Below, piece after piece: positions 1-64,000 of a stretch of 64,000 bases of DNA. Source of the stretch: Treponema sp. J25 (lineage in GTDB: Bacteria; Spirochaetota; Spirochaetia; Treponematales; Breznakiellaceae); NCBI RefSeq assembly GCF_004343725.1, contig NZ_PTQW01000037.1, positions 1-64,000 of the forward strand, read 5' to 3'. How positions within the stretch are numbered: position 1 is the first letter of the stretch; every line of letters starts with the position of its first letter. A program made the position numbers and the translations under genes. The notes beneath the pieces were generated by a model that was not told where the DNA came from, ran no database searches, and saw only the letters and a program-made list of their open reading frames with translations.

Positions 1-74
1 GAAAAATAATGAGGCAGTGCGCCTACTTGTCAAAATATAAACAGATAGGTCAGAATTGACCGTAAGGAGTTTCC

Positions 75-305
75 ATGGCAGATATTACCTTCGAAATTCT
101 TAAAACCTTCGGGGTGCTCTCGGAAGAACGGGGAGGATGGAAAAAGGAACTCAACCTGGTTTCCTGGAATGGTCGGGCCCCTAAACTCGACATCCGGGAC
201 TGGGCCCCGGATCACGAAAAAATGGGGAAGGGTATTACCCTCACGAAAGAAGAGGCCAAAAAGCTTATTGAACTGCTGCAGGGAGCGCTTCCATCCCTCG
301 AATAA
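75..305 (+). CDS. PC4/YdbC-like single-stranded nucleic-acid-binding protein
   Basis: A 76-residue protein resembling the bacterial YdbC/PC4 coactivator family, whose members form small dimers that bind single-stranded DNA or RNA. The central run GWKKELNLVSWNGRAPKLDI followed by RDWAPDHEKMGKGITLT is the conserved core of the family, and an amphipathic helix (EEAKKLIELLQ) closes the protein as in PC4. The length is normal for the family. The ATG has a Shine-Dalgarno match (AAGGAG) about 7 nt upstream. The gene is alone on its strand and faces the convergent rnhA. Its cellular role cannot be read from the context; the family assignment is from motif recall. Confidence 0.85.
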   Translation: MADITFEILKTFGVLSEERGGWKKELNLVSWNGRAPKLDIRDWAPDHEKMGKGITLTKEEAKKLIELLQGALPSLE

Positions 306-381
306 CACCCAGGGAAGATTGCAAAAACGCCCGAACGCCCAAAGGGGGCTCATCATCCCCTGCCCCACTACTGCAATAGGT

Positions 382-466
382 TACACGGGCGTACGCTAAA
401 CTTTTGAGAGTCTAACTGTCGTCTCGGAAAGGCTCTGATTAGTTACACGGCATCCCCTAAGCTTTT
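382..466. repeat. Partial duplication of the rnhA 3' end
   Basis: The last bases of rnhA (AAAAGCTTAG...GTGTAA on the minus strand, 443-466) recur in degenerate form about 60 bp further downstream as AAAAGTTTAGCG...GTGTAA at about 382-405. The spacing is nearly the same and a stop-like TAA follows. It looks like a short imperfect tandem duplication of the gene tail. No function is evident. Confidence 0.4.
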
Positions 467-907
467 AATAGCCTCCTGGGTAAGGCGGTCTACCCGTTCG
501 TTGTAAGGGTTCCCGGCGTGGCCCTTTACCCACCGCCAGGAAATAACAAGAAGGCTATTGAGGCGATCCAATTCTTCCCAGAGATCCCTGTTTTTAACCG
601 GCTCCTTATTACTCGTTCTCCAGCCCCGGTTTTTCCATGCCTGAATCCACTCACTGATACCCTTTTGAACATACTGAGAATCGGTGTACAGTGTGATGGG
701 GAGCCCCTGGAATTCTGACCGCTCAAGGACTCGGGTCAGGGCCGCCACGGTAGCGGAAAGTTCCATCCGATTGTTTGTTGTCTGGGGCTCGGCGCCCCAG
801 CGCTCCTCCAACAGGGTACCCGCATCGTCTACAAGGCAGTAGGCCCAGCCTCCGGGCCCAGGGTTTCCCGAACAGCCCCCATCGGTAAATATGACAAGAT
901 GGTTCAC
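443..907 (-). CDS. rnhA: Ribonuclease HI
   Basis: RNase HI cleaves the RNA strand of RNA-DNA hybrids (R-loops, Okazaki primers) in the cytoplasm. The 154-residue length matches the E. coli enzyme. The opening FTDGGCSGNPGPGGWAY carries the first catalytic Asp. The catalytic Glu lies in NNRMELSA, the next Asp in LYTDSQYV, and the last acidic and His region in WVKGHAGNPYNERVDRL. All four acidic catalytic positions appear present, so the enzyme should be active. Its ATG overlaps the stop of the upstream DAHP synthase gene by 4 nt, which suggests translational coupling in a two-gene operon. The functional link between the two genes is not obvious. Confidence 0.95.
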   Translation of the reverse strand: MNHLVIFTDGGCSGNPGPGGWAYCLVDDAGTLLEERWGAEPQTTNNRMELSATVAALTRVLERSEFQGLPITLYTDSQYVQKGISEWIQAWKNRGWRTSNKEPVKNRDLWEELDRLNSLLVISWRWVKGHAGNPYNERVDRLTQEAIKSLGDAV

Positions 908-1980
908 CGCCGACCTTCCGAGCGCCAGGTAAGGGTGGGATCACTGGCAAGCCAGGCTTCTTCCAGCAGGGCCGCCGTTTCGTCCCATCCGATACAGGGG
1001 TCGGTTACAGAAACCCCATAGCGAAGCCCCTCTCCCCCCGGTGCAGGACTCTGACAGCCCGGTTCAAGGTTACTTTCCAGCATGAACCCCACCACAGGGG
1101 AATCTGCCTCCCTTCGCTGCACCAAAAGGTCCCGCAGGACCAGGGCCTGCCGTTCCGGCTTTTTCTCCGAATTCCCATGGCTACAATCAATTACGATAGA
1201 GGGGCGTAACCCCGCCTTTTTCATCCGTTCCGCCGCCTCTGCCACATGGAGCCGATCAAAGTTGGCGCCCCCTTTCCCTCCCCGGAGGATCAGATGACAA
1301 TCGGGATTTCCCGTGGTCCGCATCACAATGGTGGTCCCTTCTTTGTCGATACCAACAAACGAATGGGGGCTACTGGCGGCTACAATAGCGTTGATAGCAA
1401 TCTGCACGTCCCCATCGGTGGCGTTCTTAAACCCGATGGGCATGGAAAGCCCCGAGGCCATCTCTCGGTGGGTCTGAGATTCGGTGGTACGGGCTCCAAT
1501 CGAGGCCCAGGAAATGAGTTCCGCAATATATTGAGGGATGATAGGATCCAGCATCTCACTTCCCGCGGGGAGCCCCATATCATTCAGTTGTACGAGCAAG
1601 CGCCGGGCAAGTCGAAGTCCCCGGGCAATATCGTAGCTATCATCCATGTTAGGGTCCACGATAAGTCCCCGCCAGCCCAGGGCGGTCCGGGGCTTTTCAA
1701 AATAGACCCGCATCACAATACAGAGCCGGTCCGCATACTTCTTTGCCAATTCCGCAAGGCGCCGACCATAGTCCAGGGCGGCCTCGGGGTCATGGATAGA
1801 ACAGGGGCCCACAATGGCAAGGAGCCGTCGATCCTGGCCATGGATAATGTTGGTAATTTGCCGACGGGCCTCAAACACCACCCGGGCAGACTCATCCGTC
1901 ATAGGGATTTCCCGGGCCAATTCTGCTGGCGAAATAAGCGGCGTTTCAGAAACGATCCGCAGGTTATTCGTTCGTATCAT
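904..1980 (-). CDS. 3-deoxy-7-phosphoheptulonate (DAHP) synthase, AroF/G/H class
   Basis: Condenses phosphoenolpyruvate and erythrose-4-phosphate in the first committed step of the shikimate pathway. The 358 residues align with the class I-alpha enzymes of E. coli: GPCSIHDPEAALDY near residue 58, MRVYFEKPRTALGW-like PEP site, GARTTESQTHREMASGLSMP, GFKNATDGD and IDCSHGNSEK near residue 265, and the C-terminal ESNLEPGCQ with SVTDPCIGWDET. Which feedback isozyme it represents cannot be told. No Shine-Dalgarno site precedes the ATG. TTGTCT and TATCCT spaced 17 bp lie just upstream, which would give only a very short 5' leader. rnhA follows with a 4-nt overlap. Confidence 0.95.
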   Translation of the reverse strand: MIRTNNLRIVSETPLISPAELAREIPMTDESARVVFEARRQITNIIHGQDRRLLAIVGPCSIHDPEAALDYGRRLAELAKKYADRLCIVMRVYFEKPRTALGWRGLIVDPNMDDSYDIARGLRLARRLLVQLNDMGLPAGSEMLDPIIPQYIAELISWASIGARTTESQTHREMASGLSMPIGFKNATDGDVQIAINAIVAASSPHSFVGIDKEGTTIVMRTTGNPDCHLILRGGKGGANFDRLHVAEAAERMKKAGLRPSIVIDCSHGNSEKKPERQALVLRDLLVQRREADSPVVGFMLESNLEPGCQSPAPGGEGLRYGVSVTDPCIGWDETAALLEEAWLASDPTLTWRSEGRR

Positions 1981-2298
1981 AGTGGGAAGATAAGGATACC
2001 CAATGAAAAAAGCTTAGACAAGTAGAGAAAGTCAAAACCAGAAGGAAAGAAGGAACAAAAGGAAGTCGAAAGGTGTGTCGCTCCTTTCGAGGGAAAGGGA
2101 GGGGCCCCTAGGGACCCCATGGCCGAATCGGCCGGTGAAAAATAAATAGAGGGGTATTCAGTCATCCCGAGATCCATTATAATAAAAAAACGAACCGAAC
2201 CCGATGGGCACAAAAAAGATGGTCTATTTTTTTCATCCTACAGGAAGTATAGAGAGGGTTCGTATAATGGTTTTGTTTTATAGAGGGGAGACATACCA
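1981..2298. other. Divergent intergenic region between the DAHP synthase gene and the 2.3-kb lipoprotein gene
   Basis: 318 bp without a supported gene. On the minus side it carries the short-leader promoter of the DAHP synthase gene (TTGTCT at about 2014-2019, TATCCT at about 1993-1998). On the plus side a TATAAT at about 2264-2269 and a GGGGAGA ribosome-binding site serve the lipoprotein gene. A GGGGCCCC-centred palindrome lies near 2100-2118. The region becomes AT-rich after about 2150, where the AT-rich island starts. Confidence 0.5.
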
Positions 2299-2985
2299 AT
2301 GAAGATAATATTGGAAGGAATGTTGGCGAGCATAGTTTTGCTGTGCAGTTGTGGAACCCAGAGCTCAGAAAAAACCAAAGGACCAAATAAAGAGGTTATT
2401 AGTGAAAACACAACTGAAAATAGTGATGTCTATTCTATAGTTCTCAATAAAATAAGAGAACTCGATGCTGTCTCGAAAGACATACCTTACTCTGAACCGC
2501 TACCTGGTTTAAGAATAAGCAATAGAAGCACATATAATAACAATCCGCCTATTGATATTGTTTTCTATGTTTCCCATGAGATTGATGGTGTTCCACGAAA
2601 TGTAGATTGCTATATTACCAATCTGGACAACATAGGTCTTACCTATTTTGGATCATTTGAGGCAATCCCTTTCGATGAAGACAAGGCGATTTCGGACATC
2701 TTTAGTAAAAGAAATACAGTACATAAGTACGACCTCATAATTCCAGATGGATGGGATTTTGGATTTGAAACCTATTATGTTGGTAGATCCTCAGAAATCG
2801 AGATTACCTATAATGATCGCTATTTATATTTAAGAAATATACTTCAAGATGAAATTACTCCATCTCAACTAACGGAAGAGGAGGAAGAACTCGAGGAGGA
2901 TATAGGGCGAATAGTAAATGAAATCAAACGGTTTGCTGGTAGCAGAAGAGATCCTATACGCCTAAGGAATATTTACTATTTTTAA
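2299..2985 (+). CDS. Predicted lipoprotein of unknown function
   Basis: I do not recognise this 228-residue protein. The N-terminus is short and hydrophobic and ends in a lipobox-like LLCSC with Cys at about residue 17, so export and lipid anchoring are likely. The following region is hydrophilic and low in complexity (SSEKTKGPNKE), then mixed alpha/beta sequence, and an acidic stretch (LTEEEEELEED) near residue 197. A GGGGAGA ribosome-binding site supports the start. Codon use is much more AT-rich than in the flanking housekeeping genes. The stop lies 9 bp before the IS256 remnant. This suggests acquired DNA. Confidence 0.65.
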   Translation: MKIILEGMLASIVLLCSCGTQSSEKTKGPNKEVISENTTENSDVYSIVLNKIRELDAVSKDIPYSEPLPGLRISNRSTYNNNPPIDIVFYVSHEIDGVPRNVDCYITNLDNIGLTYFGSFEAIPFDEDKAISDIFSKRNTVHKYDLIIPDGWDFGFETYYVGRSSEIEITYNDRYLYLRNILQDEITPSQLTEEEEELEEDIGRIVNEIKRFAGSRRDPIRLRNIYYF

Positions 2986-2994
2986 TGTATTCAG

Positions 2995-3417
2995 GAGCCA
3001 TCCCGAATTTTGTGTTTTCGGATTGAGTAATTGAGTGACTATATGGCGTTGGTTGTATAAATTGCTTTACGGATTGGTTCTGGGTATTTGAAAAAGGAGA
3101 TAAGCTCTGGCCAGCGGTTGTGCCAGGAGCGGGACATCATGGGATACTTCGAATCCCACCGTTGGGCAAATTGCTCAAGCTCTTGCGCAGCAGCTTCTTC
3201 ACTAGCTGCCGTATACACCTTTTTGCCATCATCTCTCATTGAGAACCAATGCATCGAGAAACACGATAGGATAGATCGGCTCACGGCTTCTCTTTCGCCA
3301 GCTATCCAGCAGTTCTTTTACTGAATCAGTAGCATGACTAATGCGTTCGGGGAATACATCAACTCCGTAAATCTCTTTAAGTAGTATAACCGTTTACACA
3401 AAATTTGTTACAGGCTC
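2995..3417 (-). mobile_element. Decayed IS256-family element, about 0.42 kb
   Basis: Both ends carry related inverted termini. The left end starts GAGCCATCCCGAATTTTGTGT (2995-3015) and the right end, read inward, starts GAGCC and ends AATTTTGTGT (3417-3396). ACACAAAATT is typical of IS256-family termini. Between them lie two deleted blocks of a mutator-type transposase. A complete element would be about 1.2-1.4 kb, so roughly 0.9 kb has been lost. I could not find an 8-9 bp target duplication: the flanks TGTATTCAG and TTTGAACTT do not match. The insertion may therefore be old or altered by a later deletion. Confidence 0.75.
3005..3385 (-). pseudogene. IS256 (mutator) transposase remnant
   Basis: Read on the minus strand, the first block KEIYGVDVFPERISHATDSV and the following PIYPIVFLDA match the region just before the catalytic core of IS256 transposases. 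The frame then shifts, and MRDDGK is joined directly to a C-terminal block (VYTAASEEAAAQELEQFAQRW ... NRWPELISFFKYPEPIRKAI, then YTTNAI). About 90 residues normally found between these parts are missing. The codon after YTTNAI is TAG where the family has Glu (IES/IEN), and the frame continues SLNYSIRK before the terminus. N-terminal deletion, internal deletion, frameshift and nonsense mutation make it inactive. Confidence 0.85.
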
Positions 3418-3444
3418 TTTGAACTTTTCTTTTATTGTTTGCAT
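3394..3444 (-). pseudogene. Start of a small gene cut by the IS256 remnant
   Basis: A strong ribosome-binding site (AAAGGAG, 6-nt spacing) precedes ATG at 3444. The frame reads MQTIKEKFK and then runs into the IS terminus (EPVTNFV) and stops after 16 residues. The good initiation signal and its position 33 bp after the aspartyl protease gene suggest a third gene of that operon whose body was lost when the element inserted. The original product cannot be inferred. It could instead be a genuine micro-ORF, but its last seven codons are IS-end sequence. Confidence 0.5.
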
Positions 3445-3476
3445 AATTTGTCTCCTTTACAATTGAATATAAGAAT

Positions 3477-4430
3477 TTAATTTCTCTTATTAGGAACAAT
3501 AACGGTAACCTCGCTATCTCTAAAATTAAAAATCCAATTAAACTGGCAAATAAACTCCATGCCAGCTAAAAGTTGTTGGTACGAAAAAAAATTCTTAAAC
3601 GAGACTATTCTGTAAACTGGAAAATAAGTTACTACTATGTTTCCAATCCTTATATCGATTATATCTTTCTTAACAACATGTTTTATTTCTTTACCTGATG
3701 TATAGAAAGTTCTTTCTTCTGCTCTTTCTTTTGATAATAGTAAACCAAATTCATATTTTAACACATATCCATCACTTCCCGTGTCAATTAGCATACGATC
3801 ATCATGATTTTCAAGTATTATTGGAATTTCTGAGGTTTGACTAATCGGCACTGTTGTTACTAACGTTGCATTATAGATTGGTATTTCTTCTTTATTTCTT
3901 AGCAAAAGCATTTTCTTATTCTCAAAATCAAGAATCATAATAAAATTGTTTAAGATGTTTCTACCGATAACTCCATCGATGGCATAGCCAACCGCTTTTG
4001 AATATTCTGACAAAGCAATATTTTTATCATCTACAAACCATTCTATTTCTTCTCCCTTGTAAGGACCAATAACAAAAGGTTCGTAAGTTACAATTCGTGG
4101 ATAAAATCTTATGTTCAATCGAGAACCACTATAATAAATAGGTAAAAGAAATTGATTCTTTTTTATTTTTATACCATCAATTACATAGGATAAAAGGTAA
4201 CTATCGGTAGATCCAGTATCGATAAGTAAATGTATTTTTTTTGAACCCAATAGTGCTTCGATAACTATAGGTTTATCTTTTTCTAGAGGGTTTGTAAATG
4301 ATGAATTAGAGGTTATATTTTCCCATTTACCACCACTACATGGATAGGGTATATAGCTCCCGATTATTAATACAAAGAATAGTACTAAGAACACTATTAT
4401 GAAAAAGAAGAGAACGTGTTTTATTTTCAT
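3477..4430 (-). CDS. Two-lobed retropepsin-like aspartyl protease, membrane anchored
   Basis: A 317-residue protein with an N-terminal hydrophobic helix (residues 7-28) that should anchor it with the catalytic part outside the cytoplasm. Two Asp-Thr-Gly motifs are present: LLIDTGSTDSY (Asp71) and MLIDTGSDGYV (Asp216). Each is followed about 70-80 residues later by a psi-loop type segment (GVIGRNIL and LLAGMEFICQF). Both lobes of a pepsin-like pair thus appear within one chain, whereas retropepsins dimerise from single lobes. The gene follows the double-glycine precursor gene by 86 bp and shares its orientation, so the precursor, the C39 peptidase or the barrel may be substrates or partners (inference). 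Codon use is strongly AT-rich. Confidence 0.8.
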   Translation of the reverse strand: MKIKHVLFFFIIVFLVLFFVLIIGSYIPYPCSGGKWENITSNSSFTNPLEKDKPIVIEALLGSKKIHLLIDTGSTDSYLLSYVIDGIKIKKNQFLLPIYYSGSRLNIRFYPRIVTYEPFVIGPYKGEEIEWFVDDKNIALSEYSKAVGYAIDGVIGRNILNNFIMILDFENKKMLLLRNKEEIPIYNATLVTTVPISQTSEIPIILENHDDRMLIDTGSDGYVLKYEFGLLLSKERAEERTFYTSGKEIKHVVKKDIIDIRIGNIVVTYFPVYRIVSFKNFFSYQQLLAGMEFICQFNWIFNFRDSEVTVIVPNKRN

Positions 4431-4463
4431 TATAGTTAGACCTCAAATGAGCTTTAACCAAGA

Positions 4464-4499
4464 TAAGCTCTCTAGAAGTTTTGATTACTAGAGAGCTTA
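4464..4499 (-). terminator. Intercistronic 12-bp perfect hairpin (attenuator or mRNA stabiliser)
   Basis: TAAGCTCTCTAG (4464-4475) and CTAGAGAGCTTA (4488-4499) form a perfect 12-bp stem with a 12-nt loop between the precursor gene and the protease gene. No T-run follows on the minus strand (ATCTTGG), so full Rho-independent termination is doubtful. Partial termination or 3' protection would make the small precursor more abundant than the protease. Confidence 0.55.
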
Positions 4500-4516
4500 G
4501 ACTATCAAAAAACTTT

Positions 4517-4879
4517 TTAATAGGTTATTCTCCCACCTTTACGTTTCTCACCAGAGATACTATCTCTGTTTCTGTTGCTAGTACTACTAGCTGACTCTTT
4601 TTTTACCCACTTTTCGGTCACTTGTTCTTTATAAAAACCTATATCGATTGATCGAACAATGGTCACTTCTTTTTTTTCATAATCCCTGTTTAGATCACGC
4701 TGACCCATTCCCCCTTTCACCGCTGCACTATCCTGTTCCCCCAGCGCTATCCCCTCTACATCCGCGAAGGCTACAGCGGCCGCAGTCTGTTGGGGCGCCG
4801 ATCCCGGAACAGGCATCTCCGCCATCACCATACTAGCACCTAATAACAGCACCAGTAAAGACGCAATTACCTTTTTCAT
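4517..4879 (-). CDS. Small Sec-exported protein with double-glycine leader motif (putative precursor)
   Basis: The 120-residue product starts with a standard signal peptide (MKKVIASLLVLLLGASMVMA, cleavage after residue 20). It is followed by LGEQDSAAVKGG ending at Gly57. Counted back from the second Gly this gives Val at -4, Asp at -8 and Leu at -12, the pattern of double-glycine leaders cut by C39 peptidases. The predicted 63-residue remainder is charged and rich in Ser and Asn (KKESASSTSNRNRDS), with no Cys. A C39 peptidase is encoded divergently 115 bp away. A GGAGGT ribosome-binding site supports the start. The segment up to the GG motif is GC-rich and the rest AT-rich, as if leader and cargo had different origins. 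The function of the cargo (bacteriocin, fibre subunit, signal) is unknown. Confidence 0.7.
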   Translation of the reverse strand: MKKVIASLLVLLLGASMVMAEMPVPGSAPQQTAAAVAFADVEGIALGEQDSAAVKGGMGQRDLNRDYEKKEVTIVRSIDIGFYKEQVTEKWVKKESASSTSNRNRDSISGEKRKGGRITY

Positions 4880-4924
4880 TATAGCACCTCCAGAAAAATT
4901 TTGTACTTCTGGCCAGAAGATGAC

Positions 4925-4959
4925 TTGATTATACCCCCCCCCCCCCGTGTTATTGTCAA
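4925..4959. promoter_or_regulatory. Divergent overlapping promoters with the G/C tract in the spacer
   Basis: Minus strand: TTGACA (4959-4954), a 20-bp spacer made of ATAACAC plus 13 G, then a perfect TATAAT (4933-4928), reading towards the precursor gene. Plus strand: TTGATT (4925-4930), a 20-bp spacer, then TATTGT (4951-4956), reading towards the C39 gene. Both spacers are 3 bp longer than the 17-bp sigma70 optimum and both include the whole homopolymer. The minus promoter is convincing. The plus one is a weaker match. Confidence 0.65.
4934..4946. repeat. 13-bp poly-C/poly-G tract, candidate phase-variation switch
   Basis: Thirteen consecutive C on the plus strand lie between divergent genes. 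Tracts of this length change by slipped-strand mispairing, and Treponema pallidum is known to control tpr genes through promoter poly-G tracts. Here a loss of three bases would bring both promoter spacers to 17 bp. The tract does not lie in a reading frame: the frame upstream of 4947 meets TGA at 4926. Confidence 0.8.
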
Positions 4960-4994
4960 GTCAAAAAATTATTTTGTGTCATTCTGGAGGTACT

Positions 4995-5621
4995 ATGGCG
5001 GGGATTCTTTCTTTTCTTTTACTCCTTCAGCAAGTGCAGAGTCTTGAAACCCTGCGCTTCTCCGACGTGGCCGAGCAGGGTTATGATACCTCTTGTGGCC
5101 TTTCAGTCCTTTCGGACCTGGTGTCCCGCTACTGGAACTATTCCCTTTCAGAAGAAACTCTCGTATTTGAATGGCTTAGTATGAGGCCATCCTCGGAGCA
5201 GCCCCATACAAGCGACACCGGAAGAAACGAAGAGGACTACACCATCTCCTTTAAGGATATGCAGGATCTTTTGGCCCGCCATGGTTTTGTATCCAGGGGC
5301 TTTCGTTTTAGTTATGACCAGCTTGTAAAGGCCGCTCGGTCTTACGCTCCGCTCATTCTCCATTTTGCAGACCAGGAGGGACACTTTGTGCTCTGCCTTG
5401 CGGCAGAGGAGGACCTCCTCGTGATTGCCGATCCCGCAGAGGGGGTGTATTGGCTTAGCCGGGACGCTCTCCTTTCCCGGTGGCAGGGCTATGCTCTTTT
5501 GGTCCAGCATCCCACGCTTCTTAAAAACCAACCCGCCCTTGAAAGAACAGTACAGGAAGCCCATTCACGGGAAGAAAGTTTACAATTCCTTTCGAGGATC
5601 CATCGAGGAGGATACCGATGA
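4995..5621 (+). CDS. Stand-alone C39-family peptidase, probably periplasmic
   Basis: A 208-residue papain-like peptidase of the C39 family, which removes double-glycine leaders when fused to ABC exporters; here no ABC parts are present. Catalytic Cys lies in QGYDTSCGLSVLSDL (about residue 34), catalytic His in EGHFVLCL, and Asp in VIADPAEGVYWL followed by the WQGYALLV closing strand. The first 16 residues are hydrophobic and look like a short export signal. ATG 4995 has GGAGG upstream; a GTG at 4947 lies directly after the C-tract and lacks a ribosome-binding site. The architecture resembles FapD of the Fap amyloid systems. The stop overlaps the barrel gene by 4 nt. The divergent GG-motif protein is the likely substrate. 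Confidence 0.85.
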   Translation: MAGILSFLLLLQQVQSLETLRFSDVAEQGYDTSCGLSVLSDLVSRYWNYSLSEETLVFEWLSMRPSSEQPHTSDTGRNEEDYTISFKDMQDLLARHGFVSRGFRFSYDQLVKAARSYAPLILHFADQEGHFVLCLAAEEDLLVIADPAEGVYWLSRDALLSRWQGYALLVQHPTLLKNQPALERTVQEAHSREESLQFLSRIHRGGYR

Positions 5622-6481
5622 ATCAGAGAACTTTCACAAGGCTTCTCGCCACCTATCGGGTTTTTCTTGGTATGATATGGCTATTACGTCTAGCCCCTTC
5701 CCTCGAAAGCCAGGAAGCACCCCACAACCGTCTGGCGGTTCAAGAAAAGCGACCCTGGCAAAGTACCCTGGGCGCAGGACTTACAGTGCTTCCCATCATG
5801 CAGGGAGATACCCAGGCGATACTTTGTCTTGAATCCTCGGCAGATCTCCTGCTCAACCAGCGTTGGTACTTATCCCTTGGCTTTCCTCTCTATCTCCGCC
5901 TGCCCCTTACTACCACTGATATGGTTTCTCCTGTCATTGTTCAGGGAGATGCAAACATAGAAGCTACCTGGATAGGTCATACGAACCGGGGAGAGCATCG
6001 TCTTGGAACAAGCTGGACTTTCCCTACGGGGGTAAACGAAGGGGTCGCAGCCCAAGACGATACCATTCAGACCGGAGGCCTCCTTCACTACGTGGACATT
6101 TTTTGGCAGTATACCCGCTACACCGATCCGATAAGCCTTACGCTGGGACTCCGTCTTGGAACAAGCCTCCCGGGAAGCCGTGAGGGAACTCCCTACTGGG
6201 AACCTTTCTCTGTTGGACTTACTACGGGCCTCATGATGTTGATAAACCGGTCGGTTGCCCTGCAGACTCGCCTGATCCAGGGACTTGCTCTTCCACCCCG
6301 CTCAGGGGACCAGTGGCTTTCTACAACTATGAACTACGACGCTCGCCTGAGTGGTGGCCTGTGGTACACTGACCAGGAACATACCCTTTCCCTGGACCTA
6401 AGTCACAATATGGCACAGCCCCTCGAAGGTCTGACGATTTCTTTCCGGTATTCTTATACGGTAAAACCTAAGGAGCCGTAA
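5618..6481 (+). CDS. Outer-membrane beta-barrel, putative transporter partner of the C39 peptidase
   Basis: A 287-residue protein translated with ATGA overlap from the C39 gene. An N-terminal hydrophobic segment (about residues 8-30) may be the signal. After it come many alternating short strands with aromatic and Gly/Thr positions (LGAGLTVLPI, YLSLGFPLYLRL, HRLGTSWTFPTG, LTLGLRLGTSL, HTLSLDLSHNM) and a final strand FRYSYTV, as in barrel porins. C39 plus barrel gene pairs are typical of Fap-like systems, in which FapF exports the subunits. No coiled coil or plug domain as in FapF is evident, so homology is uncertain. Role inferred: passage of the processed cargo across the outer membrane. Confidence 0.65.
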   Translation: MNQRTFTRLLATYRVFLGMIWLLRLAPSLESQEAPHNRLAVQEKRPWQSTLGAGLTVLPIMQGDTQAILCLESSADLLLNQRWYLSLGFPLYLRLPLTTTDMVSPVIVQGDANIEATWIGHTNRGEHRLGTSWTFPTGVNEGVAAQDDTIQTGGLLHYVDIFWQYTRYTDPISLTLGLRLGTSLPGSREGTPYWEPFSVGLTTGLMMLINRSVALQTRLIQGLALPPRSGDQWLSTTMNYDARLSGGLWYTDQEHTLSLDLSHNMAQPLEGLTISFRYSYTVKPKEP

Positions 6482-6994
6482 AAATTCTATGGGGTTCTTT
6501 CTTTAAAACTTTAAATTCAAGAATATTTTAAAGTGAAACTGGTAAGTAAACAGACATGATACCCCCCTGGGCCTACCCCGATCCAACGGATAGGGATGAT
6601 AAAAAATGATACTAAAATCTACCTGCCGCATCTTACGGATACCATTATATAAATACAGAGTGACGCGGGACTTGAAATATATTCTCAAAGCTTAGAAGTA
6701 AGAGTAGATAATAGTAAATTTACCGTAAGGGTTCGTTGCTCAAAAATTCATCGAAAGAAAAACGGTTTATTAAGTATCCTAACAAAATAAGCGGGATTTG
6801 GCCCGAAACAATGACCGCAAAGGAAACGGCTATCTGCTCCAGTATTTCTAATTGCCCCCGTTATGTTCCGCCTTAGTTTACATTTTTCAATTAACTCCTT
6901 GACAAAAAACCGGTTTCCGGCCTAACACTATACGGAAGATGAACAGTCCATCACAGTTACTCGAAAGACGTTTTGCCTTAACAAAGGAGGTCCC
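6482..6994. other. Non-coding region upstream of cellobiose phosphorylase
   Basis: About 510 bp with no convincing gene. CTTTAAAA (6501-6508) and TTTTAAAG (6526-6533) form an AT-rich stem just after the barrel gene. The frames are short and lack ribosome-binding sites; the longest, on the minus strand at about 6503-6688, has no recognisable motif. The 3' part carries the phosphorylase promoter signals. Confidence 0.5.
6899..6928 (+). promoter_or_regulatory. Candidate promoter and operator of cellobiose phosphorylase
   Basis: TTGACA (6899-6904) is followed 18 bp later by the weak -10 TAACAC (6923-6928). The 10-bp palindrome AAACCGGTTT (6907-6916) lies in the spacer. CG-centred palindromes of this type are common LacI-family operators, so sugar-responsive repression is possible. 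No LacI-type regulator is encoded in the window. Confidence 0.4.
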
Positions 6995-9385
6995 ATGCAA
7001 TTTGGCTACTTTGATGATGAACACAAGGAATACGTGATTACCCGTCCCGACACCCCCACATCCTGGAGCAATTATCTGGGAGATACGACCTTTGGAGCGG
7101 TCATCACGAACAACGCCGGGGGCTATGGGTTTTACCGATCCGGCGCCCGGGGAAGATACTTACGGCTCCGTTTCAACAGCATTCCCATGGACCAACCGGG
7201 GCGATACTTCTATATTCGTGACCGGGACACCGGCGATTACTGGAGTGCCAGCTGGCAACCGGTTGGCAAACCTTTAAGCGAGTATCAATCCACCTGTCGC
7301 CATGGGACTGCCTATACTACCATCGAAAGTGTCTATAAGGGGATCCGCTCAGAATCCCTCTATTTTATTCCCCTGGGACAGACCTTTGAATACTGGCGTC
7401 TTACCCTGAAAAACGAGGGTCCTACCCCCCGACGACTTTCGGTGTTCACCTACTGTGAATTTACCAACCAGTGGATTACTGAACAGGACCAGGTGAACCT
7501 GCAATATTCCCTCTTCATCGTTAAAGGACAACGGGAAGGGGCCTTTCTTCGTATTTCAATCCACGACAACCTGAACGAGCAACATCCGGATAACCCCGGC
7601 GATGCGGGGATGAATGCCTGGATGACCCTGGTGGGGGCTCCTCTTGCGGGCTTTGATACGAGCCGGGAATCCTTTATCGGCACCTACGGTTCATACCAGC
7701 GTCCTGCGGCCCTGGAACGGGGTTCCTGCGGGAATTCAGAGGCCTATGGGGACAATGCCTGTGGGTCCCTTCAGGTAGAGCTGGAACTTGCACCGGGAGA
7801 AAGCAAAACCCTTTTGGTGATGCTTGGTATCGGTGATGCCCGAACGGAAGGGAAAAAACGATATCAAGAATACGGTAGTCTTGAACGGTGCGAACAGGAA
7901 TTGGGGGCCCTCAAAAAGGTATGGCATGGGCGGCTGGGAAGCATGACGGTCCACACCCCCGACGAGGATATCAATCATACCGTGAATGTGTGGGGCCTGT
8001 ACAATTGTCTTATCACCTTTGCCTGGTCCCGGGCGGCGAGCCTCGTGTACAACGGGGAACGGGATGGGCTAGGTTTCCGGGACTCTGTGCAGGATATTCT
8101 GGGGGTTGTCGCGGCCATTCCCGAAATGGCCCGGGAACGGCTCGAATTGATGCTCTCGGGCCAGCTATCCAATGGCGGGGCAATTCCGGTGATCAAGCCC
8201 TTTGAGCATCGGCCGGGTCATGAAAAGGCCCCGCCGGCAGAGGAATTCCGGTCCGACGACTGTCTCTGGTTTTTCAACGCGGTGCCCGCCTACGTGGCAG
8301 AAACGGGGGATTTCGATTTCTACAAGAAGGTTATTCCCTACGCGGATCAGGGCTCCGATACCGTCTTCGGGCACCTGAAGCGGGCCCTGCTGTTCAACCT
8401 TGAACGGCGGGGGGCCCACGGCATCCCCTGTGGTCTTTCGGCGGACTGGAACGACTGTCTTCGGCTGGGATATCGGGGAGAAAGTCTCTTTGTGGCCTTT
8501 CAGGTCCGATTGGGGCTGACGGTGTACGCGGACATTGCCCATCGGCTCGGGGAAATTCAGGAAGAACAATGGGCCCTGGAGAAGCGGGACGAGATCGATC
8601 GGGCTATTCAAAAACACTGCTGGGACGGAAACTGGTTTATCTGGGCTATCACAGAAAATGGAACAGTGTATGGAACCAAGGACTACGAAGAAGGGCAGGT
8701 GTACCTGAATACCCAGGTATGGGCGGTAATTTCAGGGGCCGCCACCCCAGAGCAGGCAGAAAAAGCCATGGCTACGGTAAAAGAAAAGCTTGCCACACCA
8801 TACGGCCTTATGCTCTGTGCCCCGCCCTTTAGGAAAACCACGGTGGATGTCATGCGGGCGGTGGTATTCCTGCAGGGTATAAAAGAAAATGCGGGGATCT
8901 TTAACCACACCCAGGGCTGGGGAATCATCGCAGAAACCCTGCTTGGCCATGGGGACCAGGCCTATGCCTACTGTAAAGCGGCCCTACCGGCAGCCTATAA
9001 TGACCGGGCAGAAATCCGGCAGAGCGAGCCCTACGTTCAGGCCCAGACAACCTATTCCATTTATTCACCCCGCCCAGGGAACACCCGTGTATCCTGGCTT
9101 ACCGGGGCGGCAGCCTGGACCTATTACAGCCTCACCCAGTACATCCTCGGCATTCGGCCCGAATATGAGGGGCTTCGCATCGATCCCTGTATTCCCTCTC
9201 ATTGGAAGGGCTTTACGGTGGAACGGCGGTTCCGGGGGAAAAACCTTACCATCCGCGTAGAAAATCCGCAGGGGGTATGCAAAGGGGTTAAAGAGGTATA
9301 CCTCAACGGTACAAAACTCCAGGACAACCTGGTGCGCCCTGAATTGCTGGGCCCCACCAATGAAATAGTTGCCCTCATGGGCTAA
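6995..9385 (+). CDS. Cellobiose phosphorylase (GH94)
   Basis: Splits cellobiose with phosphate into glucose-1-phosphate and glucose in the cytoplasm, saving one ATP compared with hydrolysis. The 796 residues match the family length. The N-terminus (FGYFDDEHKEYVITRPDTPT, SWSNYLGD) and the catalytic segment SADWNDCL with the general-acid Asp near residue 490 are characteristic. The (alpha/alpha)6 barrel and C-terminal beta jelly fold follow as usual (TGAAAWTYYSLTQYILGI). AAAGGAGG precedes the ATG. It stands alone, without a transporter or glucosidase nearby. It implies life on cellulose breakdown products. Confidence 0.95.
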   Translation: MQFGYFDDEHKEYVITRPDTPTSWSNYLGDTTFGAVITNNAGGYGFYRSGARGRYLRLRFNSIPMDQPGRYFYIRDRDTGDYWSASWQPVGKPLSEYQSTCRHGTAYTTIESVYKGIRSESLYFIPLGQTFEYWRLTLKNEGPTPRRLSVFTYCEFTNQWITEQDQVNLQYSLFIVKGQREGAFLRISIHDNLNEQHPDNPGDAGMNAWMTLVGAPLAGFDTSRESFIGTYGSYQRPAALERGSCGNSEAYGDNACGSLQVELELAPGESKTLLVMLGIGDARTEGKKRYQEYGSLERCEQELGALKKVWHGRLGSMTVHTPDEDINHTVNVWGLYNCLITFAWSRAASLVYNGERDGLGFRDSVQDILGVVAAIPEMARERLELMLSGQLSNGGAIPVIKPFEHRPGHEKAPPAEEFRSDDCLWFFNAVPAYVAETGDFDFYKKVIPYADQGSDTVFGHLKRALLFNLERRGAHGIPCGLSADWNDCLRLGYRGESLFVAFQVRLGLTVYADIAHRLGEIQEEQWALEKRDEIDRAIQKHCWDGNWFIWAITENGTVYGTKDYEEGQVYLNTQVWAVISGAATPEQAEKAMATVKEKLATPYGLMLCAPPFRKTTVDVMRAVVFLQGIKENAGIFNHTQGWGIIAETLLGHGDQAYAYCKAALPAAYNDRAEIRQSEPYVQAQTTYSIYSPRPGNTRVSWLTGAAAWTYYSLTQYILGIRPEYEGLRIDPCIPSHWKGFTVERRFRGKNLTIRVENPQGVCKGVKEVYLNGTKLQDNLVRPELLGPTNEIVALMG

Positions 9386-9403
9386 ATCGGGAAATTAGTG
9401 GGT

Positions 9404-9432
9404 CGCCGGGTAAAGTTTCTTGAATCCCGGCG
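9404..9432. terminator. Hairpin between convergent genes
   Basis: CGCCGGG (9404-9410) and CCCGGCG (9426-9432) form a perfect 7-bp stem between the phosphorylase and the MBL hydrolase genes. No T-run follows on either strand, so intrinsic termination is uncertain. Confidence 0.4.
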
Positions 9433-9469
9433 CTCCCCTCAAGGGTTAACCGAGAGGATAAAGAAGAGC

Positions 9470-10393
9470 CTATTCATCGGCCCGGACCACAAGTCCCTCC
9501 CGGGCCATCATAAGCTGAAGGGATGTGCGCCCCGCTATAATCTTCTGATACTGGCTTTCAAGATACTGAAGTTGCCGGTCGGTCCGGTTGGGGTCATGGT
9601 GAAACAGAACGAGTTTCCGCACCCGGGCTCGATGGGCCGCGTTAATAGCATGTTCATAGTAACTATGGCCCCAGCCAACCTTACCCGTCTCGTACTCTTT
9701 CTTCGTGTATTGGGTATCATGGATAAGCACATCCGCCCCCTGATAGAAACGATCCACCTTTTCGTTTTCTTCTTTAGCGGCAAGTTCCCCTTCCCGGGCG
9801 GCATCTTCGTTATAGGAAGGATCGTCAGGATCGGTGGGGAAAAGGTTCCGGAAGGGTTCATGATCATAGGTGGTAACAATCGAATGCCCCTGGTATTCAA
9901 AGCGATACCCCAGGCACAAAATAGGATGATTCAGATACTTGGTAATCACCCGGAGTCCCCCACCGAGATCGATGGTGGTCTCTTTTAATTGATCATATTC
10001 GATGTGGGCCGCCAGTTCACTCTGACGAACCGGCCAGTACCGATAGGAAAGCTGAGCCCCAATAATCGACTCCAGGGTCTCATCCTCGTACGAAACGGGA
10101 CCCCGGATCCGCAACCGTGTAGAGGGAATAAAAATGGGCGTAAACATGGGGAACCCCATGATATGGTCCCAGTGGGTATGGGTGATAAAGATATCCGCAT
10201 CGATGGGGCCCTTCTTAAAATCATTGGCCATAAGCCAATCGCCCAGGGGCTTGATACCCGTTCCCAGATCTACAATGATAAGGCGCTCATCGGCCCGAAT
10301 TTCTAAACAGGACGTGTTCCCCCCATATCGAACCGTCATCGGTCCCGGACAGGGTATCGATCCCCGATCTCCCCAAAAACGTACAGTAAACAT
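9470..10393 (-). CDS. MBL-fold metallohydrolase
   Basis: A 307-residue metallo-beta-lactamase fold protein. The metal motif THTHWDHIMGFP is near residue 75, preceded by VDLGTGIKPLG. A second His (LNHP) and an Asp (TTYDHEP) come in the middle, and the final His (HDTQY, then LFHHDP) follows. The start MFTVRFWGDRGSIPCPGP is typical of a family of MBL proteins related to phosphodiesterases and often found with signalling genes. The substrate is unknown. GGGAGGAACG precedes the ATG. It is the last gene of a four-gene minus-strand cluster, 38 bp after the HDOD gene. Confidence 0.85.
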   Translation of the reverse strand: MFTVRFWGDRGSIPCPGPMTVRYGGNTSCLEIRADERLIIVDLGTGIKPLGDWLMANDFKKGPIDADIFITHTHWDHIMGFPMFTPIFIPSTRLRIRGPVSYEDETLESIIGAQLSYRYWPVRQSELAAHIEYDQLKETTIDLGGGLRVITKYLNHPILCLGYRFEYQGHSIVTTYDHEPFRNLFPTDPDDPSYNEDAAREGELAAKEENEKVDRFYQGADVLIHDTQYTKKEYETGKVGWGHSYYEHAINAAHRARVRKLVLFHHDPNRTDRQLQYLESQYQKIIAGRTSLQLMMAREGLVVRADE

Positions 10394-10431
10394 CGTTCCT
10401 CCCGGTACACCAGTCAGGACGAGGCCCGGTC

Positions 10432-11313
10432 CTACTCAATCTTAAGAAACACCTGGGCCTTTTCTATCTCCTTATTCACCTGTCCTTCAATCTCTTCAAA
10501 AATGGTTCGGTCAATTCCCAGATATTCCCATACTACCCCGTCAAGTTTTTCGGGGTACCGATTCCCAGAAAACCCGATTTCCATCATACTCGCAAAACGG
10601 TTGGCTACGACCACACCGTACAATACATCTTTATACGGGCCCGAATAGTCTTGATAGGCATGATGATAGGCAATCGTATCACCCACCGCCCCCTCAAGTC
10701 GCCAGGCCTTAGCAATTCGCTGTCCTACCTCTGTGTGGTCGGCCCCAAAAACCCGCTGTTCCGCCACATGAAGGGAAATTCGTTCCCGGTCTGCGATAGC
10801 CAGGGTATTCACATACTCAGTGGGGAACACCGCATTAAAGGGTATCTTTCCAATATCATGGAGCAATCCCGCCGCAAAGTATTCTTCCATCAATTTAGGG
10901 TCTACCCCCCGCTTCTTAGCTATCATCTTTGCGGCCACTCCCACACAGAGGGAATGACGCCAGAACCCATCCATCTCAAGGGCCTGGAAGTCCTTTCGAC
11001 TGGTAAGATTCCGCAGGACCGCACTGGATAGGGCCAGGTTTTTCACCGTGTTGATACCGAGCATGATAATAGCCCGTACCAGGCTTGTTACCTGCTGTCC
11101 AAGCCCATAGTAGGCAGAGTTAATCAACTTTAGAACCCGTCCAACCAGGACCGGATCAAGGGAAATAACCTGGTTCAAATCGGCAGGGCTTGTGCGGGGG
11201 TTGTTACAGACCTCCAGCACCTTGGCCACCGTGGTGGGAAGACTCGGCATACTTTTGATGTAGTTATCTATTTTTCGCTCAACCTCAGGTGTCACGGGTT
11301 CCTCCCTTACCAT
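10432..11313 (-). CDS. HDOD-domain signalling protein
   Basis: A 293-residue HDOD protein, a HD-related domain without the catalytic site of true HD phosphohydrolases, used as a scaffold in signalling. The opening segment SMPSLPTTVAKVLEVCNNP and the following VISLDPVLVGRVLKLINSAYYG are diagnostic. AGLLHDIGKIPFN retains an HD-like pair. The gene start overlaps the end of the TPR gene by 29 nt, so translation is coupled. The partner is probably one of the neighbouring genes. An internal start cannot be excluded. Confidence 0.85.
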   Translation of the reverse strand: MVREEPVTPEVERKIDNYIKSMPSLPTTVAKVLEVCNNPRTSPADLNQVISLDPVLVGRVLKLINSAYYGLGQQVTSLVRAIIMLGINTVKNLALSSAVLRNLTSRKDFQALEMDGFWRHSLCVGVAAKMIAKKRGVDPKLMEEYFAAGLLHDIGKIPFNAVFPTEYVNTLAIADRERISLHVAEQRVFGADHTEVGQRIAKAWRLEGAVGDTIAYHHAYQDYSGPYKDVLYGVVVANRFASMMEIGFSGNRYPEKLDGVVWEYLGIDRTIFEEIEGQVNKEIEKAQVFLKIE

Positions 11314-14300
11314 TCAGATTCTTTAACACCTTTTCCAATTTTTTCCCCATTACCTGGGAAAGATCCGGATCCGGAAGATTCCCCGCCATGGATCGAAGAT
11401 ACCGAAGGGTCTCTGAAACCGGCGGAAGCCCCTGTGCACCCCCCCGGGAAGCCCGCGGGACTTCTTCCGTTTTCTCTTTTATAATCCGCTCTTCGGCCTT
11501 TCTGAGTAAGCCCCCCTGTCCTTCGAGCTTTTCCATTACATATTCCATTTTTAATCGGGCTTCGCTCCGTTGAAATGCCCGCTTTTGCTCTTCCGGGAGT
11601 TGTTCCGTAAGTTCCTTAAGGTACCGGAAAAGTTCCAACGGCGGTGGAGCAGGAGACTTCCCCTCATAGGGTCTTTCTGCTTCAGGGGATATTCCTGTTG
11701 GAGAAGAAGGGGTATCAGGACCCGCCTCTACACTTGGAGAACCCACCGATTCCTCCGGTGAGGGCACCCTACTAGCAGGGCCGACAGGTGATTGGGGCTC
11801 CTCTCGAGGAGAAAAGGAAGGCCTCTGAGAGAGAGGAGACAGAGCAGAGTCCCCCTCAGGGGCACGAGAAGAAGGGGGGCCCTCTTCCATCGGAATGCCA
11901 GAAAGCATAGGGGAACCCTCCGCTTCTTCCTCTTCCTTTTCCAATCGATCGAGTTCTCTCTCTTCCGCGAGAAGATCCTCAAGGGAGGGAAGTTCCTCCA
12001 TCCCCGCTTCCAGATCCAGGGGCTCTTCCTCCAGAGGAGGAAGGGGTTCCTGGACGTCCTGAAGGCCCCCTTCGTCTTCAAAAAGAAGAGCCTCGTCCCA
12101 GAGGTCACTGTCTTCCAATTCAGGGAAGAGGTCATCCGGCAAGGGTTCGGTGTATTCCGGGGCATTCTCCAACTCATCAGGGAAGTTTTCCGATTCCGGC
12201 AGGTTCTCTTCTGCTTCCGGTAAAGGCTCTAGTTGGTCTACCGTACTGTCCTCTCCCTCTGGTAAAAGTTCCGGTTCTTCGGCACTTTGGTCCTCCGGTT
12301 CCAGAGATACGGTTTCTAATGGCAGGTTTGCCTCGGGCTCTTCAAGGACCGAATCGGAGAGTTCCGCCGCCGAAAGGGGTTCTTCTTCTAGAGGTTCTTC
12401 CAGGGCTTGTGGGGTCTCTGTTCCCTCATCTTCAGGGGATAGCCAATTTTCCCCATCCAATTCTTCTTCCAGGGGTTCAATCTCTTCTAAAGGAATATCA
12501 TCTAACGAAAGGTCCCCTTCTTCCTCCTCTATATCCGGCAACGGCGGAAGGATGGGCTCCTCTTCGTCGCTCATAGGCAACGGTTCTTGCTCAGACAGAG
12601 GCTCTTTCGGGCCCTTTTCTGGCATTCCCCGGGAAGGAGGAGAAGGACGCCCCGAGGGAGACGATGCGGGAGAGGAGGGAGAAAAAGGCGGAGCATAGTC
12701 CAACGGTCCTGGTCGAAAATCAGCGGGGGGCGTGTAGGAAGGAGGCTGCACAGGGGGCGCCGCCATAGGGGGCGGCCCATATGAGGGGGAAGGCGCCGAT
12801 GGGTAAGGTCCCGGAGGAGGAGGAGGAGGAGACAGTTGATATGCCGGGGCAGGTGAAGGACTCGAAGGAGTCACCCCCGAAAAGGGCTGAGCAGGGGACC
12901 CACTCCCCAGGGGAGGAAACGCCGCCGGGCCCATATTCGGTTGGGGAGGAATGGAAGAAACAATGGGGGGGAAGGAAACTGGCGGGACCATATTCCCCGA
13001 ATACGGAAAAGAACCTGGCTGTCCCGGGAACTCCCCGGGGGGATTTTCCGGCGGCACCCTTTCTTTTTGCGGGGGTCTCGGGGGAAGGTCCTCTGAAAGA
13101 GCCTCGGCGCCGGCATCTCCGGGCGGTTCTCCTTCCGAGGAAAAAGGCGCCCCTTCCCTTTCCCCTCCTTCTTCCCGGGGGGACCCTTCCACTAATCCAG
13201 CCCAGCTATCACGAGGAAGGGGTTCTTCTTCGGGGAGGGTGAACGTATCCTCCGGCACAACCTCTTCTTCTTCCGGTTCTGGCTCTTCGATGGTCTCCAC
13301 ATCTTCTATAAAAAGGGTGTCCGCATCTTCTTCTATACTCACCTTTTCTGTGGTTCCCAACAGCAGCGTATCCAGTTCCGGCTCTTCTTCCGGAACTTGT
13401 TCCGCCAAACGGCTCACGTTCTTTTTCCAGATATCCGTCAGGGAACCCGCATACTGGCGAATTATTTTTTCATACATCTCAAGGGAGGCATTTAAATCAC
13501 TAATGTCTTCGGGGGTGGCCCGCTTTCCCTGGAGATTGATAAGGGCATCCACCGTTCGCAGGGCCCGTTCCACATTGCCCGTTTTTTCCTGCAACTGGGC
13601 AAGGCTCGCCAGGGCTTCCGTATCATGGGGATTCTGGCGAACCAGTTCCTCTAGAATCTGGATGGCATGAGGATAATGCCCCATTTCTCCATAGAGCCGG
13701 GCAAGAAGGAATTTTGCATCCCTATCCTGGGGTCTTTTTTGAAGATAGGAAAGCAACCGCTGTTCTGCCTCAGGGTACTGATGATTCTGAAAATGAAGAT
13801 CCGCGAGGTCAAGATAAAAAGAATAATTGGTGGGATCTATCTGTAAAATCTTTTCAAAGATCTTCTGGGCTTCGCTGGTTTTTCCAATGGCCCGCAGGGC
13901 CACCCCTTTTATCCGGAGGGCCTGAACGTTCCGTTCGTCCCATTCCAGGGCCCGCTCGGCCTGTTCCAGCGCCTCAGGATAGCGCTGTAACTTCAGGTAC
14001 AACGACGCCAGCCGAAGGCGTACTTCGATACTATCGGGAACTAACTTTACCAGCCGCTCTAGTTCTACCAGGGCATCACCCAATTTACCCACCGATTCAA
14101 GGGCATACTCCAGATTCACCACCGCCTTTACCGAATGGGGATCCAGTTCAAGGGCCTGGCGATACTCCCGGATGGCCTCTTCAAAATTTCCCTCGTCGGC
14201 AAAGATAAGGCCCCTATTGTTGTGGGCCTCCGCATTATCCGGATCGATAGCGAGGATCCGTCGAAAACCCTCCAGGGCCTCCCGATGATGGCCCTGTTTA

Positions 14301-14962
14301 TATTGAATCAGGGCCAGGTTGTTCATCGCTTCTATCCAGCCTGGCCGGGCCCGGAGGGCCGCCTCGTATTCCGCGGCGGCCCTATCCAGCTGCCCCTGGG
14401 CTTCCAAGGCAATACCGTAATTAAAATGGAGGGTTGGATTGTTTCTATCTAAACTAAGCCCCTTCTTGTACACCTCACAGGCCCGGTCCCATTCGTGGAG
14501 CTTTTCGTACATGGTTCCCAGGTTGTTGTAGGCCGGGATATACCGGTTATCCAGCTCTATCACCCGGGCATAGGCCATGGCCGCGGCCTTGTAGTTGTGG
14601 GTCTGCTTGTAAATATTGGCCATGTTGTAGTGGAGTTCCACCCGGCCAGGATCGAGTTCCAGGGCCTTTTCGAGCATGTCCAAGGCTTCGGTGAAGCGTT
14701 CCTGACGCCGGTAGATTACCGCCAGATTATTCAGGGCCTCCAGATCCCGGGGGTTTTCTGCAAGGAGTTCCTTAAAAATTTTCTCCGCCTCAGCGTGCTT
14801 TTCTTCCTTTGCAAGGGTAATTCCCAAGAGAAGGCGGGCTTCCCGCGAAGGAGGATTCTGTTGAAGATAGAGGAGGAGCAACCGTTCCGCTTCCCGATAA
14901 TCTCCCAGGCGAAACGCACCCCGGGCTCGTTCCCACAGGCTTTGTATGTCAACGGAACTCAT
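11285..14962 (-). CDS. Giant TPR protein with acidic/proline-rich region and duplicated C-terminal motif
   Basis: 1225 residues. Residues 1 to about 500 are a long array of tetratricopeptide repeats (for example ALNNLAVIYRRQERFTEALD and AYNNLGTMYEKLHEWDRA), a protein-protein docking solenoid. Residues 520-1080 are low-complexity: Glu-rich blocks, then a Pro/Ser-rich stretch, then Glu/Leu/Pro blocks, almost surely disordered. The last 120 residues hold two related segments (LFRYLKELTEQLPEEQ... and TLRYLRSMAGNLPDPD...), each ending in a G-x-GG turn. No signal peptide is seen, so it is likely cytoplasmic. The ATG overlaps the stop of the upstream LamG/FN3 gene by 4 nt and the 3' end overlaps the HDOD gene. 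Role unknown; it could be a scaffold for an envelope or motility complex. Confidence 0.85.
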   Translation of the reverse strand: MSSVDIQSLWERARGAFRLGDYREAERLLLLYLQQNPPSREARLLLGITLAKEEKHAEAEKIFKELLAENPRDLEALNNLAVIYRRQERFTEALDMLEKALELDPGRVELHYNMANIYKQTHNYKAAAMAYARVIELDNRYIPAYNNLGTMYEKLHEWDRACEVYKKGLSLDRNNPTLHFNYGIALEAQGQLDRAAAEYEAALRARPGWIEAMNNLALIQYKQGHHREALEGFRRILAIDPDNAEAHNNRGLIFADEGNFEEAIREYRQALELDPHSVKAVVNLEYALESVGKLGDALVELERLVKLVPDSIEVRLRLASLYLKLQRYPEALEQAERALEWDERNVQALRIKGVALRAIGKTSEAQKIFEKILQIDPTNYSFYLDLADLHFQNHQYPEAEQRLLSYLQKRPQDRDAKFLLARLYGEMGHYPHAIQILEELVRQNPHDTEALASLAQLQEKTGNVERALRTVDALINLQGKRATPEDISDLNASLEMYEKIIRQYAGSLTDIWKKNVSRLAEQVPEEEPELDTLLLGTTEKVSIEEDADTLFIEDVETIEEPEPEEEEVVPEDTFTLPEEEPLPRDSWAGLVEGSPREEGGEREGAPFSSEGEPPGDAGAEALSEDLPPRPPQKERVPPENPPGEFPGQPGSFPYSGNMVPPVSFPPIVSSIPPQPNMGPAAFPPLGSGSPAQPFSGVTPSSPSPAPAYQLSPPPPPPGPYPSAPSPSYGPPPMAAPPVQPPSYTPPADFRPGPLDYAPPFSPSSPASSPSGRPSPPSRGMPEKGPKEPLSEQEPLPMSDEEEPILPPLPDIEEEEGDLSLDDIPLEEIEPLEEELDGENWLSPEDEGTETPQALEEPLEEEPLSAAELSDSVLEEPEANLPLETVSLEPEDQSAEEPELLPEGEDSTVDQLEPLPEAEENLPESENFPDELENAPEYTEPLPDDLFPELEDSDLWDEALLFEDEGGLQDVQEPLPPLEEEPLDLEAGMEELPSLEDLLAEERELDRLEKEEEEAEGSPMLSGIPMEEGPPSSRAPEGDSALSPLSQRPSFSPREEPQSPVGPASRVPSPEESVGSPSVEAGPDTPSSPTGISPEAERPYEGKSPAPPPLELFRYLKELTEQLPEEQKRAFQRSEARLKMEYVMEKLEGQGGLLRKAEERIIKEKTEEVPRASRGGAQGLPPVSETLRYLRSMAGNLPDPDLSQVMGKKLEKVLKNLNGKGGTRDT

Positions 14963-16623
14963 GGTTCAATCCTTCCGGGACGTGCAGCAACTTCCCGAGA
15001 AAGTTCTCCCTCCTGGGGAGGCTGGGCGCTATCGTAGGCCGCCACAGCAAAATAGTACACCCGCCCATTCTGCAATCCTTCGATTACCACGCTCGTTGTA
15101 GGTCCCAGCCGAATGGGGGACGGGCCCTGCGCTGCATCGGTTCCAAAATATTCTCCGCTGGCCATTCCATAGTATACCACATATCCCGCCACATCGGTAT
15201 CCGCGCTGGGCTTCCACCGAAGCTCTACCGCACCGTTCCGCGGAATAGCCACCAGTTGAGACGGCGGCGGTGGGGGCCTATCAGGCTCATAGGAAAGTCG
15301 TATTTCCTGTAAGGAAGGGCTCTGTTTCCCATCAGAAGAAGCGTAGAATTCGGCCCGAATTTGCACATAGCGGCCTCGAGGAAACTCCGAACCCAGCGGG
15401 ATACCGGGACGAACCGGGATCCATTCCTTTTCTCCCCCTTCAATCGGGGCATCTAACATCCGTACATAGAGACGTATTTCCGGAGCCAGCCATGGGGTGG
15501 AAGAAACGCCCCGATCCTCTATTTTAGGATAGGCTATGGCATCGAGGCGCAGAAGGCGGGAATTGGGAAACCCCAGATCAAGGGGCCGGCTCACCACATA
15601 GCCCCCCGCCGGAGGCAGTCGGGAGAGCACGGGCCGTTCCACATAGACAGAGTGAATGACCACCTCATCCATAGCCCCCGTATACCGTTGCCCCAGGATG
15701 AATTCGCCACTCCGGCCCACCAGGGGAGCATACAGGGTACCCCCTTCCCGACCTGTAGAGGTGGTATACGCGACCCCCTCAATCTGGCCATTCACCAGGT
15801 ATTCCAGGAGACCCGTTTTTGCTTCATAACGAATTAAATGATGGGACCAGCTCTTAGGGAGGGGAGTCGTAAGACCCCGCAGGGATATGGTAGTTCCCTG
15901 CCGTTCATCGGGGGAGACAAAGAAGTCCTGAAAAATCCATTCCAACCGATTTCTCGTTATCTGGCAGCGGATCCGCTGGAACACCTGCTTCCCATCCGGC
16001 CTTTGATGAATACCACTCCAGTCCAGAATTTGCTGCCCATTTTCCATCGTATAGGGGTACAACCAGAATTCGATAGAAAAGTCCTCGATCCGCCGGGGGC
16101 CCCTAAACAGAGCATCCTGACGGGGAAACACCTTTATCCCCACCGAAGCAGTCAGAGAGTTCCCCCCCAACGCCCCCTGGATATTCCCGCTTCCCCCCCC
16201 GGGATTTCCCTGGGGATTTCCGCTGCTTGTTCCGGCACCTCCCTGGTTTTCCTCCAGGGCCCCAAAGACAGCTACCCCGGCACCGCGCCAGGCCTGGGAA
16301 CTGCCGCCGGCCAGCACCGAAGAACTCACCACCAGGTCATAACGCCCCTGTTGATCTCGATACTGAGATGGGACCGGCTCATCAAAGGAAAGGGCCAGAT
16401 CCACCGTAGGCGAAAGCGATGCTCCCTCAGAAACCGAAGAAAGGACCAAAAAGGAAGAGCCCCCTCGCACTTCTTCCCGGACTCCCCACCGTTCCTGGAC
16501 CAGGGACCACCCCTCTTTTCCACCCAGACGAAGAACTGGATACTGCTGGGCCACCGCCAGCGGAACCATGAGAAAAAAAGAAATTGCCAGTACCCCTCCA
16601 AGGGCTATGCTCTGTCGCTTCAT
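14959..16623 (-). CDS. Secreted LamG-like/fibronectin type III protein
   Basis: A 554-residue exported protein with signal peptide (residues 1-25, ending AVAQ). Residues about 150-330 look like a concanavalin/LamG jelly roll (FSIEFWLYPYTMENGQ, GYTGAMDEVVIHSVYV). A beta-rich middle part follows. A fibronectin type III domain lies at about 455-545 (PPSQLVAIPRNGAVELRWKP, DVAGYVVYYG, YYFAVAAYD). Gly-rich linkers lie near residue 135. These domains bind sugars or proteins at the cell surface. It is first in the cluster with the TPR giant (4-nt overlap). Only 36 bp separate its start from divergent uvrC; a TATAAG lies 9 bp before its ATG. Confidence 0.8.
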   Translation of the reverse strand: MKRQSIALGGVLAISFFLMVPLAVAQQYPVLRLGGKEGWSLVQERWGVREEVRGGSSFLVLSSVSEGASLSPTVDLALSFDEPVPSQYRDQQGRYDLVVSSSVLAGGSSQAWRGAGVAVFGALEENQGGAGTSSGNPQGNPGGGSGNIQGALGGNSLTASVGIKVFPRQDALFRGPRRIEDFSIEFWLYPYTMENGQQILDWSGIHQRPDGKQVFQRIRCQITRNRLEWIFQDFFVSPDERQGTTISLRGLTTPLPKSWSHHLIRYEAKTGLLEYLVNGQIEGVAYTTSTGREGGTLYAPLVGRSGEFILGQRYTGAMDEVVIHSVYVERPVLSRLPPAGGYVVSRPLDLGFPNSRLLRLDAIAYPKIEDRGVSSTPWLAPEIRLYVRMLDAPIEGGEKEWIPVRPGIPLGSEFPRGRYVQIRAEFYASSDGKQSPSLQEIRLSYEPDRPPPPPSQLVAIPRNGAVELRWKPSADTDVAGYVVYYGMASGEYFGTDAAQGPSPIRLGPTTSVVIEGLQNGRVYYFAVAAYDSAQPPQEGELSREVAARPGRIEP

Positions 16624-16659
16624 CTATCGTATCTTATAGTATATCGGAACATTACGGCC

Positions 16660-18543
16660 ATGAATCGATCGAATACCCTTGATTATAGCGAATTGAAACG
16701 ATTCGTAAAGAGCGCCCCCTTGAACCCCGGGGTGTACCTGATGAAGGATCGGGAAGGGCACATCATTTATGTGGGGAAGGCCAAGGTACTGCGCCATCGG
16801 CTTGCCTCGTATTTCAATGGCCCCAAGGATATTAAAACGAGAACCCTCCTTTCTCATCTTGCCAGCATAGAAACCATTGTGGTTTCCAATGAATACGAAG
16901 CCCTGCTCCTGGAAAACACCCTGATAAAACAGCACAGTCCCCGATACAACATCAACCTTAAAGATGGAAAAACCTACCCCGTCGTTCGTATCACCCACGA
17001 ACCCTTTCCCCGGGTCTTTAAAACCCGTTACATTGTCCAGGATGGATCTGAATATTACGGTCCCTACCCCAATGTGGGGGCCCTCGAAAACCTTCTGGAC
17101 ATCATAAAAACCCTTTTTCCCCTGCGACATTGCAAAACCCTTAAAAAACGGGAACACCCCTGTCTCTACTACCACATGGGTCGATGCAGCGCACCCTGCG
17201 CGGGTAAAATTGATGAACAAACCTACGCATCCTACATCGAGCAAGTTCGGGAGTTGCTTTCCGGTAAAACAGAAAAACTCCTTCAGGACCTCCAGAAAAA
17301 AATGGAAGAAGCCGCAACTCGCCTTGCCTTTGAAGAAGCGGCCCGCTACCGGGATGCCATTCGGCACATTGAAGAACTTTCCCACACCAACGCGGTGGTG
17401 GACTTCGACCCCCAGGCCCGGGACTACATTACCTGGGCAAGCGAAGGGGTATTCACAGTCTTTTCGGTGTTCTCCATGCGGGAAGGAAAACTCATTGGCC
17501 GGGAATTGTACCGAACCCGCTCCGCCGCCGAAACCAGCGAATCGATACAACAGTTTCTCCTTTCTTATTACAACGACACCCACCGGCCCCCTCCCTTCAT
17601 CTTTTTTCAGGAAAAGGTGGAAGGCCTTGAGGAGGTCCAGCGCTTCTTCTCCGAGGCATTCCATGAACACCCCGGCTTTTTCTTTGGCACTGAAAAAAGC
17701 ACCGCGGGGGAAAAAATCACCCCTAACGAAGAGGCAGCCGAGAAAGGGGCATACTTCTCCCAGGATCAGCGACACGGGGCCATCCTTGCCCTGGCCCATC
17801 AGAACGCCAAGGAAGAACTGATAAGAATCATCCGGGAACGGGGAGAAGGCCCCGCCCTAGAAGAACTCCAGAGGGTCCTGCAATTGCCCGCCCTTCCCTA
17901 TCGGATCGAGGGATTCGATGTGGCCCACCTGGGAGGCCGACACACCGTGGCATCCCTTATTTCATTCGTGGGAGGAAGGCCGGATAAGAAAAACTATCGG
18001 TACTTTAAAATCCGTACCCTGGAAGGAAAAATCGATGATTACGAGGCCCTGCGGGAAGCCCTTTCCCGACGGTATTCGCGGCTCCTTGCGGAAGAGGCAG
18101 AACTGCCAGACCTCATTCTTATTGATGGAGGGCTCGGCCAGGCGAACGCCGCTCACAGCATCATTACGGCCCTGGGCCTTTCTATTCCTGTGGTAGGCCT
18201 TGCAAAACAGGAGGAAGAACTGTGGCTTCCCGCCGCCGCATCGCCTATTCGGCTCGATCAGCGCTCAGAGGCCCTGCGGCTTCTTCAGTTCATCCGGGAC
18301 GAAACCCACCGCTTTGCCACCGGCCTGAACCAACGGCTCCGGAGTCGGGACCTTCAGCTTTCCACCCTGGAAGCGATCCCCGGCATCGGGGAAAAACGGG
18401 CAATCCACCTTATCCGTGCCTTTGGTTCCCTGGAAAACCTAAGAAAGGCATCCCTGGAAGAAATTCTTCCGCACGTAGAACAGCGAGCCGACGTAGCCCG
18501 GGCGGTACTGGAAGCCCTGCGGGGCCCTGCACAAAGCCCCTAG
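16660..18543 (+). CDS. uvrC: Excinuclease ABC subunit C
   Basis: UvrC makes the two incisions during nucleotide excision repair. At 627 residues it has the usual order: GIY-YIG nuclease at the N-terminus (NPGVYLMKDREGHIIYVGKA), a Cys cluster CKTLKKREHPCLYYHMGRCSAPC near residue 165, the UVR motif that meets UvrB near residue 215, the RNase H-like nuclease (GFDVAHLGGRHTVASLISF, LILIDGGLGQ) and helix-hairpin-helix repeats (LEAIPGIGEKRAIHLI). The frame is open far upstream, but that part is antisense to the LamG/FN3 gene, and the conserved N-terminus fixes the start at 16660. No clear Shine-Dalgarno site is visible. Confidence 0.97.
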   Translation: MNRSNTLDYSELKRFVKSAPLNPGVYLMKDREGHIIYVGKAKVLRHRLASYFNGPKDIKTRTLLSHLASIETIVVSNEYEALLLENTLIKQHSPRYNINLKDGKTYPVVRITHEPFPRVFKTRYIVQDGSEYYGPYPNVGALENLLDIIKTLFPLRHCKTLKKREHPCLYYHMGRCSAPCAGKIDEQTYASYIEQVRELLSGKTEKLLQDLQKKMEEAATRLAFEEAARYRDAIRHIEELSHTNAVVDFDPQARDYITWASEGVFTVFSVFSMREGKLIGRELYRTRSAAETSESIQQFLLSYYNDTHRPPPFIFFQEKVEGLEEVQRFFSEAFHEHPGFFFGTEKSTAGEKITPNEEAAEKGAYFSQDQRHGAILALAHQNAKEELIRIIRERGEGPALEELQRVLQLPALPYRIEGFDVAHLGGRHTVASLISFVGGRPDKKNYRYFKIRTLEGKIDDYEALREALSRRYSRLLAEEAELPDLILIDGGLGQANAAHSIITALGLSIPVVGLAKQEEELWLPAAASPIRLDQRSEALRLLQFIRDETHRFATGLNQRLRSRDLQLSTLEAIPGIGEKRAIHLIRAFGSLENLRKASLEEILPHVEQRADVARAVLEALRGPAQSP

Positions 18544-18555
18544 ACTGATAGGGGC
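18536..18555. terminator. Bidirectional hairpin at the uvrC 3' end
   Basis: GCCCCTA (18536-18542) and TAGGGGC (18549-18555) form a perfect 7-bp stem that includes the uvrC stop codon and lies 3 bp from the stop of the convergent small gene. No T-run follows. Confidence 0.45.
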
Positions 18556-18557
18556 CG

Positions 18558-18785
18558 CTACCGTGCCAGAAAGAACCAGCGCACCGAGGCAGGGACAAAC
18601 ACAAGCAGTCCGAGAAGCCAGCAATAACAAGCGCCCCAAGGAGCCTCCGCCTTTCGGGCACCCACGCGGGGAACCTTTGCCCCCTTCTGGGAGCCTGCAT
18701 CCTTCTGGCCCATGGAGAGATGAGGCGCCTTTTGCCGGCGGGTCCTTACTTCCTCGGGTGACAGGGGTTCGAGAGTCCGAGACAA
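18558..18785 (-). CDS. Small single-pass membrane protein (uncertain)
   Basis: A 75-residue frame follows the PASTA gene by 31 bp. It has a charged, basic N-terminal part and a C-terminal hydrophobic helix (ACYCWLLGLLVFVPASV) ending WFFLAR. Start would be TTG at 18785 with GAGGCG before it. Position at the end of the def-fmt-PASTA operon and the convergent hairpin right after its stop support a real gene. No family is recognised, so confidence stays moderate. Confidence 0.5.
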   Translation of the reverse strand: MSRTLEPLSPEEVRTRRQKAPHLSMGQKDAGSQKGAKVPRVGARKAEAPWGACYCWLLGLLVFVPASVRWFFLAR

Positions 18786-18816
18786 ACGCCTCTTCGCGGG
18801 CTCCCTTATCAGAAAC

Positions 18817-19842
18817 TTACTCCACGGTTTTGCGGATAACTTCCCGATTCAACACCGACAGGACCAGCACCGATCCCCGCTCTACCTGGTACGGAAGGGT
18901 CACATCACCCCCAGGGCAGGGCCCAACAAAAATCCGCTTCCGTTCCCCGGAGGGACTGATCGATTCAAGTTTAATCTCCAGCGGGTAGGGATACTGGGGC
19001 AAATTCTGGGCAAAGATGCCAAACACCGTCTCTTCCGGAAGAGAGGCCGGCTCGGCAATCACCAGGTTCACCACCGTATTAGCCGCCACAACGGCCTGCC
19101 CTGCGGGAAGCTGAGAAACCACCGCCCCGGGATTTTCCCGGTTCTCGACTGGGCGACTGGAACAGGTAAACCAGACACCGGCCTGGCGGAGCCGTTCCAG
19201 GGCATCCGCAAAGGGAAGGCCCACCACATCGGGCACCTTGATCATGGCATTTTCTGGGCCCCGACTCACCACCAGTTCCAGCTGGGTTGGCCCATCAATA
19301 TTAGTACCGGGCTCAGGTTTTTGCTCCAACACCGTACCCGCCGGTTCAGAAGAATACTTATACAATGGCGGCTCCCGAAGGGAGAGAAGAGGGCGACTCG
19401 CCGTCGCAAAGAGGGTCTGGAGATGGATCTTTACATCGTCAATGTTCTGTCCGATGTAGTTTTCTACCTTATCTACCACCATGCCCCGACTCACCACAAG
19501 ACGGATACGCCGCCCCGCCTTCACGATGGTTCCCGGCCGGGGATCCTGTTCCAGGATGGTTCCCTTATCGGTAGCGCTATTAGAGTAGCGTAATTGGATC
19601 CGGGGATACAGTTCCTTCGCCTGCAGTTCCAACAGGGCCGCGGTGAGTTCCTTTCCCACCACATTGGGAACCATGGTCTGTTCCCCACCCCGCAAGGCCA
19701 GGCCCAAGACGGTGACCGCCACGATTCCCATCAACACCAAGAGGGCCACCGCGGCAGAAATGAAAAGCCGCCCATGCTTCGAAAGATAGGTCTCCATCGC
19801 ATCAGGGTCAAAATCGATATCGAATCGTTGAAACAGTTTCAT
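18817..19842 (-). CDS. PASTA-domain membrane protein
   Basis: 341 residues. After a cytoplasmic N-terminus of about 30 residues there is one membrane helix (LFISAAVALLVLMGIVAVTVLG), then three extracytoplasmic PASTA domains starting at about residues 57 (MVPNVVGKELTAALLEL), 130 (ENYIGQNIDDVKIHLQ) and 200 (KVPDVVGLPFADALERL). A C-terminal beta-rich tail follows. PASTA domains bind peptidoglycan stems or beta-lactams; they normally sit on kinases or penicillin-binding proteins, but here no kinase or transpeptidase part is present. The start is 6 nt after the fmt stop. It probably senses or binds cell wall. Confidence 0.9.
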   Translation of the reverse strand: MKLFQRFDIDFDPDAMETYLSKHGRLFISAAVALLVLMGIVAVTVLGLALRGGEQTMVPNVVGKELTAALLELQAKELYPRIQLRYSNSATDKGTILEQDPRPGTIVKAGRRIRLVVSRGMVVDKVENYIGQNIDDVKIHLQTLFATASRPLLSLREPPLYKYSSEPAGTVLEQKPEPGTNIDGPTQLELVVSRGPENAMIKVPDVVGLPFADALERLRQAGVWFTCSSRPVENRENPGAVVSQLPAGQAVVAANTVVNLVIAEPASLPEETVFGIFAQNLPQYPYPLEIKLESISPSGERKRIFVGPCPGGDVTLPYQVERGSVLVLSVLNREVIRKTVE

Positions 19843-19848
19843 ATACCC

Positions 19849-20874
19849 TCAACTATCTCCAAGACGGGATCCCACCATATCCCGCGCCCCATTCAAGAAA
19901 CTCTTCCAATCCAGAGCTTTCTTAGTAGCATACTGCAAGCGACGCAGCGCTAAAAGTCCTTCTCCAGTTTGTACCAATATTCCCCTTCCTTTGTCTACGC
20001 CCACCACGACGCCAGGCGGCGGTTTTCCCTCACCACCGGGGGCCCCTTCCCCTTCGTCCACCGGTTCTGCCTCCAACACATACAGAAGCTGCCCCTTATG
20101 AAGGGTATAACACAGGGGCCAGGGAGTATAGGCCCGAATTTGGGCATCAATATCCCGGGCCGAACGGGACCAATCGATCTTTCCATCCTCTTTTTTTATA
20201 AGATGACAGTACGTTGCCTGGTTATTATCCTGGGGCATCCCCTGGAGCTTGCCGGCGAGCATATCCTGCAACACCTGGATAAGCAGTCCCGGCGCCCGTT
20301 CTGCCACAAAGAAACTCAAACGCTCCGTGGTTTCCCGTCCCGAGAGCGGAAAAGACTCCTGTAAAAGGATATCCCCCGCATCCATTTCCAGGGCGATCCG
20401 TTGCACCGTAATACCCGTTTCCCGATCCCCATGCAAAATCGCCGCGGGAATGGGCGTCGGCCCCCGATACCGGGGCAACAAGGAAGGATGGATATTTATT
20501 CCCCCTGAGGGGAACAGGGCAAGGAATTTGGGACCAAAAATTTTACCATAGGCAAAAGAAACCAGGAGGTCCGGCGAAAGGGCCGCCACCGCTTCTCGGG
20601 AAGCCCCATTAAGTTTTTCAAACTTCAAGATAGGAATGGGCTCCCCACCCTCCAGGACCAGCCGCTGATTTATCTCCTCCGTTGCCAGGGCGATATCGGT
20701 GGGTAAGACCACCCCGCCCCGCCCCCGGGAACTATCAGGATTGGTGAGCACCCCCACCACCGTCCAGGGCCTCCGCACCACCGGCGGAGAGGGTTCTCCT
20801 CCCTCCCCAAACACCAGGGCCCGTAAACAGGGAATAGCTATCGCGGCACTGGATGCAAAGAGAATTCTCACCAC
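19849..20874 (-). CDS. fmt: Methionyl-tRNA formyltransferase
   Basis: Formylates initiator Met-tRNA with 10-formyl-THF. The core motif HPSLLPRYRGPTPIPAAILHG, followed by ETGITVQRI and MDAGDIL, is diagnostic. The C-terminal OB-fold part is present (IRAYTPWPLCYT). 341 residues is slightly long: two Gly/Pro/Glu-rich insertions (near residues 22-36 and 275-288) explain this. GTG start at 20874 with AAGGAG upstream, 16 bp after the def stop. Operon order def-fmt-PASTA. Confidence 0.95.
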   Translation of the reverse strand: MVRILFASSAAIAIPCLRALVFGEGGEPSPPVVRRPWTVVGVLTNPDSSRGRGGVVLPTDIALATEEINQRLVLEGGEPIPILKFEKLNGASREAVAALSPDLLVSFAYGKIFGPKFLALFPSGGINIHPSLLPRYRGPTPIPAAILHGDRETGITVQRIALEMDAGDILLQESFPLSGRETTERLSFFVAERAPGLLIQVLQDMLAGKLQGMPQDNNQATYCHLIKKEDGKIDWSRSARDIDAQIRAYTPWPLCYTLHKGQLLYVLEAEPVDEGEGAPGGEGKPPPGVVVGVDKGRGILVQTGEGLLALRRLQYATKKALDWKSFLNGARDMVGSRLGDS

Positions 20875-20890
20875 CCCTACTCCTTTCTAT

Positions 20891-21376
20891 CTAGGCCCGC
20901 AATTTTTTATCATACAGGGCAAGCAGCTTCTTCCGTTTAGGCTCCGACAGTCGATCGATAAAGAGAATCCCCTCCAGGTGATCGTACTCATGCTGAATCA
21001 CCCGGGCAAGGAGCCCCTCCGCATCGAGGGTAAAGGGCCGACCCCGTTCATTCCAGGCCTGGATCCTTACTGCTTCCGGCCGTTTTACCTCCCCATACAG
21101 ACCCGGTATAGAAAGACACCCCTCTTCGTATTCCGTTAATTCCGGAGACGTCTGGATAATCGAAGGATTTATAAACACCCGGGGGATATCCCCTTCTATG
21201 TGGACCACAAAAATCCGTTGCAAGAGACCCACCTGGGGACCCGCAAGGCCAATACCTCGCCCCGCATACATGGTCTCCCGCATTTCCTTCACAATAGCGA
21301 CTATTTCATCGTTGATATCCTGTACGGGCAGGGCCTTCTGCCGAAGCACCTCATGCCCTAACGTATATATCTGCAT
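20891..21376 (-). CDS. def: Peptide deformylase
   Basis: Removes the N-formyl group from new proteins; iron or zinc enzyme. All three motifs are present in 161 residues: GIGLAGPQVG, EEGCLSIPG (metal Cys) and QHEYDHLEG (two metal His and catalytic Glu). The frame is open 38 codons further upstream, but homology begins at MQIYTLGHEVLRQKA (ATG 21376). There is no Shine-Dalgarno site. A TATTAT box ends 6 nt before this ATG, with TTGCCG 17 bp further up, so the mRNA probably begins at the start codon. First gene of the def-fmt-PASTA operon. Confidence 0.95.
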   Translation of the reverse strand: MQIYTLGHEVLRQKALPVQDINDEIVAIVKEMRETMYAGRGIGLAGPQVGLLQRIFVVHIEGDIPRVFINPSIIQTSPELTEYEEGCLSIPGLYGEVKRPEAVRIQAWNERGRPFTLDAEGLLARVIQHEYDHLEGILFIDRLSEPKRKKLLALYDKKLRA

Positions 21377-21411
21377 ATTCCAATAATAGAGAAAAATAGC
21401 CCCACCGGCAA
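21377..21411 (-). promoter_or_regulatory. Leaderless-type promoter of def
   Basis: Minus strand: TTGCCG (21411-21406), 17-bp spacer, TATTAT (21388-21383), 6 nt, ATG at 21376. Transcription at the usual distance from the -10 would start at or next to the A of the start codon. Confidence 0.55.
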
Positions 21412-21691
21412 GGGACCGGAGAAACAACAGGCACCAGGGACGCTCTTTGCCCTCTGTCCGCGTTTTTTTCAATGAGGGGGAGCACCGCACCGCCCCCTAC
21501 CGGCTTGGCCCCCATCGGGACCCGCCTAAGTCGTCGCGGCTCCCCCCACGCGCCTGCTTCCTTCGCCGCCCGACCCTATCCTATGCCCGGTCTTATCAGC
21601 CCGGGCCACTACCCTTTCCCCACGGCTCAGGCGATCAGGCGCTCCCCCCACTCCAGAATGGGGCAACCCTTCACCGTGGGAAGGGGTCCCT
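21412..21691. other. GC-rich stretch between azlD and the def promoter
   Basis: About 280 bp, clearly more GC-rich than surrounding genes, without a frame that shows a recognisable protein. It contains a 6-bp stem GCCCGG (21585-21590)/CCGGGC (21601-21606) and several C5-6 and G5-6 runs. It may be a decayed gene or a structured RNA; nothing decides between them. Confidence 0.35.
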
Positions 21692-22156
21692 TCAGCTTCC
21701 CCCCAACACCACCCCCAGCAGGATAAACAGCCCCGTCCCGCCGAGGATACTCAACAGGGTATTCCGCCTCCACAGATGGAGCACCAGCGTTGCAAGGGCC
21801 GCCCCGGCGGTCGCCCAGGGGGTCGGTGGCCCTTGCCAGAGCCCATCCATGATAGAAGTGCAGGCCAGGATGGTCATCACCGTGGGAGGCACCGTCTGTT
21901 CCACAAAGGGTAACCAGGAAGGGTATTTCCTCTCCTCTGCCCCACAGAAAGCCGGTTCCGTGGCTGAAGGAATATCCCCCGCCTCTACAGTCTTTTCCGT
22001 ATCTGAAAGGGGTGTCACGGCCTTCCCGGGTCGGCGGGCCCCTTTGAACCGCACCACTTCTTGCAGGGCCAGCAATATCCAGGGAAAGGCCCGACAGCAA
22101 AAAATAATCAGGGCCATCACCACCGTGTAGCCCAGGGCCTGAGCAAGACTCAACAT
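21692..22156 (-). CDS. azlD: AzlD-type branched-chain amino acid transport subunit with a central insertion
   Basis: Small membrane partner of AzlC. Hydrophobic helices lie at residues 4-32 (LGYTVVMALIIFCCRAFPWILL), about 83-100 (PPTVMTILACTSIM), 108-125 and 133-150 (LLSILGGTGLFILLGVVLG). The family normally has about 100 residues; this one has 154, because about 45 hydrophilic residues (roughly 36-80) interrupt the stretch between RAFPWILL and the PPTVMTIL motif. The frame is open through the insertion, so it is not a frameshift. The ATG lies within the last 7 nt of azlC, so translation is coupled. Confidence 0.8.
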   Translation of the reverse strand: MLSLAQALGYTVVMALIIFCCRAFPWILLALQEVVRFKGARRPGKAVTPLSDTEKTVEAGDIPSATEPAFCGAEERKYPSWLPFVEQTVPPTVMTILACTSIMDGLWQGPPTPWATAGAALATLVLHLWRRNTLLSILGGTGLFILLGVVLGGS

Positions 22157-22848
22157 GGAAGGCCCCCTTTTTCCTCTGAGCGGCGATACATCAAGCCCAG
22201 TATTCCCAGGGCAACCACAATCGACCCCAGGAGCACGATCCGTCCCGGAAGAACAAGTCGGGCCCCAATGGCCGCCAGGCCGGCCACCACAAAAGGCCGG
22301 GCCTGCCGAACATGATATATCTGTTCCACCATCAAAATGATGAACAATGCCGTAAGGGCAAAGGCCAGGCCCTCAATCTTAAAGGGAAGAAGAGCCCCTG
22401 CGATGGCCCCGAGGGTTCCCCCTGCAATCCAATACAGATGATTCAGGAGGGCTATCCAGAACATCCTTTTATGGTAGGTTTCGACTTCTTCGGGGGACGC
22501 GGGGAGCGGCAGAGAAGAAAGGAGCGCGAAGGTTTCATCGGTAAGGGCGAATATCAGGTAGAGGCGCCGCCAGGAACGACCCGGAAAACGCTGTAACAGG
22601 GCCATGCCGTAGGCCACATGGCGGGCATTCACTAACAGGGTGACCAGGACGGCCTCCCAGAGAGATGCCCCGGCGGCAAACAATCCCACCGCAATATACT
22701 GGCCAGCCCCCGCATACATGCAAAGGCTCATGAGGGGCGCAAGCCACCAGGGATACCCCGCATCGACTAATAAAAAACCAAAGGCAAACCCCAGGGGAAG
22801 GTAGCCTAATAAAACCGGAATGGTATAGGTAACGACGGATTTTTTCAT
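22150..22848 (-). CDS. azlC: AzlC-type branched-chain amino acid exporter
   Basis: 232-residue inner-membrane permease. The typical AzlC signature is seen: LGYLPLGFAFGFLLVDAGYPWW, LMSLCMYAGAGQYIAVGLF and VNARHVAYGMAL, followed by further helices. AzlCD pairs export branched-chain amino acids or analogues. The start is placed at ATG 22848, which has a GGGGG ribosome-binding site 4 nt away; an in-frame ATG 33 nt further up (22881) has none. Divergent from the SDR gene. Confidence 0.88.
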   Translation of the reverse strand: MKKSVVTYTIPVLLGYLPLGFAFGFLLVDAGYPWWLAPLMSLCMYAGAGQYIAVGLFAAGASLWEAVLVTLLVNARHVAYGMALLQRFPGRSWRRLYLIFALTDETFALLSSLPLPASPEEVETYHKRMFWIALLNHLYWIAGGTLGAIAGALLPFKIEGLAFALTALFIILMVEQIYHVRQARPFVVAGLAAIGARLVLPGRIVLLGSIVVALGILGLMYRRSEEKGGLPC

Positions 22849-22913
22849 AATACCCCCATCATAAAGAGGGGGCTTTTTCATCGCAAGGGGGAATCGGTTA
22901 TTCTAAAAGCCAC

Positions 22914-22935
22914 AAAATTGATAATTTACAATTTT
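22914..22935. promoter_or_regulatory. Inverted repeat in the azlC/SDR intergenic region
   Basis: AAAATTG (22914-22920) and CAATTTT (22929-22935) form a perfect 7-bp dyad with 8-bp centre, followed by GGGTATACCC (22943-22952). This may be an operator for one of the divergent genes; no adjacent regulator gene is present. Confidence 0.35.
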
Positions 22936-22990
22936 AAAAAAAGGGTATACCCTAACACCAAAAAGGGGTCTCCCCTTCAGGAGGTTTCCT

Positions 22991-23704
22991 ATGAAGGTAC
23001 TTATCACTGGTGCGAATCGAGGGTTGGGACTTGCCCTTACCCATCACTTTTTACAAGAGGGCCATCAGGTCTTTGCCACCTATCGAAGCAAAGGGGAAGA
23101 TCTCGCCCATCTTGAAAGCCTGTATCAAAAGAATCACCAGTTGAGAACGATCTCTTGCGACGTGGCAGAGGAAGCCCAGATTAAACAGGCAAAAAAAGAA
23201 CTAGAACAGTGGACCGACTCAATAGATATCCTCATTAACAATGCGGCGGTGCATCTAGAACAGGGGCGCCCCGATATCGGGGCCCTTGATTTCTCGGTAT
23301 ATCTTCCTACCCTGGCGGTGAATTCGGTGGCCCCCCTCATGATGGTGCAACACATGCTTCCCCTTCTCCAGAAAGGGCAGGGGAAAACCATCATATCCAT
23401 ATCCTCCGAAGCAGGAAGCATCGGAAATTGCTGGCGGGAACGGGAATATTCCTACTGCATGTCCAAGGCGGCCCTGAACATGGCTATGCGGATTCTCCAG
23501 AACCGCCTGGGCAAAGAGGGGTTCCGAATTCGACTTATTCATCCCGGCTGGGTTCAAACCGATATGGGTGGGAAAGGAGCATCCCTTAGTCCTGCCGAAT
23601 CTGCCCGGGCAGTATACCAACGCATCATGGAGACCGTAGAGGAAGGGATGCCACAAACACATCCCCTCTACATTGATTGGGAGGGAAAGCCCCTTCCATG
23701 GTAA
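22991..23704 (+). CDS. Short-chain dehydrogenase/reductase
   Basis: 237-residue NAD(P)-dependent SDR with Rossmann motif TGANRGLG (residues 6-13), structural NNAA motif, catalytic Ser in ISISSEAGSIG, and Tyr-Lys in YSYCMSKAALNMA. The C-terminus HPGWVQTDMGG is typical for small classical SDRs resembling sniffer/CsgA-type enzymes. Substrate unknown. AGGAGG precedes the ATG by 6 nt. The ThuA-like gene starts inside its last codons, so both likely act together. Confidence 0.9.
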   Translation: MKVLITGANRGLGLALTHHFLQEGHQVFATYRSKGEDLAHLESLYQKNHQLRTISCDVAEEAQIKQAKKELEQWTDSIDILINNAAVHLEQGRPDIGALDFSVYLPTLAVNSVAPLMMVQHMLPLLQKGQGKTIISISSEAGSIGNCWREREYSYCMSKAALNMAMRILQNRLGKEGFRIRLIHPGWVQTDMGGKGASLSPAESARAVYQRIMETVEEGMPQTHPLYIDWEGKPLPW

Positions 23705-24342
23705 ACATCCTGTGCCTTGGGGGAACCGATAGTCCCTACCATCCCTTCGAGGTATACCACCCATTCCTCGAGCGCCTTATAAAGGAAGAAGGGTATACCG
23801 CCACGTACACCGAGGATATGGACGCCCTTTTACCCGACGCACTCCGGGATTTTTCTGTGGTACTGTGCTGCGTATCAGGGAAAGGCCTTTCCCCCCTTCA
23901 TGAACGGTCCCTGCTGGAAGCCATGGCGGGCATGCAACAAGACCGGTATGGGCCGCCAAAAAGCTTTGTAGGTATTCACAGTGCCAGTGCGGCCTTTTTG
24001 AACTCCGAGGCCTATCACAGAATGATCGGGGCTACCTTCCTTGCCCATCCTGTGGCTGGGCCCTTTTCTATCCAGATTCAAGAACCTATCCACCACATCA
24101 GTAGCGATTTAGTTCCCTTTTCGCTAGAAGATGAGTTATACCTTCTGGAAACCCACGGACCTTTCCGGACTTTGTTTTATACCACCTGGGAAGAGTTTTC
24201 GGTCCCCCTTGGCTGGATAAAACCCTACGGGCTTGGAAGGGTGTTTTATTTTTCCCCCGGTCACAATCCCAGCACCTGGGAACATCCTGTAGTCCGCACC
24301 ATCCTCCAGCGGGCCCTCCGCTGGGCCGCAAGAATACCGTAA
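23698..24342 (+). CDS. ThuA-like domain protein
   Basis: 214-residue protein resembling the class I glutamine-amidotransferase-like ThuA fold, first known from trehalose utilisation. Supporting features are NILCLGGTDSPYHPFEVYH at the start, the SFVGIHSASAAF segment where the family has FVGIHSA, LAHPVAGPF, and the end segment GLGRVFYFSPGHNPSTWEHP with RTILQRALRWAA. The nucleophile Cys of true amidotransferases is not there. ATG 23698 overlaps the SDR stop by 7 nt. Sugar-derived substrates are likely for the SDR/ThuA pair but this is inference. Confidence 0.85.
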   Translation: MVNILCLGGTDSPYHPFEVYHPFLERLIKEEGYTATYTEDMDALLPDALRDFSVVLCCVSGKGLSPLHERSLLEAMAGMQQDRYGPPKSFVGIHSASAAFLNSEAYHRMIGATFLAHPVAGPFSIQIQEPIHHISSDLVPFSLEDELYLLETHGPFRTLFYTTWEEFSVPLGWIKPYGLGRVFYFSPGHNPSTWEHPVVRTILQRALRWAARIP

Positions 24343-24502
24343 AAGGGGTTTCTAGAGACGGGCCCCGGGGCTCCAAAAAAATCAGGGGTCCCAAAAATCA
24401 AAAACCCCCGAAAAAGCTCCAGCAGCTAGAAAAATTGAAAAACCATGGTACTATACTGAAAGAAGAATGATCAGAAAGGGGGTTCTTAACAGGGATACGA
24501 CT

Positions 24503-24952
24503 ATGGGGAAAAAAGTTCAGGCATTTATAGGAATCGTACTAGCCGTGGGAGGTTTTTTACTCCTAGTGGGCGGCATCATTAATATGACAGACCCCAATAA
24601 TCCTAACATCTTGCAGGATGTGGTTACGCTGCCTTTCCCATTGGGGTTTTTGGTCGGGGGCATTGCCCTGTATCGGAGATCTCAAAAGAACCAACAAAAG
24701 GAACGGCGTGTTAGTTTAGAGCGGGGGATTATTTCCCTTGCCCGACAACAAGGGGGCCTTGTTACCCCCACTGAAGTGGTGCTGCACCTGGGTGTTTCTA
24801 TAGAGGAAGCCCAGGCCCTCCTTGATGGGCTTTGTCATCGGGGCCTTGCCCAAATCCTGGTGAACCCCGAAGGGAGCCTGATGTACCGGATAGAAGGGCT
24901 TCTTTCTCCCGTAGAAAAAGCTACGGCCACCAATCCTGAAAACCTGTCTTAG
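24503..24952 (+). CDS. Membrane protein with cytoplasmic winged-helix-like domain
   Basis: About 149 residues; family not recognised. Two membrane helices (FIGIVLAVGGFLLLVGGII and LPFPLGFLVGGIALY) are followed by a basic linker and a domain that reads like a winged helix: ERGIISLARQQGGLVTPTEVVLHLGVSIEEAQALLDGLCHRG. This pattern (start helix, recognition helix, wing) suggests DNA or protein binding at the membrane. ATG 24503 has AGGGA 7 nt upstream; an alternative ATG at 24467 would add 12 residues. Stands alone, facing ogt. Confidence 0.65.
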   Translation: MGKKVQAFIGIVLAVGGFLLLVGGIINMTDPNNPNILQDVVTLPFPLGFLVGGIALYRRSQKNQQKERRVSLERGIISLARQQGGLVTPTEVVLHLGVSIEEAQALLDGLCHRGLAQILVNPEGSLMYRIEGLLSPVEKATATNPENLS

Positions 24953-25052
24953 AAAGCCCCATCCGTTTTTTCTGAGGGAGACCTTTTGAGAACTAGGGTG
25001 ATCTCACCGGTTTGAAATCGCCTGGCCCGAGGGTTGGACTTTGTTCAGGGTT

Positions 25053-25685
25053 TTAGAAGCCCGCTTTTCCTGTCCCCTCAAGGGTAAGAAGCCATCGTTT
25101 TTTTTCTATTCCACCGGAATAACCACCCAGGGCTCCTTCGGTACCTATTACTCGATGACAGGGAATCACCAGGGGGAGGGGATTCGCACCACACGCATTC
25201 CCTACCGCCCGGGCATACCCTCGAGAAAGGCCAAGCCGTTCCGCTAGTTCCCCGTACGAGCAGGTACTTCCATAGGGAATCTGGAGCAAAGTCTGCCATA
25301 CCTTCTGTTGGAAGGGAGTTCCCAGTCGGAGATCAGAAGAAAAAACTGCCAGGGGGAGAGAAAAATCCCTTCGAAGTCCCTTAAAATATTCCTCTATTTG
25401 CTGGGTTGCCATAGAAAGGAGGGGACTCGTTTCTTTACGAAGGGGAACCCCGAGAGGGATTTTAAAAATCCCTTCATAGGCCATCGCCTTTTGTCCCAAT
25501 TCATGTTCCGGAAGGAACGCAAGACACCATAGGGTTTCCCGTTCTTTTTCTGCCACTGCAACTATCCCAAGAACACCAAGGGGCGTATCCGGGAGAAGGG
25601 TATACGAGAAACGTATGTTTGACCCAGTGGACCCTAGAGGAACAGATAAGCCTTTTAAAAAAGAGGTATCCCTGTTGTTTTTCAT
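25053..25685 (-). CDS. ogt: Methylated-DNA-[protein]-cysteine S-methyltransferase
   Basis: Suicide repair enzyme that takes the alkyl group from O6-alkylguanine. The active-site motif IPCHRVIG is present near residue 175, preceded by the helix-turn-helix with QKVWQTLLQIPYGSTCSYGELAERLG and followed by GGYSGGIEKKRWLLTLEG. The 210-residue length with a divergent N-terminal half fits Ogt rather than a bifunctional Ada. Start ATG 25685 has only a weak GAAAG site. Confidence 0.92.
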   Translation of the reverse strand: MKNNRDTSFLKGLSVPLGSTGSNIRFSYTLLPDTPLGVLGIVAVAEKERETLWCLAFLPEHELGQKAMAYEGIFKIPLGVPLRKETSPLLSMATQQIEEYFKGLRRDFSLPLAVFSSDLRLGTPFQQKVWQTLLQIPYGSTCSYGELAERLGLSRGYARAVGNACGANPLPLVIPCHRVIGTEGALGGYSGGIEKKRWLLTLEGTGKAGF

Positions 25686-25772
25686 TTTTTTCTTTCGGCT
25701 ACCCTATGCGGAAAAAGAACCATTATGTATCATATATTAACCGCCGATTGTTTATAGGACAAGGAGTGTATA

Positions 25773-28700
25773 ATGGGTAGAGGGAAGTTTTTTTTAAAGT
25801 TAGGAACGTTTTTTTTATTAGGTATTTTTATAGGGAAAGTATATTGGGCAGGGGCAGAACCCCCCAATGGTCAGGACAGTGTGGTAGATCTTTTTTCACC
25901 GGTCTATGCGGGATCTGGGCTTTTTACCACCAGTACTACTAATTCTCAGGCCCTTTCTCTGAACCCTGCAACCCTCGGCTCTGCCCAGCGGATCGTGCTG
26001 GATGTAGGGTATCTAGGAATTGCCGGCACCGGATCGGATGCGGGTTATGGGAACGCCATTTCCCTTGGGGTCGTGTATCCTACCCGGTACGCCGTTTTTG
26101 GCAGTTCCCTTCGTCTTATTACGAGTCCCTTTAACAGCATGCCCCTGGGAACTGTTTTCGGCACCGATCTGTACGTGGCCAAGGAACTCTACCCCGGGAT
26201 GTCCTTCGGTCTTGGTTTGAATCTAGGGTTAGGAAAGGACTGGACCGCGGCGGCTGACCTGGGTTTTTATCATCGTGTAGGAACGGTGGGGCCCCTCCAC
26301 AACTTTAGCTGGGCCTTGAGTCTTGGGGGCCTTGGAAAAAGCTACGTCCCCAGCCCCTTTACGCTCGCCGGCGGCGTAGCCTTTGACTTTTTCCGTATCC
26401 CCGGCAAAGAGAATCGATCGGATCCTTTGGTCCTGGGGGCAGCCCTGGATCTCGGTTTGCCCGGCTTTACCAATCTAACGGGGAAACTTGGCCTGTCCGC
26501 TACTATTGCCCGCTTTATCACTATTTCTTCCGCCACGGGTTTTAACGTTCGGGAAAGTCTTGCAGGGAAAGGCCCCTCTTTTATTCCATCCGTAGGGATC
26601 ACCGCTAACTTCAAACTGAACGGAGATACTACTAAAGAAGGCGCCCTCCCACGGGAAGGAGAGATGGCCACAAGTCTTGCGGTAAAGCCCCTCTATCCAG
26701 ATATCATGGCCGTGGGCGCAGGTCTTACCTGGACCCTGGGGGTAGCTGATACAAAGGGACCTGTTATCACCATAGACTATCCAGAGACCCGCTACATATC
26801 TCCCAATAACGATGGAAAGGCGGATGTACTGGAATTTCCCATTTCTATTACCGATAGCCGCTATGTGGCTTCCTGGGAATTTACCATTCTGAACCAGGAC
26901 AACCAGGTAGTGCGGACCTACCGAAACAAAGAGCGCCGACCTGAAACCCAGGGGGTACGGAACATAATCGATCGGATCCTCGATGTAAAATCAGGGGTCG
27001 AAGTTCCCGCCACCCTTCGCTGGGATGGCATCTTAGACGATGGATCCCTTGCTCCCGATGGCAACTACTTCTTTAAGGTTAGCGCTAAGGACGACAACGG
27101 CAACGAGAGTACTTCCGCAACTTACCAGGTGGTGGTAGACAATACGGCCCCGGTTGTTCGGATTATCCGGGCCGGGGGAAACACGGACCTGAATCAACTT
27201 AAAATCTTTTCTCCCGATGGAGATGGAAACAAGGATACCTTTGAAATTGTTCTAGAAGGTTCTATCGAAGATAGATGGGAAGGGGGAATATTCAACGCCG
27301 CAGGGGCCCTGGTTCGAAGCTTTAATTTCACCAATGCAAGTCCTGCGGGAACCAGCACCACCGCCCCGGCAAGTCTTATCTGGAACGGGAAGAACGACAC
27401 GGGACAGATCGTCCCCGATGGGGTATATACCTATCGGATAAGCGCCACAGACCGGGCCCAGAACACGGGGAGCACCGAGTTAGGCAATATCATCATAAAC
27501 ACCGAGCGGCCGGTGGTAAGTCTGCTCATCAACGAAGGCTTCTTCTCACCAAACGGAGATGGAATAAAGGATACCCTGGTGTTAAGTCCGGGGGTTCCGG
27601 TAAAAGAAGGGATAACCCGCTGGGATCTAAGCATTTTGGATGGTGCTGGCGCGGTACGGCGAATCTTTGAAGGCACCACGATGGCTCCACCGGCCCAGGT
27701 CATTTTTGATGGAAAATCAGGAGAGGGGGCCCTCTTACCCGAAGGGACGTATCAGGCCCAATTACGGGTTACCTACCAGAACGGCCATGTGGCGGTTACC
27801 AAATCGCCTTCTTTTGTGCTCGATATAACCGCCCCAACGGCCCGGGTGGTGGCATCCTATCCGGCCTTCTCTCCCAACAACGACGGGAACCTAGACGAAA
27901 TGGAGTTTACCCAGGATAGTAGCGAAGAAATCCAGTGGACCGGCGAAATTCGCCTGGTGCAGGAAGCAGGAAAGGCCCCGGTGGCAAGCCGAACCGGTGA
28001 AGGGACAGGGATCCTGGTCCGGACCTTCTCTTTCAGTGGAAAGGTAGATCCCCGCATCACCTGGGATGGTCGGGATTCTCAGGGGCGACCGGTGCCTGAT
28101 GGCGTGTATGAATATCGGCTGGTCAGTATCGATAGGGCCGGAAACCGGGGTACTTCCAACGCGGTGCAGTTTACCCTTACCACCGTTGACACACCAGTAC
28201 TCGTGAATACCGATAGTCGGGCATTCTCGCCAAACGGAGATAGGGTAAAAGATACAATCACCATTATTCCCCAACTCCAGGTAACCGAAGGAATCGCGAA
28301 CTGGCGGCTTGAAATTTTAGACAGCCAGAATACGCCGGTCCGCATCTTTGAAGGACGAAACACGGCGCCCCAAAACACCGTATGGGATGGTAAAAACACC
28401 GCTGGCACGGTGGTTCCCGATGGAAAATATACGGCCCGTTTACAGATTCGTTATGTGGCAGGGAATCAGCCAGTAGCAAGTTCCCTCCCCTTCACCGTAG
28501 ATACCCAGGCCCCACAAATAGAACTCTCTGTACCGTATACGCTCTTCTCACCGAACAACGATGGGAATCGGGACTTCCTCCCCATTCAAGTTCGGACCCC
28601 CGGGAACGATACGTGGACCTTGAGTATCCTTAACCAGAATCGACAGATAGTCCAGAGCTGGGAATGGAGGGGGGCTGCTCCCGATATTCGCTGGAACGGA

Positions 28701-29930
28701 ACTGATAGGGCGGGAAATCAGACCGCCGACGGGACCTACTCTATCGTTGCAAGCAGCACCGACGAAGCGGGCAACACCACAAGCCGAACCATCGAAGGCA
28801 TCGTCATGGATAGCCGCGTTCCCCGGGCCTTCCTTACCGCCTCTACCCAGGCTATTTCTCCCAATGGTGATGGTGTAGCGGATACGGTAAACTTCTCCAT
28901 AGTCCTTACCTTAAAGGATGGCATTGAAAGCTGGAAGCTGGAACTTCTTACTGAACAGGGAACCAGTCACCGTATTCTAGGAACCTCTGTTCCTACCACA
29001 GGAACGGCCACCGGAAGCGGCAGCCCGGCCCAGGGCTCGGCACCAGCAATTCGAACCGCCCCGATCCCCCCGGAAACTCTTAGCTGGGACGGGCGGGATG
29101 CCGCTGGAGTGGTAAGAGAAGGCACCTACCAACCCCGCCTTACGGTAAAATATGCCAAGGGTGACCAGATAGAGATCATGGGTGCACCGATCTTAGTAGA
29201 TATCACTGGTCCGGTATTGAGTCTTTCTACGCGACCCCAGTACTTTAGTCCTGATAACGACGGTGTGGATGATGAACTCTTTATCCAAATCAGTGCTCGA
29301 GACGCCTCTCCCATTGCATCTTGGTCCCTGGAAATCCGAGAACCCGAGGGGCCCAAACAGCTCTTCTATCGTCTTGAAGGACGGGGGGCTCCCACCGAAC
29401 GCATTGTGTGGGATGGACGGAGCAACCGGGGTGAACTCGTGCAGGCCGCTACGGATTACCCCGTTACCCTGGTAGTGACCGACAGTCTGGGGAACACCAG
29501 TCGTCTTGAAAGTATGATCAGCGTGGACGTGCTCGTGATCCGGGAAGGGAATCTCCTTAAAATACGGGTACCCTCAATTATTTTCCGGGAGAATGCGGCC
29601 GACTTTATCGGTGTAGCCCCTGAAAAGGTGGAAAACAACCTGCGGGTTATCCGCCGAATTGCCGAAATCCTGAATAGATTCCGGGATTACAGGGTAACCG
29701 TGGAAGGACACGCCAACCCCGTGACCCGAACAACCCGGGAGGAACGGGAAGAGCTCCAGCCCTTAAGCGAAGCCCGGGCAAAGGCGGTGATGGACCGACT
29801 CATCGAATATGGCGTGGACCGGAACCGGCTTTCCTATGTAGGACGGGGCGGAACCCAGCCCGTGGTCCGATGGGAAGACCGGGACAATTGGTGGAAGAAC
29901 CGACGGGTTGAATTTATTTTGATTAAGTAA
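25773..29930 (+). CDS. Giant envelope protein: barrel-like N-terminus, eight FlgD-Ig-like repeats, OmpA C-terminus
   Basis: 1385 residues with signal peptide (residues 1-30). Residues 40-300 look like a PorV/UPF0164-type barrel (SQALSLNPATLGSAQRI, then many Gly-rich strands). Eight repeats begin with the motif [FI]SP[ND]xDGxxD at about residues 341, 478, 589, 698, 817, 923, 1026 and 1156, each followed by a W-D-G type strand, as in FlgD-like Ig domains. Residues about 1245-1385 are an OmpA peptidoglycan-binding domain (VTVEGHANP, LSEARAKAVMDRLIEYGVD, NRRVEFILIK). It may link outer membrane and cell wall over a long distance. AAGGAG supports the start. The fifth repeat has Arg in place of the second Gly (NGDRVKD). 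Confidence 0.88.
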   Translation: MGRGKFFLKLGTFFLLGIFIGKVYWAGAEPPNGQDSVVDLFSPVYAGSGLFTTSTTNSQALSLNPATLGSAQRIVLDVGYLGIAGTGSDAGYGNAISLGVVYPTRYAVFGSSLRLITSPFNSMPLGTVFGTDLYVAKELYPGMSFGLGLNLGLGKDWTAAADLGFYHRVGTVGPLHNFSWALSLGGLGKSYVPSPFTLAGGVAFDFFRIPGKENRSDPLVLGAALDLGLPGFTNLTGKLGLSATIARFITISSATGFNVRESLAGKGPSFIPSVGITANFKLNGDTTKEGALPREGEMATSLAVKPLYPDIMAVGAGLTWTLGVADTKGPVITIDYPETRYISPNNDGKADVLEFPISITDSRYVASWEFTILNQDNQVVRTYRNKERRPETQGVRNIIDRILDVKSGVEVPATLRWDGILDDGSLAPDGNYFFKVSAKDDNGNESTSATYQVVVDNTAPVVRIIRAGGNTDLNQLKIFSPDGDGNKDTFEIVLEGSIEDRWEGGIFNAAGALVRSFNFTNASPAGTSTTAPASLIWNGKNDTGQIVPDGVYTYRISATDRAQNTGSTELGNIIINTERPVVSLLINEGFFSPNGDGIKDTLVLSPGVPVKEGITRWDLSILDGAGAVRRIFEGTTMAPPAQVIFDGKSGEGALLPEGTYQAQLRVTYQNGHVAVTKSPSFVLDITAPTARVVASYPAFSPNNDGNLDEMEFTQDSSEEIQWTGEIRLVQEAGKAPVASRTGEGTGILVRTFSFSGKVDPRITWDGRDSQGRPVPDGVYEYRLVSIDRAGNRGTSNAVQFTLTTVDTPVLVNTDSRAFSPNGDRVKDTITIIPQLQVTEGIANWRLEILDSQNTPVRIFEGRNTAPQNTVWDGKNTAGTVVPDGKYTARLQIRYVAGNQPVASSLPFTVDTQAPQIELSVPYTLFSPNNDGNRDFLPIQVRTPGNDTWTLSILNQNRQIVQSWEWRGAAPDIRWNGTDRAGNQTADGTYSIVASSTDEAGNTTSRTIEGIVMDSRVPRAFLTASTQAISPNGDGVADTVNFSIVLTLKDGIESWKLELLTEQGTSHRILGTSVPTTGTATGSGSPAQGSAPAIRTAPIPPETLSWDGRDAAGVVREGTYQPRLTVKYAKGDQIEIMGAPILVDITGPVLSLSTRPQYFSPDNDGVDDELFIQISARDASPIASWSLEIREPEGPKQLFYRLEGRGAPTERIVWDGRSNRGELVQAATDYPVTLVVTDSLGNTSRLESMISVDVLVIREGNLLKIRVPSIIFRENAADFIGVAPEKVENNLRVIRRIAEILNRFRDYRVTVEGHANPVTRTTREEREELQPLSEARAKAVMDRLIEYGVDRNRLSYVGRGGTQPVVRWEDRDNWWKNRRVEFILIK

Positions 29931-29980
29931 AATAGCTTGTCTTTGCGGTAGAGCTCCTTTGTGGCAGCTCTGCCTTTGTA

Positions 29981-30011
29981 AAGGGCCGGGTAAAACCGGC
30001 CCTTATTTTTT
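29981..30011 (+). terminator. Rho-independent terminator of the FlgD-Ig/OmpA gene
   Basis: AAGGGCCGG (29981-29989) and CCGGCCCTT (29996-30004) form a perfect 9-bp stem with a 6-nt loop, followed by ATTTTTT. The stem overlaps the last bases of the convergent methyltransferase gene. Confidence 0.85.
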
Positions 30012-30866
30012 CCCTACCACTATCAAGGTTTGAGCATCCTGATCATAGGGCCGAAGATTCCAACTCCCATAGACCTCAATATCTTCAAAACCCGCATCCG
30101 ATAAAAGGTGTATTAATTCGGCGGCGCTATATAAACGCTGACAAAAACGTTTTTCGTAGCGGTTCCCCGCCGTATCAATAAGTATCCAGTGGTTTTCCAG
30201 AAGCCGCCAGGCATCAAGAATGCGATAACGGGTAAGCACGGTATAGCCAGAGCGTTCAAACCATTCACCTTCTATGAAATCCCGGGCTTCGATTTCCTTG
30301 CTCAGGGTTTCTAGAATATACCTTCCTCCTTTCTTTAAAGAATCGTAGGCATTTTGCACCACGAGCATATCATCTTCGGGATCGTCAAAATACCCAAAGG
30401 AAGTATAGAGGTTCACCACTCCATCAAAACGATCAGGCCGTTGAAAGAGCCGCACATCCTGTCGGACCAATTCCAGCGGAACCCCCACAGTGCGGGCACT
30501 TTCGGCCGCCGCCTCGAGGTACGATGGGGTAATATCCACACCGGTTACCCGGGCTCCTTGCAAGGCAAGTTCCACCGCGATTCGACCAGTACCGCAGCAT
30601 TGATCCAGAATCTCTAAAGGTTCAGCAGGCTCCTCCCCCTGCGGGATATTCGTTTTTATCCTGGAAGAGGATGCCCCTTTTTCCGCATTTCCCTCTGAGG
30701 GAGGATTCCCCGCAGGTGTTCCCCGTCGAAGAAATTCTACAATTCGTTTAACCACAAGGGGAACTTCCTGCCAGCGGGCCTCATCAAAAATTATCGGAGC
30801 AAAACGCTGCCAGAATTGTTCATCCTCAAACCACGATTCAGAGTGGGGTGTCTTTTCACCTTTCAT
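30003..30866 (-). CDS. Class I SAM-dependent methyltransferase
   Basis: 287 residues. SAM-binding motif I is ILDQCCGTGRIAVELALQGARVTGVD near residues 90-115, followed by GVPLELVRQDVRLF and FDGVVNLYTSFGYF, typical of small-molecule class I methyltransferases. The N-terminus (WFEDEQFWQRFAPIIFDEARW) is found in a related group of unknown substrate. A Glu/Ser/Lys-rich insertion (residues 56-85) is unusual. GGGAGG supports ATG 30866. Divergent from the manC-like gene. Confidence 0.88.
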   Translation of the reverse strand: MKGEKTPHSESWFEDEQFWQRFAPIIFDEARWQEVPLVVKRIVEFLRRGTPAGNPPSEGNAEKGASSSRIKTNIPQGEEPAEPLEILDQCCGTGRIAVELALQGARVTGVDITPSYLEAAAESARTVGVPLELVRQDVRLFQRPDRFDGVVNLYTSFGYFDDPEDDMLVVQNAYDSLKKGGRYILETLSKEIEARDFIEGEWFERSGYTVLTRYRILDAWRLLENHWILIDTAGNRYEKRFCQRLYSAAELIHLLSDAGFEDIEVYGSWNLRPYDQDAQTLIVVGKK

Positions 30867-30879
30867 AGGGCCTCCCTGG

Positions 30880-30915
30880 TTGCGAGATAGAAGGAGTATA
30901 GCGTATAATCAAGGA
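30880..30915 (+). promoter_or_regulatory. Leaderless-type promoter of the mannose-1-phosphate guanylyltransferase gene
   Basis: TTGCGA (30880-30885), 18-bp spacer, perfect TATAAT (30904-30909), 6 nt, ATG at 30916. The AAGGA directly before the ATG touches it and is too close for a ribosome-binding site. Confidence 0.6.
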
Positions 30916-32049
30916 ATGTTTAACGATAGTATTATACTCGCCGGTGGATCGGGAACCCGTCTGTGGCCCGCCAGTAACACCCATAAACCGAAACAATTTT
31001 TGCAGACCCCCCGGGGCACAACCCTTTTTGAAGAAGCCCTCGAGCGGGCCTTTGCGATAACAGAACCGGAAGGAAGGGTTGTGGTCGTCTGCGGTAAGAC
31101 CCACATTCCCCATATTGTAGCCTCCTGTACGGAACTTCCTGTAGAGCAACGAAAACGCCTCGTGCTTATTCCCGAACCCTTTGCCCGGAATACCGCCCCC
31201 GCTATCACCTGCGCCGTTCGCTACCTGGAATTTCTCCATGGGAAAAAAGAAAGCACCGCCCTGGTGCTCACGAGCGATCATATTATGGGCCCCCTCGAAA
31301 CCTTTGTGGAGGATGCAGATGCGGCAAGTTTCCTGGCCCAGCACCATGCCCTCGTGGTATTTGGGATTCCCCCCCGTCATCCTGAAACCGGATATGGCTA
31401 TATCGAAGCGGGGGCTTCCCTTACTACTCCCCAAAACCTCACCAATACCTACCAGGTAAAATCTTTCCGGGAAAAACCGGATCGCCCTACCGCAGAAACA
31501 TTCCTTAAACAGGGGAACTTTTTCTGGAACTCCGGTATGTTCGCCTTTTCGGTTTCCCAATTCAAGGAAAACCTCCGGAAATATGCGCCCGTCATCATGG
31601 AATCCTTTAAGCAACTCACGGATCCGACAACTGATGCGTCCATGTGGCAGATTGAGTACGAGGTTCCCCTCCTGCAACGATGGAAAGGACTTGAAAAAAG
31701 TTATGAACAGTGCCCTTCTATATCTATTGATTATGCCCTCGCAGAAAAATGCCGCGATGTGGCGGTGGTCCAGGCCCGCTTTTCCTGGACCGATGTAGGT
31801 TCCTGGGATGAATATGCCCGCCTCTTTTCTAATTCATCGGGGACAGTATATAGTTTTAAGGCGGAAAATTGTTTTGTAGACAGTGATTTCCCCGTGGCCC
31901 TCTGTGGGGTGGAGGATCTTCTGGTGGTGGGGCGTAAAAATCCCGAAACGGGCACCCCGGTGGTCCTTATCTGTAAACGGGGGGATACTCAGGGAGTAAA
32001 AGACATTGTAGAGCAAATCAAATCCGATCATCGGACTGATTTATTATAA
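30916..32049 (+). CDS. manC: Mannose-1-phosphate guanylyltransferase
   Basis: Forms GDP-mannose from mannose-1-phosphate and GTP for glycan synthesis. Nucleotide-binding motif ILAGGSGTRLWPAS at residues 6-19, FVEKP-type motif as SFREKPDRPTAE, and WNSGMFAFS, SIDYALAEK, FSWTDVGSWDE in the family order. At 377 residues it lacks the fused phosphomannose isomerase of long ManC enzymes. An in-frame TTG at 30880 would add 12 residues but sits in the promoter. No Shine-Dalgarno site; probable leaderless start. Confidence 0.93.
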   Translation: MFNDSIILAGGSGTRLWPASNTHKPKQFLQTPRGTTLFEEALERAFAITEPEGRVVVVCGKTHIPHIVASCTELPVEQRKRLVLIPEPFARNTAPAITCAVRYLEFLHGKKESTALVLTSDHIMGPLETFVEDADAASFLAQHHALVVFGIPPRHPETGYGYIEAGASLTTPQNLTNTYQVKSFREKPDRPTAETFLKQGNFFWNSGMFAFSVSQFKENLRKYAPVIMESFKQLTDPTTDASMWQIEYEVPLLQRWKGLEKSYEQCPSISIDYALAEKCRDVAVVQARFSWTDVGSWDEYARLFSNSSGTVYSFKAENCFVDSDFPVALCGVEDLLVVGRKNPETGTPVVLICKRGDTQGVKDIVEQIKSDHRTDLL

Positions 32050-32114
32050 ATTGATCTTGTTTTCCCGAAAAATCTGGGGAAACAGGCCATCTATTCAAAA
32101 CAACTGGAGGAGAT

Positions 32115-33452
32115 ATGGTTATTCTTACGTTAAACTGTGGTTCTTCATCTGCCAAATATCAGGTGTATGATTGGGAAAAACAGGATGTGCTTGCGGTGGG
32201 GATTGTCGAACGGGTTACCCAGGGAGGTTCCTTTATCACCCATCGGGCAAAAGGAAAAGAGGAATTTACCCTGAATCAGGATTGCCCCACCCATGTAGAT
32301 GCGGTAGAGCTCATCATCAAGATTCTCACCGATCCTACCCATGGGGTCATCCATGACATGGGGATGATTAAAGCGGTGGGACACCGGGTAGTCCACGGGG
32401 GCTCCAAATTCACCAAATCGGTGATCGTTACCGATGAGGTACTCCAGACCTTCCGGGAAGTTTCCGATTTAGCCCCCCTTCACAATCCCGCAAACATCAT
32501 GGGTATTGAGGCAGCCCGAAAGGTTCTGCCCTCGGTTCCCCACTGTGCCATCATGGACACGGCCTGGCACCAGACCATGCCGGCTTCAAGCTACATCTAT
32601 GCCCTACCTGCAGAATGGCACGAAAAATACCAGGTCCGTCGGTATGGCTTCCATGGCACAAGCTTTTTGTATACCTCTAAGCGGGCAGCGGTGCTTCTCG
32701 GAAAGGACTTCCATCAATGTAACCTCATCATCGCCCACCTCGGAAACGGGGCTTCCATCAATGCCGTAAAAGACGGCTGTTCCTTTGATACTTCCATGGG
32801 GCTTTCCCCCCTGGAAGGGCTTGTCATGGGAAGCCGCTGCGGTGATATTGATCCGGCCATTCCCTTCTACATGATGCGCGTGGCGGGGCTTACCGCCACC
32901 GAAGTAGAAAATATGATGAACAAGAAATCGGGGCTTCTGGGACTTACCGGCGGCCGGTTCACCGATCGGCGGGATATTCAAGCGGCGGTAGAGAAGGGAG
33001 ACAAACAGGCAGAACTCGCCCAAGACGTGGAGGCGTACCGGGTAAAGAAGTACATCGGTGCCTATATGGCCGCCCTCGGCCGGGTGGATGCCCTGGTCTT
33101 TACCGCAGGGGCTGGTGAGATGGCCCCCTTTATCAGGAAAAAAATCCTTGCCGGCCTTGAACCGCTGGGAATCGTCTACGATCCCCAAAAGAACGAAATT
33201 GCCCGGACCCGAAACGCAGAAACCAACATCGCTGCTAAAGATTCTAAGATTCCCATCTTCATTATCCCCACCGATGAAGAGCTCGTGATGACCGAAGACG
33301 CCTACGCCCTTATGAAAGGCACCTACGACATTCACACCCGCTTTACCTATACCTTCCAGAAACGGGACTACGTAAACAAGTCCCGAGAAGAGGCCCTCCA
33401 GCGGGATCTGCAGAAGAATCCTGCCCTGGCTTCTATTATCGTGCGGCCTTGA
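32115..33452 (+). CDS. ackA: Acetate kinase
   Basis: Makes ATP and acetate from acetyl phosphate in fermentation. Signatures: [16 protein letters not shown] at the start, [42 protein letters not shown] and FTAGAGE. 445 residues is slightly longer than usual (about 400), with the extra length at the C-terminus. GGAGGAG supports the ATG. 65 bp after the manC-like gene; phosphotransacetylase is not nearby. Confidence 0.96.
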
Positions 33453-33496
33453 TACGATAGGGCGCTGAACAAGGAAGAAGGGAGGAAGAAAGGGCT

Positions 33497-34759
33497 GTGT
33501 CATCAAGTAAAAATGTGGAACTCCTGGGGATTGGGAATGCCATGGTAGACGTGTTTGGCACTATTTCCCAGGTCAAGCTTACAGAGATTCTGGAGCAGGC
33601 CGGTCAGGATCCCCACAAACGACACGTAAGCTGGGAAACCATCCAGGCCCTGGATGCCCACCTTTCCCAGCCCTTGCGTACCGCCGGTGGGGGAGCGGCA
33701 AATACGGTGAAACTTGTCGCTCGGCTCGGCATTCCGAGCGCCTTCGTCGGCGCCGTAGGAACCAGTGCTCCCGCTGAGGCCGCCCAACAGCCAGACCCCT
33801 CGCGGTTTTTGAAGGCCCCTCTTACGGGAAGCGAAAAAGGCCCCTGGGACGAAGGAGGACAGCTTTTTGAGCAGGAACTCCGTGAGGCCGGGGTGGAAAC
33901 CCATCTTGTCCCTGGAGAGGGGCCGACCGGCATGTGTCTTATCCTTTCGGTAACCAATGAAGGGGCATCTTCTTTTGAAGGGACCGAAACAAGAAGGGGA
34001 GGAAAAAACGAAGGGCCTTCCCTCCTAGCCAATCCTCTGACAAGGAGTCTTTTTTCCGCGGTAGGGGGGCTTTTCTCTTTTTTAGTTAAAAATAGGGGGC
34101 TTTCTTTGCCCCAGCGCATCTACGCCTTTCCCGGAGCCGCGACATCCCTTTCTCTGCAGCACATACCCCTCTCCCTTATCCGCTTTTCCACGGTGGTTCT
34201 TGTGGATGGGTACCTGTTGTCTAAACAAGAGCTCATTCAGGAGATAGTACAGCAGGCAGACAAATTCGGCACCGTCATTGCCATGGATGTGGGGAACACT
34301 GCCTTAGTCCAGGAACATGCCCATTTTATCGAAAAGCTCTGTCGTGAACGGCCCCTCATGCTTTTCATGAATGAAGAAGAGGCCCACCACTTCTGTATTC
34401 GTCTTAATCCCCGGCTTGGCACCGAGGAACATCCTTCCGAGGAAGAACTCTATGAACCCCTGCGATCTCTTACCCGTCACCATATCTTTCCCATCATAGG
34501 GGTAAAACGGGGTGCCCAGGGGGCCCTTATCTTTGCGGGGGGGGAAGAATATCATTCCCGTACGGTGCCTCGCTATCCCCGGGATACCACCGGTGCGGGC
34601 GATGCCTTTGCGGCCGGATTTATCGGTGGATGGCTTCGGGGCAAGTCCCTTGCCGAATGCGCCACCCTCGGAAACCAGCTGGCGGGCAAAATCATCAGGG
34701 TTTACGGCACTAAGCTCGCATCCCACCCCCTGCGAGAAATAGCTAAAAAACTCCGGTAA
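33497..34759 (+). CDS. PfkB-family carbohydrate kinase
   Basis: 420-residue sugar or nucleoside kinase. N-terminal signature GIGNAMVDVFG and RTAGGGAANTVKLVARLG; C-terminal signature RDTTGAGDAFAAGFIGGWLRG with the catalytic Asp. Two insertions (about residues 93-120 and 160-215) make it longer than the usual 310 residues; the second contains basic and hydrophobic sequence. GTG start with GGGAGG 8-9 nt upstream. Substrate unknown; adenosine- or sugar-kinase type. Probably read with ackA, 44 bp upstream. Confidence 0.88.
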   Translation: MSSSKNVELLGIGNAMVDVFGTISQVKLTEILEQAGQDPHKRHVSWETIQALDAHLSQPLRTAGGGAANTVKLVARLGIPSAFVGAVGTSAPAEAAQQPDPSRFLKAPLTGSEKGPWDEGGQLFEQELREAGVETHLVPGEGPTGMCLILSVTNEGASSFEGTETRRGGKNEGPSLLANPLTRSLFSAVGGLFSFLVKNRGLSLPQRIYAFPGAATSLSLQHIPLSLIRFSTVVLVDGYLLSKQELIQEIVQQADKFGTVIAMDVGNTALVQEHAHFIEKLCRERPLMLFMNEEEAHHFCIRLNPRLGTEEHPSEEELYEPLRSLTRHHIFPIIGVKRGAQGALIFAGGEEYHSRTVPRYPRDTTGAGDAFAAGFIGGWLRGKSLAECATLGNQLAGKIIRVYGTKLASHPLREIAKKLR

Positions 34760-34762
34760 TGT

Positions 34763-34774
34763 CCCTCATGAGGG
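34763..34774. repeat. 12-bp perfect palindrome after the PfkB gene
   Basis: CCCTCATGAGGG lies 4 bp after the PfkB-family stop. It has no loop and no T-run, so it is not a clear terminator. The following 160 bp to the DJ-1 gene hold no visible gene. Confidence 0.3.
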
Positions 34775-34934
34775 CTCGCTCAAGACCAAGGGTCACCCTT
34801 TCCGAAGGGCACCGGGGATAGGGCTATTCCACCCGGCGCCACTACAAGTCTTCCCCCGGGGAAAAGTCTTTACTTCGAGCCCCAAAAGCAGAACAAGGGT
34901 TTTCTCCCCGGTACAGTAAGTATGGCGACCAATT

Positions 34935-35507
34935 CTAATGGAGCAGCACCGCCTCGGCTACCTTTCGGGCATCCGTGGGGCCCAGGAGTTTTTCAATTAT
35001 GGCGATAGCCCATTCGCCAGCGGTACCCGCCGCCCGGCTCGTGATAAGATTCCCATCCACCACCACCCGTTCGCCAGACCACTGGGCGCCCGTTACCTGC
35101 TTTTCCATGCCGGGATAACAGGTAAAACGCCGATTGTGCAAAACCCCGAGGGGAGCAAGAACCACCGCCGGGGCGGCACAAATAGCGGCAATCACCTTGC
35201 CCATATGGTGCATGTCTTTAATAAAGCCCTGCACTTCCCGGGACGCCGCCACGTTGGTTGAGCCCGGCATACCTCCGGGAATCACCACGCCATCCCACTG
35301 GCTTGCGACAAGAGCCCCCCGTCCTGCCAGTTCCTGAATACGCTGCTCCGCTATAACCACCGTCCCCCGGGATGATTTTACCTGACTGCTGGCCCCCACC
35401 GCCGCCGTCACAACCTCAATACCTGCCCGACGAAGATAATCGATAGGAGTAATAGCCTCCACATCCTCAAAGCCCTCTGCTAATACCACGAGTACCCTTC
35501 GAGACAT
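34935..35507 (-). CDS. DJ-1/PfpI (ThiJ) family protein
   Basis: 190 residues of the DJ-1 superfamily, which includes stress chaperones and glyoxalases. Nucleophile elbow AAICAAPAVVL carries the conserved Cys near residue 111, the acidic residue sits in VLAEGFEDVEAITP (Glu near 15), and GVVIPGGMPGSTN and TSRAAGTAGEWAIAI complete the pattern. It is closest in motif to YajL/DJ-1. GGGAGGT supports the ATG. Confidence 0.92.
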   Translation of the reverse strand: MSRRVLVVLAEGFEDVEAITPIDYLRRAGIEVVTAAVGASSQVKSSRGTVVIAEQRIQELAGRGALVASQWDGVVIPGGMPGSTNVAASREVQGFIKDMHHMGKVIAAICAAPAVVLAPLGVLHNRRFTCYPGMEKQVTGAQWSGERVVVDGNLITSRAAGTAGEWAIAIIEKLLGPTDARKVAEAVLLH

Positions 35508-35524
35508 GGCATACCTCCCTCATA

Positions 35525-35579
35525 TTGCGCTATTTTGGTTCTTCTCATACAATATACTCGTGTTTTTTCAAAAGTGCAA
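35525..35579. promoter_or_regulatory. Divergent promoters of the DJ-1 gene and the response regulator
   Basis: Minus: TTGCAC (35579-35574), 17-bp spacer, TATATT (35556-35551). Plus: TTGCGC (35525-35530), 17-bp spacer, TACAAT (35548-35553). The two -10 boxes overlap, so the directions should compete. The plus -35 is weak. Confidence 0.5.
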
Positions 35580-35600
35580 TTTATACCAGAGGATCATCCC

Positions 35601-36872
35601 ATGAAACAGGTACTTATCATTGATGAGGCTCCTCTTCTGCGGGAATATCTTAAAAGTAAGTTATCCGAACAGGGCATAGCTGTAACCGTGGCCATCAACG
35701 GCCTTGATGGGATCTCAAAGACCCGTACCGTGATGCCAGACCTTATTATTCTGGATTATCATCTTACCCGGATTTCTACCCTAGAGGTGCTTAAAGAAAT
35801 AAAACAGAATCCCAATACGGCTAAGATCCCTATCATCATCACAGCCCAGAAAATGGATCAAAAAAAGATCATCGAACTCGTTTCGTACAACGTAAAAAAG
35901 GTATTTACCAAACCGGTAAAAATCGATGCCCTCCTGGAAACTATTTCCGAAATGCTGGATGTTCCCATCGATATTGATAACACTCCCAGCATTGTAGAAG
36001 CCCATGTAAACGATGACGTCCTCTTTATAGAAATTGCAGAAGGCCTTAATAGAGAAAAGCTTGAGCTTTTACGGTACAAAATCTCAGAACTTATCGCCCT
36101 CTACGAAATACGCGTTCCCAAGGTGATTCTGTTGTTAAGCAACATGAAACTTTCCTATGCGGACATGCCAAATTTGGAAAAATTATTCGAGGTTATCCTC
36201 AGTGCTTCCCGGGCACCCCAGCGGTACATCAGGGTGCTTACCAATGACGAGTTTACCCGTCGCTTTATCGAAGGAAGAAAGGATCTTGCAAATATCGAAG
36301 TAAGTAAAGACCTCTTTTCTGCCCTCGAAGGGCTCTTGAGCGAATTTACCGGAGAATACGAATTAGGAGAAAAGAAAATAGAACTCGCCGGGGAACGGGT
36401 TCTTCAGGCAGAGGCAGGCCCTGAAGGAGAGGCGGTACATCTTAAATTCCAGACCGAAAAGAAACGGGCCCTTACCAGTATCGAAGAAAGCCGGGACTTT
36501 TTACAGGGCCTCAAGATCGCCGTCGTAGACGATGATCCGATAATTCAACAGTTAATTAAAACCACCTTCGAGAAAGGGGGCGCGATGGTATATGCCTACT
36601 CGGACGGTCAAGAGTTTATGGAGGCCCTAAAGAAAGAAACCTTCGACTTGATTTTCCTGGATCTCCTTATGCCCCGGATCGATGGGTTTGGGGTATTGCA
36701 AAGACTTAAAAGCGCCGACCTGGGTATTCCCGTCATAGTGCTTTCTGCCGTGAGTCAGCGGAACACGGTGATTAAGGCCTTCCAGGCAGGAAGCAAGAGC
36801 TACCTCATCAAACCCCTCAAACCGCTGGACATTATCACGAAGACCTTAGAAATTCTTCGCCCCGGGGTATAA
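35601..36872 (+). CDS. Response regulator with REC-STAS-like-REC architecture
   Basis: 423 residues. First receiver (1-118): IIDEAPLL acidic pocket, phospho-acceptor Asp in LIILDYHLT, Lys in FTKPVK. Middle (about 135-270): a STAS-like segment (VLFIEIAEGLNREKLELLRYKI, VPKVILLLSNM). Second receiver (305-423): VVDDDPIIQQ, Asp in LIFLDLLMPR, SYLIKPLKP. There is no DNA-binding or enzymatic output, so it acts by protein contact, possibly as a branch of the phosphorelay of the next gene. AGAGGA supports ATG 35601. The hybrid kinase starts 6 bp after its stop. Confidence 0.85.
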   Translation: MKQVLIIDEAPLLREYLKSKLSEQGIAVTVAINGLDGISKTRTVMPDLIILDYHLTRISTLEVLKEIKQNPNTAKIPIIITAQKMDQKKIIELVSYNVKKVFTKPVKIDALLETISEMLDVPIDIDNTPSIVEAHVNDDVLFIEIAEGLNREKLELLRYKISELIALYEIRVPKVILLLSNMKLSYADMPNLEKLFEVILSASRAPQRYIRVLTNDEFTRRFIEGRKDLANIEVSKDLFSALEGLLSEFTGEYELGEKKIELAGERVLQAEAGPEGEAVHLKFQTEKKRALTSIEESRDFLQGLKIAVVDDDPIIQQLIKTTFEKGGAMVYAYSDGQEFMEALKKETFDLIFLDLLMPRIDGFGVLQRLKSADLGIPVIVLSAVSQRNTVIKAFQAGSKSYLIKPLKPLDIITKTLEILRPGV

Positions 36873-36878
36873 CTATTG

Positions 36879-39506
36879 ATGAGCAACCTTCTTTTATCAG
36901 AAGCCCTCTACGGCGAGCTTTTTAAGGAAGCCCCTATTCCGCTGGCTATCCTTGATGAAAAGGGCTTTGTGCTCGAAAGCAACGATCGTTTTCGTTTAAC
37001 TTTTTATGCGTTAACAGGACAGAATATTCAGGATATACCCCAGAGTTTGCCGGAATTCTTTTCTGAACGGGATGTGTATAAGTTTCCCTACCATTTTTCG
37101 AGGCTTATCACGGGAAGCAGCCAGAGCGTTCACTTTGTTTCTTCTTTTCGGAATACCTCGAGCCAGTCCCGGTGGCTCCACATTACGGCCTCGCTGATCC
37201 CTGAAAAAGAGGATGCCCCCCTTCCGCAACGGGGCCCCTTTATCATCGTGGCGGTAGAAGACAAAACAGAGGACTACCAGAAAACCCAGCAACTGCAGGA
37301 AGAAAAGGAAATTGCCAACCGCGCCATTGAAACAAAAAGTCTTTTCCTTGCAAACATGAGCCACGAGATTCGTACCCCCCTGCAGACCATCATTGGCATG
37401 CTTGAACTTCTGGAAGAAACAAACCTTAACCGGGAACAACAGGAATACACCCACCAAATTCGGTTTTCTGCGGAGGTCCTCCTTTCCCTGGTAAACGATA
37501 TCCTGGATTATTCCAAAATAGAAGCGGGCAAACTCGAACTTGAATATGCAGAATTTCCGGTAGAAGAAATCATAGAACAAGCGGTGGACATGATTGCCCT
37601 GGAAGCCCACCGCAAGGGGCTAGAGCTTTTGATGTATATTCCCCTGGATACCCGGATCCGCATAAAAGGGGATGCCCACCGGCTCCGTCAGGTACTTATC
37701 AACCTGATTAAAAACGCCGTTAAATTCACCCGGGAAGGGAGCGTTACCGTTTCGGTCCGCCGAAACTCCTATCAGGGCAAGCCCGCCCTGACCTTTTCAG
37801 TTGCCGACACGGGCATGGGGGTAGACCCCTCTATTCGCCCCTATCTTTTTACCAGCTTTTTTCAGGGCGACCCCTCTACCACCCGAAAGTTCGGAGGAAC
37901 CGGTCTGGGCCTTGCCATAAGTCGTCATTTAGTGCAGTCCATGGGGGGAGAAATCGGCATGGTCCCCAATGAAGGGCGGGGCTCTATCTTTAGCTTTACC
38001 ATTCCCATAGAAGAGTCCCCCTTCCCCCTGGATATCCCCTACCTGCAGGCATGTCAGGAATGCCGCATCCTGATTGTAGACGATGTCTTTGAAAGTCGTC
38101 AGATCCTTACCACCTATTTGAGCGAAGGGGGCTATCGCCACATAGAAGGGTGCGCTTCGGGAGAAGAGGCCATGAGCCTGATGAAGAAGGCCTCCCAAAG
38201 TGGACGTCCCTACGATCTTGTGTTCATCGATATGCTCATGCCCCGGATGGATGGCTGGCGCCTTGCGGCGGAGATAAATCGCGACCGGGCCATCAATTCG
38301 GCCCGACTTATTTTGATGGTAAGCCAGGGTATGATGGGAGCGGAGGCAAAGATGACCCTCCTTCAGTGGTTTAATGGGTACATCACCAAACCCATTAAAC
38401 GAAGGGAACTGTTTGAGGTTATTCAGCAAGCCCTCATTACCACCATCGATCTGGAAGATACGCAGGAATCTCAGGAGGTATCCGAAGGGGAAACCTTCGT
38501 CCCCTCAGACAAAGAAACCTCTTTGCTTTCAAGAAAGGGGATCCCCGTTTCCGTAGCGGAATCCTCCCGGCCATCTCTTTCTCTTCGCATTCTGGTGGTA
38601 GAAGACCATCCTATTAATCAACAACTGTTTGTTACTATTCTCCAACGCCTTGGCTACAGAGACATAGAAACCGCCAATAACGGGGAAGAGGCCCTTACCC
38701 TGGTAAGACAGACAAAACCAGAACTCATCTTCATGGACATCCAAATGCCCGGTATGAACGGCTATGAGGTTACCCAGCATCTCCGCGAGGAGGGCTTTGA
38801 AGGGCCTATCATCGCGGTTACGGCCAGCGCCTTAAGTGAGGAAAGGGAACGATGTCTTCAAGCTGGGATGAACGATATCATTACCAAACCCTATAAGCGA
38901 CAGGATATCGCTCAGGTGGTATCCCGATGGACGGGGGCCATCTTGCAGAAAAAACCCGGCTCCGCCACCTCTGAGGAAGCCCGTCAGCCCCCCAGCACCA
39001 ATGAAACCAGAACCAACTACGTTCAGGAAGAAAAAGCCACCCCTCGAAACAACGAATTCCGGGGTGTTTCTCGGATTTTCGAAGAATCGGAAGAAATCGA
39101 AGAATTGGAAGTCATCGAAGAAGATGCGAAAGAAGAGCCTATTTTTGATGTGGATGAACTTTTAGACAATTTTCTGGGAGAAATCGAAACGGTTATTCCC
39201 CTGCTTGCCCAATTCCTTGAACGGACAGAAGGAAAGATCCAACAACTTCCCGATCTCTTACGGAACCAGAGCTGGGAAACCCTTGAACGGGAAGCCCACA
39301 CCATTAAAGGAAGCGCCCTCAACCTCGGGGCCCATGGGTTAGGGAAAGCAGCCCTTACGCTGGAAGAGGCCACAAAAAAGAAAGACCCTGCACTTATTCC
39401 GTCGGCAATCCAGGTTGTAGCGCAGGCCTTTAAAGTATTTAAAGAACACGCCCAAAGGGTCATTAGCGAACATACAAGGGAAAAGAAAGAGGATGAATCC
39501 CCCTAG
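36879..39506 (+). CDS. Hybrid histidine kinase (PAS-HisKA-HATPase-REC-REC-HPt)
   Basis: 875 residues without membrane helices, so a soluble sensor. N-terminal PAS-like domain, HisKA with LANMSHEIRTPLQTIIGM (His near residue 161), HATPase with NLIKNAVKFTREG (N box), ADTGMGVD and GGTGLGLAISR. First REC (RILIVDDVFESR ... LVFIDMLMPRMDG), second REC (ILVVEDHPINQQ ... LIFMDIQMPGMNG, TKPYKR), Glu-rich linker, and HPt with AHTIKGSALNLG. All phosphorelay steps are thus in one chain. The neighbour REC-STAS-REC protein is the likely partner. A TTG just before ATG 36879 is possible. Confidence 0.93.
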   Translation: MSNLLLSEALYGELFKEAPIPLAILDEKGFVLESNDRFRLTFYALTGQNIQDIPQSLPEFFSERDVYKFPYHFSRLITGSSQSVHFVSSFRNTSSQSRWLHITASLIPEKEDAPLPQRGPFIIVAVEDKTEDYQKTQQLQEEKEIANRAIETKSLFLANMSHEIRTPLQTIIGMLELLEETNLNREQQEYTHQIRFSAEVLLSLVNDILDYSKIEAGKLELEYAEFPVEEIIEQAVDMIALEAHRKGLELLMYIPLDTRIRIKGDAHRLRQVLINLIKNAVKFTREGSVTVSVRRNSYQGKPALTFSVADTGMGVDPSIRPYLFTSFFQGDPSTTRKFGGTGLGLAISRHLVQSMGGEIGMVPNEGRGSIFSFTIPIEESPFPLDIPYLQACQECRILIVDDVFESRQILTTYLSEGGYRHIEGCASGEEAMSLMKKASQSGRPYDLVFIDMLMPRMDGWRLAAEINRDRAINSARLILMVSQGMMGAEAKMTLLQWFNGYITKPIKRRELFEVIQQALITTIDLEDTQESQEVSEGETFVPSDKETSLLSRKGIPVSVAESSRPSLSLRILVVEDHPINQQLFVTILQRLGYRDIETANNGEEALTLVRQTKPELIFMDIQMPGMNGYEVTQHLREEGFEGPIIAVTASALSEERERCLQAGMNDIITKPYKRQDIAQVVSRWTGAILQKKPGSATSEEARQPPSTNETRTNYVQEEKATPRNNEFRGVSRIFEESEEIEELEVIEEDAKEEPIFDVDELLDNFLGEIETVIPLLAQFLERTEGKIQQLPDLLRNQSWETLEREAHTIKGSALNLGAHGLGKAALTLEEATKKKDPALIPSAIQVVAQAFKVFKEHAQRVISEHTREKKEDESP

Positions 39507-39552
39507 AAGCCTCCATTTTAGATGCTCTTAGAGGAGCCCCCTCCCTCTCTAG

Positions 39553-39587
39553 CTGACAGAATCACGGGATTCTGCCATACTGGGTTC
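39553..39587 (+). promoter_or_regulatory. Leaderless-type promoter of the PHP phosphatase gene
   Basis: CTGACA (39553-39558), 17-bp spacer, CATACT (39576-39581), 6 nt, ATG 39588. The spacer contains GAATC and GATTC in inverted order. No ribosome-binding site lies before the ATG. Confidence 0.5.
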
Positions 39588-40478
39588 ATGCGCTACAGTT
39601 GTGTACACACCCATACATCCTTTTGTGATGGAGAAGGCTCCGTAGAAGAACTGTGTCAGGCCGCCTTTGAACGGGGCTTAGAAGCCATAGGGTTTAGTGC
39701 CCATGCCCCCCTCCCGAAAGCACCGGGGCTCCATTATGAGATCCATCTTTTAGAAGAAAACTTCGATGCCTATGTGGAAGCGGTTCTCTCGGCCCGGAAC
39801 CGCTGGGAAGGCAAGCTCACCGTGTATCTGGGCCTTGAGGTCGATTATATCCCGGGCATCCTGGGCCCAGCGGACTTTCAGAACAAGGGCTACGACTTCG
39901 ATTTTCTGATTGGTTCCGTGCATTACCTGGTGCCAGAGAAAGGATCTCCCCCCTTTGCAATCGACGGAGACATCCAGGAATGGCAGCAGGGGGTTCAGGA
40001 AGGGTTTGGCGGGGATTACGAGGCCGCAGCGTACGCGTACTGGCAGACCCTCAGAGAGATGATACAAAAGGGGAACTTCGATATTCTGGGACACATGGAC
40101 CTGATAAAAAAGAACCACCATCCCTGGCTCGAGACCCAGGCGCCGAACCGCTACCTTCAATGGGCAAAAGAGGTTATTCCTTATCTCGAAAACACATCCA
40201 TTATTGTAGAAATCAACACCGGCGGGCTTATCCGGCGAAGGGTCCCCGAACTGTATCCTGCCCCTTTTCTTTTAAAAGAACTGGCCCAACACCATATTCC
40301 GGTAACCATCAATGCCGACGCCCACCGGCCAGAACATCTCGGCCTCTATTACGAAACGGCCCATCATGCGGCCCTCAAGGCCGGGTATACTACCATGCTG
40401 GTGGCAACCTCCGCTCCCCCCACCACTTCTCACAGCACAAAAAGAAAAATCCATTGGGAAGAGGTTGCCCTGACCTGA
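39588..40478 (+). CDS. PHP-domain histidinol-phosphatase family protein
   Basis: 296-residue PHP phosphoesterase. Metal-binding motifs: HTHTSFCDGEGS at residues 6-17, GFSAHAP, GLEVDYIPG, IGSVHYL, LGHMDLIKK and NADAHRPEHLG at the end, matching the HisJ/HisK type of histidinol-phosphatase. No other his genes are near, so another phosphate ester is possible. A longer frame from 39522 exists but lacks initiation signals. Confidence 0.88.
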   Translation: MRYSCVHTHTSFCDGEGSVEELCQAAFERGLEAIGFSAHAPLPKAPGLHYEIHLLEENFDAYVEAVLSARNRWEGKLTVYLGLEVDYIPGILGPADFQNKGYDFDFLIGSVHYLVPEKGSPPFAIDGDIQEWQQGVQEGFGGDYEAAAYAYWQTLREMIQKGNFDILGHMDLIKKNHHPWLETQAPNRYLQWAKEVIPYLENTSIIVEINTGGLIRRRVPELYPAPFLLKELAQHHIPVTINADAHRPEHLGLYYETAHHAALKAGYTTMLVATSAPPTTSHSTKRKIHWEEVALT

Positions 40479-40481
40479 GGC

Positions 40482-40503
40482 GGGGAAGGGTTTTCCCTCC
40501 CCC
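40482..40503. terminator. Hairpin between convergent PHP and DksA-like genes
   Basis: GGGGAAGGG (40482-40490), loop TTTT, CCCTCCCC (40495-40502) pair with one small bulge. It may serve both convergent genes. Confidence 0.45.
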
Positions 40504-40521
40504 GGCCCTAGGCCTGTGGAG

Positions 40522-40878
40522 TTAACGATTCCGCCGTTCCTCCGATGACTTACATTCAATACACATGAGGGCATAGGGGATTGCCTCGAGCCGATCCTGG
40601 GGAATCTTTTTTCCACACTTGATACAAAGCCCGTATTTCCCCTGCTGTATCCGGCTTAAGGCGTTATCAATCGCTTTGAGTCGTTTAATGTCCTGGGTTC
40701 CCAGGGTTTCAATCATTTTTCGATCGATATCATCGGAAGCAATGTCCGCAAAGTCTTTTGGGTCCATCCCTTCCACAATTTCTTTAAAATCCTCGTTACC
40801 TGCCACCAACGTAGAGATAATTTCTTTTTTGAGATTTATCAGGGATTCTCTCATTTTTTCTACAAATTCTTTATCCAT
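40522..40878 (-). CDS. DksA/TraR-type zinc-finger protein
   Basis: 118 residues. N-terminal coiled coil (FVEKMRESLINLKKEIISTL), then the C4 zinc finger CIKCGKKIPQDRLEAIPYAL...CIEC, followed by KSSEERRNR. DksA-like proteins enter the RNA polymerase secondary channel and act with ppGpp; the tip residues (EIVEGMDPKDFADIASDDID) partly differ from E. coli DksA. ATG 40878 with GGGGGAC. A TTGACA (40932-40927) lies 17 bp before a weak -10. Near infA. Confidence 0.88.
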   Translation of the reverse strand: MDKEFVEKMRESLINLKKEIISTLVAGNEDFKEIVEGMDPKDFADIASDDIDRKMIETLGTQDIKRLKAIDNALSRIQQGKYGLCIKCGKKIPQDRLEAIPYALMCIECKSSEERRNR

Positions 40879-41074
40879 ACGTCCCCCTTCCATAGGTCTG
40901 GCAACATTGTCGTACTTCTCGATTTTTGTCAAGACTTTTCAGGATTTTTTTACCCCCCAACCAGACCATTTTAGTAATCCAAAATCCCAGGGGAAAGGGA
41001 GCCTTTTTTCATGCAGAGCCTCCTCTCTTTCTAAGGACTACCCCGGAACAAAACCATAAGGGACCTGTCCCCGA

Positions 41075-41102
41075 TTGACAAAACGAGGGGCTTCCCTATA
41101 GC
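41075..41102 (+). promoter_or_regulatory. infA promoter
   Basis: TTGACA (41075-41080), 16-bp spacer, TATAGC (41097-41102). The predicted leader is about 60 nt and carries AAAGGAG before the GTG start. Confidence 0.55.
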
Positions 41103-41167
41103 ATAGAATAAATACTATATCTCATTCCTGCGGAGCAGGTACGAGTACTGTGCACAAAGGAGTTTTT

Positions 41168-41392
41168 GTGGCAAAAGAAGAAGCGATAGAAGTAGAAGGT
41201 ATTGTGCGGGAAGCCCTCCCCAATACCATGTTCCGGGTTGAATTGGACAACCAGAATGGGCATCTTATCCTGGCGCACCTGTCGGGAAAAATGCGGAAAC
41301 ATTACATCCGAATTGTTCCTGGAGATCGGGTACGGATTGCCCTCTCTCCCTATGATCTCAGCAGGGGCCGAATCATTTATCGTGAGAAATAA
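41168..41392 (+). CDS. infA: Translation initiation factor IF-1
   Basis: 74-residue S1/OB-fold protein that blocks the ribosomal A site in initiation. The core [42 protein letters not shown] and [14 protein letters not shown] is the standard IF-1 sequence. Start is GTG (VAKEEAIE) with AAAGGAG 5 nt upstream. Alone rather than in the ribosomal-protein operon. Confidence 0.97.
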
Positions 41393-41474
41393 GCGCCACG
41401 AGGGGCGCACTGCTCTATTCCTTCCGAAAGAAAGCAGGACCTCTGTGCAAGGGGCCCTCAGATACAAAACAGGC

Positions 41475-42113
41475 CTATCGTTGTTTAGTTCCTTTTTTAT
41501 GCTTTAGAATTACCCAGGTAGCGCCAGAACCACCCCACTGTGGTGGTGCAAAGCCATGAGTCCCGGCAGCAGGGTGCCGTTCAATAAATTGCCGAACCGT
41601 TCGAATAAGCACCGCTTCAGAAGGAGAATGATTTCCCTTCCCATGAATGATAAGCACCTTTTCTGCCCCCTCTCGAAGGGCTTGCTGAAAGAAAAGAGAA
41701 AGGGCATCCCAGGCCTCGTCCCGGGTACAGCCGTGTAAATCGATGGTTGCATCAGGGTGTTTTTGTAACAACCTTCGTCGCCGTTCCTGTTGTTCCTCCA
41801 CTTCCTCTTTAAGGCGATCTAAGGCTTTATCCTTATCTTCTATACCGTGAACATCGAGCCAGGCGGTAAGCACATCCCTTAGTTCCGAAGCGGAACGGTA
41901 TGTCCCTTCCTCCCTCGTTCCGGAAGATTCCTTCACCGTTGATTCTTTTTTCTTTTCAATCTGCCTCTTGTCCCTACCAGAAAAGGATGGGGCGGGATGT
42001 TGCATAGAAGTTCTCTCTGCTCCCTGGCTAGATGCTTTCTTTTCATTTTTTTCCCCTTTTTGGGTAGGCCTCTTTCGTCCTTCCCAGGCATCAAGAATAT
42101 CTCCAAAATTCAT
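41475..42113 (-). CDS. Smr-domain protein
   Basis: 212 residues. C-terminal Smr domain: IDLHGCTRDEAWDAL, VLIIHGKGNHS and the late GGSGATWVILK. Smr domains nick or bind branched nucleic acid, and recent work ties them to mRNA cleavage at stalled ribosomes. The N-terminal 100 residues are Lys/Glu/Ser-rich and probably disordered. GAGAGGG precedes ATG 42113, 11 bp after the Bat cluster's last gene, so it may be read with it. Confidence 0.88.
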   Translation of the reverse strand: MNFGDILDAWEGRKRPTQKGEKNEKKASSQGAERTSMQHPAPSFSGRDKRQIEKKKESTVKESSGTREEGTYRSASELRDVLTAWLDVHGIEDKDKALDRLKEEVEEQQERRRRLLQKHPDATIDLHGCTRDEAWDALSLFFQQALREGAEKVLIIHGKGNHSPSEAVLIRTVRQFIERHPAAGTHGFAPPQWGGSGATWVILKHKKGTKQR

Positions 42114-42124
42114 CGGCCCTCTCG

Positions 42125-43726
42125 TTAATAAAAATACAGTTTTTCCCTCTGGATCCACCCAATCTCTTGATGGGAAAGCACCACATAACACCAGGGAGAG
42201 GACAACACCTGCACCAGGACCCTTTCTCCCGCTTTCACGGCAGTTCCCTTCCTGCTTTGTTTTGCCTCATCCTCGGTAAAATACGGAAGTTGATACAAGG
42301 AGGTTGTCTCCCCTATGATCGCAGGCCTTCCTCCATAGATTATCCGGGGGAAAAAAGAGGTACCACCGTACCACACCACAAAAAATAAAATCAACAAGAA
42401 AAAGGTTACGGCCCCAAGGGGAAACAGCCTTTTATGGGTTTGATAGGGTTTATAGCCAAAGCTCCACCAGAGCCATCCACCAATGCCAATAAGAATTAGC
42501 AATACAAAAAAATACATCCAGAAAAGGGGATATTCATCTGGACCAGACGGCAGCCCCAGCTTCTCTTCAAGGATCCTACGGGGGCCACGATACAGAAACC
42601 CCACGGGGCTATCCCGCTCAAGGCGACGCACAGCACCAAGGGCTTTCCCATACTCCCCATTTTTCCACAGGGGAAGCACCTGCGTTTCTACAGAGGGGGC
42701 AAGCAGGGCTGTGAGAAAAGAGGGGACCCCCTCAAACAACGCAGCAATGTCTTCTCCTTCTTTTAGAACCTGGTGGGGGCCATCCTCCTTCTTTTGGGAA
42801 GTTGCTCTGGCCGAAGTAAGTTCCCGACTTTTCGCGGGGGATTCCCTGGCGGCTGGTCTTTCTGTCACCAATCCCCTACGATTTTCTCCAGCAAGCGCAG
42901 ACCCTACACGCACCTCCTGCACAGGGCTTTTAAGCACCGCCCCCTGTCCCGTCCGCAACACTACCTCAGGAAGCATAAGAGCCCCCTCCCGCAGAGGAGT
43001 AAGGGTAAGCCGGAGAACCTCAAAAGAGTCATTTCCTCCCACCGTTTCAGAAGCCCCCCCTGGAGAGGGAATAGCGGTCTGTTCCACGATCCAATCGGGA
43101 TGTAACGAGACCTGACTCGTCCAATCCTGTAGGTTTCCTTTAAAAAAGCTTCCCCTTTCACCTAGAACCAACCGGACCTCTGTTGCACTTCCAACTCTAA
43201 ATCCCGTAGGGGGCAGTTCCCAGCTAAGGGGGGGAAGGGCTTCTTCCTGTCGAGTTATCCCTCCCACATCAGGAGTATCCAGAACAGAAAGAAACACCGG
43301 GGCCACCGCATATTCCTTCCCCTGGATACGGACAGTGTAGGGGCCAACCTTCTCCTGAATTACTTGCCGGGGAATAAAATAAAAGCGAATGCGGCTGATC
43401 CGCGGCTCCGTAAAGCCCATCTCGGGTCGAGCCCTCTGGACATCCCGAATTATCCGGTCCAGGACAAGTTGCGGAGGCAACGGTGGGAAGAGGATTTCTA
43501 CCCCCGAAGGGTCGGGGAAATCAACAAAGAAGGTAAAGCATACTTCCTGATTCACCAGCGGGGTAGAAGGGCTTATCTCGAGTATGACCGGTCGAGAAGC
43601 AGGCTCTTCCGCACAAAGAAGGCCTCCCATCATCACACCCCATACACCGAGGCCTATTGTGGCCCATAGGATGCTTAATAATCCAGAGGAACCGGTTCTG
43701 TATCTTCCCCTCGAGGGCTTTTCCAT
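42125..43726 (-). CDS. BatD-like protein with C-terminal SH3-like domain
   Basis: 533 residues. N-terminal hydrophobic signal, then Ig-like beta domains (VILEISPSTPLVNQEVCFTF, YTVRIQGKEYAVAPVFLSV) as in BatD oxygen-tolerance proteins. Two membrane helices (about residues 412-432 and 445-462) follow, then a final 60 residues that look like a bacterial SH3 domain (AVKAGERVLVQVLSSPWCYV ... GWIQREKLYF), a part found in BatE in other bacteria. It thus seems a BatD-BatE tail fusion. The ATG has AAGGAAC and lies 52 nt inside the end of the TPR gene. Confidence 0.78.
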   Translation of the reverse strand: MEKPSRGRYRTGSSGLLSILWATIGLGVWGVMMGGLLCAEEPASRPVILEISPSTPLVNQEVCFTFFVDFPDPSGVEILFPPLPPQLVLDRIIRDVQRARPEMGFTEPRISRIRFYFIPRQVIQEKVGPYTVRIQGKEYAVAPVFLSVLDTPDVGGITRQEEALPPLSWELPPTGFRVGSATEVRLVLGERGSFFKGNLQDWTSQVSLHPDWIVEQTAIPSPGGASETVGGNDSFEVLRLTLTPLREGALMLPEVVLRTGQGAVLKSPVQEVRVGSALAGENRRGLVTERPAARESPAKSRELTSARATSQKKEDGPHQVLKEGEDIAALFEGVPSFLTALLAPSVETQVLPLWKNGEYGKALGAVRRLERDSPVGFLYRGPRRILEEKLGLPSGPDEYPLFWMYFFVLLILIGIGGWLWWSFGYKPYQTHKRLFPLGAVTFFLLILFFVVWYGGTSFFPRIIYGGRPAIIGETTSLYQLPYFTEDEAKQSRKGTAVKAGERVLVQVLSSPWCYVVLSHQEIGWIQREKLYFY

Positions 43727-44301
43727 AGTGTTCCTTCCCGCTGTCTAAGATATTCAAAAAGCACTGTTCCTGCGTCTTTTTTTCTACTCATTTCCATAGA
43801 ATGGATAGTTCCCGTATGGGCCTTCTTCTGTTCCAGGGCTTTAAGGGCCAGTTCCAGATTCCGTTTTGCCGTTCCTTCTGAAGGTTTTAGGATTAAGGCA
43901 GAACGAAAATCACTCAGGGCCCCTTCATAATTTTCGAGCACATACCGGACATAGCCCCGGTTATACCATATTCGGAAGAGTAACTCCCTGTTTTTCTGAG
44001 GGACCGCCTCTGGCTCTTGCATCTGGAGTTCCTCTAATAACCGGGAATACCGAAGTTCCGCCTGTTCATATTCTCCTAAAGAAAGGGCCAGGGTGGCAAG
44101 ATTATACATGCCGTAGGGATACACGTCGCGGTCCGTAAGACTCAACTGAAAGGCCCCCAGGGCCTCCGAAGGGTGATTTCGTTCCATATGGTATACCCCT
44201 CGGACCACTTCCCAGGAAGCTCTGACCCAGGAACTACAGGAACTGGCCAATACCAGGGAACCGGCCATTCCAAGACACCACAGAAAACGTCCGCATCTCA
44301 T
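43675..44301 (-). CDS. BatC-like TPR lipoprotein
   Basis: 208 residues. Lipobox LVLASSC (Cys near residue 22) after a short signal. TPR-like repeats in the middle: GMYNLATLALSLGEYEQAELRYSRL, WYNRGYVRYVLENYEGALSDFRSAL, TAKRNLELALKALE. TPR protein of the Bat operon. ATG overlaps the BatB stop by 4 nt. Confidence 0.85.
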   Translation of the reverse strand: MRCGRFLWCLGMAGSLVLASSCSSWVRASWEVVRGVYHMERNHPSEALGAFQLSLTDRDVYPYGMYNLATLALSLGEYEQAELRYSRLLEELQMQEPEAVPQKNRELLFRIWYNRGYVRYVLENYEGALSDFRSALILKPSEGTAKRNLELALKALEQKKAHTGTIHSMEMSRKKDAGTVLFEYLRQREGTLWKSPRGEDTEPVPLDY

Positions 44302-45278
44302 TTGGTACGCTTCCTTTTTGAAACCAGAATCTCCGGGAGGAAAAGACTTCCCAGGGCAAGCAAGATAAAGAACGGTCGTTGATCTATCACTTCTTTTCGA
44401 ACATCAAAGGGTTGGGTCTCCCCAGAAAGGAAAGGTTTTAGAAAATCGATAAGCCGAAGCACCACATCTTCCTGAGCCCCATCTACATAGATGCCACCCC
44501 GTATCAGGGCGAGTTTTTGTAAAAAATCTCTCCTGAGGGTACTTATAATGGGAGTCCCCTTTTGGCTACTTACCCCTTTAACAGGAACGGGCCCCCCTTC
44601 AGGGGTTCCCACCCCAACGACCCCAAACCTCAGGGATTTTTCGCCGGAAAGAGAAAAAGCCCCTTCTTCCCCGCCGCTCAATGTTTCTCCATCAGAAAAT
44701 AAAAGCACCACCTTCCGAGTAGCCAACTCTGGGGAAAAGGCTTCCTCAGCGACCTCCACCAGGGCTGAAAGGTTTGTCCCCCGGGAGGAGTATATGTCCG
44801 GCGAAAGGTCCTGGATCATTCGTTGCACCGATTCTGTGTCGCTGGTAAGAGGAACCGCAAGAACCGCCTGTCCCTTTCCCAGCGCCACACCGCAGTGAAA
44901 CAAGAAACCCTCTTGTTCAAGCTGGGAAAGAACTTCCAAGGCTATCTTCTTTGCCCTTTCCAATCGGTTGGGGGAAATATCTTCCACCAACATGCTGTTC
45001 GAAACATCAAAGGCAAACAGGAGATCCAGACCACTGCGTCGTTCCGGGATAGTTCGTGTTCCCCAGCGGGGGCCCGCCAGGGCTATGATAAGAAAGGCCA
45101 GGGAAAGAAGCATACAAGAATCCCGGCTTTTGCTCCGTTTTTTTATATACTCCGCATCTAAAGGGGCGCTCAGCTGCTCCAGGGATACCCAACGGCGCTG
45201 CCGTTCCCTATATAAGACAATCCAAAGGGGTATCAATCCTACAAATAACCAGAGAAATTGGGGATGTTCAAGTCTCAT
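44298..45278 (-). CDS. BatB-like von Willebrand factor A protein
   Basis: 326 residues. N-terminal and C-terminal membrane helices frame a VWA domain with MIDAS motif FAFDVSNSMLVED (DxSxS as DVSNS), the later Thr (SRGTNLSAL) and Asp (LLFSDGETLSG). Acts in the periplasm or at the inner membrane with BatA. ATG 45278 overlaps the BatA stop by 4 nt; a longer open frame upstream is antisense or overlapping sequence. Confidence 0.9.
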   Translation of the reverse strand: MRLEHPQFLWLFVGLIPLWIVLYRERQRRWVSLEQLSAPLDAEYIKKRSKSRDSCMLLSLAFLIIALAGPRWGTRTIPERRSGLDLLFAFDVSNSMLVEDISPNRLERAKKIALEVLSQLEQEGFLFHCGVALGKGQAVLAVPLTSDTESVQRMIQDLSPDIYSSRGTNLSALVEVAEEAFSPELATRKVVLLFSDGETLSGGEEGAFSLSGEKSLRFGVVGVGTPEGGPVPVKGVSSQKGTPIISTLRRDFLQKLALIRGGIYVDGAQEDVVLRLIDFLKPFLSGETQPFDVRKEVIDQRPFFILLALGSLFLPEILVSKRKRTK

Positions 45279-46288
45279 ACAAGCTCCCGCAAAAGGATGC
45301 GACGAATAATCCAAAACACAACGAGAAGAATCACACCCCATTCTAAAAAGGGTTTCAGTAGCGAATGACGGACCGCCACATGGACTACCCGGCTAGTCTT
45401 TTTAGAAGAACGGTCTACCCGGGTAAAGGCCTTTTCGAGGGATTCTACCGAATCGGCCACCATAAAGCCCCCGCCTCCTTTTTCTGCCAGGGACATCAGG
45501 GACTGAACATCATAGCGGGATTCGAAGGTTCCCACCCGTCGTTCCCCTGTAGAGGGGTCCGTATAGTCGAGGGGTACTTCTCCCTGGCGTCCCACCCCAA
45601 TGACCCAGAAGGACAGCCCCAGATCCTTTATAATTTCTGCGGCCCTATCGGGATGAATCGAGCCGGCATTGTTTTCTCCATCCGTAAGAAGCACTACCAT
45701 GGGCGCAGATCCTTCTTTGAGATTGGCCATCTTCTGGGTATGAAACGCAGCCAGGGCCAGCCCCATTCCAATGGCGGTTCCATCTCCCAGTTCACCCAGT
45801 TTCAGATTGTTCAATCGTTTAAAGAAGGTCCCGTGATCTATCGTAGGAGGAACCAAGAGGGCCGCATCGCGACCTACCGCCACAAGGCCTAAGGCATCGG
45901 CGGGTCGCAGCCCCGCCAGACGCTGAATCACCGCTTTTGCGGCCTCCAGACGATTCTTTCCTCCCATGTCGAGGGCTGCCATACTGGGGCTTACATCCAG
46001 CACAAACATGATCTCCTGTCCCCGTTCAAGGTAGAAGGGCTTGTTTTCCACCAGCTGCGGATTACCAGCGGCAATAATCAGGAGCAATATCCCTAACCAC
46101 TCCCCCGCTCGGCTACACCATAACATGATACGCCAATCATACCGGAGACCAAAGGTGTTTCCTCCCGGTGCGCCAAGAGGAACGGTAAAGAGAACGGACC
46201 TTTTCCCATACCGCCTCCACAACCACAGGAGAGAAAAAAGTCCCGCCATCACCAGTACATATTGGGGATATTCAAATTGAAAAAACAT
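45275..46288 (-). CDS. BatA-like von Willebrand factor A protein
   Basis: 337 residues, membrane helices at both ends (YVLVMAGLFSLLWLW, FLEWGVILLVVFWIIRRI). VWA domain with complete MIDAS (FVLDVSPSMAALD, DGTAIGMGLALA, VLLTDGENNAGS). Start at ATG 46288, with GGAGAAGG before it, within the last 17 nt of the preceding gene. Paired with BatB, as in other aerotolerance operons. Confidence 0.9.
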   Translation of the reverse strand: MFFQFEYPQYVLVMAGLFSLLWLWRRYGKRSVLFTVPLGAPGGNTFGLRYDWRIMLWCSRAGEWLGILLLIIAAGNPQLVENKPFYLERGQEIMFVLDVSPSMAALDMGGKNRLEAAKAVIQRLAGLRPADALGLVAVGRDAALLVPPTIDHGTFFKRLNNLKLGELGDGTAIGMGLALAAFHTQKMANLKEGSAPMVVLLTDGENNAGSIHPDRAAEIIKDLGLSFWVIGVGRQGEVPLDYTDPSTGERRVGTFESRYDVQSLMSLAEKGGGGFMVADSVESLEKAFTRVDRSSKKTSRVVHVAVRHSLLKPFLEWGVILLVVFWIIRRILLRELV

Positions 46289-47372
46289 TAGCCTTCTCCA
46301 CCCTTCTAGTTTCCCCTTCTGGTATGCCAGCACCTTTGTTAGCAGCAATCCGCCAGCGTTCTATTTTTTCCATCACCTCTTTTACTAAGGAGAGAATTTC
46401 TTCCGCCGAAACTCTTTTTTTCTGGGGATCCCCAAAACGCACCTTATCAAAAAGAGAAAACAAAGCCACGAGGGGCTCCCCCAGTCCCTCTATGGCAAGC
46501 ACCTTCTCATGGTGCCTCATTTCATCAGTAGTTAAGGCAAAACAGTCCCATTCCGCCCGATCGCGCAAATACCCGCGGATGGTTTGAGCAAGGAGGGCAC
46601 AATCTTCTCCTTCAAGGTCTTTCTTCGTGGCGAGGGAACCAACAAGCCGTTGTAGGGAAACAAGGGCCTTTCTCTTTCTTCTCAATTCCCGATACCTGGC
46701 GAGCATGGCAGGCCCCCGGGTGGGGATTCCGATAAGGAGGCCCACCGCGAGAAGAGACCCTCCTCCTACCAGGGATAGAAACAACACCGTACCGGGGGCC
46801 CAGAGGGGCCGTTCATAGGGCGCGAGGACAGGGCTCCCCTTCTCTTCAGAAAGAACGGACGCTATGGGAATCGATACATTCTTTAATGTGAAGGGGCCAA
46901 TGGTAAGCGGTGGCAACAGGACATTCCCCGGCCGATAGGCCGCAAAATCAATAAGGATGGTAGAAAATTTGTTGCCCGGCACCAGTTCTACTCCAAAAAG
47001 AACGAGTTCCGTACTTTTTGGTAGAGGGCCTTTTAACTCTACCCGTTCTAGGGGGACGGCAGCAGGATTCGGCACCTTCAGGTACACCCGGGCCCGGTCT
47101 CCCACATACACTACCGAAGGAACCAATTGAACGGTATATCCTTCGCCCTGATTCTGAGGGTATAGCCATCCCCCTATCACGAGCCATAGATATATTAAAA
47201 AAGTTCGTGCATGAAACCGCACTTTTTTAATCTGAGAAAAAATCAAACCAGGCTCCCTTTTTACCCACCCCATCCATTGACACGGCAATCCATCCTTCCT
47301 TCTGGGGAAAACCGAGTCACGGTGCCAATTTTCTTTTCTGGATCCCAGACCTGTATGTTTTTGCCATTCCAT
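46272..47372 (-). CDS. Membrane protein of the Bat operon
   Basis: 366 residues from ATG 47372; the first 55 are polar and basic and the true start may be later (ATG in CQWMGWVKRE, about residue 34). A membrane helix (TFLIYLWLVIGGWLY) is followed by an Ig-like domain (AVPLERVELKGPLPKSTELVLFG), a second helix (GTVLFLSLVGGGSLLAVGLLIG) and a cytoplasmic helical part with a DUF4381-like pattern (LAQTIRGYLRDRAEWDCFALTTDEM). Located between the DUF58 and BatA genes, a position where such proteins occur in other Bat operons. Function unknown. Confidence 0.75.
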   Translation of the reverse strand: MEWQKHTGLGSRKENWHRDSVFPRRKDGLPCQWMGWVKREPGLIFSQIKKVRFHARTFLIYLWLVIGGWLYPQNQGEGYTVQLVPSVVYVGDRARVYLKVPNPAAVPLERVELKGPLPKSTELVLFGVELVPGNKFSTILIDFAAYRPGNVLLPPLTIGPFTLKNVSIPIASVLSEEKGSPVLAPYERPLWAPGTVLFLSLVGGGSLLAVGLLIGIPTRGPAMLARYRELRRKRKALVSLQRLVGSLATKKDLEGEDCALLAQTIRGYLRDRAEWDCFALTTDEMRHHEKVLAIEGLGEPLVALFSLFDKVRFGDPQKKRVSAEEILSLVKEVMEKIERWRIAANKGAGIPEGETRRVEKANVFSI

Positions 47373-47374
47373 AG

Positions 47375-48238
47375 TTATTGTCGCCGATTAAAGAAGGCCC
47401 GTAGAGCCTTATAGGGATCCTCGGCAGTAGAAATCGCAAGATATCCCACATCATAGCGCCGAGCTACCTGTTGTACATAGATCCGCCGTTCTTCCTGCCA
47501 GCTTTGCCATTCCCGGTTGAACCCTTTAAGGTGGGTAGGAACCACCATGCTTCGCTGGCTTTCAGGATCCTGAAGGGGTACCGTCCCCAGGGAGGGGAAA
47601 TCCTTTTCATTCGGATCCACCAGATGGATCAACAAAAGATCGTGGCGATTTGCCAATCTTCCGAGGCTCTGCTCCCAGGCGGTACAGTAAAAATCCGAAA
47701 TAACCACCAGGAAACTCTTTCTTTTCAGACTTCCCCCCAGAAAGTCAAAGGCCTTATCAAGACGGGACTCTGTCCCATCGCAGGGGATATCCAGGGCCCG
47801 AAGGATGAGTTCCATTACGGCGGGGAAATTTTTACGGGCCTCCAGGTAGGAGGTCACTTCCTCCGAAAAGAAAAGAGCCCCCACCCGCCGTCCCATTCGT
47901 TGGGCCGAAAAAGCGAGGAGGGCACCCACAAGCAGGGCCTGGTCTATACGCCGGACCCGGGAGGGACTTCCCATGGAAGCAGAAAAATCCACGATCAGAT
48001 AGAGGGGCATTTCCCGTTCTTCCTGAAACAACTTTACATAGGGATGATTAAAACGGGCCGTAACATTCCAATCGATGGTTCGCACATCATCCCCTACTTC
48101 ATAGGGACGGACCTCAGAGAATTCCATTCCCTGGCCCTTAAAGAGGGAACGGAATTCCCCTGACACCACATCCCAGGAAAGCCCCCTGGCAAGGATCGGG
48201 AAGGTTCGGATTTTTTCCAGCAATTCCCTTCTGGTCAT
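47375..48238 (-). CDS. DUF58 protein of the Bat operon
   Basis: 287 residues with the DUF58 core GQGMEFSEVRPYEVGDDVRTIDWNVTAR, followed by a VWA-like domain with LIVDFSASMGS. DUF58 proteins usually follow MoxR ATPases. ATG 48238 lies 7 nt after the moxR stop; the ribosome-binding site is weak, so translation is probably coupled. Confidence 0.92.
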   Translation of the reverse strand: MTRRELLEKIRTFPILARGLSWDVVSGEFRSLFKGQGMEFSEVRPYEVGDDVRTIDWNVTARFNHPYVKLFQEEREMPLYLIVDFSASMGSPSRVRRIDQALLVGALLAFSAQRMGRRVGALFFSEEVTSYLEARKNFPAVMELILRALDIPCDGTESRLDKAFDFLGGSLKRKSFLVVISDFYCTAWEQSLGRLANRHDLLLIHLVDPNEKDFPSLGTVPLQDPESQRSMVVPTHLKGFNREWQSWQEERRIYVQQVARRYDVGYLAISTAEDPYKALRAFFNRRQ

Positions 48239-48245
48239 GATGTTC

Positions 48246-49247
48246 TTACGGAACCGGCACAAAAGCAAGAAGGCGTTCGATTATGGCATCCTGATTAAGG
48301 CCATCGGCAACCGCCTCATAGGAAAGAATCAACCGATGCCGAAGCACCAGGGGGGCCACCGATTTTACATCCTCTGGCAGCACATAGGACCGTCCTTCAA
48401 AAAGGGCCCGTACCCGGGCACAGCGGGCCAGGGCTATAGATGCCCGGGGGGAGGCCCCAAAGGAAATATAGCGGTATACGTCGTCCCGCAGGGGCCGCTT
48501 TCCTTGATGAGAAGACTCAGGTCGTGTGGCATGGACAAGGGCGGTAATATACGAAAGGATAGCCTTATCAAGCACTACCTCTTCTGCCAGGCGTTGAAGC
48601 CCTTCCAGACCGCCGTCTCGTAACAGGGGCTGGATCTCATCAAGACGCCGATTCGACTCAGGGGTGGCAAGGTGCAGAGAAACAATGGCGTCTTCCTCTT
48701 CTTTAGAAGGATAGGGAACTCGAATTTTTATCAAAAAACGGTCCAGTTCGGCCTCCGGTAATTCATAGGTTCCCTCATGTTCAATAGGATTTTGCGTGGC
48801 AAACACTATAAAAGGTTCGGGTAGGGTAAGGGATTCATCCCCAATGGTTACCTGATGTTCTTCCATTGCCTCGAGAAGGGCCGATTGCACCTTCGCAGGG
48901 GCCCGATTAATCTCATCGGCCAGCACTATATTCGCAAAAAGAGGCCCCCGTCGGACCACAAAGGCACCCGTTTTTTGTTCCCAGACAAGGGTCCCCGTAA
49001 TATCGGCCGGCAAAAGATCAGGGGTAAACTGTATCCGCTTATACGAAAGACCGGTGAGACGGGCTAAGGTTTTTACAAGCCGGGTCTTTGCAAGCCCTGG
49101 GGCCCCTTCTAAAAGCACATGCCCTCCCGTTATGAGGGCCATAAGCAGGTCCCGAACTACCGCATCCTGTCCGACAATCGTTTTTTTACATTCGGTAAGG
49201 CACCGCTCCAGAAGGACTGCGGCGCTGGGTTGTTCCGTTGCTTTCAT
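48246..49247 (-). CDS. MoxR-type AAA+ ATPase
   Basis: 333 residues. Walker A LLEGAPGLAKTRLVK, Walker B IVLADEINRAPAKVQSALLEAMEE, sensor motif FATQNPIEHEGTYELPEAELDRFL. MoxR ATPases act as chaperones for VWA proteins, here BatA/BatB. First gene of the operon. ATG 49247 is fixed by homology (TIVGQDAVVRDLLMALITGGHVL) and by the promoter that ends 6 nt before it; there is no Shine-Dalgarno site. Confidence 0.95.
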   Translation of the reverse strand: MKATEQPSAAVLLERCLTECKKTIVGQDAVVRDLLMALITGGHVLLEGAPGLAKTRLVKTLARLTGLSYKRIQFTPDLLPADITGTLVWEQKTGAFVVRRGPLFANIVLADEINRAPAKVQSALLEAMEEHQVTIGDESLTLPEPFIVFATQNPIEHEGTYELPEAELDRFLIKIRVPYPSKEEEDAIVSLHLATPESNRRLDEIQPLLRDGGLEGLQRLAEEVVLDKAILSYITALVHATRPESSHQGKRPLRDDVYRYISFGASPRASIALARCARVRALFEGRSYVLPEDVKSVAPLVLRHRLILSYEAVADGLNQDAIIERLLAFVPVP

Positions 49248-49320
49248 ATTTCCATTGTATCGGTAACAAAAAAACATGACAATATTGACAAGGGAAGAAC
49301 AAACTTTTAGATTTCCAGCT
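49248..49320. promoter_or_regulatory. Two divergent leaderless-type promoters (moxR and aminotransferase)
   Basis: Minus: TTGTCA (49282-49277), 17 bp, TACAAT (49259-49254), 6 nt, ATG of moxR. Plus: TTGACA (49285-49290), 17 bp, TAGATT (49308-49313), 7 nt, ATG of the aminotransferase gene. The -35 boxes are 2 bp apart. Confidence 0.7.
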
Positions 49321-50628
49321 ATGAATACTCTTGCGGTAGAACTTAATACCATCCTTGATGAAAACGTGGCGGGCCGTCTTCTCTCCTCCCTGGGAAAGCG
49401 GCTGTATTTTCCAAAAGGGATTATAGCCCAGTCTGCGGAGGCAAAGAAATTTGCCCACCGGGCAAACGCCACCATCGGAATGGCCTATGAGGGGGGGCGG
49501 CCCCTCATCCTTTCAGCCATCGCGGAAGGAATGCCTACCTTATCCGCCCTTGAAGCGGTGGCATACGCCCCCACGGCCGGCGTAGAAACCGTTCGTTCCG
49601 CATGGAAAGAGAGTATTTGTGAAAAGAATCCGACCCTTGATCCGGAAGGGATCTCGTTGCCTGTGGTGGTACCCGGATTAACGGGCGGAATTTCCTACAT
49701 AGCAGACCTTTTCCTTGATGAGACCACGGATATCCTCATCAGTGACCCCAGCTGGGATAACTATCCCCTTATCTTTAAAGATCGCAGAGGAAGCGGGGTT
49801 ACCGAAGTTCCCTTCTTTGGCAAAGGCACAGGTCTTAACCTTCCTGCCATTCGAGAAGCTATTCACCGAATGGCCAAGACCGGGAAGGTGCGACTGATTC
49901 TCAATTTCCCCAATAACCCCTCTGGCTACTCTCCTACCACGGCAGAAGCCATGGAACTCGTAAACATCATTAAAGAAGTCGCAGAAAAAGGGGCTGATGT
50001 TCTCGTCATTTGTGACGATGCCTACTTTGGTCTTGCCTATGAGCCAGAGATCTATGGGGAATCCCTCTTTGGTCCCCTTTCAAAGCTCCATGAACGGGTT
50101 CTGGCTGTAAAAATAGACGGTCCCACAAAGGAAGATTACGTATGGGGACTGCGGATGGGCTTTGTTACCTTTGGCTGTAAAGGGATGACGCAGGAAACCT
50201 ACGAAGCCCTGGTAAAAAAATTGATGGGAGCTATCCGTTCTTCGGTGTCCTGTTCTAACACCCCCGCCCAGTACTTCATGCTTAAGACGATGGCCGATCC
50301 CCGGAGCAAAGAAGAAAAGGCCCGATTTAAATCGATGCTCCAGAGGAGATACCAGGCGGTAAAACAATTTCTTAGTTCCCAGGGAACTCATCCGGTACTA
50401 CAGGCCCTCCCCTTTAATTCGGGATACTTCATGTGTTTCGTGTGTACCGGCGTAAGCGCCGAAGAAATCCGACAGAAACTTTTAAAGGAGGAAGGGATCG
50501 GCACCATCGCCTTGGGAGATCGGTACCTTCGGTTTGCCTTTTCCAGTGTAGAAGAGCATCTCATTCCCGAAACCCTCAACGCCCTCTACCGGGTGGCAAG
50601 TTCTCTAGCCCAATCAAAGAAGGGATAG
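49321..50628 (+). CDS. PLP-dependent aminotransferase (class I/II)
   Basis: 435 residues of fold-type I aminotransferase. Features: GLTGGISYIADLFLDE, SDPSWDNYPLIFKDRRG, LNFPNNPSGYSPT, VICDDAYFGLAYE and a Lys-containing segment AVKIDGPTKEDYVWGLRMGF where the PLP Lys is expected; the arginine for substrate carboxylate is near the end (DRYLRFAFSS). Family resembles aromatic or aspartate aminotransferases; substrate unknown. Alone, with an intrinsic terminator-like hairpin 50 bp after its stop. Confidence 0.88.
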   Translation: MNTLAVELNTILDENVAGRLLSSLGKRLYFPKGIIAQSAEAKKFAHRANATIGMAYEGGRPLILSAIAEGMPTLSALEAVAYAPTAGVETVRSAWKESICEKNPTLDPEGISLPVVVPGLTGGISYIADLFLDETTDILISDPSWDNYPLIFKDRRGSGVTEVPFFGKGTGLNLPAIREAIHRMAKTGKVRLILNFPNNPSGYSPTTAEAMELVNIIKEVAEKGADVLVICDDAYFGLAYEPEIYGESLFGPLSKLHERVLAVKIDGPTKEDYVWGLRMGFVTFGCKGMTQETYEALVKKLMGAIRSSVSCSNTPAQYFMLKTMADPRSKEEKARFKSMLQRRYQAVKQFLSSQGTHPVLQALPFNSGYFMCFVCTGVSAEEIRQKLLKEEGIGTIALGDRYLRFAFSSVEEHLIPETLNALYRVASSLAQSKKG

Positions 50629-50649
50629 GGGCTTCCTAGGGGAAAGGAA

Positions 50650-50706
50650 GTAAAGTGCATTCACTTTACAGCGGAGACGCCCCCTCCTTTAAGAAGGAAA
50701 GGGGGC
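50650..50706 (+). terminator. Hairpin pair after the aminotransferase gene
   Basis: GTAAAGTG/CACTTTAC (50650-50657, 50662-50669) is a perfect 8-bp stem with loop CATT. It is followed by a strong stem GCCCCCTCCTT/AAGGAAAGGGGGC (50679-50706) with TTCTCTCT after it. The second is terminator-like; the first might be an operator or part of the same structure. Confidence 0.55.
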
Positions 50707-50736
50707 TTCTCTCTGACGCTGGTGAAGAGCTTCCCG

Positions 50737-51225
50737 CTATTCCCCTACGAGTTGGCGCCCGACTTCGGCAAGCTCCGGTATTTGAAGATACAGTGGCGCA
50801 ATTCCCTTCGCCTGGGCATATTCTTTATCAAGAGAAACCAGCTTAACATATAGTTCATTCACCATATCAGAAAAAATTCGAAGGTTAGAAGGAAAGGCAT
50901 TCATCGCCATTTCCCGAAACACCCGATCTGCATCAGAGGTTTTCACCGTTCCGATGCGGTTACGAATGCTTCCACTTAACTCTTTCCGGGCTAAAGCAAC
51001 AAAGCGGGCACAGGCAATTATCTGCCGATATAATTCATCCAGATGAAATCCCTGGTAACGATACTGTTCTATTTTTTCGGTGAATGTTTCAATAAGGTCC
51101 CATGATTGATTATCTAAAGGAAGATATAAAAGGGCTGGTCGAATAAATCGGTTCGCAATATTCGTGCGATAATGATCGCCGATTCGTTCTATGAGTCGAA
51201 TTATGTCTGGTTCCCGGATCTGCAT
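50737..51225 (-). CDS. Conserved-looking soluble protein of unknown function
   Basis: 162 residues, almost all helical and without membrane segments or a known motif. It contains patterns such as YRTNIANRFIRPALLYL, ELYRQIIACARFVALARKEL and MVNELYVKLVSLDKEYA. I do not recognise the family. The coding pattern is regular and its promoter is well defined (TTGTCA-17-TAGTAT ending 6 nt before ATG), so it is real. It shares its -35 region with the divergent lipoprotein gene and may be linked in function. Confidence 0.75.
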   Translation of the reverse strand: MQIREPDIIRLIERIGDHYRTNIANRFIRPALLYLPLDNQSWDLIETFTEKIEQYRYQGFHLDELYRQIIACARFVALARKELSGSIRNRIGTVKTSDADRVFREMAMNAFPSNLRIFSDMVNELYVKLVSLDKEYAQAKGIAPLYLQIPELAEVGRQLVGE

Positions 51226-51288
51226 GGTCCTATACTAGACTGGATTTTTCTAATTGACAAGCATACGAGGCAAGAATAGCATGGGCCT
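51226..51288. promoter_or_regulatory. Divergent leaderless-type promoters with a shared -35
   Basis: Plus: TTGACA (51254-51259), 17 bp, TAGCAT (51277-51282), 6 nt, ATG 51289. Minus: TTGTCA (51260-51255), 17 bp, TAGTAT (51237-51232), 6 nt, ATG 51225. The two -35 hexamers overlap by 5 bp, so both genes are served by one 63-bp region. Confidence 0.75.
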
Positions 51289-52587
51289 ATGAAATCATTC
51301 TTTTCTTCTCTTTATCAAATACCAAAAGGGGGTATATCCCTCGTTAGTATGATCCTTTCCGTAATCTTCTTTACCGGTTCCTGTGAGCTCAGCGAACCCC
51401 GGGTTATTCAAATATGGACCGATCGGCCCGAACTGGCGGTGTATGGGGAACTATTTAACAGCCAGGAAAGGTCCTATAAAGTTGAGGTTTCATATTATGA
51501 AAACCTGAGAGAACAGCTCCTAGAAACCCGCATCTACCCTGACATTGTCATTGGAAGCTGGCTTAAAAGCAGCAGCACCCGTAAGTACTTTAAAGACGTG
51601 AATTACTTTTTTGATGAACTACTCCTTAACAAGGCCGCTTTTTACACCCCCCTGCTTGAGCTAGGGAACATTGATGGCAAGCAATATCTTTTACCCGTAT
51701 CTTTCAATCTTCCCCTCGTACTTTTTCCCCGGGATCAGGCGAGTCTTATCAATAAAGCGGGAATACTTAACCTGGACGATATTCGGGACAGGGGCAAGAT
51801 GTTTAATCAAAAAAATGAAAGAGGGGAATATCTTCAGATGGGGTTCTCCCCTCGCTGGAGTGATGATTTTTTATATATTACAGCCCGGCTTTTTGGTGCG
51901 GCCTTTAGGGAAGGCAATCCTATTGCCTGGAATGGTGGGGCCCTGGAAAAAGGAATGAATTATGTGTATCAATGGAGCATTGAAGTAAATGGCGGACCTC
52001 AACAGGAAGACGATTTTGCTTTTAAATATCTCGTTACCCCTCCGCCAGTTCCTCTTAATTCAGGGAAGATTCTTTTTGCCTATCAAGAAAGCCAGAACCT
52101 TTTTACCAGCCCCGAAGAACAACGACAAAACCTCGATTTCCGATGGGTAAGTAAGGATAATCGGATTCCTATTATTGAGGGAGAAACTTTTTTAGGAATA
52201 TACAAAAAAAACAGGGCCAAACGGGCAAGCGACGCCTTTGTTCAATGGTTATATCGAGAAGAAACTCAACGGAAAATTCTAGAATTCTCTAAAAAGATTC
52301 GATTAAATGAGCAGGTTTTTGGTATAGCTAACGGTTTTTCTGCGATCCGTTCAGTAAATGAAGAAATTTTCCCGCAATTCTATCCTTTGTTGCTTGGACA
52401 TATGCCACCGGCGGAATATCTTCTGCCCCCCGAGATTCTTCCCGCCGATTGGCCCCTTATCCGGGAACAGGTTATCCTTCCCTATTTACACGACCGGAGC
52501 AAAACCTCCGATAAAAGCCAGATTCAGAGCCTTGAAGGACGTCTTGATGCCTGGAAGAAACAACACAAGGAAACAAAGAAAGGGTGA
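51289..52587 (+). CDS. Substrate-binding-like lipoprotein
   Basis: 432 residues. Signal with lipobox FFTGSC (Cys near residue 31), then a periplasmic solute-binding protein pattern: VIQIWTDRPELAVYGELFNSQ, PDIVIGSWL, GKQYLLPVSFNLPLVLFPRD, GFSPRWSDDF, and a C-terminal SDAFVQWLYREETQRKIL typical of type I ABC binding proteins. No permease or ATPase is nearby, so it is an orphan or has other duties. Ends before a strong bidirectional terminator. No Shine-Dalgarno site; leaderless promoter. Confidence 0.82.
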   Translation: MKSFFSSLYQIPKGGISLVSMILSVIFFTGSCELSEPRVIQIWTDRPELAVYGELFNSQERSYKVEVSYYENLREQLLETRIYPDIVIGSWLKSSSTRKYFKDVNYFFDELLLNKAAFYTPLLELGNIDGKQYLLPVSFNLPLVLFPRDQASLINKAGILNLDDIRDRGKMFNQKNERGEYLQMGFSPRWSDDFLYITARLFGAAFREGNPIAWNGGALEKGMNYVYQWSIEVNGGPQQEDDFAFKYLVTPPPVPLNSGKILFAYQESQNLFTSPEEQRQNLDFRWVSKDNRIPIIEGETFLGIYKKNRAKRASDAFVQWLYREETQRKILEFSKKIRLNEQVFGIANGFSAIRSVNEEIFPQFYPLLLGHMPPAEYLLPPEILPADWPLIREQVILPYLHDRSKTSDKSQIQSLEGRLDAWKKQHKETKKG

Positions 52588-52601
52588 TACGTATAAAAAT
52601 T

Positions 52602-52615
52602 TGCCAAATTTGGCA
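52602..52615. repeat. 14-bp perfect palindrome
   Basis: TGCCAAATTTGGCA lies 15 bp after the lipoprotein gene. It has no loop and may be a protein-binding site or the start of the termination region. Confidence 0.35.
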
Positions 52616-52633
52616 GGAGCCTTTATAATAAAA

Positions 52634-52686
52634 GGGCCCCTCCAGTGAAGAAGGCCAGAAACTGGAGGAGCCCATCTACTTTTTTA
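52634..52686. terminator. Bidirectional terminator between the lipoprotein and RND operon
   Basis: GGGCCCCTCCAGT (52634-52646) pairs with ACTGGAGGAGCCC (52661-52673) with one mismatch. ATCTACTTTTTT follows on the plus strand and CCCTTTTATTAT on the minus strand, so it serves both convergent genes. Confidence 0.8.
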
Positions 52687-52690
52687 GATA

Positions 52691-52726
52691 CCTTCCCGTT
52701 GCTGGTTCAACGAACCGGCGGGAAGG
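52691..52726 (-). terminator. Second hairpin after the P-II-like gene
   Basis: CCTTCCCG (52691-52698) and CGGGAAGG (52719-52726) form an outer stem, GGTTC (52704-52708) and GAACC (52712-52716) an inner one. It lies 8 bp after the stop of the P-II-like gene. It is probably a transcript-end structure or processing site. Confidence 0.5.
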
Positions 52727-52733
52727 ATATCGC

Positions 52734-53030
52734 CTAGTCCTGAAAGGAGGAACAGGACTCGGTTGTAAATAATTTTATTCCTTCAGCGGGGAAGTTATTT
52801 TTTACTACAGCAATCACTTCCTCGACAAGAGGGACTATGCTATCCTTTACATAAGCAAAAAGGATAAAATTTTCTTCAGGCCAGGTAGCATCTCCCAATC
52901 GGCGGCGTTCAGGAGTTACCCCCTGTACCACAGGAATAAGGGTATAAGCAAAACCATCGATAGCTGTTTCGAGGCGCGTAGTAATCTCTTCCTGGACTGA
53001 ACGATTAGCAATAATTTCTATCCGTTTCAT
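52734..53030 (-). CDS. P-II-like regulatory protein of the RND operon
   Basis: 98 residues with ferredoxin-like beta-alpha-beta pattern: MKRIEIIANRSVQEEITTRLE, then FAYTLIPVVQGVTPERRRLGD, ENFILFAYVKDSIVPLVEEVIAVVKNNFP. It resembles the P-II-like proteins encoded next to RND transporters (PG0541 type) rather than GlnB, since the T-loop and uridylylated Tyr are not seen. It is the last gene of the efflux operon, with the ATG overlapping the RND stop by 4 nt. It likely binds a small ligand or metal and regulates the pump. Confidence 0.75.
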   Translation of the reverse strand: MKRIEIIANRSVQEEITTRLETAIDGFAYTLIPVVQGVTPERRRLGDATWPEENFILFAYVKDSIVPLVEEVIAVVKNNFPAEGIKLFTTESCSSFQD

Positions 53031-56000
53031 CGCTGTTTCTCCTTGGTTTTATGACCTTGATTAAAGTATGAGTAAATAACAGGAATAACAAATAAGGTGA
53101 TGAAGGTACTTGATGAGAGCCCCCCGATTACGGTAAGCCCAATAGGCTGCACCATCTGGGAATTTTCACTTGGGAAAAAAGCCATAGGAATAAGCCCCAG
53201 AATAGTAGTAAGAGTTGTCATCAATACGGGGCGTAACCGGGAAACACCCCCTTGAATACAGGCCTCGGTAAGGGGTGTCCCCCGACGGACAAGCAGATTC
53301 GTATAATCAACAAGGATGATGCCATTATTAACCACAATCCCTGCGAGCATCACGAGCCCCATGGCAGTAAACATTGAAAGAGCTTGCCCCGTAATAAGAT
53401 AGATAATCACCACCCCAATAATTGCAAGGGGAATAGTAAAAAGATTTATGAAGGGATCTTTAAAAGATTCATACTGGCCAGCCATCACTCCAAAAACAAG
53501 AAGCACCGCCATTGTAAAAATAAGTATAAACACCACGCCCTGTTCCTGGATATTCTGCCAGGCCCCTTCAAAACTCAGGGTAATTCCGTCGGGGAGTACC
53601 ATATTTTCATTTATCGCAGCTTTAATTTTTTCTTCTACCCTATCGGCCCGTTCACCACTCGTTATATTAGCCGTTATATGGATTGTCCTATTTTGGTTTT
53701 CCCGAACAATACTTACCGGACCAAATCCTTTTTTAAGGGTAGCAAAATTGGAAAGAGGAATACGACCTGAGGTTCCCTGAACAAAAATGCGTTCCAGATC
53801 GGGGAGTTGGGCCCTATCACTCTCCTGCAGACGAACCACCACATCGTATTCTTCCCCATTTACTTGATACACCGTTGCCGTAGCACCATCGATACTCGCT
53901 TCTATTTCTTTGGCGGCAGCCTGAATACTTACTCCAAATGAATAGGCCCGGTCCCTATCGATAACCACTTCCACCTGGGGAAGCCCTTCTGTAAGATCCA
54001 TGGTTGGCTCTGAAACATCCGAAACGTGATTTTTAATGACTTCTATTATTTCCTTGGCTGTACTAATACCAGTTTTTAAATCCATCGCTCTCAGGACAAT
54101 ATCAATATCTGACCCTCCTTGAAGTTGCTGGGCTCGACCGGCAGAAAAACTAAAAGAAACAGCGGGAAATTCAGAAAAATGTCGACGAAGTTTTACTTTT
54201 GCGCTTTCCGAATCGTCTACACCCTTTTTGGCTGATTCAAATTGAATGGTAAGGGAGCCGCTATAACTGGAAGAGCTCCCCCACATCCCACCACTTCCTA
54301 CATTGGTGATAATACTTTTTATTCCCTGAATTTCTTGCCGGGCATACGATTCCATCTGTCGGAGAACCTTTTCTGTCTCGGTAAGAGTTGTTCCTACTGG
54401 AAGAGTAGCCTGCAAAGTCACTGAATCATCCCCAAAACGGGGCATAAAAGAAATATTCATCCGTGGGAGCAGGGCAATACTGACCGCCAATACTCCAACA
54501 ACCACAATGAGTACCGTAGGACGATGATGCATGGCCACAGTAAGTAATTTTTGATAGGCCTTTTCAACCCCTTCTATAGCACTTTCCAGAATTCTATCAA
54601 GGTACTGCAAGAAACGGTTATGCAGAGGGCGTTCTTTCCGCGTTGTAAGGACAAGATACTTACTTGCCAGAACAGGAACAAGGAAAATAGCAACCAATAG
54701 ACTGGAAAGGAGGGCAATAAAGATTGTAAAAATTGTATCTTGAAATAGTTGACCAAGCATCTCCAGTCGATTTTTAAAAAATATAAGGGGAATAAAGACA
54801 CAGATAGTAGTAAGATTAGAGGAAATCACGGCAGACATCATTTCGTGGCTTCCTAGAATGGCCGCCACATCCGGCCGGGCCCCCCGCTCCCGGTATTTAT
54901 AAATGTTTTCTATCATGACAATCGAAGCGTCCACAATCATACCGACCCCAAGGATAAGTCCCGTGAGAGTCATCATGTTCAGGGTAATTCCCGCGAGTTT
55001 CATAGCAAGAAGAGTAATAAGCATAGAAAGGGGGATAGAAATACCAATAATCAGGGTACTCTTTATGCTTCGAAGGAACAAGAAAAGGATTGCCATGGCA
55101 AGCATGGCCCCCTGCAATGCGGAATTCACAAGATCATTAATGGTAGAACGAATGGTGGTTGTATCATCGGAAATAATCTCTAAGGAGATATCCGCCGGTA
55201 AGGTTTTCCGGATTTCATCCAGTTTTTTATAGACCCCATCTGCTGCAGCCACGGTATTTACACCGCTTTGCTTTTGGATAGAGATGTAAACTCCTGGTGT
55301 TCCATTTATATACACCATCGAAGTAGCATCCTCATATCCTTCGCTTACCGTCCCCAAATCAGAAAGTTTTATCCCGTATCCATCTTTTGTGGTTATTACC
55401 GTATTGGCAATTTCTGTAACACTCTTGAACTCACCGGTAGTGCGTATGAGGTAATCCTTTATCCCTTCAGTAATCGAACCACCCCCCAATTCCACATTTT
55501 GAGTTGCCAGAACGCTGGCCACTCCGGTTACCGTAAGACCATAAGCATCGAGTCGATTCTGGGATAGTTCTACCTTGATGATTTTATCCCGGCCACCCTG
55601 AACATTCGCCTGGGCAACCCCATTAACCTGTTCAAGGCGGGGCTGAATATAGTCTTCCGCATAGGCCTTAAGTTGTTCGGCACTCCGGTTCCCCCGGACT
55701 GCAATCCGCATGATGGGCATCGAATTAGGATCGAATCTAAAGATCTGGGGAGTACTCGCATCATCAGGAAGACTGTTTTTCACTCGATCAAGTTTATCCC
55801 GGATATCATTCACCGCCGTATCCAGATTAGTTCCATAATCGAATTCCAACTCAATACGGCTACTTCCCTCTGATGAAGTGGAGGTCATCTTCTTAAGCCC
55901 GCTTAAGTTAGTCAGGACCCCCTCCAGAACTCGGGTCACCGATTTTTCTACTGTTTCTGGCCCCGCCCCTTCATAGGTAGTAGAGACAAAGAGCATCGGC

Positions 56001-56125
56001 ATCGAGGTTTCAGGAAACAGTTCGATAGCCAGGTCCGTCAAGGTATATAATCCTACGATAGCAAGTAGGGCAAAAACCACCGCTACCAGGACAGGACGAG
56101 AAACTACATGTTTGGCCACACTCAC
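53027..56125 (-). CDS. RND-family efflux pump (AcrB/HAE type)
   Basis: 1032 residues: the standard 12-helix RND architecture with two large periplasmic loops (residues about 35-330 and 560-860). Early motif VSRPVLVAVVFALLAIVGLYTL and YDGTNLDTAVNDIRDKLDRV-like porter segments are seen. The TM4 motif is VDASIVMIENIYKYRE, with one Asp where AcrB has DD, so proton coupling may differ slightly. C-terminal GLVMLAGIVVNNGIILVDYTN is typical. Substrate not predictable. Read together with the adaptor, 2 bp upstream. Confidence 0.95.
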   Translation of the reverse strand: MSVAKHVVSRPVLVAVVFALLAIVGLYTLTDLAIELFPETSMPMLFVSTTYEGAGPETVEKSVTRVLEGVLTNLSGLKKMTSTSSEGSSRIELEFDYGTNLDTAVNDIRDKLDRVKNSLPDDASTPQIFRFDPNSMPIMRIAVRGNRSAEQLKAYAEDYIQPRLEQVNGVAQANVQGGRDKIIKVELSQNRLDAYGLTVTGVASVLATQNVELGGGSITEGIKDYLIRTTGEFKSVTEIANTVITTKDGYGIKLSDLGTVSEGYEDATSMVYINGTPGVYISIQKQSGVNTVAAADGVYKKLDEIRKTLPADISLEIISDDTTTIRSTINDLVNSALQGAMLAMAILFLFLRSIKSTLIIGISIPLSMLITLLAMKLAGITLNMMTLTGLILGVGMIVDASIVMIENIYKYRERGARPDVAAILGSHEMMSAVISSNLTTICVFIPLIFFKNRLEMLGQLFQDTIFTIFIALLSSLLVAIFLVPVLASKYLVLTTRKERPLHNRFLQYLDRILESAIEGVEKAYQKLLTVAMHHRPTVLIVVVGVLAVSIALLPRMNISFMPRFGDDSVTLQATLPVGTTLTETEKVLRQMESYARQEIQGIKSIITNVGSGGMWGSSSSYSGSLTIQFESAKKGVDDSESAKVKLRRHFSEFPAVSFSFSAGRAQQLQGGSDIDIVLRAMDLKTGISTAKEIIEVIKNHVSDVSEPTMDLTEGLPQVEVVIDRDRAYSFGVSIQAAAKEIEASIDGATATVYQVNGEEYDVVVRLQESDRAQLPDLERIFVQGTSGRIPLSNFATLKKGFGPVSIVRENQNRTIHITANITSGERADRVEEKIKAAINENMVLPDGITLSFEGAWQNIQEQGVVFILIFTMAVLLVFGVMAGQYESFKDPFINLFTIPLAIIGVVIIYLITGQALSMFTAMGLVMLAGIVVNNGIILVDYTNLLVRRGTPLTEACIQGGVSRLRPVLMTTLTTILGLIPMAFFPSENSQMVQPIGLTVIGGLSSSTFITLFVIPVIYSYFNQGHKTKEKQR

Positions 56126-56127
56126 GA

Positions 56128-57108
56128 TTACTTTCCTCCTGTGCTAATATCCCGGATTACCGTTCCATCAGTAAGATTCTGGGCTCCTTCGGTAACAACC
56201 CGTTCCCCTTCTTCCAACCCTGAAAGGATTTCTACCGATCCATCGATAGTGACCCCTTTCACAATACCCCGCCGACTTACCGTATTATCCTGATTCACCA
56301 CATAGACATACTCGACCCCATCGGAACTATTAATAGCTGTTTCAGGTACGGTGATACGATTTGGATAGACAAGGGTGTTTATTCGAATTCGGGCATACAT
56401 ACCAATTACAATCCCCGGATCACCAGAATCTGTTAGTTTTAAACGCACTTCTCTGGTGCGAGAGGTAGTATTAAGAACTGGAGAAACCTTACTTACCACG
56501 GCAGAAAACTTTTTCTCCGGGAAGGCCTCAAAGGAAACAAGGCCTGAAAGGCCCACCTTCATAAGGGCCGCATACCGTTCTGGTACCTGGGTCACAATTT
56601 CAAGACGATCTAACACCGCAATCGTCGCTATACTGGTACTGGAAGTAACCGTAGCGCCAACATTCAGAGGGAGTTCCACCACTGTACCAGAGATGGGACT
56701 TATGACAGGATTAAGGGCATAACTTGCCCCTGGCTTGGAGGGATCTACTTCCGCGATGACCGTACCTTTTGAGACCTTTGTTCCTACTTCCACCAGCAAG
56801 GAAGCAATCTTCCCTCCCGTATCAGGATACACCGCTACGGAGATTTCACTTGCGACTTCTCCATTAACCAGGATATAATCCTGCAAATTCTGGCGTTTTA
56901 CGGAAGTGCTTTTTACACTTATTCCCTGGGTACCTGCGGCAGTCAGTCCCGCCGTCGGCCCTTCTTTTTTCTGTGGTCCTGTCGCGACATTTCCGCTTGC
57001 TTGCGGGAACGCCCCGGCAACAGGGCCATCCTTCTGCCGCGGCCACAGAAGAAGAACGATAACAAGAATAACAAAGATGCCAACTATCACGAAATTCCGA
57101 CCTTTCAT
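56128..57108 (-). CDS. Membrane-fusion (periplasmic adaptor) protein
   Basis: 326 residues. N-terminal membrane anchor (FVIVGIFVILVIVLLLWP), lipoyl halves (GKIASLLVEVGTKVSKGTVIAEVD, SPISGTVVELPLNVGATV) without a long coiled-coil hairpin between them, then barrel and proximal domains (GMYARIRINTLVYPNRITVPETAI, YVYVVNQDNTV). HlyD/AcrA family. It links the RND pump and the outer-membrane protein. 2 bp separate it from each neighbour. Confidence 0.93.
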   Translation of the reverse strand: MKGRNFVIVGIFVILVIVLLLWPRQKDGPVAGAFPQASGNVATGPQKKEGPTAGLTAAGTQGISVKSTSVKRQNLQDYILVNGEVASEISVAVYPDTGGKIASLLVEVGTKVSKGTVIAEVDPSKPGASYALNPVISPISGTVVELPLNVGATVTSSTSIATIAVLDRLEIVTQVPERYAALMKVGLSGLVSFEAFPEKKFSAVVSKVSPVLNTTSRTREVRLKLTDSGDPGIVIGMYARIRINTLVYPNRITVPETAINSSDGVEYVYVVNQDNTVSRRGIVKGVTIDGSVEILSGLEEGERVVTEGAQNLTDGTVIRDISTGGK

Positions 57109-57110
57109 GT

Positions 57111-58406
57111 TTACCTCCCAAGCGTCCCAAAGGGGAGCCCCAGTGAATATTCAAGATTAAGAAGCGTAATGCTCAAATTATAGGTGTACTCGAGAATCGA
57201 ATAACGGACTTCCGCAAGGTCGTCCGCCGCATTCTGAACAGATATAAAGTCGGCAAGGCCATTATTGTAGGCCAACTGGGTAAGTTCCAGACTCCGCTGG
57301 GCAAGACGTTCATTAGCCTGGTAACTTTCGAGGGCCGTAAGATACTGTTCTATTTCCCGGACGTATGAGCTTCGAGTAAGCTCCGCATTTTTACGGGCAT
57401 CTTCGATTTGGTAGTGGAGATCCCGAATGGTATCCATGAGTGTATCCCTGCTTTCCCCTGCCGAAGAAAATGGTAAAAGAGAATCCACCGACCAGTTGAG
57501 GGCAATACTTAGCGATCCCTGATCTACCCAGTTAGAAGTGGTTCCCCCTGCAGTTGGTTGATAGGTCCAGGAAAAGGAAAGGCTTGGCAGGGTAGTACTG
57601 GCCACGGTGGCTTTGCGGTTCATTTCGGCTACTATTAATTGGGAACGCAAACTCTGTTCATCGGGGGAAGGAGAAGCCTCTTTTAAGAGACGGGTAAGAT
57701 CTGCTAGTTTCGTTGTGTTTGGCCGTTCCAGTTTTCCTTGAAGGGTTACCACCACGGAACTTTCAATCCCAATGAGTTGTTTTAATGTTTCCAGTTGATT
57801 GACATAGCTTGCCCGGGCCGAAACGAGACGGGGCTTCAGGTTTTCTACCGTCACCAGGGCCGAAAGAGCCTCTGTTTCCGAAGCAAGACCGACTTTCTGT
57901 TTTTTTAATACCTCTTCATAATTTTTCTGGGCCGTTTGAAGATTTTGAGAAAGAAGCTGCAGATTTTCTTCCGCAAGAAGAAGCCCTTTAAAATATTTAC
58001 GAACCGACAGTTCCAGACTTTTTTTTGCCTGCTCATAACTTATTTTCTGAGCCTCATATTGCTGTTTTATTGTTTCGATATCGTAGAACGTCCCGACCGA
58101 TAAACTTAAACTCGTTTTGAGAGAACCATATCGATTCCATTTTGCAAGATCATACGATGCCTCATTCGAGTGAATCGCTCCAACTCCCACCGTAACGGAC
58201 GGTAAAAACGAATTGAAGGATCTATCCACAGCTCGTTTCTTAGCTTCGAGCGTATTTTGGAAACGGAGCAGACTGATGTTATGAACTGTGGCCCGAACAA
58301 CCGCATCTTCTTCGGTGAGTACTAATGAAGTTGCATCTTGGGCTGCAGCAATATTTATCAGTCCCGTAAGCAGTATTCCCAAACCGACATACCAATATCG
58401 GTTCAT
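57111..58406 (-). CDS. TolC-like outer-membrane efflux protein
   Basis: 431 residues with signal peptide (YVGLGILLTGLINIAAAQ). Two structural repeats of the outer-membrane efflux protein family with long helices: SYEQAKKSLELSVRKYFKGLLLAEENLQLLSQNLQ and SYVREIEQYLTALESYQANERLAQRSLELTQLAYNNGLADFISV-type segments. First gene of the operon, start ATG 58406 with GGGGAGG. Its divergent neighbour is the response regulator. Confidence 0.92.
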   Translation of the reverse strand: MNRYWYVGLGILLTGLINIAAAQDATSLVLTEEDAVVRATVHNISLLRFQNTLEAKKRAVDRSFNSFLPSVTVGVGAIHSNEASYDLAKWNRYGSLKTSLSLSVGTFYDIETIKQQYEAQKISYEQAKKSLELSVRKYFKGLLLAEENLQLLSQNLQTAQKNYEEVLKKQKVGLASETEALSALVTVENLKPRLVSARASYVNQLETLKQLIGIESSVVVTLQGKLERPNTTKLADLTRLLKEASPSPDEQSLRSQLIVAEMNRKATVASTTLPSLSFSWTYQPTAGGTTSNWVDQGSLSIALNWSVDSLLPFSSAGESRDTLMDTIRDLHYQIEDARKNAELTRSSYVREIEQYLTALESYQANERLAQRSLELTQLAYNNGLADFISVQNAADDLAEVRYSILEYTYNLSITLLNLEYSLGLPFGTLGR

Positions 58407-58531
58407 ATACGAACCTCCCCATAGTATTTGGATACTGGTATAGTACGCAATGAAAACGGAGAGGAACATAAATGGGGCATAAAATAAAAATAACTTTTTG
58501 TTATATACGACTGAAAGGAAACCCTATCCCA

Positions 58532-58560
58532 TTGTTGATTTTTGTATTCCCTTTTATACT
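58532..58560 (+). promoter_or_regulatory. Candidate promoter of the two-component operon
   Basis: TTGTTG (58532-58537), 17-bp spacer, TATACT (58555-58560). The -35 is weak, as in activator-dependent promoters. Divergent from the efflux operon; the 177-bp intergenic region probably holds the binding sites of the response regulator. Confidence 0.4.
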
Positions 58561-58583
58561 TTTCTCGAAAACTCAGAGAAACT

Positions 58584-59309
58584 ATGCATGCCCATATATT
58601 AGTCATAGAAGACACTAAAGAGATGGCCGAACTCGTGGCCCTTTACTTGCAAAAAGAAGGAATGACCGTGGAGACCGTAGAAACTGCTGAAGAGGGGCTG
58701 GGAAGATTACAGCAAAGCCCCTTCGACCTCATTGTTCTGGATATCAATTTACCGGGGATGGATGGATTTCAGTTTCTTACCCATCTCAGACGGGAATATT
58801 CGATTCCGGTTTTGATTGTCTCTGCCCGGAATGAGGATGAAGATATCATTACCGGTCTTGGATACGGGGCCGATGAATTTGTAACAAAGCCCTTTTCTCC
58901 GAAAGTATTGGTAGCCCGCATCCGGGCCCTTCTCCGAAGAATTCAAGAAAAAGAAGTAAAGGGATACAAAGAAGGCTCTGTTTTTACCTTTGGTCCCTTC
59001 ACCTTATATACCGAATCCTGTGTACTACGAAAAGGAGAGGAAATCATCCATCTTTCTACCAAAGAATATGGGGTTCTGGAGTATTTAGCTCGTCATTCGG
59101 GAAAGCCCAAGAGTCCTGAAGCAATTTATAATGCGGTATGGAAAAATACGTACGGAGACCTCACTACAGTAGCGGTATACATTCAGCGGCTGCGAAAAAA
59201 AATTGAAGAAGATCCTGCCAATCCCCAATATATTGAAACAGTACATGGAATGGGGTATCGCTTTAATCCATCGGGTAATTCCTTTGAGCCAGGAGCTAAT
59301 AATCAATGA
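58584..59309 (+). CDS. OmpR/PhoB-family response regulator
   Basis: 241 residues. Receiver (1-118) with IEDTKEMAELV pocket, phospho-Asp in LIVLDINLPGMDG, Thr/Ser and Lys in FVTKPFSP. C-terminal winged helix (about 135-232): HLSTKEYGVLEYLARHSGKP, TVAVYIQRLRKKIEED, IETVHGMGYRF. DNA-binding regulator, most likely of the divergent efflux operon. A weak AGAGAA site precedes the start. The kinase gene starts with a 4-nt overlap. Confidence 0.94.
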   Translation: MHAHILVIEDTKEMAELVALYLQKEGMTVETVETAEEGLGRLQQSPFDLIVLDINLPGMDGFQFLTHLRREYSIPVLIVSARNEDEDIITGLGYGADEFVTKPFSPKVLVARIRALLRRIQEKEVKGYKEGSVFTFGPFTLYTESCVLRKGEEIIHLSTKEYGVLEYLARHSGKPKSPEAIYNAVWKNTYGDLTTVAVYIQRLRKKIEEDPANPQYIETVHGMGYRFNPSGNSFEPGANNQ

Positions 59310-60805
59310 AAATTCGCACCCAGTTTTACCTACTTATCGCGGGAATTATTATTATTCCTTTCCTAATTGGGGGAGTGTTTTTTCTTCTCCAAAAACGAAA
59401 CGAAGTGCAGGTGCAACCGGTACCCGGCTATGAAGATATCGTACGAGCCACAGGGAAACCCATTAATCGCGAAGCATGGGAAGAGATATCCGCCTTTTTA
59501 TCCCGTCGCCCTCCGTGGGCAGATTTTATCATAACCGACGCTGAACAGAGAATTGTGTTTTCTACCCTTTTTTATTTCAGGCCTGGGATGATACTAAGCG
59601 ACGGGATGCTCACAGACTACATTCGGGAAAACAGCCATCACTATCTATTCCAGATAGATGCACCAACTCGACTATCCGACGATGGATTGCTCGTTATTAC
59701 CCAGATTAGTCGAGAAAGGAAACGCCCACCAAACCCTTTTGAACGGATCGTTCAGTACGTAGCTATTATCCTTCTTACCCTGCTTGTTTTTTCGATCACC
59801 ATGTCCATTATTATTGCTAACTCTATTACCAAATCAGTTCTGGTTTTGGAAGAAACCACCCGCCGAATCGCCGCCGGAGAACTCGACCTCCAGGTACAAG
59901 CCCGGGGAAGCAATGAAATCACGAGTCTTACCTCTTCTCTTAACCGGATGCGCCTTGCCCTTAAAGAAGAAGAGATTCGGCGAGCCCGTTTTATCATGGG
60001 GGTTTCTCATGATCTTAAAACACCCCTTGCTTTAATTAAGGGATACGCAGAAGCAATTGGCGATGGCATCACAGACGATCCCACTTCCCGAAATCGTTCC
60101 ATCGAAATCATACTTTCTAAGGTAGAGCAACTCGAAGGGATGATCAATGAACTTATCGATTTTGTACGCATGGACACAAACGAATGGCAGCATCATTTGA
60201 GCGAAGTACCGCTCGTTCCTTTTTTACAAACCTTTTGTAATAGGGTGATGGGAGATGCGGAGCTCCTTCACCGGCAGGTTACCTTTAGTATAGAACTCCC
60301 TCCAGCCATCCAGGTAAAAATGAATGAAGCCCTCATTACCCGGGCCCTCGAAAATCTGGTGAATAACGCCCTGAGGTATACCTCTCCTGGAGGGTTGGTA
60401 CATATCTCTGCTATTCTCACCCACAGTGATACAGAAGAACAAGACCGCTCCCCCCACGAAGTATCCACAGGAAACAGAAATCCCAAACAAAGCACCCTAA
60501 GATTCCGGAATCAACGGGTAAAATTTTCTGAATTTCAGGAACAAAAAAAAGAGCAGCCATCACGAATTCTTATCCAGGTAACTGACAATGGTATTGGGAT
60601 TGATGAGGAAGATCTCCCCCGGATCTTTGACCTCTTTTATCGAGGCACCAACTCCCGTCGTGAAGCAGGGATGGGCATTGGTCTTGCTGTCGTAAAGAGC
60701 ATCCTCGATTCCCATGGGTGGACCATTTCGGTTCATTCTCAAAAGAACAAAGGAAGCGTTTTCACCATTTTCATTCCCCTCTCGGCAGATTCCTTAGTAT
60801 ACTAG
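59306..60805 (+). CDS. Sensor histidine kinase
   Basis: 499 residues. Two membrane helices (residues 7-30 and about 152-174) enclose a periplasmic sensor region of about 120 residues, followed by HAMP, HisKA (FIMGVSHDLKTPLALIKGYAEAI) and HATPase with NLVNNALRYTSPGG, DNGIGIDEEDLPRIFDLFYRG and GMGIGLAVVKSILDSHGG-like boxes. An insertion of about 50 polar residues in the ATPase domain (residues 370-415) is unusual. Partner of the preceding response regulator. Confidence 0.94.
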   Translation: MKIRTQFYLLIAGIIIIPFLIGGVFFLLQKRNEVQVQPVPGYEDIVRATGKPINREAWEEISAFLSRRPPWADFIITDAEQRIVFSTLFYFRPGMILSDGMLTDYIRENSHHYLFQIDAPTRLSDDGLLVITQISRERKRPPNPFERIVQYVAIILLTLLVFSITMSIIIANSITKSVLVLEETTRRIAAGELDLQVQARGSNEITSLTSSLNRMRLALKEEEIRRARFIMGVSHDLKTPLALIKGYAEAIGDGITDDPTSRNRSIEIILSKVEQLEGMINELIDFVRMDTNEWQHHLSEVPLVPFLQTFCNRVMGDAELLHRQVTFSIELPPAIQVKMNEALITRALENLVNNALRYTSPGGLVHISAILTHSDTEEQDRSPHEVSTGNRNPKQSTLRFRNQRVKFSEFQEQKKEQPSRILIQVTDNGIGIDEEDLPRIFDLFYRGTNSRREAGMGIGLAVVKSILDSHGWTISVHSQKNKGSVFTIFIPLSADSLVY

Positions 60806-60822
60806 TAAGCGAAGGAGTAGGT

Positions 60823-61431
60823 ATGAAAGCCCTCATTGTAGTTGATGTACAGAATGATTTCATTCCTGGCGGATCCCTGCCGGTACCAAAAGGGAACGAG
60901 GTGGTTCCCCTCATTAACCGGCTGATGCCATTGTTTCCTCTCGTGGTGGCTACCCAAGACTGGCATCCGGCGGGGCACATAAGCTTCGCCTCTTCCCATC
61001 CAGGGAAGCGCCCTCTTGAAGTCATAGATCTCGGGGGGAATCAGCAGGTTCTCTGGCCCGACCACTGTGTACAAGGATCAATTGGTGCCGACTTTGCACC
61101 AGGACTTGAGTCCTTTCGTTTTGCAGCCATCATTCGAAAGGGAACGGATCCCCATATTGATAGCTATAGCGGTTTTTACGACAACCGTCGCCAGCGGAGC
61201 ACCGGCCTGGCAGGATACCTCAGAGAACAGGGGGTAACGGAGGTGTATCTCTGCGGTCTTGCATCAGAATACTGCGTCTTTTATACCGCCCTGGATGCAC
61301 GAGAAGCAGGTTTTTCCACACACTACATCGAAGACGCGACCCGGCCTATTCAACAAGAGGCCTTTGAAACGGCAAAAAAGAGTATGCAGAAAGAGGGCAT
61401 CCGGCTTATCCAGAGCGATACGATTTTTTAG
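60823..61431 (+). CDS. pncA: Nicotinamidase
   Basis: 202-residue isochorismatase-like amidase that converts nicotinamide to nicotinate for NAD salvage. Catalytic Asp in VVDVQNDFIPGGSLP, metal-binding DWHPAGHISFASSHPG, Lys in IIRKGTDPHIDSYSGF and Cys in LCGLASEYCVFYTALDA. All catalytic residues present. GAAGGAG supports ATG 60823, 17 nt after the histidine kinase stop, so it may be transcribed with it. Confidence 0.94.
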   Translation: MKALIVVDVQNDFIPGGSLPVPKGNEVVPLINRLMPLFPLVVATQDWHPAGHISFASSHPGKRPLEVIDLGGNQQVLWPDHCVQGSIGADFAPGLESFRFAAIIRKGTDPHIDSYSGFYDNRRQRSTGLAGYLREQGVTEVYLCGLASEYCVFYTALDAREAGFSTHYIEDATRPIQQEAFETAKKSMQKEGIRLIQSDTIF

Positions 61432-61457
61432 AGCGACATAGGTGCGGTACGCCAATC

Positions 61458-63704
61458 CTACTTTCGGGGAATAGCATCCTGGATAACCAGCAGGGGCACC
61501 TCACCAAACATAAAACCATCTTCTTTAAAAAGGGAACAACAGGCTTTTACGACTTCTGCATCATAAAGAATACCTGCCTGCTCCTGGATTTCCTGCAGGG
61601 CCTGTTCAATACCCCGGGCAGGTCGATAGGGCCGGTGGGAAGCCAGGGAATCGACCACATCGGCCACACAGATGATTCGACTTTCCAGGTTAATGTTTTC
61701 TCCTTCCAGGCCTGCGGGATAGCCGGAACCATTCATTTTTTCATGGTGTTCCAGAACAAACTGCGCGATGGGCTGGGAAAACTGGATATTCCGCAAGATA
61801 TTGTACGAAACCACCGGATGCTGCCGAATCAGGGCAAGCTCTAGCTCCGAAAGTTTTCCCGGTTTGGAAAGCAGTTCTGAGGGGACCGCAATTTTACCCA
61901 CATCATGGAGCAGGGCCGCAATGCGGGTTGCCTCTACCCGTTCGGGGTGAAGCCCCATTTTGCGAGCGATGGCTTCTGCCAGGGATGCCACCCGTTGTTG
62001 GTGCCCCGCGGTATAGGGGTCCCGGATTTCTACAGCCTGAACCAACGACAGAATAATCCCTTCCGTCAGCATTTTGAGTTGGGCATTCTTAGAACGGAGG
62101 CGTTCCTCATTCATCTTGCGTTCGATGGCCATGGCTATCTGGCTGGAAACAAAGTTGAGGATCCGCCGATCATCCTCGCTGTAGGAACGCCCCTCTTTAT
62201 TCGTGTGGGTAACGAGGGCACCAATGATGGTACCTTCGCCATTCTTTAAGGGTACCCCCAGCCACTGACGGGGCACCGGGTCCGGTACCTTTAACGCATA
62301 CACAGTGGCGATTTCTTTAATATCTCCTTCAGTAAGTAAAAGGGACTGCCCCTGCCGGATCATAAAAGAAATCAGGCCATCCTGTTGCACCATGGCTTCC
62401 CGATGTTCTCCAAAAAGTTCCTTCCCTTCTTCTACATAATAGGGGCAGTGCAAGGTATCCGGCGATTTTTCGTCCAGAAGCAAAATATGCAGGTTTTCTA
62501 CACTTATCAATTTATTTATGATTCGATGGACAATCTTAAAAAGGGTGTACATATCCCGGGCAAAATAGGCCGCCTCAGAAATACTATACAGGGCCCGCTG
62601 AAGCTGCTCACTTTTCTTTTCGTCGGTCACATCATAGGAGAAAATAGCCACTTCACTCACGTTTCCCTGATCGTCAAAAATAGGATAACCCGAATTGTAA
62701 TAAATATGGCCCGCCTCTTCACATTCCATTTGCTGGGGCTTTCGGGAATTAAGGATGGACTCTACAAAATACTGTTGTAATTCTTGTATTGATTTGGGGA
62801 GCAGATCAAAATAGGAGAGTCCAATCATATCCTTTACGGTCCGCTGATACCGAGACGAAAGAGCCCGATTGGCAGACCTTACCGTCCCACGCCGATCAAC
62901 CAAAACCACCGCCTCTTCAGAGGCATTCAAAATAGCATCCAGGGTCTGTTCTTTTTCTTTTAACTGTTCCGTTGTTTCTACGAGGTTTGAAATATCCCGG
63001 ATCGCCAGAATAAAACCATCGATGGCGTGCTGGGAATCCCGGAGCAATGAAATATTCAGTAATACCGGCAGGGGTTTACCATCCCGTTGCAACACCTGGG
63101 TTTGAAGATTCCGGATTCGCCCCTGTTCTTCGCACCGCGCCAAAAGAGAACGAAATACATCCTGACCAAGAAGAGGGAAAAAAGGATAGACCTCTTTACC
63201 TACCACCGGCTCTGAAAACCCAAAAAGTTCCACAAAGGCCCGGTTTATCCGCTCTATTCTACCCTGCCGATTCAAAATGATGACCGGGTCAATCATTCCT
63301 TCAATGGTTTGAATAGCGGTTTCCGCCGCTGCGGCCATAGCAAGAGAGGTAGAACGGGCCTCTTGGCTCCGCTTTTCCGTGGTAAGATCAGTAATTATAC
63401 CAAAAAGGAAAGTTTCTCCTTCTTCTTCTATGAGGCTGGTTTGAAACAAAGCCTGGATGGCCTCTCCCCGCCCATTGATCAATCGCACTTCGTAACACTG
63501 TCGTGTTTTTTCCCTAAGTACGTGGAGGTCCCAGAACAATAACTGTTCCGCAACCGGTTTCGGAAAGAGATCAAAGTCATTTTTACCTCTCCATTCTTCA
63601 TTATTAAAGCCCAGGAGATTCAAAAAAAGGGAATTACAGGCGTGATAGATCCCATCGAGAGTTTTTACATAGGCCGGTGCAGGAATCATGGCGAGGTCCA
63701 TCAT
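61458..63704 (-). CDS. PAS/GAF sensor with HD-GYP domain
   Basis: 748 residues. Three PAS-like domains (about 5-110, 125-245, 255-370), a GAF domain (about 385-530), a short helix and a C-terminal HD-GYP phosphodiesterase (about 555-730) with LLHDVGKIAVPSELL, HPVVSYNIL, LEHHEKMNGSGYPAGL and ICVADVVDSLASHRPYRPA. It probably degrades cyclic di-GMP in the cytoplasm in response to several signals. No Shine-Dalgarno site; promoter close to the start. An ATG directly follows the first ATG. Confidence 0.93.
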   Translation of the reverse strand: MMDLAMIPAPAYVKTLDGIYHACNSLFLNLLGFNNEEWRGKNDFDLFPKPVAEQLLFWDLHVLREKTRQCYEVRLINGRGEAIQALFQTSLIEEEGETFLFGIITDLTTEKRSQEARSTSLAMAAAAETAIQTIEGMIDPVIILNRQGRIERINRAFVELFGFSEPVVGKEVYPFFPLLGQDVFRSLLARCEEQGRIRNLQTQVLQRDGKPLPVLLNISLLRDSQHAIDGFILAIRDISNLVETTEQLKEKEQTLDAILNASEEAVVLVDRRGTVRSANRALSSRYQRTVKDMIGLSYFDLLPKSIQELQQYFVESILNSRKPQQMECEEAGHIYYNSGYPIFDDQGNVSEVAIFSYDVTDEKKSEQLQRALYSISEAAYFARDMYTLFKIVHRIINKLISVENLHILLLDEKSPDTLHCPYYVEEGKELFGEHREAMVQQDGLISFMIRQGQSLLLTEGDIKEIATVYALKVPDPVPRQWLGVPLKNGEGTIIGALVTHTNKEGRSYSEDDRRILNFVSSQIAMAIERKMNEERLRSKNAQLKMLTEGIILSLVQAVEIRDPYTAGHQQRVASLAEAIARKMGLHPERVEATRIAALLHDVGKIAVPSELLSKPGKLSELELALIRQHPVVSYNILRNIQFSQPIAQFVLEHHEKMNGSGYPAGLEGENINLESRIICVADVVDSLASHRPYRPARGIEQALQEIQEQAGILYDAEVVKACCSLFKEDGFMFGEVPLLVIQDAIPRK

Positions 63705-63712
63705 GGTTTTTC

Positions 63713-63741
63713 ATGATATACGGAAATTCAGGAATTGTCGA
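63713..63741 (-). promoter_or_regulatory. Promoter of the HD-GYP gene, short or absent leader
   Basis: Minus strand: TCGACA (63741-63736), 17-bp spacer, TATCAT (63718-63713), 8 nt, ATG 63704. A transcript starting at the usual point would have a leader of 0-2 nt. Confidence 0.55.
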
Positions 63742-64000
63742 GAATAAATTTTTTAACAAATTTATTATTTTTTTTCTTTTGTTTTAACTTATTTAAAGGT
63801 AGATTTTGAAGGAGATTATTTAATCAAGGATTGACAATAAACGTAAAAATACGCATTGTTTCAGCAGAATATGCTAATCCGACCAATCGAATCCGGGGTT
63901 CCGCGGGCGAGAGGTTTTGCAGACTCAAGTATCGGGTCAGAGGAGGTTGAAGGACCATAATTGAAAGGCAGTGATGTTACCATAACAGGGGTCTCTAAAT
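63742..64000. other. Non-coding end of the window
   Basis: No frame with recognisable protein. The first part is very AT-rich. TTGACA lies at about 63833-63838, CGTAAAAATACG is a small dyad soon after it, and GC-richer, possibly structured sequence follows from 63895. It may be the upstream region of a gene beyond the window; no riboswitch family was recognised. Confidence 0.4.

Follow-up and report, generated by a model that had tools for sequence, protein, structure and literature searches.

The stretch analysed in this study (the window, 64,000 nt of NZ_PTQW01000037.1 from Treponema sp. J25, whose 3.18 Mb genome is labelled G000 here) contains a tract of 13 identical bases, the sole G/C run longer than 8 within the window, which lies between a precursor peptide gene and a divergently transcribed C39 peptidase gene followed by an outer-membrane beta-barrel gene (Table 1). 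The same divergent arrangement was found a second time in G000, on contig C41, and in the nearest genus, g28, where it is present in G027 and G168 and twice in G157, so that the homologous set comprises six loci in four genomes.

Table 1. Features of the divergent locus in the window
Feature	Position	Strand	Remarks
Aspartic protease (PF13650)	3477-4430	minus	Downstream of precursor, probably on the same transcript
Precursor peptide, 120 aa	4517-4879	minus	Sec signal peptide, double-glycine-type leader (AVKGG), charged core
14-bp perfect palindrome CTTCTGGCCAGAAG	4906-4919		At predicted 5' end of precursor transcript
C39/barrel promoter, -35-like TTGATT	4925-4930	plus	In 5/6 loci; lost by deletion in 1
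Precursor promoter, -10 TATAAT	4928-4933	minus	Spacer 20; TATAAT in 4/6 loci, TACAAT in 1, lost in 1
Homopolymeric tract, 13 bp, C (plus) / G (minus)	4934-4946		Read from the sequence; homologous tracts in 5 other loci
C39/barrel promoter, extended -10 TGtTATTGT	4948-4956	plus	TGnTAyTGT in 6/6 loci
Plus-strand -10 hexamer TATTGT	4951-4956	plus	Spacer 20 from TTGATT
Precursor promoter, -35 TTGACA	4954-4959	minus	Identical in 6/6 homologous loci
Stand-alone C39 peptidase, FapD/FilB-like	4995-5621	plus	PF03412, 57 bits (cut-off 22)
Outer-membrane beta-barrel, FapF fold	5618-6481	plus	No Pfam match; AlphaFold2 and Foldseek

The window precursor matched no Pfam family, and its own core is charged, whereas a Gly/Ala-rich core would be expected of a class II bacteriocin; the corresponding family PF10439 was reached below the cut-off only. 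An alignment of the six precursors showed a conserved leader and a variable core. The leader ends in a GG-type motif in three of the six and in GKG or GEG in two, and this end is absent from the truncated copy on contig C41 (L021, 2761-2898), in which promoter and tract are kept, only the signal-peptide end of the precursor remains and a CPBP protease adjoins. The gene downstream of the precursor also varies among loci, being the aspartic protease in the window, the CPBP protease on C41 and other membrane proteins elsewhere; the aspartic protease, which had been proposed to switch along with the precursor, is not a conserved part of the locus. A conserved leader together with a variable core and a variable neighbour would be typical of bacteriocin and immunity cassettes, and the peptide putatively has a bacteriocin-like role, with a surface fibre as the alternative.

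In NCBIfam the C39 peptidase is closest to FapD and FilB, and against C39_FapD it reached E = 4e-10 and 39.3 bits where the equivalog cut-off is 330, which suggests a protein related to FapD and not FapD itself. The AlphaFold2 model of the barrel (pLDDT 80.6) had FapF (5o68) as its top Foldseek match (E = 2.3e-12, TM 0.70), and VIA-align gave Z 23.4 over 240 residues at an rmsd of 3.0, a shared fold that does not establish function. The Fap functional amyloid system of Pseudomonas likewise combines a C39 peptidase that stands alone with an outer-membrane barrel of the FapF fold; unlike in that system, only two Fap components were recognised here, the cargo is a short GG-leader peptide and the C39 score is well short of the FapD equivalog cut-off. 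The site of FapD activity is the periplasm (PMC5557850), and the C39 peptidase is presumed to be periplasmic as well. The route may be read as Fap-like, with Sec export, periplasmic C39 cleavage at GG and exit via the FapF-like barrel.

The original prediction placed the 13-bp tract between the -35 and -10 boxes of both promoters, with 20-bp spacers on the minus strand (TTGACA/TATAAT) and on the plus strand (TTGATT/TATTGT), and our reading of the coordinates and the arithmetic agrees with both statements. One tract is contained in both spacers of overlapping divergent promoters, as in loci of the hifA/hifB type, and since it is shared, the minus and plus spacer lengths must change together. 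The minus promoter matches the consensus at all 12 positions, with perfect hexamers and without a TG extension. The plus promoter matches at 8 of 12, four of six in each box, and although its hexamers had been named correctly, the extended -10 TGnTATTGT had been overlooked.

How far such an arrangement could arise by chance was examined for the tract and for the promoters separately. Extrapolation from the run lengths of the window predicted about 0.08 runs of at least 13 in the whole 3.18 Mb genome, and pattern searches for G/C runs found three; two of these are in the paralogous copies of the divergent promoter, and the third, a run of 18 C near the end of contig C53, has no recognised promoter beside it and was set aside. 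When the tract was fixed and the flanks were shuffled, a 12/12 promoter spanning the tract on either strand was obtained in 3 of 20,000 shuffles, and matches of at least 8/12 on both strands across the tract in 1,012 of 20,000 (~5%). Because a weak promoter pair on both strands is common in shuffles, the plus promoter is not supported by its consensus match alone and needs independent support, which comes from GTGnTAyTGTCAAG, conserved at each of the six homologous loci.

Comparison of these loci is informative for the tract as well. An assembly artefact was rejected because the tract is present at six loci in four genomes, and one of these genomes, G027, is assembled as a single contig of 3,239,340 bp. 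The tract is 13 bases long in the window and in G027, T plus 13 C on contig C41 (where the second C39 copy has 89% amino acid identity and the same divergent promoter), 8 and 9 bases in the two copies of G157, and an interrupted 16 bases in G168, reading CCCCCGCCACCCCCCC. The corresponding spacers at the five intact loci are 20 bp in the window, 21 on C41, 20 in G027, 23 in G168 and 15 in the 8-base copy of G157; in the 9-base copy of G157 half of the promoter, namely the minus -10 and the plus -35, was lost by deletion. Length changes are concentrated in the tract, and the remaining core of the six loci shows one large deletion only. Outside the tract, the promoter core has 89-96% pairwise identity among the five intact loci, against 62-68% for C39 coding DNA when the genomes are compared with each other; copies inside one genome reach 90% and 83%. 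TTGACA is invariant and GTGnTAyTGTCAAG is kept in the six loci, the n of TG-n-TAT (T, A, C, A, T, T) being its most variable base. Such a pattern is what two overlapping promoters would be expected to leave, and the case for the putative plus promoter rests mainly on it.

Slippage in the tract was originally proposed to cause reversible switching, with the tpr genes of Treponema pallidum as precedent. Control by poly-G length through the -35/-10 spacing is indeed established in T. pallidum, but in the published account the exact precedent is TP0126, an OmpW homologue, and not the tpr genes generally: poly-G is situated between -35 and -10 of TP0126, transcription peaks with a spacer of 17 nt, and of 17 further tracts with at least 8 bases, 76% are reported to vary in length (PMC7864442). 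As in TP0126 and in Neisseria meningitidis porA, for which the same source describes poly-G between -35 and -10 that sets the spacer with an optimum of 17 nt (PMC7864442), the tract of the window sets the distance between the boxes, whereas the TP0126 and porA promoters each control only one surface protein, in a pathogen, and the present tract, with 13 G and 20 bp, lies in the promoters of two units that diverge from each other and belong to a peptide export system.

We consider it fairly probable that the tract is a simple-sequence-repeat switch in the shared promoter region, bringing about slippage-based phase variation that affects the precursor promoter above all. Mispairing of slipped strands within the G/C run would alter the -35/-10 spacing, on which the precursor promoter, with its perfect hexamers and no TG extension, is expected to depend strongly. 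By the same logic as the 17-nt optimum of TP0126, this promoter would be weak at 13 G (20 bp) and strong at about 10 G (17 bp). Extended -10 promoters in E. coli need the -35 box less. The C39/barrel promoter may be less sensitive to spacing because of its extended -10, and would probably depend less on the tract. What speaks for a switch is that the tract lies in both spacers and varies among 8, 9, 13 and 16 bases between nearly fixed flanks; what speaks against it is that a spacer of 16-18 bp, including 17, is absent from every one of the homologous loci sequenced and that one tract is interrupted. Because of these two observations we infer the switching and do not observe it. Slippage within a strain, its transcriptional effect and the asymmetry of the two promoters are inferred likewise. 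In addition, a length of exactly 13 is seen in three of the six tracts, across two genera, a constancy not necessarily expected of a hypermutable tract; the interrupted tract of G168 would slip little; the plus promoter does not exceed chance by consensus; and more distant relatives that have the divergent genes lack the tract.

The claim that both operons are switched together is partly retained. In this sub-case of the switch, tract length sets both spacers and turns the precursor and export operons on or off together; the two spacers are equal by geometry and do change together, and in Haemophilus influenzae hifA/hifB one repeat also lies within two divergent promoters (PMC2651432), which provides a precedent, although that repeat is a (TA)9-11 dinucleotide in front of fimbrial genes and the present one is a mononucleotide G/C run with an extended -10 on one side only. 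However, the plus promoter matches the consensus at only four of six positions in each box, and its extended -10, TGnTAyTGT in all six loci, belongs to the class that needs the -35 less and may allow it to fire without a well-spaced -35. Joint switching of both genes is for this reason weaker than switching of the precursor; joint and equal switching is possible but weaker, and we regard the symmetric form as unlikely.

That the tract measures 13 at three loci, in two genera, would also fit a spacer of selected length, structural or for regulator binding, with activity set by a regulator that binds either the palindrome (4906-4919) or the CTTGA...TCAAG arms flanking the tract. The palindrome is a candidate operator or 5' hairpin: its dyad is retained in G168 as CTTCTGCGCAGAAG, with a symmetric change and a different centre, two other loci have one broken or wobble pair, and TTCTGGCCAGAA occurs once in G000, at the palindrome site. 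More distant relatives (L003 and L004, C39 37-40% identical) have the same divergent precursor, C39 and barrel genes and lack the G/C tract, with dyads in its place, and their intergenic regions (L003 1370-1520, L004 2030-2160) have in common GAAGCAACGCTTC plus an ACCACGTGG motif; the tract is confined to G000 and genus g28 among the genomes examined. Nevertheless, with spacers from 15 to 23 bp the CTTGA...TCAAG arms keep no helical phase, and as an operator they were rejected because their distance across the tract varies, the two -35 boxes being sufficient to account for them. A spacer of selected length seems improbable to us.

Poly-G is also found at the other C39-linked peptide promoters of G000. 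The genome has only three C39 loci, and all four leader-peptide promoters at these loci have TTGACA, then 6-7 nt, then 10-13 G; a reversed control pattern gave zero matches in G000. Runs of at least 10 number six in the genome, four of them being C39-linked precursor promoters. On contig C12 (L054, 844-5918, minus strand), two class II bacteriocin-like precursors (MNGFTEVSSLELEQIEGG...) accompany a C39 ABC exporter that scores above the TIGR01193 cut-off, and a duplicated segment of 275 nt lies ahead of both precursors, one copy before each. Their promoters consist of TTGACA, 6 nt, G10, TAGGCT and then TATTAT or TATCAT, with a spacer of 22. This ABC-exported pair is unrelated to the Fap-like system of the window, and its promoters are otherwise dissimilar.

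These promoters bear on the view that the tract is a neutral slippage relic without regulatory role, in front of genes whose promoters tolerate any spacer. Lengths from 8 to 16 are all found, one tract is interrupted and one promoter is half deleted, as such a relic would allow, and the absence of loci with an optimal spacer, which fits a mostly-off state, fits a functionless tract too. On the other hand, a G/C run is kept in all six loci at high flank conservation, and a similar run recurs in the otherwise dissimilar C12 bacteriocin-like promoters; we judge a neutral relic to be quite improbable.

Scanning 150 genomes of the family for TTGACA with G8 after it yielded about 30 tracts, and none of the examined matches outside G000, G027 and G157 combined a good, usably spaced -10 with a peptide gene, so a family-wide rule of TTGACA/poly-G peptide promoters was dropped. 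One family member, G041, has unusually many poly-C runs of at least 10 (62 overlapping pattern matches on 13 contigs). Shorter runs were noted at other genes. A lipoprotein gene of G000 (L059, G000:C14:150219-150227) has G9 near its start codon and a related one of G157 (L081, G157:C127:4102-4111) has G10, both out of frame at the assembled length relative to the lipobox-containing frame, and the two genes are likely to be a translational contingency locus. Upstream of a CheW-domain gene of G000 (L062, G000:C42:34786-34794), C9 is located between TTGATT and TATAAT with a spacer of 18, possibly another spacer tract, and a CRISPR-associated DevR/Csa2 gene on contig C13 of G000 (L058, 3576-5012) has a further C9 close to its 3' end.

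In Neisseria gonorrhoeae, GG-leader bacteriocin-like peptides of the nap island are predicted to be phase variable via homopolymers (PMC11798529); there the tracts are in open reading frames (napR, napC), whereas here the tract is in promoters. The literature covered by our search contained no account of poly-G in the promoters of bacteriocin-like peptides of spirochaetes, and a search on bacteriocins in T. caldarium found nothing. Returning to the switch that we favour, we tentatively suggest, at less than even confidence, that the leader-peptide promoters at the C39 loci each have an independent poly-G switch across two unrelated export systems, and that production of peptide toxins is bet-hedged. 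If so, a clone would be a random mix of producers and non-producers, with one tract shared by the cargo promoter and the exporter promoter at the Fap-like locus. Among treponemes, poly-G switching of promoters has been described for a pathogen and for surface antigens, and immune evasion is the usual explanation; its presence in other relatives, at every bacteriocin-like peptide promoter of a single genome, would suggest that the mechanism has a role in microbial competition too.
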